NCBI GenBank assembly: GCA_020726505.1 | Contig: JAHLEZ010000007.1 | Span: 124,001 to 188,000, forward strand | DNA from: Leptodontidium sp. MPI-SDFR-AT-0119 | Lineage: Eukaryota; Ascomycota; Leotiomycetes; Helotiales; Leptodontidiaceae | Length of the DNA: 64,000 nucleotides | Direction of reading: 5' to 3' | Part shown: positions 1-64,000 of the stretch, piece by piece | Layout of the letters: every line of letters begins with the position of its first letter | How positions within the stretch are numbered: position 1 is the stretch's first letter | Notes under the pieces: model-generated | What the model was told of the DNA's origin: nothing | The model's database searches: none | Seen by the model: only the letters and a program-made list of their open reading frames with translations | Translations under genes and position numbers: made by a program

Positions 1-2060
1 CGTACGGCCTGGGAGACCAAGTGAGCCCAGCAAGCCGCGGATTTCGCCTTCGTCAAGCTCGGACTCGACGTCTTTTGTCAGAAGAGCAAGAGCTGTGAGC
101 TCGGTATTGGTACGGCCGAGCCCTTGAAGTTCTTCCACGGCGTGTTGGGAGTAATAACCCATACGGAGACGGGGGTGACGAGTCGCAGTCCCTTTTGTGG
201 GTTTCGTGGTGTCGGTGAGGAGTTTGATGATGGTTGATTTACCACAGCCGTTTAGACCTACGATTCCGACTCGGTCACCCATATGGATTGTGAGATCGAT
301 TTCTTGGAGGATGGTCGGGGGTGGAGGTTGAGATTTCTTGAGAATCGGGTATCTGAACGTCACTTTCTCGAGGGAGACTAATGGGCCTGGGAAACGTAAA
401 TCTGGCGCAGGAGGAAGTAGAATGGAAACACCTCTCTCGTCGACGGGGATGTCGATTTCAGCTCTTGCTGTGAGATGATACCCAGCCAGATCTCGATTGA
501 GCTTAAAGCGGCCGCCTGTTGCACTCTTCTCCATGCCCATCCTATTATCGAGTTTCTTCTGCCGGGATTTCGCTTGACGGAGCTTGTTCTCATCACCGGC
601 TGCTTTGCCCTGCTTTATATTCTGTTGGATTGTTTGCTGCATGTGTGCTTTTTGCTTGTCTTGAGCTTCCTTCATGCGACCGAGGTAGAGCTTCTTGTCG
701 CGGATGGAATGGTCATATGCTGTGAGATCGCCACGGAAGTATGTTAGATCTTGATCGCGGAGAATTATGAGTTCTTGGCAGACAGTGTTGATGAAATCTC
801 GATCGTGGGAGACTAATACTACAGATGGAGGGTTAGGACCTGCGTCACGGAGCTGGAGAAGGAATTTCTGAAGCCAGATGATGCCGAGGAGATCCAGGAA
901 ATTTGTGGGTTCGTCGAGTATCAGGATATCGGTGGGTTGGAGAAGGACACTTGCGAGATTCGTGCGCATTTTCCATCCTCCAGACAGGGTAGAGACTGGT
1001 TTTTCGAGGTGTGTTTTTGGGAAACCGAGACCTGAGAGGATGCTTCGAGCTTTGACTTCGATGTCTGCGATACGTCCGGGCTCTATCTGAGATTGTAGCT
1101 CAACGAGACGGTCACTTGCTGCGTGAGTTTCTTCTTTTACTGTTTCCTCGTCGATCTCATTGTCTGTTTGATTGACACTACAGAAGATTAGATGGGAGCA
1201 TGGAAAGAAGGTAATCAGTCATCTCACCGTTCTTCTGACTCGGCTACTTTCTTCTCGAAGGCAATCAATGCCTTTCTGGCCGCCATACCTCGAGTTCCAC
1301 TCCGTAGCCGAGCATCTTTGTCATGCTCAAACAGCTCTTTCTTCAATCGATCATAGTGGACTCGACGGAGAGCTCGCAAAGGAGAAAGAGCAGATTCTGG
1401 ATTGTCAATCGCTTTTGAAAGAACTGGGGAGTGGTAAGCTAGGGCCCCGGATGATGAACGGATTCTTACTGTCTATCTCTCTTTGAATCTCACTCCTCGA
1501 AGTTGCTTTGTCGATGACAGCTTCCAAAACAGACAGTGTATTGCCTGAGAGTTTGATGTTCTGAAGCGAGCTGGTCACATCACCTCCATCCTCAGATCCA
1601 TCATTCGAAGTCTGCTGTAAGATTGATATTCTCGTCTGAATAGGAATGCCAGGAATGAGTTTCTCGGCAATAGCTTTCAAGATGGCTGCAGAGAACCGCA
1701 TCAGATGTGTTCTGCCTCTCACCATACGAACACTCACTTGACTTCCCCGTCCCATTTCTCCCAATCAATGCATAATGCACGCCGGCTTTAAGCTTCAGAC
1801 TCGCATTTGCTAAGATCTCGAGACCGTCTGCTCGAGCTTTGCCTTTTGCCTTTGTTGCCTTTCCACCGGCGGAGGTGACGGTGATGTTCAAACCATCGAT
1901 GTCGAGCTAGGAACCATCAACACTACTTCGCAGTTTTGACCAATTGAGTGCATACCTCTTGATATACCGGGTTCTCGATGTGAAAGCGGGTCTGCTTGCA
2001 GGATACGAGTATTGTCGTTGCTGCTTCTTCTGTTGTGGAGGTTGTGGAGGCCATTGTCAT
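1..2060 (-). CDS. ABCF-type ATP-binding protein (tandem ABC ATPase), 3' end cut by window edge
   Basis: Soluble ABC ATPase of the ABCF (Gcn20/Arb1-like) class. These proteins act on ribosomes or translation rather than in membranes, and no membrane segment is visible. I place five exons at 2060-1956, 1906-1738, 1685-1470, 1411-1228 and 1177 to beyond 1; the phases agree at every join. The first ABC domain has Walker A GRNGTGKST split by intron 2, the signature LSGGWKMR and Walker B ILILDEPTNFLD, followed by an H-loop (LVSHDRDF). A charged linker rich in Lys and Gln follows. The second Walker A is GLNGCGKST. The second signature and Walker B lie outside the window. The start is the first Met of the open exon (MTMAS); a second Met two codons later is possible. 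The ABCF class is certain, the exact orthologue is not. Confidence 0.9.
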
Positions 2061-2699
2061 GTGATGATTGGAAGTGGAATTGAGCACGTTGTCGTTCTCT
2101 TAGTCCTCGAATGAAATGCACTGGGATATCGCTCGGAGTGAGTTTACCGATGGCTTGTAAAAGCTACAGATGAAGGAATTGAAGCCTTCATAAGGCATCC
2201 ATCCAGATGGCGAGTGGTCCCTTGGAAGATGAAAATGTCAAGAAACCAACCGACGATCAATTGTGAGCCGTCTACTGCCGAGAGTTCGGCCTGACTCATC
2301 GTTTGCGTGGTCGCACGATGCAATGCGTGTGTGAATCAAATACTCTTTATTGCATGAACTAGATTAACAAGGCTTTTGTTGACTCATTAATGACTTGAAC
2401 TGGGGGAGAGAAGATGGATGCGGTAGTTTGACGAGCAAAGTGGCTTGGATGACGATTTGGCACGTGATGGGATTCGCCTCCTCGATTGCCTCTGACTTAC
2501 CCAGGTAGGTAAAGTGGTTGAGATGAGTCTCACTGGCGGAGGCTCATTAAGTAATCATTAAACGGTCACATGTATCATGTATTTGAAGAGCTCACGGTAT
2601 CAAACCATCATGGAGTGCTCCTCCAACTTTTCATTACTACACAGCACAGGAATGAGATCTTTCTCAAACACTAATTTGCCACCCTGCAAATCGACACAA
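2061..2699. other. Intergenic region
   Basis: Head of the ABCF gene faces the tail of the peptide transporter gene. I see no coding potential beyond short chance frames. The ABCF promoter must lie here. Confidence 0.6.
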
Positions 2700-4834
2700 T
2701 TAAACGCTGGGTCTCTTCTCGGTACTCTCCTTCCCATACATCGTTCCCTCGGCACTCTCAGGGTCGGAAACAGTGTCTCTAGCCCTGTACTTTGCAGAAG
2801 GAAGCAAGTTCATCTTGTCCTCCTCAGAATCAATCTTGGCGTTGTCGAACCAGAAGAGAACACCGCCGACAGCAGCCACGACAGCAACGACACCATAGTT
2901 CCAGACCAAGAGAGGATCCTCAGCCAATGCGACGAGAGCCTGGGCCAAAGCGGACGATAGGGCGTTCATGAACAATGAGACTGCTGTGACTGAAGATCGC
3001 ATGTTGACTGGGGCTTTGGTGAAGGCGTATTCGAGGGAAGTGACGGATGCCATGATCTCAGAGAATCCAATCAGACCGTATGGCAAGAGTTGAACCCAGA
3101 CGGAGATGTTCGACTGCCACTTGTCTGTCTCCTCTGCATCCAGGTAGCAGTTGTTGGCGTTGTTGCCAGGGCAAGGGCTTTGGCGGTAAATGTACCATTG
3201 GGTGACGGTTGCTGAGACCATGGCAGCTGATGCTAGGAAGAAACCACATGTGATACGCTTAATGGGCGTGAAGTGTAGATTTGCCTTTCTGCAGGCTGGA
3301 TAGACCAATTTATCCATTATTGGGATGAGAATGACGATGAAGAGAGGGTTGAAGTTGGAGACGATATCGTTGGGAACACCGCCAAGCTTCATGGTGGCGG
3401 CTTGAGAGGTCAGGTTGTTTGTCATTTGACCGTATGCCAGCCCTGCAATTCATTAGTTGCGAAGCATCACCTAATGATCGAGTACTTACAGTATAGAGGG
3501 TACCAGAGGAACACTTTACAAGCAATCAAGCCTCTTCGGACCTCATCAACCCAGGCATCATCAAAGGTCATCCAAGCTGGCTTAGTTGCACCAAGATGTG
3601 ATGGTTTCGCTACATCCCAGAACCCAGGTGCCTTGATGTTCTTGCGGCTACGAAACAGTCAGATGATGCTTTTTGCAGCTACAAAAGTAGACTTACAGAG
3701 TAACTGGGTTCCATGACCATTTTGGCTTCATAGCAAGCGACCACAACTTCGCTGCCTTTGCGATTGTTGATCCCTCAGGTGGAGTGAGGTTGTATCGGCT
3801 CTTGCAGAGGAAAATAACCATGGGGCAAAGCACTATGTTAATTAGTACTTGGGTTTCGTGAGCAGATCGGATTACTTACGGAGCATGATTGTTGGAAGTA
3901 AGTACGACAGCCAAAATCCAATATACCTCTCAGCGTAGACCATGCCGATAGATCCAGTCAAAGATCCAACGTTGATCATGAGGTAGAAGTACAAGAACAC
4001 CCGAGAAGTGGTGACAGCAGGATCCATGATGACTCGCTCGCCCTTTGGAGTGACCTTGATTCTCATAACTTGCTCGGTGCCTTGAAAATTCAGCATTGAA
4101 CATATTTCGTCAACCGACTAACTCACATTGTTCGGCAATCAGAGGACTGATGTTAGACTTGAAACCACCGACTCCAACACCCATAATGACGATGCCGATG
4201 GCGAAACAGGCAATAGCGCCATTAGGGTTGGTGATGACTTGAGGAATTGCAGAGATGATCAAGATGACATGACCAACCAAGGCGATACCACAGGCGATTT
4301 GAATAGTCTTGAATCTTCCCCAGTATTGATCTGCCATGTAGGCACCGAGAAGAGGCATAACGTAGGCCCAAAATTGATTACTGGATCTGGTCAGTTTGCT
4401 CTATTTTCACGGAGTAAAGTACTCACAAAGTCGTCAAACCAGTCGAGGCACGTTGACCCATGCCCAAGGCACCAGGGATGTCGGCGTTTGGATCCGGGGC
4501 AGCACCAGTGGTACTTCCTTCTGGGAGAGGTTGCTGAATGAAGTTGACGACTGTCGATGGTTAGATGGCCCATGACATCAGAATTTACAAACTCACAAAC
4601 GGCAGTTGTTCCGTAGTAACTGAAACGTTCACACAATTCCACAAAAGCGATGGTGTATGCCGACCAGGGAATTTGTCCAGAGACACGGCGGAGCGTTCTC
4701 AACTCCTCCTCGGTCGGAATTTCGAATTCCTCATCGTGAACTACGGCTTCGAAGCTTTCCATTGATGGTTCAACGACTGGAGGCTGATGGACCTTAGCCG
4801 CCTCGATAGTTTCCAAACCACTTGCAGCGTTCAT
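2700..4834 (-). CDS. PTR2-type proton-coupled oligopeptide transporter (POT/MFS family)
   Basis: Plasma-membrane importer of di- and tripeptides driven by the proton gradient. I place seven exons at 4834-4597, 4550-4427, 4380-4127, 4080-3880, 3832-3697, 3647-3490 and 3442-2700, giving 617 residues, the normal length for fungal PTR2. The N-terminal cytoplasmic region is acidic. The family motif ELCERFSYYG begins TM1 at about residue 66, and the conserved GVGGFKSNISPLIAEQ segment follows in exon 3. The segment FNPLFIVILIPIMDKLVYP and the last four membrane segments are in exon 7. The C-terminal tail is hydrophilic. All introns are short GT-AG introns with matching phase. A TATA-like element lies about 70 nt upstream. 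Nothing looks broken. Confidence 0.95.
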
Positions 4835-4899
4835 GATGAATAGTGACCGGAGGAAGTATACCAGGTGTTTGATTGTCGAAGATATCGGGGGTGATCAAT

Positions 4900-4910
4900 A
4901 CATATATAGT
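4900..4910 (-). promoter_or_regulatory. Possible TATA element of the PTR2-type gene
   Basis: Read on the minus strand the site is ACTATATATG, about 70 nt before the transporter start codon. The position fits a fungal TATA box; no other evidence. Confidence 0.4.
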
Positions 4911-6447
4911 GGTATGAGGTGCATGGAAGATTTCATGCCTGGCCTGCAGGACTAATGATCGTCGGTCGTCCGTCCATCCAAGCCCACCTCGCTCCCTCCC
5001 TGGCTCTTATCTCTGCCCAGCCAGCGTCTTGTCCACATATTATCTTGTCACCTACCCAAAATGGTGGAGCTTACTCGTACTTAGCTCTTCATTAAATAAC
5101 TCTTGAATTTGAGTGGAGAGAGTTCGCATGACTAGGCGTGGAGCTAGAAGGCCCAGTTATTCCACAGCAGTACATACGGGAGGCTCGCTAATCCTCGCCA
5201 CGCCATTCTGTCAATGTTTGGGTCCTAAACAACCCCGTCTATAGAAGTTCGGTACCAGCCTTTTGCAGACCTGGTGAAATGGATTTATCACACTTGTGCG
5301 ACTGACAAGGAATCAGGAGATACGTCACACTGTTTCTGGACATGATGGTGTGGACAGCGTAAAGATACTGCACTGAAATCCAGAAAGCTCTAGCCATTGA
5401 GACAAGATTTGCGGTATTGCCTCGGGATGGCAACAACCACGCTATCACCGTGCCACTGCCCAGAAAAATCTGGGGAAGACCGGATAACCAAAGCAGAAGG
5501 TGATACAGACGGCCAAGAAGCAGTCTCGTTCCGTGTAGTAATGAGAAGCCATGACAAGCCCAAGCCCAAGACTTTCGTGGGCTTCTGGAAACGAGAGGAG
5601 GGAAGGATTGGATGGCCATATCACGGGCCAAGCGATGGGCCAAGCGCCAAGCGCGATGGTTTTCGACATGATCGGCATATTCTCGCACACGACCCCATCT
5701 TGCATGGCGACTGCTGGACCGAATGTTGCCATGCATGTTGATAAGGTGGCCCGTGTGGGGTCCGCAGTGGCTTTTTCTTCCCGCTGCTCTGAATGTCCGA
5801 AGACGTGGGAGGCTGACGGTGGCTTGCTGGGGGAGGAAACCTTCTATCAACGGCCTTCCAGGTGTGGTAAGTAGGCAACATGAGGTGGAATGAGGCCAAG
5901 AGAAAGTTGATATCAAAAGTCTTGCACCGAAGATATCCGACGAGGGAAGGCGAATAATAGTGGGTGATAGTTGTGTCCGAGATATTGGTTTGCTTTTGGG
6001 CAACTGTTGGATAGATGCGACACGAGTTCTGCTCCTCCAGAACTCGAGTACAGATTCCATCCATGTTTGATGTTTGGAGGGTCACGTAAAGAACCCCCTA
6101 AGACCAAGCGCCACTACCCAGTGCTGAGACTTCTTCTTTCCTACTAAGTGCCTTGAAGCTTTTGCTGAGATTTTGGCATCTTGGGATCTTCTCTGGGGCA
6201 GACAAGATGTCTTGGGTTGCCGGAGAATTTGTTGTTGTCCACCAAGAGTTGAGATGGGCCTCGCCAGTTACTCCGTCACTTAATTGCCACTGCGTCGCTT
6301 CTTATCTCAAGACAGGATCTTTACATGATGAATGAGATAGTCTCAAGAGAAATAAATCGATACATGAGCATTTTTAAGCCACGGCATTTCAAGCTGAGCA
6401 CAGGTGTGCCAAACATTTGACCGCGAAGACTGTTGGTGGATGTGAAG
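4911..6447. other. Long intergenic region
   Basis: About 1.5 kb upstream of the peptide transporter. Several long chance frames occur on both strands, but none has coherent splice structure, a recognisable domain or sensible amino-acid composition. I see no supportable gene. Confidence 0.5.
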
Positions 6448-7100
6448 TTACCCTGTTTCCATTGAAAGCCAACAGCTGTTTCTCGGCATTGGTCGCGCAG
6501 GCCCTCTCACCACGGTCGAGGATTTATATGCCTGATTCGAAAGTGCTTCCAAATCGGTTCTAAAGTTTCGGAATCTGTCCCCATCTAATGCTTTGCTTCC
6601 TCTGACGAGGTGTGTGATGGCAGACACGCCACCATTGCCTTCGCAAGACAATGTTGTCAACTCGATGTTGGAGAATGAATCAAGCGATTCTACAGTGACT
6701 TAGAGGCTATTTATGATAGCTGCGAGCGTTGCGTCTTGTCCTTTCTGGATCTTAGATTGGACTTTGTCAAGCAGACTGCGAGTCGCTGGGTGTGGCTCTG
6801 GAACGATGAGAAATTGCAAGTTTGCATGAGATTGAGAACGTACCATGCTTGTCGATGTCAGTTGAGATATCTCATAGGAAGTGCCATCGTCTCAGCCGCC
6901 AATTGATGAGGCTCTGCATTTTGGCCTGTGTAAGGGCTTAATTGCGGTACGATCGAGTGGCCGGAGGAGGAGATATTGACGAAGCTAAGAATGAGGCATA
7001 AGAGGAAAAGAGTAATAACAGCAAACACGAATATGACGGATAGCCGTATGCATCCTCGCAAAGGGCGAGATGACGCCCAGGAATTTGGTGGATTACCCAT
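6448..7100 (-). pseudogene. Broken gene for a single-pass membrane-anchored protein of unknown function
   Basis: A start at 7100 opens a frame with a short basic N-terminus, then a strong membrane anchor (CIRLSVIFVFAVITLFLLCL) and an NISS glycosylation-type site, as in a type II membrane protein. The frame stops at 6858. Directly after, a different frame reads DISTDIDKH, crosses a likely intron (donor GTACGT near 6843) and continues with the helical segment LLDKVQSKIQKGQDATLAAI. It then meets an in-frame TAA near 6701, beyond which the same frame stays open to 6448 with protein-like sequence (SCEGNGGVSAITHLVRGSKA). So one +1-type shift near 6866-6870 and one nonsense codon separate three pieces that read as one protein. 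I do not recognise the family. Sequencing error is possible for the shift but would not explain the stop codon as well. Confidence 0.45.
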
Positions 7101-7325
7101 TGGTACTCGGATGCAGAGTCTTCACCCAGCAAAACGTTGGCAGAGAGTGCAGAGGAGGAACCAGAGTAAAGAAGAATTCGAAAGAGTGAAGTCCGTAACT
7201 TGGGTGGTATACACTCTTTGAGAGGCGGGAATGTAGGAAGAACGTTGCACCTTTGTCCCTTGATGGCCAGCCGTTGGTCTCTCGAAACCTTTGGATGAGG
7301 GATGATGACCATTTTGACCAAAATT

Positions 7326-7625
7326 TTATGATGTATATGCCAATACTGACAAGGTGAGAAGTGACGGAGGCTGGAGAGGTTTGTTTGGGGAATGTTGAAA
7401 CGGAGATGGTTTCTCGCAAGATGGCTTGGCTTGAAACATTTTCGGTCGCCCCAATCGGAAGCTGACACTGTTGAATACATATGTGGGGTTGAGAGCTTGC
7501 GACATGAAGTTACGGAGAGGGTCTTCGATAAATATGCGGCGAAATGGCTTGAGCCTCTCTGGAACTGACTCGGGGGTGTTGAGATAGGCTTTGGCGGTGT
7601 CTGTGTAATGGAAGGCTGCGGCCAT
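7326..7625 (-). CDS. Hypothetical protein or 5' exon of the neighbouring broken gene
   Basis: A 99-residue open frame begins MAAAFHYTDTAKAYLNTPES and contains a charged stretch ERLKPFRRIFIEDPLRNF. The first 60 residues look like real protein and the Pro-rich end looks less so, so it may continue through an intron into the broken membrane-protein gene just downstream. No domain is recognised. Confidence 0.3.
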   Translation of the reverse strand: MAAAFHYTDTAKAYLNTPESVPERLKPFRRIFIEDPLRNFMSQALNPTYVFNSVSFRLGRPKMFQAKPSCEKPSPFQHSPNKPLQPPSLLTLSVLAYTS

Positions 7626-8076
7626 CTTGGTTGCTCGGGAATTTATTGTTTGTCAAGAATCCAATTCGATGCTCATAACAAATTGCGATGGACTTTCATA
7701 GACTTATAAATACTGAAAATGACAATGTACAAGACCCAACGCGGAGAAAATCATGGACTGTGTTGCAAGTGGTTCAGTTTAAAAAAAGAAGTAGGAGACT
7801 TCCAACGGCCGGAAAACAAGTAAAACATTAAAAATCAAGCTGCTCGCATCATGGAGAGAGGTAACTGTCTGTAGAATCTTCTCCATTCGTCATTTGACAA
7901 GCAGTCACAGATCTCAAGTACATCTATCGCTTTGGTATCTTTCATGGTATCCGAATTAGACATCCAACCCTGACATCTCAAAGAACCTTTAGTGAAATGC
8001 ACTCCTAGGTAGGGGCCAACCAAACCACCAACGCCTCGCTAATTCGCAACAATAATCAAACAAAACTCCGTATCAC
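7626..8076. other. Intergenic region
   Basis: AT-rich stretch between the hypothetical gene and the Rpc31 stop codon. I see nothing coding in it. Confidence 0.5.
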
Positions 8077-8897
8077 TTAGTACTCCTGGCCACCATCTTC
8101 ACCATCATCATCATCTCCGTCCTCGCCACCATCGAAGTATTGCTCTGCATCATAGTCACCCCCATCATCATCCTCAAATTCGGAATCAACAGCAGCTTCA
8201 TCCTCTTCTTCATCATCTTCGTCATCGACACCATCGACAGCATCATTGATCTTCTCCAGCATAAGCTTCGTCTTGTCCTTGTTATCTCCAACACCAGAAA
8301 GCATCTGTGCCTTCTTTGCCATAGCACGGCTGATGTGTTTCTTGACTTCTGCACCAGCTTTGCCATCGAGGGTATCCCAAAGTTCCTCGGGAAAGAGACT
8401 CTTGTCTGCAGAAAATTAGCGTTACCCGGAGCAGAAAGACGAGGCGCATACCGAATGGAGCATCAGAGAGCTTTGGCAGAGTATTCTTCTTAGGGGCATA
8501 TCTCATAGAGTAGGTCTCCACACCAGTGAAAGGATCCATATCTGCCTTTGCATTTCCTCCATATTGTGCATTGACTTGCGCCTCGCTGAACGTCTTGGTT
8601 GGGGCATTGGCGTTGCGCTTGGTAGATTGGGTGAAGAGGGGACCGCGGTGGATTTTGGCTTGCAGGCTACGATAGTTGTTGATTTCTCGGAGTTCCTTGT
8701 CGGTGAGGGACGCTGGCTTCTTGAGGTTTGGGTGAGGCTGCGCCAGTAAGCTTCAGGTAATTCCTGGAGAGGGAGATACTTACAGGAAAGAGCTCGGAAG
8801 GCTTGGTCTCCAAAACGGCTGTAGCATCGTACTCCCATGTTGCTCCCTTCAATTGACCTGGATTGAATCCACCTCGACCACGACCGCGTCCAGCCAT
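8077..8897 (-). CDS. RPC31: DNA-directed RNA polymerase III subunit Rpc31 (RPC7-like)
   Basis: Small Pol III-specific subunit of the Rpc82-Rpc34-Rpc31 subcomplex, which is needed for initiation at tRNA and 5S genes; nuclear. Three exons at 8897-8784, 8737-8452 and 8405-8077 give 242 residues with phase agreement. Evidence for the family: the Gly/Arg N-terminus MAGRGRGRGGFNPGQLKGATWEYD, conserved in Rpc31 proteins, then PHPNLKKPASLTDKE and the segment ending in TYSMRYAPKK. The C-terminal tail of about 60 residues is almost entirely Asp, Glu and Gly, the hallmark of this subunit. The length is close to that of other fungal Rpc31 proteins. It is divergent from the Hsm3-like gene with a shared 674-nt upstream region. 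Confidence 0.9.
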
Positions 8898-9571
8898 CTT
8901 TGCCTTTTGTGCCTTGGTGGGCGCCTTGTGGGGAGGATGAAGGGGCGCAGGTTGGCTCGCAGAATGCCCTGTGTTGTCTGCAGATGAACCAGTGAAGACA
9001 AAGGTGTTAATGGCCTTGTTGGTGGCACTGCGCTTTCCCTCCTCTGCGGTGTGGTTCTCGGTCTCTCCTCCAAAGCTGAATTGGTAGGCGGTGTTGTAGG
9101 TGTTTGCGATGTTTTCCTGGCCAGAAAATAATTCGAAGTCATCGCCCGCATGAGGGGTGGAAAGGCGGCCGACCTGACCGCTCCGACGTCCCGCTATGTA
9201 GCTAGCAGGGAGCTGGAAGCAGGTCCGGGCATTCCCAACTTCAAGCCCAACAACTCTCGAGATATAACATCCGCTGGCGTTGACGAAGGCAAGCTGGCAA
9301 GATCCTGGTTGTGCAGCACCGCAGTCTCCGGTGCATCGTCCGCCCAGGTATTTTTCAACATCCTCTCCCGACGGTCGAAGTCAATTCTGTACGGTCCGAA
9401 ACCGTTGCCCCTCCCCTCCACCCCTCCTCCCCACCATCACCGCCGCCGTTCCCCTGGTTGTCGCGCCCATACATGCTTGGGATCCGTGGATACTGAGATC
9501 AGGCCAGCCAGCTTCATCTGCGAAAGGCACAGCAGCTTTCTACTTTTCTGCACCGCGCCACTACCCTCACC
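8898..9571. promoter_or_regulatory. Divergent promoter region between RPC31 and the Hsm3-like gene
   Basis: Noncoding region of 674 nt between two divergent start codons. Pyrimidine-rich tracts (CCCCTCC/CCTCCTC type) cluster near 9407-9450 and no clear TATA is visible, as expected for housekeeping genes. Confidence 0.5.
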
Positions 9572-10693
9572 ATGGACGATGTTCCCATTACCGGGCTGGA
9601 GGAGCTGGAGAGACACCTCCAACACGTCGTTGACACCCCCGAAACCCCTCTCGACGCGAAGCTATTTGATGAAGTGGAACTGCAACTTACTGGTATGGCT
9701 TTCCCTCCTGCTGCGATTCGGATCTGACGCGTGCCAGATTACAATATACCTCCTCTGATCCCGCGTTTGTTGCCAAACCTCTCCCAAATATTGTTGACCT
9801 ACGCCCAAGACCCCTCGATTCTCGCCAGCCTCGCCATCAAACTCCTTCGACCAATCCAGTTTACTCAGGCGCTCACCTTAGCTTCGGAGGATGCCTTAAT
9901 CCAAGCTCTTCGATCCCCTGCCCCGTCTGCGAACATTCTGGCTATTACAGTCGTCGAAAAAGCGACCCGAAGTCCAGGTGATACCGCAATTCTCTCGATT
10001 ATGAAGGCATTGGTAGGGGACTTCTTACGGACATGGCTGAGTACCCCAGATGTTGGAGTCGCAGAGAAGGCTACAAAGGCTCTAGGAGATCTTCTGGAGG
10101 TGGATTGTGATCGCAGATCATCTGCTGGGATTAATACGAAGATGAGTGGTCTACAACTTGCATCTGGTATGCCGCCAGGCCAAGGACTTTTATGGCGACG
10201 GATCTTCCAGGATCGCGAAATCTACCAACTGCTCTTCTCCCTATGCAGCTCTACAACCGTTGGAACAGGTGAGGGTCAACTTGATGAGAGACAAAAGTCA
10301 CTTGCACAAGCTAGACTCTTAAGGATTCTTCCACGACTGGCAACCCTCGATTTCCAAACCATCACCCGTTCGCAATTCCCAGAAGTCGAGAAGTCACACC
10401 AAGTTGGCCAACCGGGTATTCTGTACTTTGCCACAGTTGATATGGTCAACAAGGAAGAGGACATGCTGATGCATATTACATTGATGGATTTCTTTGCCGA
10501 ATTCCTGGAAATGATGAGCACTACGGAACTCACGCCATCCACCATGGACTATCTGGCGGCATTGGTCAAGAAAGTCGCGACATCAGATCCTACTATGTAC
10601 AAACATCTTGAGACAATTGCATTGTCGCCAGAGACGGCCGAGACATCCCCTGAATTGGTGGAACTTTTACTGAAATTGAACGAGTATCCTTGA
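9572..10693 (+). CDS. Hsm3/PSMD5-like proteasome 19S base assembly chaperone
   Basis: Hsm3 (mammalian S5b/PSMD5) binds the C-terminal region of Rpt1 and helps assemble the base of the 19S regulatory particle. The product is an all-helical, HEAT-like protein: MDDVPITGLEELERHL at the start, then repeated Leu-rich helices such as LIPRLLPNLSQILLTYAQDP. Two exons, 9572-9692 and 9738-10693, give 358 residues. Family members I know are longer (yeast Hsm3 is 480). Directly at the stop (CCT TGA) the +1 frame opens for 62 more codons and begins with plausible helix sequence, so the annotated end may be a frameshift rather than the true C-terminus. No other intron at the 3' end gives a better model. The identification rests on the pattern of helices and remembered similarity and is good but not certain. 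Confidence 0.75.
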
Positions 10694-11489
10694 GCTGCTC
10701 CGAAACAATTCCACAGTATGGCCGGCGACTTTGGGGAGGCACATCGTGGCGTGCCAAGTCCACAACTTGACAATGGCCTATCTAGCGAATACTGATCATA
10801 TCAGGTCGACTCGATCTGGAAGTGGCAATTCCAAGGTCTCACTGGCATCGAATTTGAGATGTGAGGAAGTTGTGTTGTGAAGATCACAAATCTTAGCGAG
10901 ATTTACCCCTTGCTTGGCGTTCATGAGCGACCGATCCAAAGAAAATACCCCCAAAAATGCCTTCAATACAAAGCATAAATCAACCAGAGTATCTCTTTTG
11001 ATTCCGTTTCTCTCCTTCTTTTGGTTATTGTTCTCATTGCATTGTCTAGAATTGCTCGCCACTAGCGTTGGCTCCCCTTTCCATCTTCGCTTCATTTTTT
11101 TGCATGTGAGTCCAATGTCTTCAATCCCCTGAACTGTGCATATTTTACTCTTCCTGCGCCAAGCGATTCATATGTCTTTTTCTTACCTTGCGGCGTGTTG
11201 ATATATGACCAGTGTACGGTTCTCCCAAAACAGATGCTGTCAAGGCGATATCTCTCGATTCCGATACTATGCGGTCTCACTTCTCCTTCTCCCTGCGTAA
11301 GCTGAAGCAAAATGTGCTTTTAGCTTCATGGCAAACGCCATCATCCTCAGCCCCCATTGTCGTTCATATTGACAATGAACAGTATATATATCCCACGCTG
11401 TGTGGCTTCTTGGAGCCTCACGTCACTTCTTTCTCCTCCATCTTCTTCCTGGTTTGAGCATCATTCGTTCTGCTTGACCATTGCCCATT
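10694..11489. other. 3' region of the Hsm3-like gene and upstream region of the mucin-like gene
   Basis: The first 187 nt may be coding if the Hsm3-like frame is shifted by +1 (see findings). The rest is pyrimidine-rich and AT-rich with no supportable gene and probably holds the promoter of the mucin-like gene. Confidence 0.5.
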
Positions 11490-14400
11490 ATGGTTCGTTC
11501 TTCATTTACGCAGCTTTGGTGCTGAGTTCTGCAGCCTTCTCTGCCGTCGATGCCGTACGATATCCTTTCCGCAAGGTTAATATTCCCGAACGTGGCGAGA
11601 ATGCCTTCGGGAAGCGAGATCTCCCCGTCACTGTCACGGTCAGCGCCTGCGACAGCTCAGTTATAAGCTCGATCTTCGAATCTGCTACTTCCGCGTTTGC
11701 AGAAAGCTCAAGTGCAGCATTGAGCTCCTCATTCGCGTCCTTCACTTCAGCACTTGAGTCAAGTTCAAGTCTTGCAGCACAGTCTTCCTCCCTCCTTGCC
11801 GAGTCGTCTGCCTCCTTATCCAGTACAACTGAGAGCTTCTCCTCAGCCTCTGCATCTGCAGCGGCCAGCTCCGATATGCCTTCCCTTACTCAGGTCTCCA
11901 GTGCATTCGCCACATCGACCCAGGCTTTCGACTCAACCATCGTCACTGCATCTGCCGAACCCCCTCCAACTCTCAGCTCGCTTGAGAGTCTCACCACATC
12001 AGTATACGAAAGTCTCTCATCCGTGGAGTCTATTTCATTCCCCACCACTGAATTGGAGTCATCAAGCCTGTCGTCCTATATATCCTCTGTGGTTATTGAA
12101 CCTTCTGCCTCCAGTAGTGAAGCGATGTCTTCTGGCGGCCTTTCTTCTAGTCTTTCACTTGAGTCGGTCCCAGCTACTTTCGTTTCAACTTATAGCTCTG
12201 AGATATCTGTTTCTGAGTCGGCAACATCCAGTGTCAGCGAACTCACCTCCTCTGTCGTCGATGCCTCAAGCACAATTCCATATACCACAGATTTTCCAAG
12301 CTCCGTCTTCTCGGTCGCTCCATCAAGCAGCGAATTGTCGGCGGCGACTTCTGATGCATTGCCTTCGTCGATCTTGAGTCTGCAGCCTTCTACGCCGGTC
12401 ATATCTTCCTACACATCTGAGCAAACTTCCCAATCATTGATCGAGCCGTATTCCAGCTCGGAGATCATTGGCTCAAGCTCCACTGCGGAGAGCAGTGCAT
12501 TTGCATCCAGTGCATTCGTTTCTACAGCGGAGTTCTCGCCCAGCGCTGTCTCCTTATAGAATCATCGTTCTCCGCATTGGAATCAACACTTGCCTCCAGT
12601 ACACTTGCTCCACAGTTCAGCACCGACACAGTGGCGCCATCTGCATCAGTGTCACTGTTCTCCAGTGATGCTGTTTCTTCCTCCGAGCCATCCCCCACGC
12701 TGGAGTCGAGCTTTGGATCCTCGTTTGAGCCTTCTTCGAGTGGCTTTCCCATCTCAACGTCTTCCGTGGAATCCTTCCCTCCTGCTTCGAGTATGGACCT
12801 CAGCAGTACGCTCAGTGTGAAAACAAACTCTGTCAGGTCATTCGCATCTGAGACCAGCTCCAAGGCTGCCGCGTCAACCCAGATTTCCGTCTTGGAGTCA
12901 TCTGCCTTGCCTTCACTGTCATCAGGGATCCTTTCAAGCAGCGGGGGTACCAGAGAGTTCCAGCATCGCCGCATCATCGTCAGCGTCTTCAGTCGCATCC
13001 TCTGAATATCTCAGCACATCCACAATCTTGGATCTTTCCAGCTCAACCTTCGAGACGTCTACCTTCGCGACCTCTGTTTCCGTTTCAATAACATCGGTAG
13101 AAATGGTCACCTCGGTCATTGAAGTCTCGACCTTGACCCCCTTTGAGTCAACTTTGGCCTTCAGCTCCATTGTCTCAAGCAGCGATGCCTCTAGCCTTGT
13201 CCTGCCTACATCGGTCGAAAGCTCCGCAGTGCTCACTTCATTTTCGAGCGAGGGCTTGTCCAGCACTTCTGTAGAAAGTTCTGTCATTCCAAGTTCGGTA
13301 CCTGCATCAGAGATCGTGTCATCGTCTTCACTTTCCGTCTCCGAATTGAGCGTGATCCCAAGTTCGTTTGAGTTTTCCACTGAAACTTTCCCTGCCTCCA
13401 CAGTCGAGACTATCTTATCATCCACTGTCGAATCTCTGTCAAGCTCAGTGTATGTCGAGTCGTCATTCTCCTTGGTCATCCCAACGCTCAGTGCCTCCGA
13501 GTCCACATTCTTCCCAAGCTCGACGGTGGTTCCAGAGTTGAGCTCAGCGATCAGCTCCACTTCTCTTGTAGAGTTCAGCACCGGTGTTTTCATTGGATCG
13601 AGTACCGCCGTACCAGAGAGTACAATTCAAATCTCCAGCGTAGCGGTGTCGGATTCCACTTCCACTTCATTTGAGGTCGCCAGCTCGACTGTGCAGACAG
13701 AAACTTTCAGTAGCAGCGTTCCAGGAGTATCATCGGTCAAGTCTTCTTTCCTTGCCAGCTCTACCATCGCACCAGATGTTTCGTTTACCAGTCAGTTTTC
13801 CACTATTGAGGCATCTTCCACGATTGAGGCATCATCAAAAATTGAGACACCTCTTGTCTTCAGCTCAACTGTCATATTTGAGGAATCCTCTTCTTCATTT
13901 GAAACATTCCTTGCCAGTTCCACACAGGCCCCAGAAAGCTCATCTTCTGCTTTTGTGGAATCAAGCCTGACTGTTGCGTCTGTTGCTCCTTCATCAATAG
14001 AACCGCCTTTCTATGCAAGTTCCACAGTTACCCCGGAAAGCTCAACCTTGGTCATCTCCGATGCCAGCTCTGTAGTGTCTTCGGCCATTCCATCCTCAGC
14101 TGAAACTCTGGCCTTGAGCTCTACATTGAAATCACCAGGTCCATCGTCCGAGTCATCGTCATTCGCAAGCTCGACTGTTGTTCCCGAGATTTTGTCATCC
14201 ACTCTTGTTCTCGAGCCCACACCAATCTCTTTGGTCATTTCATCTTCTACTGATGTTCTCGTGGCCAGCTCGACCTCCCCTTCTGTACCTTCCTCGATTG
14301 GATCATCCCTATTTTCTACATCCACAATTTCTCTGGCAACATCGTCCTCTATTGTTCAGGAAACCAGCTCCACGACTTCAAGCCTGTCGACAACATCTAC

Positions 14401-15035
14401 GACTTTCAGCACGAGTACAACAACGAGTACGACATCGTCGACTTCTAGTCCCACAACAACAGCGGCAGCAACATCCACTCTCACTCCTGTTCTTCTCAAT
14501 GGCGGGTTTGAGAATGGTCTGTTTGGTACATTCTGGGATCAAGGGCCAAACCCGTACAAGGCTGCTTCTGGACCGCCAAAGATCAAGAAGAGTTCCGATA
14601 CAGGAGTCTCAAGCTTCGGAGCCAAATATCTGTATGTCCCACATCTCCCAGCCTCGCTCCATGACTAACATACCACAGTGAAACGACCGTTGAAGATGGT
14701 CACAGTGCCTGGATCACTCAGAATATTCCTAACGTCAGCCCTCAAACTCAATACGTCATCTCGGGGTATGCTCAGCTAGCAACTGCTCCAGTCAAGATAA
14801 AGGGGCAACCAACACCGCCAGTCTGTAAACTGGAACTCTGCGATGGATTCTCCAGCAAATGTACACGTCTGGAATCGTTGAATGCCAATAGCTTCAGCTA
14901 TGTTAGCAGAAAGTTCAAAACAATGAAGTTCCAATCCTGGGTGCAATTCCAGGTCAAGGTCACTTGCCCACTCATCACAGCCGGTCACATCAATACGGTC
15001 TATCTGGATGACTTCCGCTTCTACAAGGCTTGATT
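11490..15035 (+). CDS. Ser-rich mucin-like secreted/cell-wall protein with C-terminal carbohydrate-binding-like domain; frame interrupted
   Basis: A very large Ser/Thr-rich protein of over 1100 residues. A secretory leader (AALVLSSAAFSAVDA) is followed by a Kex2-like KR site, then nearly 900 residues of imperfect Ser-rich repeats with motifs such as FASSTVVPE, LASSTIAPD and SSVESS. The C-terminal domain of about 150 residues starts LLNGGFENG, a typical opening of CBM4_9-like or galactose-binding-like beta-sandwich domains, with four Cys and the ending NTVYLDDFRFYKA. One intron (14632-14680) splits that domain. Such proteins sit in the fungal wall or surface matrix. The frame is broken by three apparent 1-nt changes: near 11508 (leader), near 12555 and at a G5 run at 12943-12947. 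Each side reads in the same Ser-rich style, so these are indels, not separate genes. Whether they are real or read errors cannot be told here. Confidence 0.7.
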
Positions 15036-15601
15036 TGGCAACTGCCATAGAGAGGTTTCATTTGTTTTGAGGGGGAGGTAAGGTGAAGTCTCAGCTAGTT
15101 GGTGAAAGTATATTTATATTTTGTTTTGGAATTCAGACAACCTATAGATTCATACATATATAGATAGATAATTAATTTGCTTCAACCTTGCACTCTCTCC
15201 TACTCGTTGGACTGGCGCCAAAGTTGAGACGATCTCGCCTCAGATGCCGAATAAGGAGGCGGAACTCTTCTCAGAGCGCTAATTCCTCTCGGAATGCCGA
15301 TTCCTAATCAATTCACGATTTTATCCCTCGTCAATAACTGTCACTGACGTCGTTGCAGGCCCCGTGCTTCCACATGTGTTCAGTGAATAAAAAGTCTTCA
15401 GCATTTTAGCTGATTTCAACCGTCTTTTAAATTATCACACACTCAAATCGCTCTCCGCCTCTTTACTCTTCCTCCAAAACGAATTCTATAGGCATACAGC
15501 CTACAACAGTAGTTCGATTCCCACTTCTTGGAATTTGAACGATCCGAGTAGTAGCTGCCAACTCCTTCGAACCCCTTCATATCCCCTACCTGGGCGTCAA
15601 G
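15036..15601. other. Intergenic region upstream of the P450 gene
   Basis: Noncoding, with AT-rich 3' sequence of the mucin-like gene first and the P450 promoter after it. No gene seen. Confidence 0.5.
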
Positions 15602-17915
15602 ATGGGCCAACTCCTTCTAATTTCGTTATCAGTGATCATCACAATCTGGTCGATCAAGAAATATATCAATCTATGCTGCAACATCAAGATTGCGGACAAA
15701 ATCAATGTAGAGTTAAAACGTCCTTTAGAGAAAACTTTCGACTAACAGCCTCACTTCAGCTTCCATATATCATTGTCCCTTTCTTCACAGGTACATTGCT
15801 ATGGTTCTTCATAGCCCCAGTTATAATTCCTATACTCCGTTACGGCCTTCCGTCACGTTGGAACCGAAAATGGATCGAGTCAGTATCTTTCACCTTAACC
15901 AAGAGCAGTCGTATAGTTGACATGATGCAGTCTCATAACTCCGTTCTGGACATGGTACGAGGAGTACAAGCCCTTCGAGAACTATGGCAGCGATACCATA
16001 GTGACCGTCGCTCCTGGTGGTATCACTTTCCACACCTGCTGTCCAGAGTTCATCAGACAAGTTGGGGAGCGCCGAAAGGATTTCCAGAAACCATTAGAGC
16101 TCTACAGTGTGTTGAATACGTAAGTCCCCTGCCACATTCTCCTTGGTTCCTGCCCTTTGATGAAACAGTATGACTAACTCCTTTTCCAGATTCGGACCGA
16201 ATCTGGTCTCCACCAATGGCGAAGAATGGCGGCACCAACGCAAAGTTATGCTTCCCTCCTTCAACGACGCTCACAACTCGCTGGTTTGGAGCGAAACCAT
16301 CTTCCAGACGAAATGCATGCTCCGAGTCTGGTCGTCGGAGATGCAATCCATGCCCGCTAATCATACTTTGAACTTCCACGATCATCTTAGAGCACTGGCT
16401 TTCAATGTTGTCAGTCGCGGTTCCTTTGGCGTACGTATGATGTTTCCAGGATCGGAGGACGTATCTAGCTCTGGGGATGAGACGGGTATTCATGGTAAGA
16501 AGCTCAAAGCGGGACATACGATGAAGTTCGGTAAAGCGACTTTGCTAGTAGTTGAGGGTTTGAAGTGGCTCTTCGTGTTTCCACGATGGTTTCTAAGTGA
16601 GTTGACCTTCTCAAGACATTTTGTTTTTGCAAGATCTGACAACTTATAGGATACGCGCCGCACAAGTATTTTAGACAAGTCTGGCTCGGGTAACACTATA
16701 TTCAAGTGCTCTTGTTCATTGACTAACAACCCGCCGCAGCTTCCACGAAATGGGCATTTGCCTAGACGAATATATCACCAACAAACAATCCGAGAATTCA
16801 AAAGACAAGGATTTGACTTCTCAAAATGCCGGTGGAAGAAAGGATCTGCTCAGTAAGTACTTGGTGGTGTCATCATCTTCGTCTTCATGGAGTAACCCCG
16901 CAACAGATTCTCTGATCGAGAACAACATGCAATCCTCGGCTACAGACGGACTTGTAGGTCTCACGCAACAACAAATTATCGGCAACGTCGTAAGTATCCT
17001 ATCAATTCTCTCTATGATCGCATGCGTAACTAATAAACACAGTTCAACTCTCTAACCGCTGGTCACGAAACAACCGGCTCGACTCTCTTCCATTGCATGA
17101 TCAACCTTGCTTTACATCCCACTTGGCAACGAAGGGTACAGGGTGATATCGACACTATCTTTGGTGATCTTGATACTGCTCAATGGTCTTACAAGGAGCA
17201 TCTAGAGAAGCTGAAGAATAGCTCTCTTGACGCCACTATCCTGGAGAGTAAGTCACTCCAATCTCTGACCTCTCCACCTGCTGATGGGGAACACCTAGCC
17301 CTTCGACTTTACACACCCAATAACTTGGTTCCCAAGCACTCAGTCGAACGTGTTGGTCCACCTAAAACTCTCAAGCATGGTAATTTCGAAGTTAACGTCC
17401 CGGCTGACTCCCGCATCAATATCCTCATGATAAGCGTTCATCGCAACCCAAACTACTGGCACCACAAAGCCTCGTCCACCTCACGATCTGGTACCGACAT
17501 GGCATCATTCCAGCCTGAGCGATGGTTTGTCACTCCATTCGAAGCTGAGGAAGTCAATGGCCGAGCTTTACTTCTCAACCCCATCTTTGCAAACTCCGCT
17601 GAAGCCAAAGCTGGCAAGGGATTCTTCAAGCCTGAACGTGGCGCTTTCATTCCATGGTCTATTGGCAATCGGGAGTGTATCGGCCGACAATTCGCACATA
17701 CAGAGATGCTGATTGCGCTCGCCATTATTTTCCGCGATTGGAGCGTCGAGCTCGACGTTGATAATGCAGGTGCTGGTGCTGCGGAAAAGGGGATGGCGTG
17801 GGAAGCCGCGAGTGAGAAGGCAAAGAAGAATCTGCGGGAGGGTATGACACACTACTCCCTCATGCAATTGAAGAAGGGGTTGGTGCCATTGCGAATTGTG
17901 AAGCGGACGAAGTGA
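15602..17915 (+). CDS. Cytochrome P450 monooxygenase
   Basis: Membrane-bound haem monooxygenase of the ER; substrate unknown. Nine exons at 15602-15706, 15760-15878, 15931-16119, 16190-16596, 16650-16689, 16740-16852, 16907-16989, 17043-17247 and 17299-17915 give 625 residues with all phases matching. The N-terminus holds two hydrophobic segments for membrane anchoring. The I-helix motif AGHETTG is at about residue 359, the ExxR motif (ETLR) at about 420, and the haem-binding loop FIPWSIGNRECIGR at about 536 with the Cys ligand. PERW precedes it. A 30-residue insertion lies between PERW and the haem loop, which together with the long C-terminus makes the protein longer than the usual 500-550. 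It stands alone; no polyketide or peptide synthase is in the window, so its pathway is not evident. Confidence 0.93.
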
Positions 17916-18821
17916 CGGTTGGATTATGAGAAAGTAGCTCTCTGGCTGTCAATTTGGGCGGCTGGATGAGATTCGTACCTGAATTGGAGGGTGGCTCTGG
18001 AATTTGGCGTTGAGCGTGCGTTGGCTAATCGTCAGTTGGTTGTTTGAGAGGTCTAGGGGAATTAAAAGTGGGGTTTTGGCTGCTTCTTATACGATCTTGC
18101 TAGTTCTTCTAAATAACAGTCTTGAAAATACCTGGAGATATTTCCCAACACCGTAAGAACCCGTGAGAATTCGTGGAGCAGAAACCAATGTTTCTGTGAT
18201 GCCGAGCAATTCTTCAAGTGGAATGTAGGGGAGTCGTTGTATCATGGAAATGAGGAAAACATTTGAGGCTAGTGAGCTGACAGAATAGAATCTCGGTTAG
18301 CGGGCCGAGACGATGTCAACAGCAGACCCGATGTCGAAATGCGCCAGTAGAACTGTCAAAATCCAAAAGCCGATGTCTACAGACTTCGCTCCAATCAAGC
18401 AGACTGTGCAATACATCGTACCCATACGTACCTCCACCATCGGCCCAAATCCCAATTATCATAGCCGAAACCCCTGGCTGTCAAGTCCCCAACGGTCCGG
18501 TCCGGAGACGGCTTGGACAAATACCCTCGGCCATCTAAATTCGGTGTCTTGTCCCAGTTTTACACGCCAAGTGATAGGATAGCCCATTCCTGTGATTAAG
18601 CCGCATGCAGGTACAATGATGATATGTTTGAGAATTCTGCGTCGGAGAAGCTCGGAGTAGCATTGGATCTCGGTCGAATCTCGCCAAGTTTTGTGAAAAT
18701 CACGTGTTTGCCGCTTCATTCTCCAGAACGCAGAAAGTATATATTAAAACGCGATTCCCGCCTAGAAAAGCTTGATCTCTAGGTTAACTAATACAAATCA
18801 TCACATTAACGTCAATTCAAC
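17916..18821. other. Intergenic region
   Basis: No supportable gene. A TATA-like element close to the right end probably serves the small gene that follows. Confidence 0.5.
18738..18748 (+). promoter_or_regulatory. TATA-like element of the small orphan gene
   Basis: The element TATATATTAAA lies about 75 nt before the start codon at 18822, a normal place for a fungal TATA box. Confidence 0.45.
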
Positions 18822-19133
18822 ATGTTACACCACTTGAAAACATTCTGGAAAGCCATCTCAACAGGCTGGGTGATCGAATATCCCGAACCAGGGGAGGCAC
18901 CCAAGGATTTCTTCGATCGAAGAGATAGGAGACCCATGTATGTGGAACCTTTACCGAGATACGAGGACTTGTATTCATCTCGTAGACAAAGTCAATTGGA
19001 AGCGGAAGGGAGGGAGGATGTGATGTATCGGCCGCAGAGACAGGATGACGAGGATGAAGGGAGGGAGGACGCTGTGTTTAGGTGGAGTGAGGAAATGAGG
19101 TTGAAGGCTGAAGGTCGAATTCGGAGCCGGTAA
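18822..19133 (+). CDS. Small hydrophilic orphan protein (103 aa)
   Basis: A single-exon frame starting MLHHLKTFWKAISTGWVIEY. The first 20 residues could form an amphipathic helix and the rest is strongly charged. A short internal duplication is visible: EAEGREDVMYRP is followed by DDEDEGREDAVFRW, also seen at DNA level as a repeated GGGAGGGAGGA tract. A TATA-like element precedes it and the start context is good (ACATGTT). I recognise no family. Small orphan genes like this are common in fungal accessory regions. Confidence 0.5.
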   Translation: MLHHLKTFWKAISTGWVIEYPEPGEAPKDFFDRRDRRPMYVEPLPRYEDLYSSRRQSQLEAEGREDVMYRPQRQDDEDEGREDAVFRWSEEMRLKAEGRIRSR

Positions 19134-20961
19134 TGAGCGGAGACGTGAGATTCTCTGGAAGGTGGTGTGTTGGATTTTGATTGGAATGATGTATGTCCGT
19201 TGCGTTGTTTTGAGACGCGGGAAGTGCTGACTTTGTTTCTAGATACTCCTGAGCGATATCTCAGTGTATAACAACTCAAACTGGGGAGTTATGTCTTTAT
19301 CTGGAGTTATCATGGATGGTATTTCGAGCTGGTTTTGAAATCGAGATTAGCAGCGTCTCATCTGCGAGGATGGAGAGAGAAAGGCTAGGCAGACTAGATA
19401 TGAAGCATTGTTTGCCGTCCTGGACAGTCAAAATGGGTTCGATTCCTCTCCAATCTCTCAGTTCTTCTTTGCGGATTCCCCCTTGGATTCAGTTTTCTCC
19501 TCAAGCCGAGCACCAGAAAGATGTTCACCGGTACGATCACGTGCCATGGCACAATGTGTCTCACATGCGATTCTTACTTAGGTACTTATAAACGCAGTCT
19601 TCCATCTCGAGTTTAAATACAGATAAATGATTGATTCTTTAAAGTTGTCGCTTATGATAAGCAATGAAGGAAGGAAGCAAGCAAGCAAGCCGAAAAAAGA
19701 TCTGCCAAAATTCTCCCCTCAGGCTTTACAGCAAGTACAAAGTAACAAAAGCCGTTGGGAACATTCCTCAAATATCATATTACTCATTCAATAGGACTGT
19801 ATCAGCTGAAACTTTACAAACTATAAACAAGTAATGGGACAGGAGTGGAGGATAAGATTGTATGTTTTTATTTCTTTTGGTTTTAACGTACTTTAAGCGA
19901 GGCAGGGGCTTGGTCATGGGTAGTTGGTTGGGAAGGAGTTACGTTGTCCTCGTTTACGTATCAATGTACCGAATTTAGTTCCGGACTTGTGAGTGGTATT
20001 GGACTAGACTACTTAGAAGGTGTTTTCGTAATAATTAAATATCGTCTGGGTTTCCCCTCGCGCTGGTGGCGGAAGATTAAAGTCGCTGACAACCAAGACC
20101 GAGACCGAGACTCCCCACCGGGTTAAATCTTCAATTAATGTTTTTTGTTATATATTTCCAAAGCATCCAGTTCAAAAGTATGCAGTCTCGATATAGCACG
20201 CTATGCCGATGCATATGAGTTCACCCTTTATTTCGCTCGCTCAAGCTGACTGTCTGACATCTTTTGAAGCTCCCATACTCTGAGTCTTCCTCAGCACAAA
20301 TGCCACATCACGATCTTGGCTCACGGCGTTAGGAGATTCGACTCACTCTTATAGCGAAGCTTCAATACTTCAAGTATAAACTAACTAGGTATGTAGGAAG
20401 TGAAGTGAAGTGTTTAGTGTCGGATTCGGTTAGGGTCTACTCCCCATCTCTAGCCGAGATGTTTATTAGTTCCCCCATGTTTTCCATCGCCAGTTATGTT
20501 TACTTTAGTCTCTTTACCTTATTTGAACCTTCAAATAATGAATTGATAATTTCGTTCACGAATTTGCAAAGCCACGATGCCCGTGGCCTTGGGATAACCT
20601 TTTCGAGTGTAGAATCAGTCTTTCCGATTCAATCTCAATGTCCCTGGGATCTTCTAGACAATGGAAAGATCGGCATTGAGGTGCGGGACGCCAATTGTCA
20701 ATCAATGGTAGATATCCCGAGTGTCACATAACGCGAAGTCAAGTTCGAAGTGCCAAAATGTTGAATTTCCAGCTCTCTTCGCAGAAGTTTGATCCATTCC
20801 GTCCCCCTTCCTACCATATCAATCCCTATCCAACCACCCACCTCTCCCCAGTACAAGGAGCTAGCAGCTCCCTCATCTTCACTTCCATCCCAATCTAGAA
20901 TCTCTTGCCAAAAGTAATAGTGGTGCTAAGACTGGTTGTGGTAGGAGGGGCAGCGACGCAT
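19134..20961. other. Gene-poor accessory DNA with microsatellites
   Basis: Short open frames only. A GGAA/GCAA microsatellite lies at 19667-19692. The stretch is AT-rich around 19700-20200. No gene can be supported. Confidence 0.5.
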
Positions 20962-20982
20962 TCAGATGGCGCATTCAGATGG
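20957..20982. repeat. 13-nt tandem duplication in the last exon of the small secreted protein gene
   Basis: The unit CCATCTGAATGCG (minus strand) is present twice back to back. Since 13 is not a multiple of three, it shifts the frame of the exon. Confidence 0.9.
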
Positions 20983-21464
20983 CTATCACATCGAGTATTA
21001 GTGACATGCCTCAGTACGTTACGCCCAACCAGTGTGGTGCATGGGTAGGAGTGAAGTGAGGTCGCTACTTACAGTATCGCCACCAGTGGTGCAGCAAGAT
21101 TTCTGCTCTCCTGGGCGGAAAGCACAAACGAATTCCTTCTCGTGGCCCGGGATGGGTCCTGGGATGACGGGACCGCTTGTTCGATTACGATTGAGTGTTA
21201 GTTGTAAGCCAAAGAAGATTTTGTGGATATCTTTAGCACTTGGGAAATTGAAAGACGCTGTTTGAGTTGAGTTGGGGTGGTGTAGATGTGTTTAGAGGAA
21301 TGGAAACTTGGAAGAGAGAGAGAAGAGAAATGATACGTATAGTTTACACCAGTTTCACTACTATTGAATTACAAGTAGTAGTCGCTAGTGGTGGTTGCTG
21401 GGTAGGAGAAGAATGGGTTGCTGATCACTTGAGCACTTGAGAGTGTAGCGAGCACGAGTGCCAT
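20962..21464 (-). CDS. Putative small secreted Cys-containing protein, last exon disrupted by a 13-nt duplication
   Basis: Exon 1 region: Met at 21464 opens a signal-peptide-like frame (MALVLATLSSAQVISNPFFS) that runs about 31 codons to a TAA. The middle exon, about 21257-21073, reads SFNFPSAKDIHKIFFGLQL, a Gly/Pro stretch and EKEFVCAFRPGEQKSCCTTG. It ends at a good donor (GTAAGT at 21072). The last exon starts after a TAG acceptor at 20983 and stops after only six codons at 20962, because the 13-mer CCATCTGAATGCG occurs twice in tandem. Without the repeat that exon would remain open to 20895. The join of exons 1 and 2 is unresolved. A TATA-like box (TATAAATA) lies near 21605. Unknown function, possibly an effector-type or surface protein. 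Confidence 0.4.
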
Positions 21465-23633
21465 GAGAGTTGCTGTGCATTTTATTTCAAATTTCTTTGG
21501 GTGATTGGATGAGAAAAGTCATTGAATCTGTGGATTGAAGGTTTGGTTGAGTTGGTATGAAATGATTGATGATTTGTGATTCTTCAGGGTGGGAAGGTAT
21601 CTGTATTTATACTTCAAGCCTTCATTTGCAACGCTCTTTGAATTCTCATTTGGCTCATATGGTTCTATTACTTTAAGTGACGTCATAACATCGGACGTGG
21701 TGAGAATTTGATGGTTCATTCTCTGTTTCGGCACAGATGTAGAAAATCAGCTTACGGATTGTGAGTTGAGAAATTTACCAGTACAATCGGTGGCCTCTAA
21801 GCAGAACGCGAGAGTGGTCCACGGCTGAGAATCGAAAGTTTTTTGTAGGGTTTCAAACATATTTTTAGATGATCAGTGTCGTCATGCTCAAGAGGGAATC
21901 CTCTACACATGCAGCAGGTGGCTTGGGTGTGTCTAGCGTTGTGGCCTGAACTGAAACCACTACATAAAGATCAGGATCTTGAACATAGGGATTTTGTCGT
22001 CCCATTCCGATATATCGCCGTCGTCACTTGAGCCTGTTGAGAGGAAAACCGTCGATAGAGCTATGAGGAGTCTGAACATGAGTTGCTGGTTCAGGATCTT
22101 TGGGATCGGGAGTCAGCACTAATTATCTAAACCCTCAGGAGAAGCTGAAAAATAGCATACCTGGAGTTACGGAATTCAGGCCACCGCCGATGCAAAGCGA
22201 TAATTCAGACGTCGTTCTAGATCCTGAGAAATTCGCCTTCGCTACAAACCTTAAGGACTGTTCTCGAGGTTTGGAGTAGTTAGATACGTGCAAGTATTTA
22301 GTCGAGTTGGCATCCAGTCCGAACTCATTCTCTGCCATCTTTAACTTTCGGCTCAAGTCTTGGACTTCGGTCTCAGATAGACTCCTGGACCCATTTTATC
22401 CTCGTGACGCGGGATTACATTGTCCCGATCGATTCAAAACCCTACGAATTGAACCTTGAATGAATCTGTAAACAATTGATTCAGACTCATTGAGTATGAA
22501 TCCGCAAGTCGATTCATTCGATTCAAAAGGGAAGAGGCCGACCCAGGGTTCAAAGTGCTCAAATTCCAACCCTAATCCACAGCAGTTTTGGGTGTACAGC
22601 CAGGGGCGAGGAGGAGGAACTGGCAAAGTGGGATAAAGTAGGACTAGAGTTGGTGGGTCGTGGGGTAAAGTCTTGCCTGACGAATTCATTACCTCAGAAG
22701 GAGGGTGAGAAAATGTACCCGGCAGTTGATAGGAGTGGTGGACTGTTTGTTATTGGTATTTTTGCTGGAAAAGAACCAGCATGGGAAGCATGTAAGAAAT
22801 ATCGAGACCAATTGGAAGAGAAGGAGCAATGGTTTGATGAGGGGGTTGGTCCATTCGAGGGGAAAGATTGGCGACAAGGGCCATCATTGGTTTGCGGCGG
22901 AGTATCCCTTGGATTGGAAGGTTGAGTGATGAGGCCCTGCAAGCCGGCGACCCGAGGTTCAAAATCAGACAACGACCACAGGACTACACCCGTAGAAATG
23001 CACAGTTATTATGTGATACTAATTTGAGCGTTTGGGTTTGGGTAATGGGTAATGGGTTGGCTACGTAGGTTGATAAAATAGATTTTTAATATCGCTATCA
23101 AACCCTGTTGTGACTTCACGGCTTGTGGCTGCTATCATTTCGTCGCCAGTTCTTATCAGCTTGTATCTGCAACTACGGAGGGTACTGGACGGACGGGTTC
23201 TGGCGGGTCTCTAGATGGGCAGAACAAGAGAATCTGAGTGTTTGGTTGGTCCAACCCATGTTCTGCCCAAGGCGGTGAGACAAAACCTACCTCAGCCCTC
23301 CGTACGGTCCGAACAAGTAACTACACCTTTAACCCCCCAACCCCCCCACCCCCCCTCCCCATTTGGTAATATCTCCGAACTGTCGGTTGTTGCTGGCCAA
23401 TGGGATTTATGCTTGCTTACCCTTGGCTCACTCTCCCGCTAGCTCGAACAAAAACCATGCATGCATGTTGCATTGCAACGTATTTAGCCCCAAGGGTTCG
23501 AATTCTGTTATTTGACAAGGACCCGGCCCGAGCCGGCGAGTTTGCTACAGATATTCAAAGCCCCAAGGTCATCGCACAAATCCACACTCAAACTTACTAG
23601 ATTTTGACTTCGATTCCATTGACAATACAAACA
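21465..23633. other. Gene-poor region before the LaeA-like gene
   Basis: Several short frames on both strands between 22135 and 23060 overlap each other and none has a recognisable domain. A frame at 22650-22925 (plus) has protein-like composition (GIFAGKEPAWEACKKYRDQL) and could be a remnant exon, but I cannot support a gene. A long C-rich tract is at 23333-23360. Confidence 0.4.
23333..23360. other. C-rich tract with strong G-quadruplex pattern on the minus strand
   Basis: Runs of six, seven, seven and four C separated by AA, A and T. The minus strand therefore has four G-runs with loops of one or two bases. It lies 274 nt upstream of the methyltransferase start codon. Confidence 0.7.
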
Positions 23634-25040
23634 ATGTGCCAAGACCCTCCAGCCGATACTACAGACACAGTCAATGACAGTGATTCTACATACAGTGCTA
23701 GTTTGTAAGTTTTGACCTCCCTTCTTCCCATACTTCGCCTTCCCCTCTGTTGCCTACTTTCTTCCGCCTTCTTAACATAGAATCGTCGGATCGCCGAGTC
23801 TAACAATGCTTAACTTAGGGGCAGTTCAACAACCTCCGTGGGGGATAGTATTCGCGAATACCGTAAATTACACGGTCGCACATACCACCATGAAGTAGGG
23901 AAGGCGGAATACTGGTCAGTCACCATGCGAGCCTTTGGGCATTGCAACCAGTGCAGGAACTGATTAATTAGGGGTCCCAACGATGAGAAACAAAATGATA
24001 ACTTAGATATTGGGTTTGTATCCATCATGAATGGACTGCACAATTGTACTGAAGTTTCGCAGTCACCATCTGTTTACTCTTGTCCTCAAAAACAAGCTTT
24101 ACCTTGCACCACTCAAGAATCCCCAAAAGGTCCTCGACATTGGGACTGGCACTGGGATATGGGCTCTGTGAGTTGCAGTTTTATTTCCTTTCACCACCAC
24201 CACTATGTTCATCAAGCTGACATTTCATTGGCAGAGACTTCGCAGACGAAAACCCCCAGGCAGAAGTCATCGGCGTAGACATCTCCCCCATCCAACCAAC
24301 GTGGGTAGCACCAAACGTGCGATTTCAAATTGACGACGCGGGGCTAGATTGGACATTCCAAGAGAACACGTTCGATTACATTCATCTCCGCCATATGACG
24401 GGCAGTTTTGACAACTGGCCTCATGTCTTCGAGCAAGCCTTCAAATGTACCAAGCCAGGCGGATATATCGAGCACATGGACTTTGATATCCGCGTTGTGT
24501 CTGATAATGGGATTGTAGGGCCAGGACATCCGATGTATGAATGGTCGATGCGCAGTATCGATGCTGGAGAGAAGATGGGGAGGACATTTGATATTGCAAC
24601 GAAATCAAAGGCACTGATTGAGGCTGCTGGATATGTGGATGTAGTGGAGACGATCATTAAAATTCCTGTGGGAACTTGGATGAAAGATAAGGAGTCGAAA
24701 GTTTTGGGGGCATGGAGCCTGTTGTTCTTGAATACGGGCGTGGAAGGGTTCTCGTTATATCTCTTGACGAGTGTACTTGGTGTAAGCTCATGTGCATTCA
24801 CTTGTTTTGGCCAGACTGTGTTAACGAGTGCTAGTGGTCGATTGAAGAAACGCAGGTCTTTTTAGCGACCGTACGAAAGGAGTTTCCGAAGTTGTCAAAC
24901 CAGGGATACTACACCGCGTCAGTACCTCTTCTCCTTCCTCTCGCTTCTTATTTGTGAATTCGATATGCTTATACTCTCTTGCAATTAGTCATTGTATATA
25001 TGGAAGAAAACCCGGAGGTGAAGACACAGTTGTATCGTAA
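23634..25040 (+). CDS. LaeA-like SAM-dependent methyltransferase
   Basis: Class I methyltransferase of the LaeA/UMTA type, a family that includes regulators and enzymes of fungal secondary metabolism. Seven exons at 23634-23704, 23819-23914, 23972-24013, 24063-24167, 24235-24781, 24835-24917 and 24989-25040 give 331 residues, normal for the family, with all phases agreeing. The sequence shows the family landmarks [22 protein letters not shown] and LDIGHHLF, then SAM motif [17 protein letters not shown] at about residue 97, [12 protein letters not shown] (acidic loop of motif II), FDYIHLRHM (motif III) and [11 protein letters not shown]. It ends with the typical YGRKPGG. There is no signal peptide, so it acts inside the cell. 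A transposon relic and a flavin oxidase lie downstream on the same strand. Whether it is a global regulator or a pathway enzyme is not shown by the sequence. Confidence 0.93.
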
Positions 25041-25800
25041 GGTCTTTGTTGGAGTTGATAGTAGGTATCAGTCATTATACAAAGTACTGCAGACAAATTC
25101 CAGCCTGCCTTGAGTTACAGTATCTTCCCTGCCTGTAGATTCACCTGTGCCCCTCTCAACTTTGTACTTCGTACAGGGCCTAAGAGGTCTGATTGTGGAT
25201 ACCAAAGGGTGTCTCTAAAAGTTTCCTTGTGTTACGTCACTTGAGCCAATGAGCTTAAAATGCCTTGGACGTCGCTTTTCCACCTATTCTTAGGCAATTC
25301 AGCATTATGGAAGTAGCTTACTTTATACCAACACCAAAAACATCACGAAAACAGACCACGCGCGATAATAGGCTCCGTATCAAGACCTTATACTTCGACG
25401 CAGGCTTTACCTAAGATCAAATCTGTAATGATCACTAGTTTCACTGAGGTAACGAGATACGATGGGGGTTCTCTGGTGATCAGCTGGAGAGGTTCCAGTA
25501 ACAAAAGACTAATTGCTGAAGAAGGTAGACTCTTCTTCAGGGGGAGCTGACTATATACTAGAGTAATAAAGAACCAAAGGAATGTGACTCTTCTGTTTGC
25601 AGGTAAGGAATGAGGCCGCATTCAGTAAGAGGAATGAAGCCGCATTTAGTACGGGCCATTACAAAATCGCACTACAACTTAACCTTATACTCAGCCAAGT
25701 TAAATACGCTCTTTCTCATCGACTTACCCCTCAACACCGAGCTTGCGGCAAAAGGATTCTCTTGCATACACCTTAACGAAAACGACTTATCGAGTGGGTT
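25041..25800. other. Intergenic, AT-rich, left flank of transposon relic
   Basis: No gene. The right half (from about 25610) may already belong to the decayed transposon because the composition continues into it. Confidence 0.4.
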
Positions 25801-26260
25801 ACGACCGCGGGTATAAATCGTCGTACAAGATGGAGTGGTATTCCACCGTTCTTAGGTTGGAATTGCGGAGAGAAAGCTATCCGAACTGCCTTTAAGAGAG
25901 AAGGCTTCGTACGAAGAATCTCTCGCCGAAAGCCTTCTTTGACCAAAAAACATAAAGCGGACCAGCTTGCTTGGGCATGGGAGCATGTATTCTGGACCGA
26001 CGAGCAATGGGATTACGTCCTTTGGAGTGATGAGACTTGGGTGAATCTAGGAAAGCATGTAAAAGACTGGGTCACTCGAATGAGAAGGGAGGAAGAGCTT
26101 TATTATACGGAGTGTATATCGGCTCGATATCAAAAGAAGATCGGATAAATGTTTTGGGGCTCGATAAGCGGTAAATATGGGAGGCATAAAGGGCTCTTTT
26201 GGGCCTGGAACTCTTAAGGACTCAAGTCTTTAGAGAGACCACAGAGCACTTGCTGTAATC
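25801..26260 (+). mobile_element. Decayed Tc1/mariner-type transposase fragment
   Basis: The plus strand reads as pieces of a DDE transposase of the Tc1/mariner (IS630-like) superfamily: TKKHKADQLAWAWEH, then VLWSDETWVN, which carries the first catalytic Asp in its usual WSDE context. After a stop codon at about 26146 the frame continues with MFWGSISGKYG, matching the family's M.WG.I...G block. Further stops follow (near 26216). The flanks are AT-rich and many changes look like C-to-T, as left by RIP, though I did not measure this. No complete terminal inverted repeats were found. It lies between the methyltransferase and the flavin oxidase. Confidence 0.65.
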
Positions 26261-26532
26261 ATGTTCGTTCCGGAAGCTAGTATACAGCTACTAGCTAAGT
26301 TGTAAGAAAAGTTTAAAAGGGGTATAATAATAACTTAATCATAGTTAAAGAAAGGAAATGAAGGAGAAATATTTCTGGGGCATGTAGTCAGCGCTAGGCA
26401 TTTTGCACTTTCATGGACTTATCGATTCGGGTTCGGTATGCCGTGCCGTGTGTTTTAAAAGGGAATCATCGCCCCAAATGGAATGCTCCTCATCTCACCG
26501 CACTTCCAATATCTTTGGATAATCACATCAAT

Positions 26533-28069
26533 ATGTCTTCAGAACACAACGTCGCCGTTGACGTCGCAAAGACCCTCGTCTCTGTACTTTCCAACGAAGC
26601 TTGCATCTTCACCGATCAATTGACTACAGAATTCAAAGAACTTCTCATAAGATGGAGTGATGTGGATGTTCAAGTCCCTTCTGCCATATTACAACCTAGC
26701 TGTGAGGGGGATATCTCCGAGATCGTAAGCAGCGACACTTCAGACCATAACTCTGCTCAACAAATGTAGGTCAAACATGCCGCCAAGCACAACATCCCTT
26801 TCATTGCCAAGGGAGGAGGTCACAGTACGTGGTCGACCATTGGCTCTGGTGGTTGGATCATCGATTTATCTCTCCTCAGATCCATCAGCATCAACACCAG
26901 CGCACAGACAGCCACAATCCAGGCAGGTGTCCTCACCAAACCCGTGAACGAAGCTGTCGCCAATGCGGGATTTATGATCCATTCCGCGAACGCAGCCAAT
27001 GTAGGCCATATAGGATTCCTTCTCGGCGGTGGATCATCAGTTTTGATGGGCATGCACGGTTTGGCTATCGATGCATTGATCACTGCTCGGGTGGTGACTG
27101 CGACTGGACGAATTGTGACGGCTTCTTCTACCAAAAATGGGGATTTATTCTGGGCACTAAAGGGAGCCGGACAGTACTTTGGTATTGTGACGGAAGTGAC
27201 TGTCAAAATCTTCCCGCAAACGACTGACATTATCTCCTGGGCTTGTATCTTCACACCGCCACAGATCAAGGAGGTGGCTAAGGCTGTGAAAGAGTTGGTT
27301 GATGGAGGTGATCAAAAGTCTTTCGGGGTTGCCATGATCACTCTTCCTCCTGGCTTGCCTGGACAGACTAAGGTATTATGTCACATCTTTGATGTTGGAG
27401 TTCATTCTGACATCTGTAGCCCGTGATCACAGTCAGCATCACACATTTCCGGTCCGAAGCAGAAGCGGAGGGAATCATGAAGCCGCTGCTAGCAGCCAAT
27501 CCGGTCGCTCAAATGAAGAGACATACCGCTTTCTCTAACCTCACTGATGCAGCTGACAAGATCGACAAGAAAGGCGGCTTCAAGTCGGTTGTCTCCTGCG
27601 GCTTGAAGGGTTTCGATCCTCGGAAATTTGAGAAGTGTCTTGATTCTTGGACTGGACTTGTGGATGAACATCCTGAGGCTGCATCGACTTTCTTCATGTT
27701 TCTCTGGGCTTCGAAAGAGGGAATGAAGTCGTTTGGAGATGAAAGCTCTGCATATGGTCATAGGGATATCGGGTGTTGGAGGTATGTAGAGTTGTTTCGG
27801 GCCTGTACCCCTCGATGCTAATTGTTTGTAGTTTCTTGTGGCCGTCCGCACTGGATGAGGAGTTTTTCAAAGCTGCAGTACAGAGCTCGGAGGACTTCAT
27901 AGAGTTGTGCCAGGCTGGTCAGGAAGAGTCTGGAAAGGCTGTTTTCCCAAGTCATTCCCGTGTAAAGAGTGTGGAGCAGAGGTACCGTGGTGTTGAGAGG
28001 AGACTTAAGTTGGGAAAGGTCAAAAGAACTTGGGATCCAGAAGGTAGATTCACGAAACAGTTTCTTTGA
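26533..28069 (+). CDS. BBE-like FAD-dependent oxidoreductase (FAD_binding_4 / PCMH fold)
   Basis: Flavoenzyme of the 6-hydroxynicotine oxidase / berberine-bridge-like group, which oxidises sugars, alcohols or alkaloid-like substrates with O2. Four exons at 26533-26724, 26770-27372, 27420-27781 and 27832-28069 give 464 residues with consistent phases. The FAD pyrophosphate loop FIAKGGGHSTWS contains the His that in this family often carries the covalent flavin. The second landmark is VGHIGFLLGGG, followed by the substrate domain DLFWALKGAGQYFGIVTEVTVK. No signal peptide is visible, unlike secreted members, so it is probably cytosolic. The start MSSEHN was preferred because the longer frame upstream (from 26413) has no conserved sequence. 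It is next to a transposon relic and the LaeA-like gene, hinting at a metabolic function, but no cluster backbone is present. Confidence 0.9.
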
Positions 28070-28290
28070 GCAGCAATGAACGTGCAAAGTGCTCATTTAC
28101 GACAAGTTCAAGCTAAGAAGTCAATCAAGACAGCCAGAATAATGAAGCAAATAAGGACTTTTATTACTCAAATGTGCACATTAAATTTGGACTGCAGACG
28201 AGGTGAATCATGGTCAAGAGCAATTCGTACCATCCTAGCTTCATGTCTCCTGAATTAAGCAGGACCGCCTTCTCTAACAACCACGCCGTA

Positions 28291-31225
28291 GATATCAAAA
28301 TACAGGCAATCTTCACTGCAGCAGCTTGCCAGTACGCTAGCCAGCATTAACTTTGCGACAACTGTCACCTTGTCGAATGAGAGCCGACGGACGGTCCGGA
28401 AGTTGCTGAATTGGCTTGAGAATCGTCTCGAAAATGAATCGCTCCAAGACGTAAGCGCCCTTATCTATCTATCTATTGCTCGAGCCAGGTACCTTTTCCA
28501 GGCATAGATCGAACCACGCTCCTTCCTTCACGCCGCTTAGTCAGAAAGAAGGCTCTCGCTGATCTGTGAATACATCTTTAGGAGCTACGCATCGCAGGCC
28601 TCTCTTGGAACCCATGTGGACTTGGACTAGACGCCGTGTTTCCCAAACTTCACGGCCTGGGACGGCTCGTACAGCATCACCATGCCTGCCACGTATCCAA
28701 GAGCTCCGAGGCATCGGCTCGCTCTCTCGCCCTCTGGCTACAGGAACTCGTCAACTTGAGGCCAAGCCAGCGGAAATACCGACAGGCGCTGCTTGAGGAC
28801 ATCGAAAATTGTAACAAGGAACTAGAAACTGCTGCTGGGAGGACGAGAACGGCCATGACAAGCTTACAAAACCAGCAGCAAGACCGTCTGGCCAACGACG
28901 AGACGGCGAGCCCTGGTACTCCTTCATACACTCGTAGTCGCCAGCGAATCGATTCCTTGCATGCCCACCTGGCCGGTCTTTGGCTGTGCCAGTGCCATGA
29001 TCCCAGGTCCGAAGCCATGTTGCGACTGGCCTCCTTTGGACCTGACGCCAGGGACGATGACATGAAGCTGGAATTGTTATTCCGAGACGTCCGTGGTCAA
29101 GATAGTGATCCGTCTCCAGATTCTGACGCTCTCTGGCAGCAGGGCACTATCGTCCTTCGGGCGCCACAGGCGACAGTCCAGATTGTTGCACCTGGTTCAG
29201 CTATAAGCCGTCCCCGGGCCCGGTATGATGTCGGACGGGCTCAACAAGGAACGCCAGTCGACAATATGTGTACACTCCTCCGAGATTTACCACTTTATAA
29301 TTGCTTGATGCTCATTTTCGACCACGACCAACTATACGAACTGCGACCCCGCGAAGCTACAAACCAGGCTAGCGGCGTGTTCTCGCTCGCCAATCTTCTA
29401 CAATCTTACAACTTGAAGCTGATAGCGTTCTGCGAGAGGCTGACACTTTATGCTGTTTTGGCCAACATGTTGCTGCAGCTCCATGTTGGGCCGTGGCTCC
29501 GAAGAAATCTTCAGCCAGACAATATATATTTCCATTGTCTCGTCGATAGATCTCCCGTAAATATCAGGAAGCCCTTTCTCAAGACATCCGCTCTAGAAGC
29601 AGCAACGGCGTCTGAGGATGATACATCCGACGTACAGCATCCGTATCCCCCGATTCTAGCTTTAGGACTTCTAATCCTCCAGATAGAATGCTCAGTCCCT
29701 ATCAGAAGAGCCAGAGCGAGATACTTCCCAGAGCAGCTTGGTGACCACCTAGGCTCCTTTGTGAGCACCGCAGGCATGCTTCTGAGGAAGTCCTCCGGGC
29801 ATCGAGAAGACATGTTCATCGACGTGGTAGATGCATGCGTTAGACCTGCCACCTTCCCACCGGGACTCGACTATGATGACGAGTTCTTACACAATGAAGT
29901 CCACCGACTGATTATCTCCCCTCTCGAGACACTTTTGGATGTAGGGTATAAAGTGAACTTCCGAGACTTAGAAACAACTTTAGAGGAGGCTTGGCCACGC
30001 GGGGAGGAGTTTCGCAAAGAAGAACCTTCAAAGCCAACCATGAGGCACAGGGGGCAAAACGGAGATGTTCTCCAACCTGGTTACGATCCCCCTAAAATTG
30101 ACCCCGACCCAAAGTAAGCAATAGAAAACGGTTACATCTACCAAAGGCAACGCTAACACAGACCATCAGAGCACGATCTGCCGACAAATGGCTTAAAAGA
30201 CTTTACGGCGTCCATGATTTGCTCGACGCGAAGTGTGTTTCTGCAAAGTTGGAGCGTCATGTACGAGTCGCGATACTAGACTCAGGCGTGGATTTGCCCC
30301 TTCCGGTCTGCCAAGAAACCCATAAGCGAATCATACGGTTCAAAGATTACATTGATACAGAAAACAAAGCCCATATTGATACAGATGGCCATGGGACTCA
30401 CACTCTTGCGCTAGTCATGAAGGCTGCTCCCAAAGCTGATGTCTATGTGGCAAGGGTATTCCGAGGCAGGGGGGACAATGGAGCAATTTCAAAAAGAAAC
30501 TCGAAGGAAGTCAACACGGACATTGCAGAACGTGACTCAATGAAAATCCACCAGGGTATCGCACAGGTAGGAACACATCTTTAAGTTCAGTATGTTTTGC
30601 TTATTATTTGTAGGCGATTCGGGACGCTGTGGATGAGTGGCAGGTGGATATTGTCTCCATGTCATTTGGATTTGAACGAGCAATTCCTGAGATTGGCGAA
30701 GCTATACGGTACGCGGAGAGTAAAAACGTGGTACTATTTGCAGCTGCGAATAATAAGGGTGGCAACGAGGATGTTTGTTTTCCCGCCCGGCTCTCTCAAG
30801 TCATCTGTGTTCACGCTGCCGATGGGGAAGGAAATCTGGCATCATTTACTGCGAGCAGTGAGCAGGGGGAAGACAACTTTGCCGTTCTGGGAGAAAGGGT
30901 CATGTCAAATTGGCCTTTGGGTCTCGGGCAAGGCCACCAGGTCAGGAAGTCAGGGACATCATGTGCCACTCCCATCGCCGCTGGAATCGCTGCGATGGTG
31001 TTGTACTTTGCAAGGTCCTATCTGGCTCTGAATCCTGATAAATTCCCCGCTGATCGATTCCATTTCGAGAAGCTCAGTACGACCGAAGGCATGCGCAAAG
31101 TTTTTCATCGGATGGCGAAACCCAGAGGAGCGGGGTATAACTATGTTTGCCGATGGGAGGTTTTCGAATATACCCTAGACTCTACATTCATGGACTTGAT
31201 TTTGATGGATTTGAAAAAAATATGA
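28291..31225 (+). CDS. Subtilisin-like (S8) protease with N-terminal DUF7580-type region; HET-Q2-like; 5' end uncertain
   Basis: Intracellular-type serine protease, with no signal peptide seen. Supported exons: about 28291-28450, 28582-30113, 30170-30566 and 30614-31225, over 900 residues. The first exon stays open in the right frame without an ATG, so an earlier exon is missing from this model. Residues from 28582 to 30113 form a helical region with features of the fungal DUF7580 domain (LLQSYNLKLIAFCERLTLYAVLANMLLQLH, ILALGLLILQIE). The catalytic domain has VRVAILDSGVD (Asp), DTDGHGTHT (His), AAANNKGG (oxyanion Asn) and SGTSCATPIAAG (Ser), so it looks active. In Podospora, the subtilase HET-Q2 cleaves the gasdermin-like HET-Q1 to trigger incompatibility cell death. 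The gene next door, tail to tail, resembles that substrate. The partner assignment is inference from layout and family. Confidence 0.85.
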
Positions 31226-31303
31226 AGGAGCAGCAGCACTCAAACATCATCTTTTTCGTCCCACCGTGCACATACAGATAATGGTGTCAACGAATACAAT
31301 TCT

Positions 31304-32091
31304 TCAAGACATGGGTGCAGCTACGAGGCAGCCCACCTCACTCTCAGTATCAACAGCTAGATGAGTGACCATATCCGGGATATCGGCCAAGAACTCCCAG
31401 GCTTCGTTAACCTCCCAGGTCGCATCCAAAAGTTGATCCTCCTCAAGGATCTCCGTATCATCCGTGTGTAATAGAGCTCCTTGGGTGTAGTCCCTCTCTT
31501 GCACGGTGCCATTTTTCTTCAATCGGATTCTTGATAACTGGAACGCAAAAACACAATCCGATGAGGCTCTGAAAACGATTCGTTCGGAGCTTGATGCAGA
31601 TTCTCCTCTGCGGTGGCGGCGGGTAACCCTGAATCCCTTCGCGACCTTCAGGCCGTAATCATGTATACAGGAAGCCGGTATCGGTTGTCGCGAATGTAGC
31701 TTGTCACCATTGGGTTCTGGAGACATCTTCTGATGTATCGCTCTGTGGGTTGGAAGCACTCGGTTTCCAAAACATCGCATTTATAGACTTCGTCGGATTC
31801 GGTGTTATCAACGGCATTTGCGTGTGCGACGACCTGAAGGAACAATTCCAAAATAGACAGCTGAGGGGTCTGAGCTCTGATATCTTGTTCCCTGAGCCAT
31901 TCACCCGTTCTTTGCCAGCCCTCTTTGCGATCCCGAGATATTTCGCCAAGGGGAATCCCTACTTGTGCTCCAACGTTCAAAGATCGGTCAGGCCTCTTTA
32001 GGTCTATGATGATGCTACCTAGAGTTATGAGTCCTCCTGGAGCAAAGTCCCAGTTTGGCGGCAGGAAGTATGTCTTGAGCTGGCTTGTCAT
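31304..32091 (-). pseudogene. Fungal gasdermin-like (RCD-1/HET-Q1 family) gene with a 1-nt frameshift
   Basis: No intron. The 5' frame (32091 to 31651, 146 codons) starts MTSQLKTYFLPPNWDFAP and continues to PVYMIT, then meets a TGA at 31650-31648. The neighbouring frame is open from before that point to a stop at 31304 and begins with the matching continuation LKVAKGF, followed by VFAFQLSRIRLK and an acidic tail. Both pieces have landmarks I associate with RCD-1/HET-Q1, which are remote gasdermin homologues forming membrane pores after activation. Together they span about 260 residues, the family's usual size. No intron can bridge the break, so one base is missing near 31651-31655, either a true inactivating change or a read error. 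The gene is convergent with the subtilase, ends 78 nt apart, as in the known protease-gasdermin pairs. The family call is from memory and motif pattern, not a search. Confidence 0.65.
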
Positions 32092-32515
32092 TGTTGTGGT
32101 GTTGCTGCGACTCTTTTCTGAGCGAGAGAGAACAATGTTTGACCGGAACAGTGAGCTGTCATCTTCTGGATGTACAAGCGGTGGTCATCGCCAGATGTAG
32201 AACGCACTGTGTGGTTACGCCCGACTGCAGAGACAGGTGGCATGCATGGCAGACTGCCACTGGCCTATCAAGCATATGTAGGTCAATGAATGACTGCATG
32301 ATAACACGATCGGTCAGCAAGGCCTTGTGTAAAATCAAATACTGCATTCGTTGTTTCTCTTATCGGCAACACACACGCATCGAGCCTTTTGGAGCTAGTG
32401 TGAACGAGGTGTGTGAAATATTTGAAGTCTTCTGTAAGGGCACAGATTGGCCACAGTTCATTTTGACAGATTGATGCTCCCTCTTTAATCGACTAGGATT
32501 GTTCTCAGCTTCCTC

Positions 32516-33660
32516 TTATCTATGAATCACTTGAAGAATCGATGCCACGGACTGTATCACGCCAAATACAACAGTCAAAACAAGAACCAGGACGGCAGTC
32601 CAGAATGTCCACCACTGCACCGGCTTGCGGTCATCTCTCCACCACTGAACAGGACCGTTCGGTTCATGATCATCAAAAGCTCGCTTGAGCTTCAGTAGCC
32701 GTGGCCCCCAATGCTTAAAGTGCCGAGTTTCGCAGTCTTCCATCTTGATATAGGTACAGCGGAAGACTCCTGGATCGAGGTTGTATTTCTCCTGTAACTG
32801 TTGATACCACAGTCTAGCCTTACGATCCGTTCGGGGAAAGAGGAGGGCCAACGTGTCGAACGTCTCCAGTATGAGATCCTCTGTCATTATTTTACTGGAA
32901 AGTATCAGACTCAATAGATGTAGAGACTTCGAGAACAATGTTTAATTCAGTTTGCTCACCTTGGCAAAGTCCGGTGAAGCTCTAGCACCTTGACTTGGTG
33001 AAATATATACACCGCGAGGTCTACTTCATTGTCTAGAATGAGAAGATGGTCGGACAGATTGTTTGTCCATCTGATCTTGAAACTGGCCAGAAACTGCAGA
33101 TGCCATGCAGTGAAACGTCTGGGGAATGAGACCGATGAGCTACAAGTCGGACAAGGTGCAGCTGCTGGCCCGGCTGCGCCAGCCTGTCCAGACCATATCT
33201 TGACCTTATCTTCCATCAGTTGTTTGAGGCTTTTGCCTGGTTCCCAGTAGCTTTGATCTCCTGGTCGGGATCCTCCTATTCCACTGAAGTTCAGGGGTAC
33301 GAGCAACCCCGCTGCCAGGTTCAAGGCGCGCTTTTGCTGCTCGAGGCTCGATCCAGGTACCTGCTGGACAAGCGCAGCGATTTCATTCTGTGTCTTATCT
33401 TGTTGTTTGAGTAAGGCAACAATGCTCATAATTTGCCCATGCTTATAGTTTGGTATTTGTGTGTCCCCACTGCACGCTGCAGCGCAAAGGTCCTCGAACG
33501 TGTTGTGGAAGTAAGCCGAGTATTCGTCTTGACAGCCCTTGTACTCCAGAGGGGTGAGGGCTGTTCCCCATATGCTGTTGATTGTATTCCGCTCCAAATC
33601 AGGGGTATCATGTGTATTTTTGAGCAGGCTGTTCATCGGTTGTAGAGGAATGTTGGCCAT
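32516..33660 (-). CDS. C-terminal membrane-anchored fungal protein of unknown function
   Basis: Two exons (33660-32960 and 32894-32516) encode 359 residues. The N-terminal two thirds is soluble and mixed alpha/beta in character, with a Cys pair in APCPTCSSS at about residue 170 that could bind a metal or be oxidised. After a hydrophilic linker with RDDRKPVQWW comes a strong membrane segment (WWTFWTAVLVLVLTVVFGVI) close to the C-terminus, followed by fewer than 15 residues, as in a tail-anchored protein. The first Met at 33660 (MANIPLQ) is the only ATG giving the full frame. I recall similar R-KPVQWWTFW endings in many uncharacterised ascomycete proteins but know no function. The gene lies between the gasdermin-like gene and the protease-pseudokinase gene and is divergent from the latter. 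Confidence 0.75.
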
Positions 33661-34192
33661 TGTTGACAAGAAAGGACGTCAATATGCCAGGGGAAAAAGA
33701 GAGACAGCTCAAAGCATGGAGAGGATATACTTTTCAAGCGCCGACGAATGAAGGACAGATGACCAGATTTAAGCTAACCATGGCCGAACGATTAAATTCC
33801 CGGAAGACAAGATACCGACTCAGCCCAGCTTGAGTGCCAGACGGCCTGTAGGGCGGTGCAGGCAGGTAGGTAGGTGCCTTAAGTTTTCAGCTAGTGGCGT
33901 GGGAATTGAGAAAGTGATTCGCTTGAAAACGCCACACATCACACGGGCTGCATCTGGGGCTGACACCTGGGTGAACTGGACTCGACATCGACGACCAATC
34001 TAAAGCCCATGGAAGAAATGTGGCAGTGCGGCTTTGCTAGCTCCTTTCCTTTTTCTGAGCAGGTGCGCAGTTTGTTCAAGATCGCATGTGTCCCGGTCTG
34101 GTAATATCTCATTGCTGTTTTGTCTCTCTCATCCCAATTTATTGCTTTATTTCTACAGCGACTTTCCCATCTGAACTATATACCATCGAAAT
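33661..34192. promoter_or_regulatory. Divergent promoter region of the membrane protein and protease-pseudokinase genes
   Basis: Noncoding 532 nt between two divergent start codons, with a GGTA-type microsatellite at 33865-33878 (GGTAGGTAGGTGCC). It could co-regulate the two genes. Confidence 0.5.
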
Positions 34193-37100
34193 ATGGTCCG
34201 ACTAGGAGCGCCAAAATGGGAAGAGCCACACAGGGGGAACTCGGTCGACCAGCGCGTATGCCAGAAGATGACGAGGGGTTCATGGCGTATGTTCTCGATG
34301 ACTTGTTGGCCGTCGAAAGAGCCAGCGAGGCCTTGCTTGACAGACGCGATGACTCAATTGGAAAAACTACTCCAATTGCGCAATAGAGATTTCTGGAGAG
34401 GAGAGCCCATCCCAACCGGATGTGCCTTAGAGCGATATATGTATGGCCGATCCGTGAAAAATGCCCAACCAACAATCATTGGATTTGTGTCCAGTCAGCG
34501 ATTTCGGCGCAACGCAAAGGAGATCCTCGAAGATTATGATTTCCAAATTGATCCTCGCGGGATAGGGATTGACTATTACAGCAGTCATCCTGTTTATTTC
34601 GGAGGGCAGGCTTTGGGATCTACTGCCAGCAAGAGCCGGTCAAGTGACCAGCCCACAGGATTGCCTCAATTCATTGGAACAGCAATCCAGGCTGGAAATA
34701 CAGCTTTCACCTTAGGAGGGCCTATCGTTGTCGATGACAAAATTGTTGGCTTGACTGTTGCGCATGCTATCGAGGCTGGTATTCTGGAGGAACAAGCATC
34801 CAAGGGTTAGTAAATGTATATTGAAAATATCAAGACTCCAGATAACCATTCCATCAGGTATCGAAACGTGGCCAGGTGTCATGGATATTCGGAAAACTGG
34901 AGGAGGTCGACTTGGTGTAACACACCAAATGCGGCATTTTGACACTCGGTTAGAGTCACCAGCCAAGGACCTGGACTGGGCAGTCATTCTCTTCGATAAA
35001 GATCAAAACCAACAGTTGGATTTACCTTCAATGGAAGTTAGCAGTTCGGACCCAACGACAGCCAAAGGGAAGGCAAAAGATACGGGCCCATCATCAAAAT
35101 TGAAGTACCCTGCTTTGCAAGAAGGATCCAATAAGCCCGGTGAATTGCATCCATTTTGGAGGCCAGCGAATTTCTGGGATGACCCTGAAGACTTCGATAG
35201 CAACGACAATGATGAGTATGAACGAGGTGCTGTCACCGAAAAACCCCCGCCCCCAAAAGAAACCCTCAGCCAGAAATTCAGACGAACACTTGCGATGATA
35301 CCAACGAACGACAGCCGCCATAATTACAAAACAGTATCCAGAGACCGCAAGGTAGTAAGAACAGCAAGTGGAAGTATGAGGGTGGCTAAGATACGCAGTA
35401 GAGCCCCATTGGGGACAAAAGGCATGGATTGGATCAACTACCCCGGGAAGATTGTACAGGAAGTCACGGAGAGCGCACATGTTGTTGTTTGTACCCGGAA
35501 CGGCACAGAAAGGGGTATGATTATGGGAGACTACTCACTTGTTGCTCTCCCAGGGAGACGACATTTCCAGAGAATGTGGGTGGTAAAAATGAACCGCAAT
35601 ATATGTGAGTATACCAGCTATCTGTAATTTTGGTCAGGTTGACTCATATCACACGTCCAGCACCTGGAGATTGTGGAAGTTGGGTGCTTGACTCGTCCCA
35701 GGAAAGTCTCTATGGCCACCTAATCGCGGGAAGGCAAGGGACCGGTGTTGCATATCTAGTGCTAGCACGCGACATCTTCGAGGACATCCGGATACGGTGC
35801 AAAGCTTCGGAGGTTCGACTGCCTACTCGACAGGAGCTCCAGGCATTTTCAAATCCTAGCCAAGGCAAAACTCGTCTGATTGAATTGATATCAGGGCCTT
35901 TCAAAATACCTGACCAAGATGGCGCTTCTGACAAGTCATCGTCATCATTGGATCTCATGCATGACGATCTTCCAGTTAACCCAGTACTATCGGCTATCCC
36001 CCCATTGGCCTTGAAGGCTTCGCCTTTGGTTTCTCTACCTGATCATGGATCAAAACGACTGCGGGCTTCAAGCACAGCCGCTTCGCCCACCCAGTCGTCC
36101 CTCAGGTCACAGCTAGGCGACGTCCAGTACGAGCCCTGGAACGACTATAGATATTTCGTCGCTGATAATGACCTGAATCAACTCATAACTGAAGAGTCTG
36201 TGTACCGGCATTTGAAGGAGAAAGACCTGATCTTGGACCAAAGGCCCCAACATAGAATCCACGAGTCGGCCCCTAAGCTCTTCGCTATTCTTGTTTCTGA
36301 AAAATTGGAACGCCACATCTTCAACTTCCTCGACGAAGGTATAAGCGACGATGATTTACCGTTTGTTCGGCTTTCTCTCACACACGGGGGAGGTGAGCAC
36401 AGCCAGTACCAGCTCTGCAGCAGGCGACATCCGGAGACAGTTATTAAATGCACTCTCGACTGGAACCAAATCGATATTCGACGTATTTGTCAGACACAGT
36501 GGAGTTTCCTGGCACCTGTCTTTGATTTTACAAGTAACGCTGAATGCTACGATTTTGATGACAACTGTGTTCTCCCATTCATCGAAGATAGCGAGAGCAG
36601 TAATCCCAGCACCGCAAAGAGAAGCGAAGGAGGCAGTACAAACTGTGTCCGGAAGGTCATTATTCATGCGGCTCACCTGAAAATTTCTGACAGGGGAATT
36701 CGTAACAAATCGGAGTTCATTGTGAAGCAGTTGCCCGATACCGTCAATGAGAAATACATGAGATCCGAAGTCGGGAAGTTTAAAGCGGTTTCGCATGAAC
36801 ATATGATCAGTGTCTTGGCTGCGTACTCCTGGAGGGGCCGGTGCCATTTAGTGTTCCCTTACGCAGAATCAAACTTGCGTGAATACTGGCAGATGACTCC
36901 TCTTCCACGACATTCCTCCGTAACAGTCTCCTGGATCATACGTCAATGCGCAGGAATTACCAATGCTCTGAAAAGAATTCATGAAGAGGGGATGCTCTCA
37001 CTTCACGGTTATCATGGGAACATAAAGCCCGAAAACATTTTTTGGTTCTCCCACAACTCGGATCCTGGACTCTTAGTCCTCGGCCACTTTGGAGAGGGGA

Positions 37101-37690
37101 AAGGCCCGAAGTCGATGATATCTTCGTCAATAGCTTCCATAGATCATCCAGGAGAATGGCCACCACAGGGAAGCATGAAGCAGCTTCGAAACTCTCTTCG
37201 CAACTCTCAAGCTTTCGATGTATGGAGCCTCGGTTGTGTATTCCTCGAGTTCTCTACATGGTTCATTGATGGCCGAGAGGGGATCTTGGAGCTCTTGTTA
37301 AAAGAGGTCCAAGACTTGTACGGCGATCCAAAGGGCCCTCGTTACAGAACCGAAGAAAAAATCCGCGTATGGGTGAAGGGCCTTATTAAGATAAGTCGAA
37401 GCTCACCTGTTATGAATGACTTCTTGGACATGATAGCTGGAGGTATGCTAGTGGGGGAACCCCAGCAACGAATGTCGGTGGTAGATGTCGACGAAGCTCT
37501 CCAAAAGATAGCCATGAAAGCCTCTCTTGGTGCCACAGGTGCAGTTGAACAGACCCAGCAAATGTACAATCCGAAATCCCGAGCTCCAACTATTTTTCAT
37601 AGATTCGGGGAACAGCCGCTTCCGACGCAAGCGAGCATGGGACCAGGACTTTCCGAACCGCCTCTCGGGCGTCAACATGAGCTGAGTTGA
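34193..37690 (+). CDS. Chymotrypsin-like protease domain fused to a pseudokinase domain (1110 aa)
   Basis: Four exons at 34193-34286, 34344-34805, 34858-35604 and 35661-37690 give 1110 residues with matching phases. The first intron (GTATGT...GACAG) decides the start MVRLGAPKW. The N-terminal part has a chymotrypsin-fold pattern: VGLTVAHAIEAG (His, about 171), DLDWAVILFD (Asp, about 225), and GDCGSWVLD (about 437), where Cys stands in place of the usual Ser, as in viral 3C-like enzymes. A disordered insertion lies between Asp and Cys. From about 760 to 1060 there is a kinase fold: IVKQLP (Lys), SEVGKF (Glu), but HGNIKPENIFW has Asn instead of the HRD Asp, and the DFG site reads HFG, so catalysis is unlikely. 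No signal peptide or membrane segment. Similar protease-plus-kinase-like fusions occur among fungal STAND/immune proteins; function unknown. Confidence 0.8.
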
Positions 37691-38226
37691 CCAGAATTGC
37701 AATAAAGTAGGAGGCATGGATTTTACAAAAGGGTTAAAAAAAAACTATGCACTGGCTATGTGGCAACTTCAGAGCATCGGGAAGAAGAAAACAGATTAGG
37801 CATGATGGGAGCGAACTTGTATAGAACAATGAAAAGAGGAATGTGCAATAAGTTGCAGAAAGGCAATGGTTGAATTCAACTGTCGAGCATCAAAGATGGA
37901 AGCGGGTGGATCCAAGTGTAGAAAGACAGAGCCAGAGCCAGGGACACCAGAAGTAGAACGGACATCCCCAGAGTTGTTATTTACACAAATTCCGGTGTGG
38001 CTTTTCAGCCAGTGAAATGCAAGAGCTCATGGCTTCGCCAGTTCCGCCTTCCTCTTTCGCATCGATATACGGTGTGCAGCTAGCGAATGAACAGAGCTAA
38101 CTCGCCTTGTAGAGGTAAAATCATCGACGATATGTGACCGAAACCGAGTCAAGACCCAGAAATTGCAGAAGACATTGTATTTAAAATCGTGAAGACTTTG
38201 CAAAGTACTATGCAGTCAACCACATA
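37691..38226. other. Convergent 3' intergenic region
   Basis: Noncoding stretch between the convergent protease-pseudokinase and coiled-coil genes. Nothing recognisable in it. Confidence 0.5.
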
Positions 38227-39846
38227 TCAACCAGCCATGAATCGACCCATCCCAGGGTCACTCTCCTTTCTCCCTTGGCCTTCCTTTGGAGACTCTTTCC
38301 CCGCACCACCATCTCGCCTCGTCTTTGCACCCTCCTTCAGCTTCTCCCACCGGTCACGGTAGCGAGCTATCACGCTCTTCAGTTTGTCATTTTCCTTTCC
38401 AAGTCTCTCAATCTCCTTGCCACCTAGAGTCACATGCTGCTCGAGTTCTAGCACTCTTCGCTTCAGCCCCTCGTCTCCACCACGATTGGGAACATCCCTA
38501 GCAGGGCTCATATTGCGAGTTAACCGTATACTCTCTTGAAGCGCCATGCTGTTCTGCTGTGCTGACATCTCGAATGCATGAAGACGTTTGCTGAGTTTGT
38601 CTATACAGTCCTTCAGACTCTTGTTTTCCATGTCCAGTTCCTCGACTTTGTTCTCAACTTCCCGTGTGCTGAGCTTGCGGACAAAGCCTCGCTTGGATGA
38701 ACTTGGAGAAACCGGCATGGGTGTTTCTCTTGCGTCGACAAAATCGTCTTCTTCATTTGGATCGGCGAAGAGGTCTGCGTTTTCACTGTGCATGGATGCA
38801 GCCATTCTTCGCTTTTCCTTCTGCTCGTAGGATACGATAGCAGCGTAAGGGATTGTACCGCCACCGGTAGGGACCACATAGAAAGAGTCATTCCCCGACT
38901 GGCCTTCACGGGCCGAAGCTCGGAGTGCGGCACGCGAAATAAACTTGGTGAGATCTGGGTCCGAACCTGTTCTTTCTTTACTCTTTGGACGTTGCTTGAC
39001 ACCCTTCACGATTTCGGGGGGAGCTGATGCCTGTCCTTCTTCGGAGATCAAGGGCAGGCCGGCGAATGCTAGTGGGGCAGAGAGCTTGGACAAGATATTT
39101 TCGAATGTGTTGTAAAACCTTGAGAACCCTTCATCATTTGCCGTAGATGTCTCAGCAACGGCCACAGGTGCCTGCTCCACCTTCTTGGGACTGACCACAG
39201 CAGGTGGGACCCAACTTGGTTGCGAATGTTCAGGAATGCTCGCTGGAAGTTTGGGTCGTTTGCCATCTCTGCGGGGAAGAGCTTCCAGTCCACCAGTAGC
39301 TTGTTGGGTAGAGACACTTGGCGACAGTGGCTGTCGAGTGTAGTTCGCACGTATACCTCTTGCGGAAGCAAGATTACTTGCGATCGAAGAGCTCAAATCT
39401 CTAGGAGGGAGACGGCGGGGATGTTGCAGACTCGGTGGGTTTCGTAGAGGGGAAGATGATCTAGGGCCAAGGTCTGACTTGGAAGCACGTAACTCTGCAA
39501 CAGCCGCAGATGTTGAAAGTGGTTTCTCTGATACTGCTTGCACTTCTGGCTCCGTAGCAGCTGTCGTGGGTGGGTTTTCGGAGGGATATCGAAGGAGTTC
39601 TGATAGTCTCTGGTGATGTTGCTCCAATAGTCTGAGTGTCCTCAAGGCTTCAGCACTGCCAGTCCCAGATGCGGCCCTCGCGAACTCTCCAGCTGCCAGC
39701 GCATGTTCGTTGATAGCGACAGTCGTGTCGGAGCTTTGGGTTGCCACGGAGGCTGCCCGCGCATGGTCGTGGGCCTACACCGTTTGTTAGTGGAGAGGGA
39801 CGCCGGGGGGAGGCCAACCCACCAGAATCAGAGGCGAAGACTCCAT
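38227..39846 (-). CDS. Coiled-coil protein with MIT-like N-terminal helical region
   Basis: Two exons: a tiny first exon 39846-39823 (MESSPLIL) and 39774-38227, together 523 residues. The N-terminal 70 residues read AHDHARAASVATQSS...EHALAAGEFARAASG and TLRLLEQHHQRLSELLR, an Ala-rich three-helix pattern like MIT domains, which bind ESCRT-III tails or traffic factors. The middle is disordered, with Ser/Pro-rich segments and SSPLRNPPSLQHPRRLPPRD. A long coiled coil occupies about residues 370-490 (VENKVEELDMENKSLKDCID and VLELEQHVTLGGKEIERLG). The C-terminal tail is charged and Gly-rich. The intron is defined by GTGGGT...GTGTAG with correct phase. This gene is probably conserved in filamentous ascomycetes; a trafficking role is a guess from the MIT-like region. 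Confidence 0.75.
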
Positions 39847-40531
39847 TCTGCTGTCAAATGCGTTTGGCTGATGATATGACCTCGCTTATCATCTCAGTGT
39901 GTTTAATCTGGTCCCAGTTTGTTGTCGTCCAAAAGAGGTGAAAAAGTGAAGCTGTAGATGTACTCATGTTGAGCCAGGAGGTTGAATATCACGAGGCTGT
40001 CATCTGTGGAAGGGCTAGCCTCAAACGGTTAGTGTGCTAATATCGGCCAATCACAGCAGTCTACTTCGTAGTCGGAAGGCAGAGCAAGGCAAGGCAAGAG
40101 AGGAGAGGCAGAGGAGGCCAGAGCCAAGGCATAGGATTGTCAAATCCCATGTGGAAAGCTCCTCTCAACTCCTCTCTCTTCTCCTCCCTAGAGTACCGCC
40201 ATCGTCACATCTTCTTCGACTATTGGGCAGCAAGTATTTACAGCTGCATCACAGCGACGACAGCTCTGCTTCTTCGAATCCCTCGAGAATCACCGCGACA
40301 GATAGTACGTACAAGGCTTACGGGTTGTTTATTCCACTCCAGCTGGTCTGGCTTCCCTGCGCATCGAGGGGTCATACAACGGAGCAACACGCAACACGCA
40401 ACAAACAACGAGCAAGAGGGACGAAAAGTTACAGCACTCTACGCCGCATCCGCCTGCACTCACTCCACATGTGATACCTCCATGATCAACGCTTTCTCGA
40501 ATCTCCGACTAAATCCATCGCCATCTGTGAG
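39847..40531. promoter_or_regulatory. Divergent promoter region of the coiled-coil and Lam-type genes
   Basis: Noncoding, 685 nt, with GGCAGAGCAAGGCAAGGCAAGAGAGG-like purine repeats around 40078-40120 and upstream short frames (for example from 40137) that may be uORFs in the Lam-type gene's 5' leader. Confidence 0.4.
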
Positions 40532-43500
40532 ATGTCCTTCAAACTGGAGAGATCAGAATCCCCACAGAGGAATGGCCTTGCCCAGCTATTCTCCAAGACG
40601 CGCCGAGACAAGAAAGACAAAGATTCCGCAGGCAATTCGGTCAAGAGCAGCAACAGCGAAAGTCGAGGTGTTCGGTCTTCTTTAGAGGATACAATTGACA
40701 AGCTCAAGGGACACGAGGTGACGGAGGAAGACATCGATCCCTCTGGCATCAAAAAGCTCGCAAAAGGCCTGGGAACCAATAAACGTCGGCGGAAGAAGAG
40801 AGAAGAGGAACAGCAGGCCAACGAGGAGATAGCCCGAGGAAGGACAGTCGCGGATCGAGGGACTTTGGCTGACAATGAGGATATTTCGCCGTTTGCTGAT
40901 AACGGATCCGGTGGAGATGGAAGTAGCTTGACAACCTATGATTCTGAGACCGAGTCGTAAGTGATCCCCTCCTTCATTTTCAACCCTCTCCATACGCCGT
41001 ATTGGCGTACTTGTTCGGGTGTGGAAACGCGAGTCTACGAGAGCTGCAGCCCCATGTGGAGAGCTCCAAGGCGAGGAACCGATTAGGTAGAACGATGGAG
41101 GCGGACATGCGATGATGCGACACGCGGAACGGTCCACTGCAGGATTTCTCCTCACCACCACGTACAAACATCTCGCATCTCCAGATCCATCCATCGCACC
41201 TCACTTCACTGTACGAGGTCCATGCTTGCTGCAGCTCATGACTCTCGCTCCAACAACCTTTTCACAATTTATGCGCTGAGCGTTTCGTTTGCACTATTCG
41301 CGGAGGCTATCACCCCGACCCCATTATTACGTGGACCGTATTGTACCTTACCCTGCAACATTCTAACCCAAGTGTCTCCTCCAGGCCTCCCGAGACAAAG
41401 CCTCCTCTCTCTACACATTCTTCGCATACAGGATATCTAACGACATCCTCGCCGCTAGTTCAATCCGTCACGCTGCCCGAATCAGCGTTGTCGGAGTCTC
41501 AGCTGGACGGGACAACCCCTCGAGCAGCTACATTTCCCCAGAATATCGAAGTCCTGGCTGCCTCTGCATCTACTCCGAGCCTGGTCGATAGCACGCTTCG
41601 TGCTCCTACAAACGGATCTGAGAGACGGTCCCCCTCGCCTGTTGGCAGATTAAAGCAAGCTTTCACGCCGAAGCGGGGTTCGAGTCCGAATACAAGTCCA
41701 GAGCGAAAGCCTGGAGTGGTTGGTGGAGTGGGCACGTTGAAGGAGAAGTCTGCAGCGGACAGCAGACGGGGGAGCGTTGCATCGAGAATTGGGTCGATAT
41801 TTCCGGAGAGACAAGCTGCGTCCCAAGCTACCTCTTCCACAAGCTCCCCGGAGCGTCCTCGAACGGCAAAGATCCAGGCGATAGACACGAATGCTCCGCC
41901 TAGCACACCCCCACCTGGCGAGAATCCAGCTCCCATAATTGTTAATACTCCCCCCACACCGACAGATCCCAGCTCTCCCCGGTTTGGTTCTCCTCGGGAG
42001 CGTGGAACATCAGATCCGATTACTTCGAATGCCAACGTCGTGGTATCCCCGACAGGGAATATGATATCTCATCGCCGAATACGATCAGGATCAGCTACAC
42101 TGGGACCTAGCAAGCTATCGAACATCACATCTGCTCCTTTGACACCAACACTGGAAAGTGGTCAGAATACTCCAGGAACGGGGTTTTTCTCGTCTGTATT
42201 TTCCGCCGCCCAAAACGCAGCGACCACTTTGAGCAATAGCATTGGAAACACATCAGTCGCTCCTGGGAATCGAGGCAAGAGTGGAACACAGGATATCAAG
42301 GAAGTAGAAAGCCCTGAGGTGGAGACCTTTGCCGATAAGACCGATTCTGAAGCACCTACGGAAGAAAAGGAGCTCGCTGTGAAGACATTAGGTATGGGGG
42401 ATCTCAGTCTGAGTGCGCTTGGCATCTCAGAGAATAGCAGCGGCTCCAATACACCCCTTGGGCTCAGGTTTCCGGAAGAAGCACGCGGGAGATCCGAGTC
42501 ACAAAACGATGACAGGCCTGCTCTGGCTCCCATTGCTAATGGGGAGCTTGCAGATGCTGCGTCTGTAACGGCAATAGATGATCTTCAGCCTCTTATTCGA
42601 CCTCGCTCTATGTATGAGCCTGGAATTGGAGGAGATCAGACCCCACCGAATGGTAGCGTTTTCGAGGGAAAGTCGGGTCTTCAGCGCAGTGGTAGTATTC
42701 GTAGCGCCATTGGAAACCGTCGCAAGAGAGGAAGCTCGGCCGCAACTGGAACTACCATTGGAGCAGCTATTGCCGCAGCAAACAGCTCTCTCGGCAATCC
42801 AAATGCAGGCGCACAGAAGATTACAGGCTTTGCTGTAGCAAGCAAGAAGCGAAACAGGGACTTCCATCAGCTCTTCAGAAGTGTGCCTGACGATGATTAC
42901 CTGATTGAAGATTACAGTTGTGCGTTGCAGCGTGAGATACTTGCTCACGGTCGACTGTACGTCTCAGAAGGTCACCTCTGCTTTAGCAGTAACATCTTTG
43001 GATGGGTAACCACTCTCGTCATGAGTTTTGATGAAATTGTTTCGGTCGAGAAGCGAAGCACGGCACTCGTGTTCAAAAATGGACTAATGATTTCAACTTT
43101 ACATGCGAAGAATATTTTTGCCAGCTTCACTAGCCGAGATTCGACTTATGATTTGATTGTTGGGATATGGAAATTGGGTCATCCCAGCCTTAGAAGTTCA
43201 TTAAATGGGGTCAGGATAGAGGAGACTGGTGGCGGCGACAAGACAGAAAAGGATGACGGGAACCCTGCACCCGGAAGTCAAAGCGGCTCAGAATCCGATA
43301 GTGAAGAGGGCGAAGAAGGGGACGATGTCTATGATGAGGACGAGGAAGACGAAGATGGAATGAGCTTTACCCAGGCTGAAGGGAGTGTTGCAGGAAGTGA
43401 CGCTGGAGAGAGAGTTGTCAGTCGAAAACCGTCTGCTGCAGTGGTGACAAATGGAGCTCCAGCGGAGAAGAGCAAAGACGAAAGTCTAGCCAGTCCAGGA

Positions 43501-44728
43501 ACTGACTTTCCGGGTCCAGCAACTCACGCAGCGACCGAATGTACGGACCAAGAAACTCATTATGCCAAGGTCATTGGGGATGAAATCATCCAGGCTCCTT
43601 TGGGGAAGATCTACAGTCTGATGTTCGGACCAGCCTCAGTTACATGGATGCGAAACTGGCTCACGGTTGAGCAAAAGTGTCTGGAACTGACGATCGAAGA
43701 TTCCTCGAAGAAACCACTGGCTCTGGACAACAAAGTCAGATACTATTCGTACATCAAGCCATTGAATGGTGCAATTGGTCCTAAGCAAACGAAATGTCTG
43801 TCCACCGAAACTTTGGAGTCATTCGACTTGGAAAAGGCTGTGTCTGTATCGATTTCAACTCAGACCCCCGATGTTCCCAGCGGTAACGTCTTCAGTACCA
43901 AGACAAAATACTGTCTGTCATGGGCAGAGGGCAATGCCACCAGGATTCAAATGAATTGTGCCATCGAGTGGACTGGCAAGAGTTGGCTGAAAGGTATGTC
44001 ATATTTGTGGCGTTCAAGAACAGGACTAACTCAATACAGGCCCTATTGAAAAAGGCGCGAACGATGGCCAAGTCCAATACGCCAAGGATATTATTGCAGC
44101 TTTGAAGACCGCCGTATCATCTCGCCGTGGGACACTCGTTCCCGCATCTGGGAAGAAAGGGAAGAAAGGTCGCAAGGGACGAGAATCAAAGAGCATTTCG
44201 AAAACCACAGACGGTGCTTCGGACTCCAAACCTACTGCTGACGACTGGGGCATGCTCGAACCGTTGCATGGCATATTAGGTCCAGTGATCAGTATTTTCC
44301 AGCCATTACTCACAGGCAACATCCTGTATGGACTCTTTGTTGGGTTACTCGTTGCCACTTGGTTTGGCTTTGGATTTAGAGGAGGCAGCTCCAGCGGCAA
44401 CCAACCAATGGCATACTTCGGTACACCTGACAGGATAGCCGCATATGAAGAGATTTGGCGTAGAGAAGAAAGTGAGCTCTGGGAATGGCTAGAGGATCGA
44501 GTTGGTATGGATCGCCTCAGAGATCCCACCAATATGCCTATCGAAGCACGCACAATGCAAGACAAGCTCAAGGACGAGAGGATGGAAGATCGGGAAATAG
44601 ATGACGCCATTCGAGTGACGGAGGAGAAGCTGAAGGTTCTCAAAGCTACGATGGATAAGAGGAAAGCCGCTGGAAGCAAGAGCAAATCGAAGAAGGATGA
44701 GAATCAGGTGTCAGATAAAGATGCATAG
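40532..44728 (+). CDS. GRAM and VASt domain sterol transfer protein (Lam/Ltc/Ysp2-like)
   Basis: ER-anchored lipid transfer protein working at ER-plasma membrane contact sites, where the VASt (StART-like) domain moves ergosterol. Three exons at 40532-40956, 41385-43993 and 44040-44728 give 1240 residues; phases agree. Intron 1 is unusually long here (428 nt). The N-terminal 600 residues are Ser/Pro-rich and disordered. The GRAM domain (about 620-740) shows RNRDFHQLFRSVPDDDYLIE, GRLYVSEGHLCFSSNIFGWV and STLHAKNIFASF. An acidic linker of Asp/Glu runs follows. The VASt domain (about 865-1030) shows KVIGDEIIQAPLGKIYSLMF and VRYYSYIKPLNGAIGPKQTK. A membrane segment near 1105 (ILYGLFVGLLVATWFGFGF) anchors it, followed by a charged C-terminal coiled coil. 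The organisation matches yeast Lam proteins. No damage seen. Confidence 0.93.
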
Positions 44729-46634
44729 TTTACCGCCCTTCCTGTAGTGTATATATCATGGTGTTTTGGGTGCTTAGGGGTGATTTGGTTTTAGGGTACA
44801 CTCATAGCGATTCAAATACCATTCATTTGTTACTTTAGCTGATTGCTCCCAAAGTGTCAGAGTCGAGATGCGGAGACATGGTAAACAAACGAGCGTCGAT
44901 TTCGGTATCTTTTAGCAAACCAACCACCAACTGCAGAAGGGCAGGAATCATGGGCCTTGGCATCAGGAACGATGTGATTGGTGCGGCAAAGGCTCTTGGT
45001 CATCTCCGTCCCCTCTTCCTCAAATTGCAAGCACAAGAGAAGCATGAACGAGGAGAGCAGAGTGGTGCTGCTGAAGGTGAGGGTGGAGGTGATGGTTGAG
45101 GTCTTCATTTCGAAAAACTTTGTGATTGTTTGGTGTCCTGTTTTGTGGGGATGTTTGGGACGTAATGGTGTGAATGTTGTGAGGTTGATGGGGATTTATA
45201 TCTTTTTCTTTGAGAGGTTCATGTCAATTTCTCCGTCTCTCCAGCAAGTTAGATCTACATCCCCCCTTCGAGCTCGACTTGAAGCATAAAAAACTAGATT
45301 GGGAAGGCAGCCGCGGCGCCAGCTGTGAGTCCGATCAGCAAAACTTGGTCGAGTTATGCTTCCAGTAGTCCCGATGCGGGATCTGCAGATGGATGGTCCG
45401 TGGTCTGTCGATGGACAGGAGAATGTGGAGATAGTCACTGATCTATGGAAGCAGAAGAACAGATGAACGAATGTGGATACTCCATTTCGAGGAGAGTTCG
45501 ACGGTGCTCGATGGCTGGGTACAAAAGTCAGCCCTTTTGACCTCGTGTGGTAGGTAGTCCGAAGCTCAAGAGCTTTCCCTCTTGATGGTGATCTATGTAT
45601 TTTGGGTTCGCTAATTACCAGACCTCTCTGAATGAACCTCAAGTTCAATCTCAAGCTTTAATCAGCGGCTTTTTGCGTTTGGTTTGCCGACGTGTGGACC
45701 CCGAAATGACCTTGTGGATGCTTGCTATTCTCGATTTGGGAAAATCTGGGGAAATTAGGAGGTGCTAAGGGGCACGGCATTGAATATCTCATACCGTGTT
45801 GACGAGAAGTATAGAAATTCAATCAACAGTTTCCCAGAGAAGTCAGGGATTGTCAAGGGCGGGTTCCGGGGCATCCTCCTATCTTTTCAGTGAGGAGCCG
45901 GCACACCGATGTGGATGCGAAGCAGCACCCGCCAATTCGGCGACAATATATGAAAGGGGTATTGAAATACAGGGCAAGTGAGACGGGAAGGATCTCGGAG
46001 GTGAGCTGACTGTCCTTGGCTTCGAGACGCTGTTCTGTACTGTATTAGGAATACACATTTGACGAAATTTACTTGCCCGTTCCACCCCAGACTTCACACC
46101 CCGACCTCACATATCTCACCCCACATTTGGCGCATGGTTGAGTAATAATGGAATTGTCATTCCAACGGCATGTTTGGTGAAATGAAGTCTGGTAATAATT
46201 ACTTGAAAAAATCATGTACAAGCCACGAAGTAGCTCCAGTCTCACTTCATTTTTTCCCAACCCTACCCAATGGACCAGGTCTAATGTATTTATTCTCAGC
46301 CTGGAAGCAATCCTACCTAAGCGAGAATTGTGTTTGTAGATGAACAGACTACATCCGGATCGCCATGATTTCCATTGTTCAAGAAGGAGCTTCTGAAACT
46401 TTCAACATAACAGTGGAGTTCCTTTCTGATTACAATTCTGTTCGGCAATCATTGTAGCCGTTTGGTGAAGTCCTCCGGAAATTACTCACAACAACGAGTC
46501 CGAGATTGCGAAGGAGTCGTGGGGTGTTCGCCAAGCTGTTTTATGTTGACATGCCTGAAGGTAGGATAAAGCTTCGCCATCCACGCCCAAATTTATATTT
46601 CTTTGAGAAAGCCAGCCTTCGTCCAGACACAATC
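44729..46634. other. Long intergenic region
   Basis: About 1.9 kb with no well-supported gene other than the doubtful small frame on the minus strand at 44857-45108. The last few hundred bases are likely the promoter of the lyase-like gene. Confidence 0.5.
44857..45108 (-). CDS. Possible small protein with hydrophobic N-terminus (83 aa)
   Basis: Single-exon frame starting MKTSTITSTLTFSSTTLLSS followed by FMLLLCL, which resembles a signal peptide or membrane anchor; the rest is polar with two Cys. A TATA-like GATATAAAT lies about 90 nt upstream on the same strand. No family recognised, and it could be a chance frame in the downstream region of the Lam-type gene. Confidence 0.3.
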   Translation of the reverse strand: MKTSTITSTLTFSSTTLLSSFMLLLCLQFEEEGTEMTKSLCRTNHIVPDAKAHDSCPSAVGGWFAKRYRNRRSFVYHVSASRL

Positions 46635-47813
46635 ATGTTTTGTTTCAAAAATTTGTTGTGTCTTCTCGCCCTCCTTGTCTGTCATGTGCTGGCCTTCGTT
46701 CATCCAGGGATGCTTCACACAGAAGCAGACTTCACACGCATGCGAGAGAAAGTGTCATCCAGTGCTTCGCCTTGGATCATAAGCTGGAACCTGTTAACGG
46801 CGAACTCCCATTCCTCAGCCTCATACAAACCTCGCCCAGCAACTATCATTTATCGTGGTTCTAACGGCGTAAACGCACAAAACTACGGCCAACTCTTCAA
46901 CGACGTAGCAGCTGCTTATGCCCTGGCTCTCCGCTGGAAAATCTCGGGAAACGACACCTATGCCAACGCTGCAGTCAACGTCTTGAATACGTGGTCTTCG
47001 ACTTTGACTTCCATTCAAGGCAGCTCAGACGCTGCTCTCGCCGCAGGAATATATGGCTACCAGTTCGCCAACGCAGCGGAAATCATGCGCTCTTACCCCG
47101 GATGGGAAGCAGAGAGCCAGACAGTCTTCGGTACGATGCTCCAGGAGGTTTTCTATCCCATCAATCATGATTTTTTGGTTCGCCATAATAATGCTGCAAC
47201 TGACCATTACTGGGCGAACTGGGATCTGTGTACCATGGCTTCGATTCTGGCGATTGGAATCTTCAACGATAACGAGACTATGTATGACGAGGCCATTACT
47301 TACTTCAAGTCTGGAGTTGGGAATGGAAACATTAACAGATTCGTCTGGAAAGAGTACAATGTTGACGGTCAAATTTTGGGACAGGGGCAAGAATCAGGAC
47401 GAGACCAAGGACATAATACGCTCGGGTTTGCATTGGTCGGAGCTCTGGCCCAGATGGCGTACAATCAAGACGATGACTTGTTTGCGTACGGCAATAGTAG
47501 GATCCTAGCTGGGAGCGAGTACACCGCGAAGTATAATGCTGGATTCGATGTTCCGTACACGACTTACCAAAACAGCGATGTTACCCAGACTGTAATCTCG
47601 AACTACTCGAGAGGGACCTTGAGGCCGCAATGGGAGCTTTTGTATGCCCATTATGCAAGTTTGAAAGGGATGAATGCGACGTTCATGGGAATAATGAGGG
47701 ACTTTGTGAACTGTGAGAGTGGTGGAGCGGAGGGTGGTGGTGGGGACTATGGTTCTAGCTCCGGCGGGTTTGACCAGCTTGGGTATGGCACGTTGACTTT
47801 CAGGCGTGAATGA
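46635..47813 (+). CDS. Secreted alginate/glucuronan-lyase-like polysaccharide lyase (alginate lyase domain; PL38-like)
   Basis: Extracellular beta-eliminating enzyme on polyuronic acids. No intron; 392 residues. The start MFCFKNLLCLLALLVCHVLA is a clear signal peptide ending near residue 20; the frame continues upstream to 46506 but without an ATG in a sensible context, so this Met is preferred. The mature part is an alpha/alpha-toroid type: LHTEADFTRMREKV, WKISGNDTYANAAVNVLNTW, then NHDFLVRHNNAATDHYWANWDLCTMASILAIG with the conserved Asn/His catalytic block, and QESGRDQGHNTLGFALVGALAQMAYNQDDD, the second signature (GRDQGH). Several Asn glycosylation sites are present. The product would be unsaturated oligouronides, which fits the GH88 hydrolase encoded 2.5 kb downstream. 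PL38 is my best family guess; PL5-like is the alternative. Confidence 0.85.
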   Translation: MFCFKNLLCLLALLVCHVLAFVHPGMLHTEADFTRMREKVSSSASPWIISWNLLTANSHSSASYKPRPATIIYRGSNGVNAQNYGQLFNDVAAAYALALRWKISGNDTYANAAVNVLNTWSSTLTSIQGSSDAALAAGIYGYQFANAAEIMRSYPGWEAESQTVFGTMLQEVFYPINHDFLVRHNNAATDHYWANWDLCTMASILAIGIFNDNETMYDEAITYFKSGVGNGNINRFVWKEYNVDGQILGQGQESGRDQGHNTLGFALVGALAQMAYNQDDDLFAYGNSRILAGSEYTAKYNAGFDVPYTTYQNSDVTQTVISNYSRGTLRPQWELLYAHYASLKGMNATFMGIMRDFVNCESGGAEGGGGDYGSSSGGFDQLGYGTLTFRRE

Positions 47814-50329
47814 AGTGTGGGGGAGCATTTGAAGCCAGTGAGGAAGCTAGTCTGATTTTGGGCTGTTGTGTGCCCTTCCCTGCAGCATGACAAAAAGCTT
47901 TAGATTTTGTGAGATTGTAATTGAATTTCCAAAATGATTGTCAGTCATGCCTTTATTCCAGGGAGAGTGAGAGGAATATTTTTAGGTGCTTTGACTGTAG
48001 CAGTCATTTAAAACTAAAAGCAATATAGATAGAAGAACAAGTCGCAGCACCTATGTAGAAGCAATGAATTCGAATGTAATTAATTAACTTCACAAGATGC
48101 AACCCCCTTTCGTGTATGGAAGCGAATCCATTACTCGATTCGAAAGCGGCAAATCGAAGGCGCGAAATTATAAGACCGTAGCAAATATCATTATTCACGG
48201 AGTTTAATGGTTCCAGCCCGCAATAACCAGTACGAGGAGCAACGGAAGCGTTCTAATTCAACATATGCTCGCAAATATCCACCAATTTTATTGAAGCTGA
48301 AAGGAATAAAAATGATGTCACCCAAACCCTAATCTAGCAAAAAGGCAAAGTTGGATTTGAACATCTCCCAGGAAAGAAACCCTTGCTTGTCTTTCTAACG
48401 TCTGACAACCACATCGTATCCTTGAATTCCTTTCTAAATATCCTAGTCCTTGGTTCAATGCAGAGTCATGACACATTTTTCCTTCGTCAGGTGTAGTGCT
48501 AGTGCATCACCATCGATTGTCGAGCTGGGGAAGTCGCCTAACCTGGCATAGGATTTAACATAAAGTTAACGTAGACTAGAGCCCGGAACTTGGCTTTGGG
48601 GACTGTGGAGCATTCACAGGCGTATTCGTAGAGTAGTGCAAACATTATGGGAAATTCGAGTTCGGACGACGTCCCGCCACTTCTCCCGAACGACAGCCGA
48701 GAATTTTGGCGAGGGTCAACAAACCCTACATCCCAGGGAAGGTCGAGCTTCCCCCACAGTTTCTGCAGATCCTGTAGTGCCTGCATGCGGACAGGGATGC
48801 ATCTACCCTGTGACTGGGCTTCGGCAGAATTTCGATCCTGGGTGTTGTTGTCGCTGATAATCACTTCGCAATCAACTATTGAACAGGTTGGTTTTGGCAG
48901 ATGTTTCTCTGTTCTGTTACTTTCTAGAGATAATCTGCAATTCAAATTTACTCCCATTGTTTATTGCTAGTCGGAATTATGAATGTAGGTCAGACCGATT
49001 TGTCTGGGACAATGCATGGAAATACATTAAACGACGTACAACAGAACGTGGAATCAATTGCTGATATCAGTCGGGGGCTAGGAATGACGGGGGCAACTAC
49101 AAAGAGTCCAGGGATTTGGAATGTAAGTTTGTACTGAACATGAGAAATTTGAAGTCGCTGATCTCACAAATTGTTTACTACCAATACGTTGTCAAGAGGG
49201 GTTTGCACGCACCCTGGACTTTAAAAGCAAAGCAAGCGTATGATGCTTCGGGTGGGGAGCAACGCCGTGAGCACCAGATATAAAAAGCCTCACGCTCAGC
49301 GCTAGACTAATTTCACATAGCAATCAGAAATAGTCAGAGCGATCTCCCGAGTTGGGGAGATTTGCTTTGGGCGTACCCAGGACGAGGGGAATTCAAGAAT
49401 AATGATGATAGGACCATCTGGGCCGGGGGGAAGATTAGTTTAAGACGGGCTTGTTGAACTAAATTCAGGAGCAATGGTAGGCACGGTATTGGTGTAGTGA
49501 TCTACTTGCAGAACCTTGATGAATCTAAGTTTGTGGGGATATGCTTTATAACGACTCCATTCTGGTATCGTGCGATTTCGTTCAAGCGCCTGAGCTTGCT
49601 CAGTGGGGTGATGAGGGAGTTCCAGATCATAATGTCAAAATTTAATTTGAGGCTGATTTGCTTCACGGCAGCACTGGTATGAATTGATTGAAATAATCGG
49701 TTGATGATATTTCATTCACATTTCATTAAAGGAACAGTATCTATGAATCTTTCAAAATTCGTCTCATGTTTCTTTCAGAAGTCCAACAGTGTTTTAATAA
49801 ATAAGATTTAGTCGGTTAAGTACTGACCACACGAAATGCAATCACAAGCTACCTTGACAAAGAGACCACTCCCCCGCTCCTCGCCCATATTCGCAGTTTG
49901 GTTGAATCGGGAAGGCGAGGAAAGCCCGTGTTAGCTCATTCAATCCATGCATGAAAATCCCTGGGCTTGATGTGCCTAACCCCCATCCTTGGCGTCGCTG
50001 GAAACACCACCGGGCTGCCCTCCGAGAGATCCTCCGCTCTTCGTTTACGTGAGAAAGATCAACAGAGTTCTCGGACTGGCAAGGTCGGTAGCAACAGGAG
50101 AATGGCGGAAACGACCGAGTATTCCCAAGGAATACTACCCGATACTCCGTCTGGGGACCATTGGGCTTTGCTGGCTCACATGGGGTTTGTAGAAGGGATT
50201 TGGCTAAGTTGTCTCCACCTCACATTGTGCGTTGATATTTTGCGTAGCTAGATTAGAACATAAGATTTCTGACATTCCTCTGAAATTGATGAGGATGGAT
50301 GTTTTATCTACAGCGTGGTCTAAAGTATC
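47814..50329. other. Long gene-free stretch inside the polyuronide cluster
   Basis: About 2.5 kb, AT-rich, with only short unlinked frames on both strands. No domain, transposon or RNA gene recognised. The right end must include the GH88 promoter. Confidence 0.5.
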
Positions 50330-52091
50330 ATGCCGTCTTCTTTCGGCTCCTCCATTTCTCTTTTCCAGAATTGCTTGCAGCCTTTGAAGATGCCGTGGTC
50401 AAAGAAGCGAGCTGTTTCGTCGCCCACCGACAACGATACAACGGTACAAGGTGTACAAGACCATGCACATACTTCAGTTAGTCCCAAGTCAACAGTTTAC
50501 GACCCGTATTTATTGACTGACTGTTGTGTAGCAAATTCGCATCGAGCCGAAACAGTCACCATCTGGTAGCGTAGAGCTAGGCCGATCGAGTGGTCCAAGA
50601 TCAGATACATCGGAATTAGCATCTAGAAATAAAGAGACACTAGCATGTCTGTATTCGGAATCTACGATCGCAAAGATATGGGGGGTTGCCGAACGGGCAC
50701 TTGATAAGGTAAGAGGAATTTCCATGACACCATGCTGTAGCAACCTGTTCCTGAGATGTTTGTTTCTGCTAGTCAACCCCACCAACTCTCTACCCAGAGT
50801 ACACGAAGCCTGGAGCAACGGCATATGTATACCGAGAACTTGATTTCTGGACATCTGGCTTCTTTCCAGGCAGTCTGTACCTCCTCCTCGAACGGCAGAG
50901 GAAATATGCTCGGGTTCTGTCGCCGTCGCCGTATTCGGGTTTATCTCAAATACCGCATCCTCTCCAGCTCCAGTACGCATGCGAATGGTGGACTCACAAC
51001 CTCCACCAGAATGCCCATCTCAAAACTACCCACGACCTAAGCTTCATGATCTCGCCGTGGGCACGAAAGGCTTGGGAACTAGATCACGACCAGAAAGCAT
51101 ACGAGAGCCTGCTCACAGCTGCACAGACTCTTGGGTCGAGGTACAACGAAAAGGTTGGGTGTCTAAGATCTTGGGATACCTGTGTGACGAAAAAATATTC
51201 CTTTCTTGACCCGACCAAGGACTTCTTGGTAATCATCGTGAGTTGAAGTTAACGTAGAACTTAGGATAAAGAGAACACAAGCTGATCGAGTGTGAAAAAT
51301 AGGACAACATGTTAAATCTCGACCTTCTTTTCTGGGCCAGCGTCGAACTCCGTTCTCCGCACCTCTACAACATCGCCAAGTCCCACGCCCAATCCACACA
51401 GAGGCACCTCATCCGACCCGACTCCTCTACCTTCCATGTCGTGAACTTCGACCAGGCGACCGGGACCGTGAAGGCCAAGTTCACGAACCAGGGATACTCA
51501 GACTCCTCGTCCTGGTCTCGCGGCCAGGCATGGGCCATAACTGGGTTCACGCAGACATACAGCTGGACCAGGGATGTCAGTTTCCTCTCTACAGCAAGGA
51601 GCTGTGCGGACTACTTCCTCAAGAGGCTGGAGGAGACTGGGACTGGGATCCCGCCGTGGGATTTCGATGCCCCGAGCAGTGAAAATGAGCAGAGGCCGTC
51701 GGATACTAGCGCTGCGATGATAGCTTGCTATGGTCTTCTGCTCCTACACCGAGCTCTCACTTCAATGGGCCAGGCGTCGCCGTATCTTGACGCTGCCTTG
51801 TATATCCTTTCATCCGTTTGCGCCACTCAGCTCAGTAGCCCGGCCAGATTCGTGACCAGAAAGGTGGAGGTTGAGAGCGTGGAGCACGGGAAGAGCTTGG
51901 AGGATGGGAAACTGGTCGTCGAGATGGGAGATGGAGAAGAGACGATCCTGAAGGGTGCGACGATTAATAACTATGAATTCGCGCCTAGGAGGTGGGCGAA
52001 TCACGGACTGGTATATGCGGATTACTATTTCTTAGCGGTGGGGAATTTGCTCCTGGAGATGGGAATTGGGGAGGGATTCATTGAGAAATAG
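50330..52091 (+). CDS. GH88 unsaturated glucuronyl hydrolase
   Basis: Hydrolase that removes the 4,5-unsaturated uronic acid from oligosaccharides made by polysaccharide lyases, by hydrating the double bond. Four exons at 50330-50476, 50532-50708, 50773-51237 and 51303-52091 give 525 residues, all phase-0 introns. The first ~60 residues are low in conservation; the inner Met at 50390 (MPWSKKRA) may be the true start. Catalytic landmarks: THDLSFMISPWARKAWE (first Asp, about 197) and DNMLNLDLLFWAS (second Asp, about 264), plus SSSWSRGQAWAITGF and PPWDFDAPSSENEQRPSDTSAAMIACYGL, the family's +1 subsite region. No signal peptide is visible, so it probably acts inside the cell after uptake. It lies next to the secreted lyase and a Zn2Cys6 regulator, which supports one pathway. 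Confidence 0.93.
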
Positions 52092-52333
52092 GTTTGGATA
52101 TGCGAGTTGGATGCTTGGCAGGCGATGATCTGGATCGGATCAGAGCTGGGAGGTAAGAGGAGAGACATGCTAAACTTGCCTTTTCTCAATAGAACTTATT
52201 TAGAAGAGGTTTTGTTACATTTCCAACGTAGAATCTTTTGTCTGAACATCGAACTGCTGGTGTTGTGGTCTCCTCCACCCACCTCCACTTCCACTCGTGA
52301 CATGTCTCATCTCCTATTTCACATATGTTCACG

Positions 52334-55035
52334 CTATCCAGTATCCGTCCCAGAGAACATACTAATCCTCTGCGTCGGCAAGAACGGGTATTCAAAGAAT
52401 GAATTCAGACCTTCGTACCCGTTACCTGAATTGAAAGTTGCCGTTCCAGTTTCTGGCAGACTTCCGAAGCTGTTGTAGTTCGTCTCCCCATTGTTAGAGT
52501 ACATGTGTGAATTTCTCGGGACCGGAGAAGGCATTCCGGTATTGTTACCCCCAGTGCAATGAGGTTGAAATGCAAGTGGCAAGGGTGGAAAGGCTAGCGA
52601 AATGCTGTCTGGCGACCTTTCTTGCTCGGGAATCAAAGCGTTTTCGTCATCGGGTTGATAGCCAGTGTTGAAAGATGCGGAATTCATGGTATGTGTCAGG
52701 CCGTTCATTTGCGGCATGCTTCCAGTGGCGGGTGAGGCGTGAGAGTCGTTTGAAGGCAGAGTTCCCCTTGACTCGGTCAACCCATTTGTATGATGAGAGC
52801 TCTGCTCGTCGGAATATGCAGGCTGTCTGATATCCAAAGAGTGTGGGCCATGGTTTTTGGCATACTCTAGTCGGGTAGCAAATTTAGAAGCAAGATTTTC
52901 TGTCCCGCTTGCCTTGTCTTGGGCATGAGGTCCGTTCCAGCGTTTCGAGATCTCTTTCAAACTTCTTGTCAGTGAGTCAAGCTCTGGTGGGACGACTGTG
53001 TTGTAGTGAAGGGCGTGGGCCAGAAGCATACGGCCACATATAAAGAGACAAAATGCGAACTGTGGATTCGTTGGTATTTTGGAGTCTTGAAGGTACTTGT
53101 CGGCAATTATTGCTACTTCTATAGCAGCTGCCATACAGGTCTCGGCACTGGAAATGGAGGGCATCCGAATGGGACTTGCTTGCCATTCCGGCGATGGGTA
53201 CGCTATTCCCTGATGCAGGAGGCCGACTGCTGTGTTGTGGGTGATGTGGGCCAAGGTCAGGTTTGGATCCAGGACTCCATCTGCGTTCAACGCACAGGCT
53301 TCCCGCCATTGTTCTGGAAGGAATATCTTCCATCTGTTGGCAGGTTAAAAGGTTGAGACTCGAAGATGTCAGCTTGGGGACTTACTGGACGAGTCTAAGA
53401 TCTAGTTCTTTAAACCTCATCAGCCACATCTGGACTTCTTGCACGTTCGAAACGTTGACCGCATGTCGTAGAAAGAACGATGTCACGAGACTTAGACTCT
53501 CTGAAGCTTCGATGCAGTATGCAAAACCACCGATTGAGGCTTGATCTTGAAGTTCCGGTCGTCTCGAAGGAAATGTTGCCCCAGTAGAGGAGGTATCCGC
53601 CACACCAAAGTATGGCGTTGGTGTCGTCAATGGTTTACCTTCCTCCCACAAGGCACCTTCGCAAGGCAGTCGTCTCCTCACATCCGCGCTAGTAAGTGAG
53701 AAGTTCCATCCTGTCGCAATGCTACAGAATCGATCCATCAAGAAGACATTCCAGAAAACGCGGCGTCGTTCTTCTCTTTCGATCCAGGTTTTGCAAGGCG
53801 GCAAGAAAGCCATGCGTTTGATCAGAAACTCTGCTGACTGGGTCTGGTCCTCATCTTCCACACTCAGTTGTAGTTGCTCGACTGTCCTTGTCATACTTCC
53901 CACGATTGACCAAGCTGATGGACCACGACCGCTGCCGATAGTATCGAATGCGCAGATGACCATTGCCTGCAGATTCTCGACCGAGAATGATTTCATGCTC
54001 TGTAAAATCACTGTGTTTTTGCTTCTCTCCGCATATCGGGCTCTGACTTCCGCATTGCCCAGCCTTGGATCATTTGAGAAACGCACACATAGAGACACAA
54101 TTGCGTGAAATATCGTTTCAAGTTTCTTCCGTTGGGTTGTATCCTTCATCCTTTCGCGGAACTGGCGAACGTGCAGAATTGGGATCCAGGGATGTATGTT
54201 GCTGAAGTAGATTTCGACCAAAGCATCTATCAGGTCATCTGGAGGTAATTCCTCCACACCGTCCGGACTGATGGCAGGTGCTGGAGGCCCTCTGAGCGAG
54301 GGTCGTGTATCTGCTGTGCTGTCCGTTCTTCGCCGCTTCAAAGGACTGCTCAGAGGCGGGTCTACATCACCGAGATCGAGTGATAGACTTGTCAGAGTAG
54401 ATTTAAGTCTCGTCGTGCATTCCTTCAGAGTATCTCCGTTTGAATCATGCACATCTATTTGGGGACTCCCTCCCGTGGGTGCTCCATTTTGGACAGCGTT
54501 CAGACAATTGAAAACCTGTTGCCACAAAATCCCTTGTCCCAAAAACATGTTCTCCAGAGTTGCTAGATACCAAGTCAGCATATGGCGCTTTACTTAGAAT
54601 TCTCTCATTCAAATAGATAGCTCATGTCGTGCTCATGAGCCCTGCGAGTGCATCCCGAGTCGAAGTATCATCTAGAGTGCAAAGAGGATAGAACAGCGCA
54701 AACAAAACGAAGCCTTCACAGTACGCACCTACTCTCTGCGTAAGATTTTCCACGGCGCCTGTTCTCAGGCCTGGTTTCACTTTACGATCGTCATAAACAC
54801 ATTCTATGCCTGATTTGAATGTATCAGGTTTCTTTCTGTTCTGAAGGGGGCTCTCTCTGCTCACTGAATTGCGTGCAATGCGAACACGGCTGCTGTCTGG
54901 AGCACTTTGCCTTCTTCTTTCTGCACGACTGGCAGCTTTTCAGGAGCATCAGCGCTTGAAGGATGTTGGTATTGGGGACTGTAGGAAGATAGCTACTCAC
55001 GCTGGCCCATCCTCCTCTGTTGAACCCTTGGTCAT
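52334..55035 (-). CDS. Zn2Cys6 transcription factor with Fungal_trans-type middle region
   Basis: Nuclear regulator. Five exons at 55035-55001, 54935-54865, 54809-54729, 54562-53386 and 53333-52334 give 787 residues with all phases matching. The zinc cluster starts at residue 13: Cys-x2-Cys-x6-Cys-x5-Cys-x2-Cys-x5-Cys, visible as CQSCRKKKAKCSRQQPCSHC and the last Cys in IECVYDD, cut by two introns, as often in this family. The middle homology region has LIDALVEIYFSNIHPWIPIL, SLCVRFSNDPRLGNAE and the RRRVFWNVFLMDRFCS signature of Fungal_trans (XlnR/Gal4-like). The C-terminal 300 residues are disordered and rich in Asn/Ser/Pro. It sits convergent with the GH88 gene (242 nt apart) and divergent from the MFS gene, so it is a good candidate for local control of the cluster. 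Confidence 0.92.
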
Positions 55036-55850
55036 CTTGCCATTTGACTCTGGATCAGGAGGATGGCTATCCTCGACGCTCTGGTTCTGGGTCGCATGAG
55101 AGCGCATGGCCTGGGCGATGGATGGACTTGATTATACAGGACGGTAAAGCATTCCATGAGACTCTTAGAGTCGTAGAAAGCGCGAGAGGGTACGCGATAG
55201 TTCGGTAGTTCGATGGTTTGAGGGTTTTCGATGGATAGAAAGCCTTGCCGCGATGGAGACGAGTACCCGTACCTTACGTGACTGTGCTCGAGCCCCAGCA
55301 CCCCGCAATCACACTAGAACTACTCTGTACAGACGCTCCCCACAGCAGGAGTGCGGGGTACAGGACTGCTCCCTGGGTACAGTACCTAGAATACAGTGCC
55401 CTGTCAGGTGGAGGCAGGACTAATACCGGAATGTACTGTACTGTACCTAGCCTGGGTAGGTTACTTTACTTTACAGCGCATTAAAAGTACAGTACGTTTC
55501 AGCTGTGTGAGCATTACCTTAACCACAGAAATCAAAAATTGCCCCTGAATTAGATATTAAATTTGAAAAGCAGTATTCCAATTGTTGAGTATATCGTCAT
55601 CTTTTCCTTGTTGTTCGCTGATATCTATGAAGTTATGCCGAAGGGGTTTTTCCGAGACTAGGTCTCTTCACACCCACACCCACCCCAGCTGTGAGTAAGT
55701 ATCTCCATCTCTTCTTCGTTGCCACCCAGATGACCGAAGAACTAAGCATCCACATTTAATTGGATATAAAAGAGGCGGAAAACAGGTAAAGTATTGAGGG
55801 CACGTAGAGCATCTTTTGCAACTTGATAATAGCCGGCCCTGAAAAACCAA

Positions 55851-55872
55851 CCCCCCCTCCCCTCCCCTCCCC
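55851..55872. other. C-rich tract with very strong G-quadruplex pattern on the minus strand
   Basis: Runs of seven, four, four and four C separated each by a single T. On the minus strand these are four G-runs with one-base loops, the most stable arrangement. It lies 327 nt upstream of the MFS start. Confidence 0.75.
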
Positions 55873-56072
55873 ACACCAGCCGGAGCGCGGGTGAAGTGTC
55901 GGGATGCCTCCGGCCATACCATGCCACGCCATGCCATCGTTGCAAGCAACTCCCTCCCACCTTCACTGTCACACTCACCCGCTACCTTCTTCTTACCCCG
56001 GACTTTGGTATTCTCGAATCTCGACCTAGACCAGAGCATGCAGCCATGATAGAGCTTGTGTCTGAAAACCAC

Positions 56073-56108
56073 CTCGACTACTTAACTTAACTCGACTACT
56101 TAACTTAA
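56073..56108. repeat. 18-nt tandem duplication
   Basis: The unit CTCGACTACTTAACTTAA occurs twice back to back in the probable 5' leader of the MFS gene. Confidence 0.9.
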
Positions 56109-56198
56109 CACTTGTCCCCTCTTTTTATATTCAGCATCGTTCTGTTCATGAACTCTGGCCATCGATCATCCCAACTCCGGGAATCTTACATTGCAACC

Positions 56199-58028
56199 AT
56201 GAGTCAGGAAAAGCAAACCTCTCAGGCAGTCCACCACGAGGACAACATCACGCCCTACACACCGCCGGTGCAGCAAGCACATGGCGATGGGGATCAAGAA
56301 GTGAGAACATGGAATTGTCCAGTCCAAAGTCTTCAGACAAGGGAGTAACTAACGGATTCAGATTGCGGCATATGTTGGCCAAGAAGCCACATTTGTTGAT
56401 CAGGAGACAAGCAAGAAGCTCTTCTGGACCATCAACAGAAGGATTCTAGCCTGCATGCTTGGGACTTACTTCTGCCAGTCTCTTGACAAAGGGACTCTCG
56501 GATTCGCATCTATAATGGGAATCAAGACTGATGCGAATCTTAAGGGCCAAGACTACAGGTTGGTCTTTGGTGTTCTCTGGGTTCTAACAACAGATACTGA
56601 TTCTAAACTAGCTGGCTTGGAACGATTTTGTACATGGGAGTCTTGGTCGGGGAATACCCCACGAATCTTCTCCTCCAGAAGCTACCGGTCGCCAAGTACC
56701 TTGCTACGAATGTGTTCCTATGGGGCTGTGTGATAGCCTGTTCGGCTGCCGCAAAGAACTTCGCGTCTCTCATGGCCGTGCGCTTCTTACTCGGTGTTTT
56801 CGAATCTTGTGTCCAGCCTGCTTTCATCATCATGTGAGTAAAGTTGCAAGAATTCGTGGCGCCTCTTCTAATCCATCCAAGGACAACCATGTGGTACACT
56901 AAGCGCGAGCAAGCTGTCCTCACCTCACTCTGGTATTGCATGACAGGAGTTCAGCTCATGGTATGTATATTGCATTCCTCTTTCACATCCATTAAGCTGC
57001 GCTAACAAGCTTCACAGGTAGGAGGTATCATAGCTTGGGGCGTGAGCCACTTCGAAAATCCCAACATATACCCTTGGCAGCTCCTTTTCCTCATCCTTGG
57101 GGTCCTGACTTGTGTTTGGGCGGTCTTTATCGGTTGGTGGCTCCCAGACTCTCCGATGAAAGCGAAGTGCTTTACCGAAGATGAGAAACGTCTGATGATC
57201 GAGCGAGTTCGAGCAAATGAGACGGGGATTCAGAACAAAACGTACAAGACCTACCAGATGCTCGAGGCGATCAAAGACCCTGTCATTTGGTGTTATGTTA
57301 TGTTGCAGATCACATCGACTCTTGTCATTGGTGGTCTTGGGGTGTTCTCCAATCTCATTATCAAGTCGTTTGGATTCACCGTCCTTCAGACGCAGTTGTT
57401 GAACATCGCTCAGGGTGCGGTGACGATTATTGTCATGATAGGTGGTGCCACTCTGGCTCAGACAACCGGACAGACCATCTTGGTGATGCATACCTGGACT
57501 ATGTAAGTTCATTCATTATTGAGCCTTTTATCTTGCCGACCTAGCTGACACTTCCCCAGTCTTCCCATCATTGGCACTGCCATCATCTACTCCATCCCTC
57601 CCACCCATTCCACCCGAGTCGGACTACTCATCGCCTTCTACTGCACACAATTCTATCTAGCTCAAGGCAACCTAGTGTTCTCCCTAATATCCCGAAACGT
57701 AGCGGGCCAGACCAAGAAGTCGACGACTCTAGCAATGACATTCGTCGCGTGGGCCGCAGGGAACATGACGGCGCCGCAGATCTTCCAGTCCGGCGACGCC
57801 CCTCGCTACAAGAAAGGGTTCACGGCGCATTTCTGTCTCTACGTGCTCTTCAACATCATCCTGGTCATTCTTCGCGTCCTGCTCACTCGGCGTAACAAGG
57901 CGAAGCGAGCAATGTTGGGCGAGGGGACGGCGGTTGTTGAAGAAAAGGTCGATGAGAAGATCACGCATTCTTTTGCGTTTGAGGATTTGACGGACAAGGA
58001 GAACCCGGACTTTAGATACGTGGTGTAG
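56199..58028 (+). CDS. MFS transporter, anion:cation symporter type (Dal5/Tna1-like)
   Basis: Plasma-membrane importer for small organic anions. Six exons at 56199-56300, 56362-56558, 56612-56833, 56882-56960, 57018-57502 and 57560-58028 give 517 residues with matching phases; the usual size for 12-TM ACS family members. Landmarks: NRRILACMLGTYFCQSLDKGTLGFASIMGI (TM1), GEYPTNLLLQKLPVAKYL (after TM2, conserved in Dal5-like proteins), SLMAVRFLLGVFESCVQPAF (TM4), TTMWYTKREQAV, and WLPDSPMKAKCFTEDEKRLMIERVRANETG in the central loop. The second half contains PIIGTAIIYSIPPTHSTRVGLL. The start MSQEKQ has an Ala/Cys-rich good context (ACCATG); an in-frame Met further upstream at 56148 is less likely. 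Given its neighbours, unsaturated uronates or uronic acids are plausible substrates, but fungal relatives carry allantoate, nicotinate and others. Confidence 0.92.
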
Positions 58029-58845
58029 GGGAGGTAGTCGAGCTGATTGACAATGAAGAGGAAGAAGAGGTGAAAGGGGATGTGGCGTTACGAGCAAGTG
58101 TTGAAATTTGTAGCCAGGGCTGTTTCATTATCTTGACAACAAAGCGATTTAAATTTTATCTGAGTGCTACCCTAAATATTGCCAGGTGCTACTGTAGAAT
58201 AATGATTTGTTTATCAAAGGTATGAAGCTGCCTCACTATCCAAGACAGTTATACAGAGAAGTGACATGCTCCAAGAGCAACTTATGCGTATCACAATCTA
58301 ACCTCGCGCGTCTTGTGCCGAACGTGGCATCAGATATATCAAAATGGGATCCAATGCCTTCCACACAAGAGCAATGTCAGAATACCCTAACTATGGCCCG
58401 CCAAGCGGGGCTTCAAGTCTTCAATACAAGCGGCAGAAGGCTAGATAGAAAATTATTATGATATAGCATGTATGACATACATAATTTTAGTTGATGTGTG
58501 TTGATGATGGGGAATAGAGCTCATGGGGAAGTTATGATGGCAGGGTGAGATAATATGATATTCAGGAGATCATCATCGTTCCGGGTTTCAATTTTTTTTT
58601 CTTGTTTTCGATGTGAGATAGGTTTGTGTTTGTTTTGCGAGCTGGCTTTTTGTTTATGAAATGTCGACTTGATATTGATTAAGCGACGAGGAAAAGGAAA
58701 GATTCGATGCAATAGGCGAGGTCAAACTCGGCAATTGTTGTCAACGGCGATATGGTATAACTGCTTCACTATCGAATACACACAGACGTAAAGATATCGA
58801 CATGTGAAAGAAAAAAAACTATACCGCCCAACTCCCACAAACCAC
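58029..58845. other. Convergent 3' intergenic region
   Basis: AT-rich, with a T9 run near 58592. No gene seen between the convergent MFS and ligase genes. Confidence 0.5.
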
Positions 58846-61170
58846 TCAAAGCTTCGCCTTAACCGGCCCCCTCCCATCCCTACCCTCCTCCTTCGCCTTA
58901 TCCTTCAACAACCTCCTCAAGATCTTCCCACTCGCACTCTTCGGCACCTCATCAATAAACCACACTCCGCCTCTAAGCGCCTTGTGCCCAGCAACTCTAC
59001 TCGCAAGCCAATTGACGATTTCTTTCTCCGTGGCTTTAGATGGTTCAGCGCCTTCCTTCAGCACGACACATGCCATCGGAACTTCGCTTTCGCGAGAAGC
59101 GTCGTGGATGCCTATTACGGCTACATCTGTAACGAGATCGTGACCGTTGAGGACGCCTTCAAGTTCCGCGGGGGCGACTTGGAATCCTTTATATCTGTTT
59201 CCCGAGAAAGTCAGTATAAGGCTCTTTAATCACCTAACCAAAATCGCTTTGGGAAAAGCAACAAGATAAACTAAACTCACTTGATTAATTCCTTCACTCG
59301 GTCCGTGATATACATGTTCCCCCTCTCATCTTCATACCCGATATCGCCTGTTTTGAAGAACTGGTCTTCGGTGATGGAAGAGGCGGTCGCCTCGGCGTTG
59401 TTGTGGTATCCGAGGAAGACGTTGGGACCTTTGACCCAGACTTCGCCTTCTTTGCCTGTAGGGACTTCGATGCCGTCTGCGGACATGAATTTGATGGTTT
59501 GGTTTGGGAGAGGTGGACCGCAGGAGCCGAGACCGTTGTCCCATTGTTTCTGTGGGGGTTGTCAGTTGTGCTTTGTTGGAGGAGAGGATTGGGGTTTAGG
59601 TGGTGAAGTGGGGACGAACTTGAATATGCGTCGCGGGACTCGTCTCACTTAATCCATATGCTTGCTTTACTTCTGTACCTAGCCGCTTCTTGACCACATG
59701 AATGAGTTCTTTCGTCAATGGTGCAGCTCCGGAAGTGATCATTCGGAGAGAGGAGAGATCGTAATCATTCACGATAGGGTTTTTAGCGAGATGTAAAACC
59801 ACAGGCGGTGCGACGTAAGTGTATGAAATTTTGTGGTCTTGAATGAGGCTGCAGAAAAGCTTGAGGTCGAAGGAGGACATTACGAGAGTAGTGATACCAG
59901 TGTAGGCAGGGAGATGGACCAAACATTGCAGGCCTGTTCCCGTCAGCATTGAGAATTGCAACCTCGCGATTTTTAGAGAAAGCATGGAACCACGTTGTAT
60001 AGTCAAATGCATAGGTCAGAGTAGGGAAAGGGAAGAACGAACCATAAATATGATAATAAGGCAAAACACTCAACACCTTATCCCGTTTCCAATGCAAGAT
60101 TGTCCCCTCAGAACTGTTCAACATGAACAGATTACTCACAACATTCAAATGGCTGAGCATAACACCTTTCGGCAAACCAGTCGTGCCGGAAGAATACACC
60201 AGAAACGCGAGATCCTTCTCACAATCGACTTGCACCCGTTCCTTAACGCCTTTCTCTTTCACTATCTTCTTCCCCTCTTCAAGTAGATCCGCAAACCAAC
60301 CAACTCCAGACTCTTTCAAAGGACGATCGGCGTCCTCGCCCATGCACACGATGTTTGATTTCGGCAGGGAGACTTCACGCGCGGCTTCGAGGGCGATGGG
60401 AAGGAGGTGTTTCTGGGTGAAGAGGAACTTGGCGCCGGAGTCGTGGAGGTGGTGGACTAGTTCGCGGACGGTGTAGGCTGGGTTTGCGGGTGAGACGATG
60501 CCGCCTGCGTAGTGGGTTGCCCATGTTATGGCGGGGGTGTCGATGCAGTTCTGGGCGAAGAGGGCGAGGACTTGGCCTTTTTTGAGGGTGAGTGAGGGGT
60601 GTGTTTGGAGGAGGGTGCCGAATGCTTGGGTGGTTGTGAGGAGGGTGGCGTAGGTGTAGTTTCGGGAGGTTAGGGGGTTGAGGTAGATTACTGAGGGGGT
60701 TAGCTGAGTTGAGGATTGATGAGGAGATGTTAAGTAGATTGAAAAGGGATGGCGGTTCCAATGAAGTGAGAGCAAGTAATAATGAAAATTAGAGCAACAA
60801 CGAAGTAGGAAAAGTAGAAGCAAAGACCCTTTAAGGAAAGCTCGGTTGAGTAAGAAATATGCGCCTCATCAATCTTGGATATACGTTCCTTTCCTTTCCC
60901 CATTCTGTACACTCATCTCCTCAACCGAATCTGACTCCATTTAAAACTCAAAACACAACAACACATATCTAACAAGTGCAACTACAAGATCTGCATCTCT
61001 AAATCTCCAAGCATGAATTAAACAAAAACAAAAACAAAAACAAAAACAAAAAAAAAACAAGATCACATCATCTCACCTTGATCATCAGGAAACTCCCTAT
61101 CCCTCCTCTCAAAAAGCGCACTCCAAACATCCGTCTTCGGGATCTCAATCGTCGGGATAGTATACCCCAT
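58846..61170 (-). CDS. 4-coumarate:CoA-ligase-like acyl-CoA synthetase with peroxisomal targeting signal
   Basis: ANL-superfamily enzyme that makes acyl-CoA from a carboxylic acid through an acyl-AMP. Five exons at 61170-61077, 60690-60043, 59933-59620, 59549-59281 and 59194-58846 give 557 residues; phases agree. Intron 1 (386 nt) is unusually long. The start MGYTIPTIEIPKTDVWSALF is typical of fungal 4CL-like proteins. Motifs: AMP P-loop YSSGTTGLPKG, VLPYYHIYG, GAAPLTKEL, YGLSETSPATHI, TGDIGYEDERGNMYITDR and the catalytic Lys in PKSASGKILRR. The last three residues, AKL, are a PTS1 signal, so the enzyme likely works in peroxisomes, on aromatic or medium-chain acids. It is not clearly tied to the uronide cluster to its left. 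Confidence 0.93.
61021..61060. repeat. CAAAAA hexanucleotide microsatellite
   Basis: Repeats of AAAAAC-type units followed by an A run, inside intron 1 of the ligase gene. Confidence 0.85.
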
Positions 61171-61790
61171 ATTGAGTCTCGTTCCTGCTTCTACTCAGGT
61201 CTTTCCTTCCTTTCTTTCGTCAAATAATAGCTAAGGTATGTTGAATATAAGGTAGATTCGTTGTGTCTCGGTCCACGGGACAAAGTCGAGAATTGATCAA
61301 ACGCTGGGGGGTGAGCGTATTCGTTCTCAAGAAGAGGTATTCTGGATGGAACGGTTTGTCTTGAGAAGAGTCGACGATCCAAGATCCAATTTCAGTCCTT
61401 GTTACGTCTTATTGTACCTAGGTATTGTATACACCCACGATCCGATCCGATCGGAACAAATGCAGATCCAGACTAACCCTACAGTACTGTACTCCTGCAA
61501 AACCACCAGTGAAGATCCTTATCTCAAGCTGACCGTCTGTCTGAGATCAATGAAGATGCGAGGAAAGAGACAGAGAGAGGTACAAAGGGAGAAGGTTGCA
61601 AGAAGGGTCTCATGGTGTCAGGAAAGAAAAAGTTCGAGGAGTTGTAGCTGAAGCTGTACTTCTGTGTAAGGTAGCAAGCTAGTTGGGTCACTACCCGGTG
61701 GCTGGGCTGGCTGGCTGGTCCTGGTGACAGGGTGGGTCTAGACGCGGATCGAAGGAGACGAGAAATGCGGGGTGGAGGACGCCGAGGCTT

Positions 61791-61830
61791 GGGGGGCTGG
61801 TGGGGGTGGTTGGGAAGGGAAGGGAAGGGA
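61791..61830 (+). other. G-rich tract with G-quadruplex pattern
   Basis: Starts with a run of six G and continues with G5, then GGG repeated four times with AA loops (GGGAAGGGAAGGG). About 620 nt upstream of the ligase start codon. Confidence 0.65.
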
Positions 61831-61883
61831 AGCGACTTGGACTTACGGGTTGGAGACTGAGACACGGGAGAAAGATGAGTGAG

Positions 61884-61906
61884 GATATATATATATATAT
61901 ATATAT
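61884..61906. repeat. AT dinucleotide microsatellite
   Basis: Uninterrupted AT units of about 22 nt (GATATATAT...ATATGC). Confidence 0.9.
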
Positions 61907-62632
61907 GCGAGGGAAGGGGGCGAGAAGATAGCATCTTTTTACATAGAATAGTACAGCCGTAGTAAGATGCGGGGTCCAGCACGATTACAACAAATGATAA
62001 TAGCATGAACGCCACCTTCAGACAGCATTGTGTGATCAGATATGTATTTATCTAGATTATACGAAAGGAAAGGATGGTTCAGTAAACGGACAACAGAGTC
62101 AAAAACTGAGAGGTTATGTAAAATCTGTGTTCCTATCATCGACATTGGGTATATGTAAATCAAGTTCCTCAATCCCAACCAGATCCCCTCACCCTGTTCA
62201 ATCGTACCTATCCTATCCAAGCCTGTATTCAAACCCCAATCCAAACCACCTCCAAGAATCTCCGTATGTAATTATCACTTCTCCAACCCCATCCAATCCT
62301 GTCCTCGTATAATTACTGCGCCGTCAGATAAACCCTAGATCTGAATGTCTGCCAGTCGATAGACCATTCCTCCACCATGATATGGAGACGGGTATTTCAG
62401 GTCCGACCTCTATGCGCCATGTGATGCGCCATGCTAACCCTGATATCAAAAGACAAAGGAAAAACTGCCTATGGGTATGTGAATAGGTTGCAAGGGAAAG
62501 TAACTATTGTGAAATTGAGTGGTGTCGTCGCAACACAGTCGCTGTATTTCGATATCCAATGGTATCGGTATGTGGTGTATTGTATCATTCCGTCGTAAAT
62601 CGTACCATTCAAAAAGAACAGTTTCCCGTCCC

Positions 62633-64000
62633 TCACTCAGTGACGGCTTCCAATCCATCATCCTGCTTCGGCTCCAAATTCGGCCAGTCCACTTCAGGCA
62701 TTGGTGCAAACCTGACTTTCTTGGCCACCTCTAACTTCTTCCTCTCAACTTCCTCAACAATAACCCACCGTCTTCTGAGCCTCCTCCTCCTCTCATCAAA
62801 CGCATGGATGAAAGCTTCTTCGTCGGCAACGAAAGTACTGTCCAGAGCCTCCAGATCTTCCTCTTGCTTCTTGCCCAGCTTCTCTAGCTCTTCTTCTTGT
62901 CGAGCAAGAAGTTGTTCCATTTGCTTGGCTTGTTTGTCTCGCATGACATTGACTTTACTCTGATGGAGTCGTTCCATATCGTCACGAACATTGTACTGTT
63001 GTCCCAGCTCTCGTAGGTCGCGCTCGGTGACGACTCTTGCCGGATTTGTACCCGTTGCGTTCAGACCGAGACCGTCACAATAAGCCTCCATATGCCTCAG
63101 CCGAATCTGTACACTTCTTTCTTGCTGCTTCAAACTAGCACGGAGTTCCATCTCGGCAGCTACTTGGCGATCCTCGAGATGTGTCGCAGTTCGGATATGA
63201 CGTTCCTTCATTTTGGTCAAGAGCTCGTCATACTTTTCCAAGATATCAATCTTCCCTTGTCCATGGCGAGTCCACATGATCCATTTCATTTTCCGTTCAA
63301 AGGCCGAGAAACGATCTCGTTCGTTGATCTGTCGAGCTCGAAGATCATTCAGCTCCTCACTTTCCGATGTGCGCTTCTCTGCTTCGAGTCTCTCAGCAGT
63401 AGCCAATTTCTCCGCTTCCTCCTTCGCAGCCTTCTCTGCTTCTTCTTCCGCAATCCTAGCTTCCTCCTCGGCCCTCCTCCTTTCCAGTTCCTCTTCCCCA
63501 TTGCAATAGTTCGGACATCCCACAACTGGATCCCAGACTGCTCCACAGATGTAGCAAAATTGAGCTTTGCATCGGCATGTGATGTGGCTACATCCCTGCG
63601 TCAATTCAACAAGGTTCCGACACTTGTAACATCGCCTCCAACCAGACTTCTCACCCATCTGAAGTACTGCGTCAAGTTCCCAATCCGCCGGGCAGTCTTG
63701 GCCGAAAGCATGAGCAGCACGCTTACATATCGAGCAAGCCCTTGTCCTGCAATTACGACAGACGACTTCAAACGGGTGCTTTGGGTCGATCTTGTTCCGT
63801 TTCGGGATGAACTCGCCACAGGCGTGGTTTGGACAGAAAATCCGCGATTCCCATGGGGTACTGAATTGCAAGACGCTCTTCATGAAAAGCTGTTGTTCCT
63901 CCTTTGTCAAGACCATCTTAATGACCGTACTGGGTATGGCTTGTGTGCAACATCGAGGGGGCATCTTCGATTCGTCGTTTCCCGCCTGTGTGATGAGAAC
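62633..64000 (-). CDS. RBR-type (RING-IBR-RING) E3 ubiquitin ligase, 5' part outside window
   Basis: E3 ligase of the HECT/RING hybrid type, which passes ubiquitin through a Cys in RING2. The frame runs to the window edge; a CACACAG acceptor at about 63985 suggests an exon boundary, after which the sequence reads AGNDESKMPPRCCTQ, a conserved start of the RING1-distal region in fungal RBR proteins. The IBR domain has SRIFCPNHACGEFIP and VVCRNCRTRACSICKRAAH. RING2 has RCYKCRNLVELTQGCSHITCRCKAQFCYICG, with the catalytic Cys expected in the GCSHITC region. After it, a long Glu/Ala/Arg coiled coil (EELERRRAEEEARIAEEEAE) and further helices continue to the stop at 62633. About 450 residues are visible. 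RING1 must lie beyond position 64000. Confidence 0.9.
   Translation of the reverse strand, partial: VLITQAGNDESKMPPRCCTQAIPSTVIKMVLTKEEQQLFMKSVLQFSTPWESRIFCPNHACGEFIPKRNKIDPKHPFEVVCRNCRTRACSICKRAAHAFGQDCPADWELDAVLQMGEKSGWRRCYKCRNLVELTQGCSHITCRCKAQFCYICGAVWDPVVGCPNYCNGEEELERRRAEEEARIAEEEAEKAAKEEAEKLATAERLEAEKRTSESEELNDLRARQINERDRFSAFERKMKWIMWTRHGQGKIDILEKYDELLTKMKERHIRTATHLEDRQVAAEMELRASLKQQERSVQIRLRHMEAYCDGLGLNATGTNPARVVTERDLRELGQQYNVRDDMERLHQSKVNVMRDKQAKQMEQLLARQEEELEKLGKKQEEDLEALDSTFVADEEAFIHAFDERRRRLRRRWVIVEEVERKKLEVAKKVRFAPMPEVDWPNLEPKQDDGLEAVTE

What the first reader, a model, noticed from the sequence alone, without database searches (positions are those of the whole stretch)
28291..32091. 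Protease-gasdermin pair: a HET-Q2-like subtilase next to an RCD-1/HET-Q1-like gene
A subtilisin-like protease with complete Asp/His/Ser motifs and an N-terminal DUF7580-type region is encoded tail to tail, 78 nt away, with a gene whose size (about 260 residues) and motifs fit the fungal gasdermin family. In Podospora, HET-Q2 (subtilase) cleaves HET-Q1 (gasdermin-like) to start heterokaryon-incompatibility cell death, and clustering of such genes with proteases is described in fungi. Seen here: the two frames, motifs and layout. Inferred: that they form a working pair. The DUF7580-type N-terminus replaces the NLR-type receptor of other systems, so it may act as sensor and trigger in one protein.
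Basis: partly seen in the sequence, partly recalled or inferred. Interest (0 to 1): 0.9.

Follow-up and report, generated by a model that had tools for sequence, protein, structure and literature searches.

The report
Fungal death-gene pair, executioner broken
This looks like a fungal two-gene suicide cassette, a protein-cutting sensor beside a membrane-piercing gasdermin, of a kind already known; in this assembly the cutting gene reads intact but the pore-maker is broken by a reading-frame shift and lacks part of its pore machinery.

Summary
The + strand gene (frame 28582-31222, two introns) encodes an intact S8 subtilase domain behind a DUF7580 domain. The - strand neighbour is a fungal gasdermin: a profile of seven same-genome paralogues matches its N piece at E 1.7e-30 and finds RCD-1 and HET-Q1 in the PDB at E 2.6e-24 and 3.5e-18; the first 14 Foldseek hits of the N-piece model are all RCD-1. 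Twelve of 13 gasdermin loci found in this genome lie within 10 kb of a subtilase. Corrections: (1) 31304-32091 is not one open frame; it breaks near 31650, which no intron explains. (2) The copy lacks about 25 residues where the second membrane hairpin should lie. (3) DUF7580 looks like a kinase fold; the window copy lacks both catalytic aspartates (a pseudokinase). DUF7580 occurs at 7 of the 12 pairs. The system is known (Q2L protease plus fGSDM); this is a new member. Open: real pseudogene or assembly error. The boldest reading not excluded is a live-protease, dead-executioner haplotype, which a published model of how incompatibility arises would allow. No other fungal genome could be searched.

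The parts
28582..30113 (+). Large exon of the protease gene: predicted helical N-terminal part, then DUF7580 (about 28933-29940); true 5' end and start codon unresolved
   Evidence: open frame; Pfam PF24476 E 7.9e-20; AF2 model
29344..29952 (+). Part of DUF7580 that matches kinases (model residues 255-457); HRD place reads RRN, DFG place reads KPF (places read by eye)
30114..30169 (+). Intron, GTAAGC...CATCAG
   Evidence: joins the frames
30170..30566 (+). S8 exon with Asp (30279-30281) and His (30390-30392) motifs
30567..30613 (+). Intron, 47 nt; an intron of 47-60 nt is called at the same place in several paralogues
30614..31225 (+). S8 exon with oxyanion Asn motif and Ser (30959-30961); stop at 31223-31225
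   Evidence: Pfam PF00082 E 3.4e-14
31226..31303 (.). 78-nt gap between the two stop codons
31651..32091 (-). Gasdermin N piece (147 codons from ATG at 32091, then TGA 31650-31648)
   Evidence: profile E 1.7e-30; fold matches RCD-1
31640..31660 (-). Place of the frame break inside a conserved strand motif
31307..31654 (-). Gasdermin C piece in another frame, stop 31306-31304
   Evidence: profile E 3.3e-11 for the frame 31307-31780
31559..31633 (-). 25-codon stretch where seven of nine copies measured have 48-52 residues (second membrane hairpin region, by inference)
   Evidence: alignments
31466..31471 (-). Leu-His codons at the place aligned to the end of the solved HET-Q1 chain (its last Phe falls on the His column, its Leu on the Leu column): candidate cleavage region, by inference
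31307..31468 (-). 54-residue C-terminal tail (11 acidic and 0 basic residues in the last 45): candidate inhibitory tail

Best explanation
A fungal protease-gasdermin death cassette of the Q2L-fGSDM kind. Inferred mechanism: an N-terminal helical part and a DUF7580 pseudokinase hold a cytosolic subtilase silent; on sensing an unknown trigger the subtilase cuts the neighbouring gasdermin at or next to a conserved K/Q-G-x-x-hydrophobic motif, removes an acidic tail of about 40-70 residues, and the freed domain makes membrane pores. Shown here: family identities, pairing, kinase-like fold of the sensor, a shared motif and tail. Inferred: the cutting and its place, the pores, the sensing. In this assembly the window's own gasdermin is frame-broken and lacks the second-hairpin segment, while the protease reads intact, so this copy of the cassette probably cannot kill by itself.
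Confidence: 0.75

Rival explanations
1. The frame break is an assembly or sequencing error and the organism has an unbroken gene here; the pair would then be an ordinary one, apart from the short hairpin region.
For: One event only, no stop codon in the alignments printed, and conserved coding on both sides; a second locus (C25) has an apparent break inside a 7-nt homopolymer with some queries, and C10's break lies near a run of 4, as sequencing errors may.
Against: The longest run within 13 nt of the window's break is 2. The DUF7580 and S8 parts of the partner protease show no break (the helical N-terminal part was not tested). C28 and, less surely, C67b carry several breaks and stops, so real decay seems to occur in this family. 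The hairpin shortening cannot be a single-base error.
Confidence: 0.4
2. The whole cassette is a dying relic: the gasdermin was lost first and the protease, now without a substrate, drifts and will follow, as in C28 where both partners are broken.
For: C28 and C67b have broken gasdermins and frame events in the protease (in one search, with cheap introns, C67b is partly explained by introns at the price of a shorter alignment); birth-and-death evolution of fGSDMs is described (PMC10197012, section 15 read).
Against: Catalytic motifs and both introns of the window protease are intact and 846 codons are open; it is 52-53% identical to the C2a protease in the Ser exon.
Confidence: 0.3
3. Live-protease, dead-executioner haplotype: the strain keeps an active protease and has disarmed its own gasdermin; after fusion with a strain that carries the intact gasdermin the protease would trigger death, a HET-Q1/HET-Q2-like incompatibility.
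For: Protease without a frame event beside a frame-broken gasdermin here and at C10; the 'pseudogenization' model names het-Q1/het-Q2 as its example (PMC10197012, passages).
Against: One genome only; no allele data; the sensor part of the protease is still present, whereas the model wants a constitutively active sensor (published HET-Q2 is 388 residues).
Confidence: 0.2
4. The two genes are neighbours by chance and the subtilase has another role.
For: 48 S8 loci exist in the genome, most of them not known to be beside a gasdermin.
Against: 8 of 9 gasdermin-found paralogues are within 10 kb of an S8 gene, P about 1e-14; partner distances correlate.
Confidence: 0.02

Closest known systems
HET-Q1/HET-Q2 of Podospora anserina and the Q2L-fGSDM two-gene clusters (Clave et al. 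2022, not held; known here from passages of the reviews PMC10989679, PMC10197012, PMC12881547)
   Same: S8 subtilase gene within 10 kb of a fungal gasdermin gene; same gasdermin family by profile (HET-Q1 E 3.5e-18); a shared motif within one residue of the end of the solved HET-Q1 chain, followed by a tail
   Different: Protease reads at least 846 residues with a DUF7580 pseudokinase (HET-Q2 is 388 residues); window gasdermin frame-broken and lacking the second-hairpin segment
RCD-1 of Neurospora crassa
   Same: Same gasdermin family and fold
   Different: RCD-1 is a pore-domain-only protein activated by its antagonistic allele without cleavage (PMC12547243 and PMC12881547, passages); the window locus has a tail and a protease partner
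Pseudokinase-gated death proteins such as MLKL (analogy only)
   Same: A kinase-fold domain without catalysis joined to a death module
   Different: Here it is joined to a protease that would act on a separate pore-former; no shared ancestry was tested

Membership tests
Fungal gasdermin (fGSDM: RCD-1, HET-Q1) | Sequence-profile similarity to RCD-1/HET-Q1 | tested here: met
   Paralogue profile without the window finds RCD-1 and HET-Q1 and both window pieces; the N piece alone does not reach significance, the C piece alone was not tried against the PDB
Fungal gasdermin (fGSDM: RCD-1, HET-Q1) | Gasdermin fold of the N-terminal domain | tested here: met
Fungal gasdermin (fGSDM: RCD-1, HET-Q1) | Two membrane hairpins | tested here: not met
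   25 residues between the flanking motifs against 48-52 in seven of nine copies measured; that this stretch is the second hairpin is inferred from position
Fungal gasdermin (fGSDM: RCD-1, HET-Q1) | Intact coding frame | tested here: not met
Fungal gasdermin (fGSDM: RCD-1, HET-Q1) | Pore formation and cell death | not testable with these tools
   needs an experiment
HET-Q2-like (Q2L) protease | S8 domain with catalytic Asp, His, Ser | tested here: met
HET-Q2-like (Q2L) protease | Gene within 10 kb of an fGSDM gene | tested here: met
   78 nt; 12 of 13 loci in the genome
HET-Q2-like (Q2L) protease | Cleaves the partner gasdermin | not testable with these tools
   motif near the HET-Q1 end only
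HET-Q2-like (Q2L) protease | Direct sequence relation to HET-Q2 | not tested
   No HET-Q2 sequence was compared
Active protein kinase | Kinase fold | tested here: met
   50 of 50 rows shown; weak model, mostly the C-lobe
Active protein kinase | HRD and DFG aspartates | tested here: not met
   Window RRN and KPF; DFG Asp absent in 7 of 7 rows, HRD Asp kept in 2 of 7 (C2a, C2b) (places read by eye)
Fungal NLR | NB-ARC or NACHT domain | tested here: not met
   Pfam on the large exon gave only DUF7580 over its cut-off; an undiscovered 5' exon is not excluded

The most novel reading that the evidence does not exclude
The window holds a live-protease, dead-executioner haplotype of a pseudokinase-subtilase/gasdermin cassette: the intermediate that the pseudogenization model of allorecognition would allow, in which a strain disarms its own gasdermin but keeps a protease able to kill fusion partners that carry the intact gasdermin. 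The same genome holds an RCD-1 relative that still has a protease neighbour and a tail, which would make Neurospora's tail-less RCD-1 an end point of the same route.
Probability: 0.18. Interest if true: 0.7.

Novelty: new member of a known kind. Interest (0 to 1): 0.45.

Why it matters
What the sensor part of fungal gasdermin-controlling proteases is, and how incompatibility systems arise from immune ones, are open questions in the review passages read. Here a recurring sensor domain (7 of 12 pairs in one genome) is given a likely identity, a pseudokinase, and a candidate cleavage region is named that can be tested in yeast. If the broken executioner is real, the locus is a natural test case for how an immune cassette becomes an incompatibility locus.

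Tried and rejected
Single-sequence searches: Pfam gave no family for either window gasdermin piece or for five intact paralogues, and the PDB search of the N piece only E 0.25-1.8; the profile from paralogues was needed. An intron across the frame break was tested by making introns cheap: the frame event stays in the two best alignments. CHAT proteases as the partner of the unpaired C25 gasdermin: 16 CHAT places in the genome, none on that contig. Trees of the two partners are unresolved (no starred branch), so only the distance correlation is used. Alignment A2 held one misplaced row (L033:6612-7142 is a more 5' exon), so the DUF7580 model rests on a shallow, imperfect alignment. The C69b neighbour is a weak gasdermin (profile E 1.8e-4; no gasdermin hit in the PDB) and is counted only as such. 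Rows dropped from the distance test: C67b and C28 (broken), C25 (no protease), C69b (divergent). The protease control is imperfect: with cheap introns C56, C5 and C2b give an event or stop with one query that another query explains by an intron, C69b stays ambiguous, C67b keeps an event with one query, and C28 aligns only in part.

Full report
Labels used: loci of the window's genome G000 are named by contig: C67a (the window), C2a (L033), C43 (L034), C56 (L035), C25 (L036), C68 (L037), C5 (L038), C69a (L039), C28 (L040), C10 (L041), C67b (L042), C2b (L043), C69b (L044); loci.

What is there. The window is G000:C67:124001-188000 of a 77-Mb, 69-contig genome with fungal-type genes (for example a fungal transcription factor domain). 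On the + strand a gene reads from frame 28582 to the stop at 31223-31225, with introns 30114-30169 and 30567-30613. It gives 846 residues: a predicted helical part, DUF7580 (PF24476, E 7.9e-20) and Peptidase_S8 (PF00082, E 3.4e-14 for the Ser exon, 0.006 for the Asp/His exon alone). The Asp, His, Asn and Ser motifs are present. I saw no ATG in frame for the first exon, so the 5' end is unresolved.

The break. A frameshift-aware protein-to-DNA alignment that also allows GT-AG introns gives one frame event against the C2a, C5, C68 and C56 paralogues (four of four queries tried there; one search prints the best three of five, all with one event and no stop). With introns cheap and frame events dear the event stays in the two best alignments. 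No run longer than 2 lies within 13 nt. Of 12 gasdermin loci, 7 show no frame event in their best alignment (C2a, C56, C68, C5, C69a, C43, C2b), 3 show one (window, C10, C25; C25 inside a 7-nt run and not with every query, C10 near a run of 4), and 2 show several with stops (C67b, C28; C67b is partly explained by introns at the price of a shorter alignment). In the proteases of the same loci the window and C10 show no frame event; C67b and C28 do; C69b is ambiguous; in C56, C5 and C2b one query's event or stop is explained by an intron with the other query. The control leans towards real damage to the gasdermin but does not prove it.

The missing hairpin. Between a GLKxA[KR]G-like and a DFVFAY-like motif seven copies have 48-52 residues, the window 25 and C43, which is a single open frame, 20 (C10 could not be measured; C67b, C28 and C69b were not in that list). 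Review text gives two membrane hairpins per gasdermin subunit, beta3-5 and beta7-8 (PMC12547243, passages); by position in the alignment to RCD-1 the missing stretch is the second. This is inference.

Pairing in the genome. Gasdermin-only search (E up to 1) found the window and nine more places; eight of those nine are within 10 kb of an S8 match, P about 1e-14 under random placement. With three more loci found beside proteases or by other searches (C67b, C2b, C69b) the count is 12 of 13; that larger count is biased by how they were found, and the S8 place at C28 comes, not from the family search. Eight of the 12 pairs are tail to tail, three in tandem, one head to head (read). DUF7580 is over its cut-off at 7 of the 12; TPR repeats lie in the frame just upstream of the C68 subtilase. 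That DUF7580 and S8 form one polypeptide was shown by splicing for the window only. Over nine pairs the gasdermin and protease distances correlate (Mantel r 0.55, p 0.015); the window's nearest relative is C2a for both partners. Published figures are about 80% of fGSDM genes near a protease gene, about 60% of those proteases being S8 (PMC10989679, passages), so this genome fits the known pattern.

Mechanism. HET-Q1 is cut at F238 by HET-Q2, losing 40 residues (PMC10989679, passages). The solved HET-Q1 chain ends in ...DWTGKVLF; its ...GKVL aligns to the profile's ...KGALL and its last Phe falls one column later. The gasdermins carry there KGALY, KGGVF, KGDLM, KGAFL, KGAMF (C2a, C56, C68, C25, C5), QGALL (window), KGDSF (C10), KGPFL (C67b) and KGATF (C2b); C69a (QRATM) and C28 (RRAVF) fit poorly, and C43 and C69b show no such motif. 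After it comes a tail of about 40-70 residues; the last 45 residues hold 8-21 acidic and 0-9 basic ones over the 13 rows. That the protease cuts at or next to this motif and that the acidic tail is the brake is inference; the motif was picked after seeing the rows and no chance level was computed.

Verdict. A new member of a known kind: Q2L protease plus fungal gasdermin. What is added is a likely pseudokinase identity for the sensor domain found at 7 of 12 pairs, a candidate cleavage region, and the finding that the window's own executioner is broken in this assembly while its protease is not. Whether that is error, relic or a live-protease haplotype cannot be decided from one genome.

Noticed in passing
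L043:5512-6408 (-), G000:C2:1580511-1581407: A clear RCD-1 relative (PDB RCD-1-1 E 6.5e-48) lies tail to tail with a subtilase that has DUF7580 just upstream, and carries 50 residues beyond the point where the match to RCD-1 ends, with a KGATF motif at that point. RCD-1 of Neurospora is described as pore-domain-only and not cleaved, so this looks like a protease-controlled relative of it.
   Followed up: partly
L034:5371-6153 (-), G000:C43: A gasdermin in one open frame that lacks about 30 residues of the second-hairpin region, like the window copy. Whether a subunit with one hairpin can work, or acts as a blocker, is unknown.
   Followed up: partly
L040 (G000:C28:509500-519400) and L042 (G000:C67:2466500-2476400): Two further pairs with several frame events and stops in the gasdermin and damage in the protease too: apparently decayed cassettes, C67b less surely so when introns are made cheap.
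   Followed up: partly
L036:4871-5760 (+), G000:C25: A gasdermin with no subtilase match on its contig and no CHAT match there; it has an early apparent frame break in a homopolymer.
   Followed up: partly
L044:5306-6334 (-), G000:C69: A very divergent gasdermin-like gene (profile E 1.8e-4) beside a subtilase with DUF7580 upstream; no other match to it in the genome.
   Followed up: partly
window 35609-37687 (+): A 693-residue frame with a kinase domain (PF00069 E 4.6e-10) that, read by eye, has HGN at the HRD place and HFG at the DFG place: another degenerate kinase, about 3.5 kb from the gasdermin.
   Followed up: partly
whole genome: DUF7580 occurs at 27 places (25 over cut-off), 7 of them at protease-gasdermin pairs; what the others are joined to was not looked at.
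   Followed up: no
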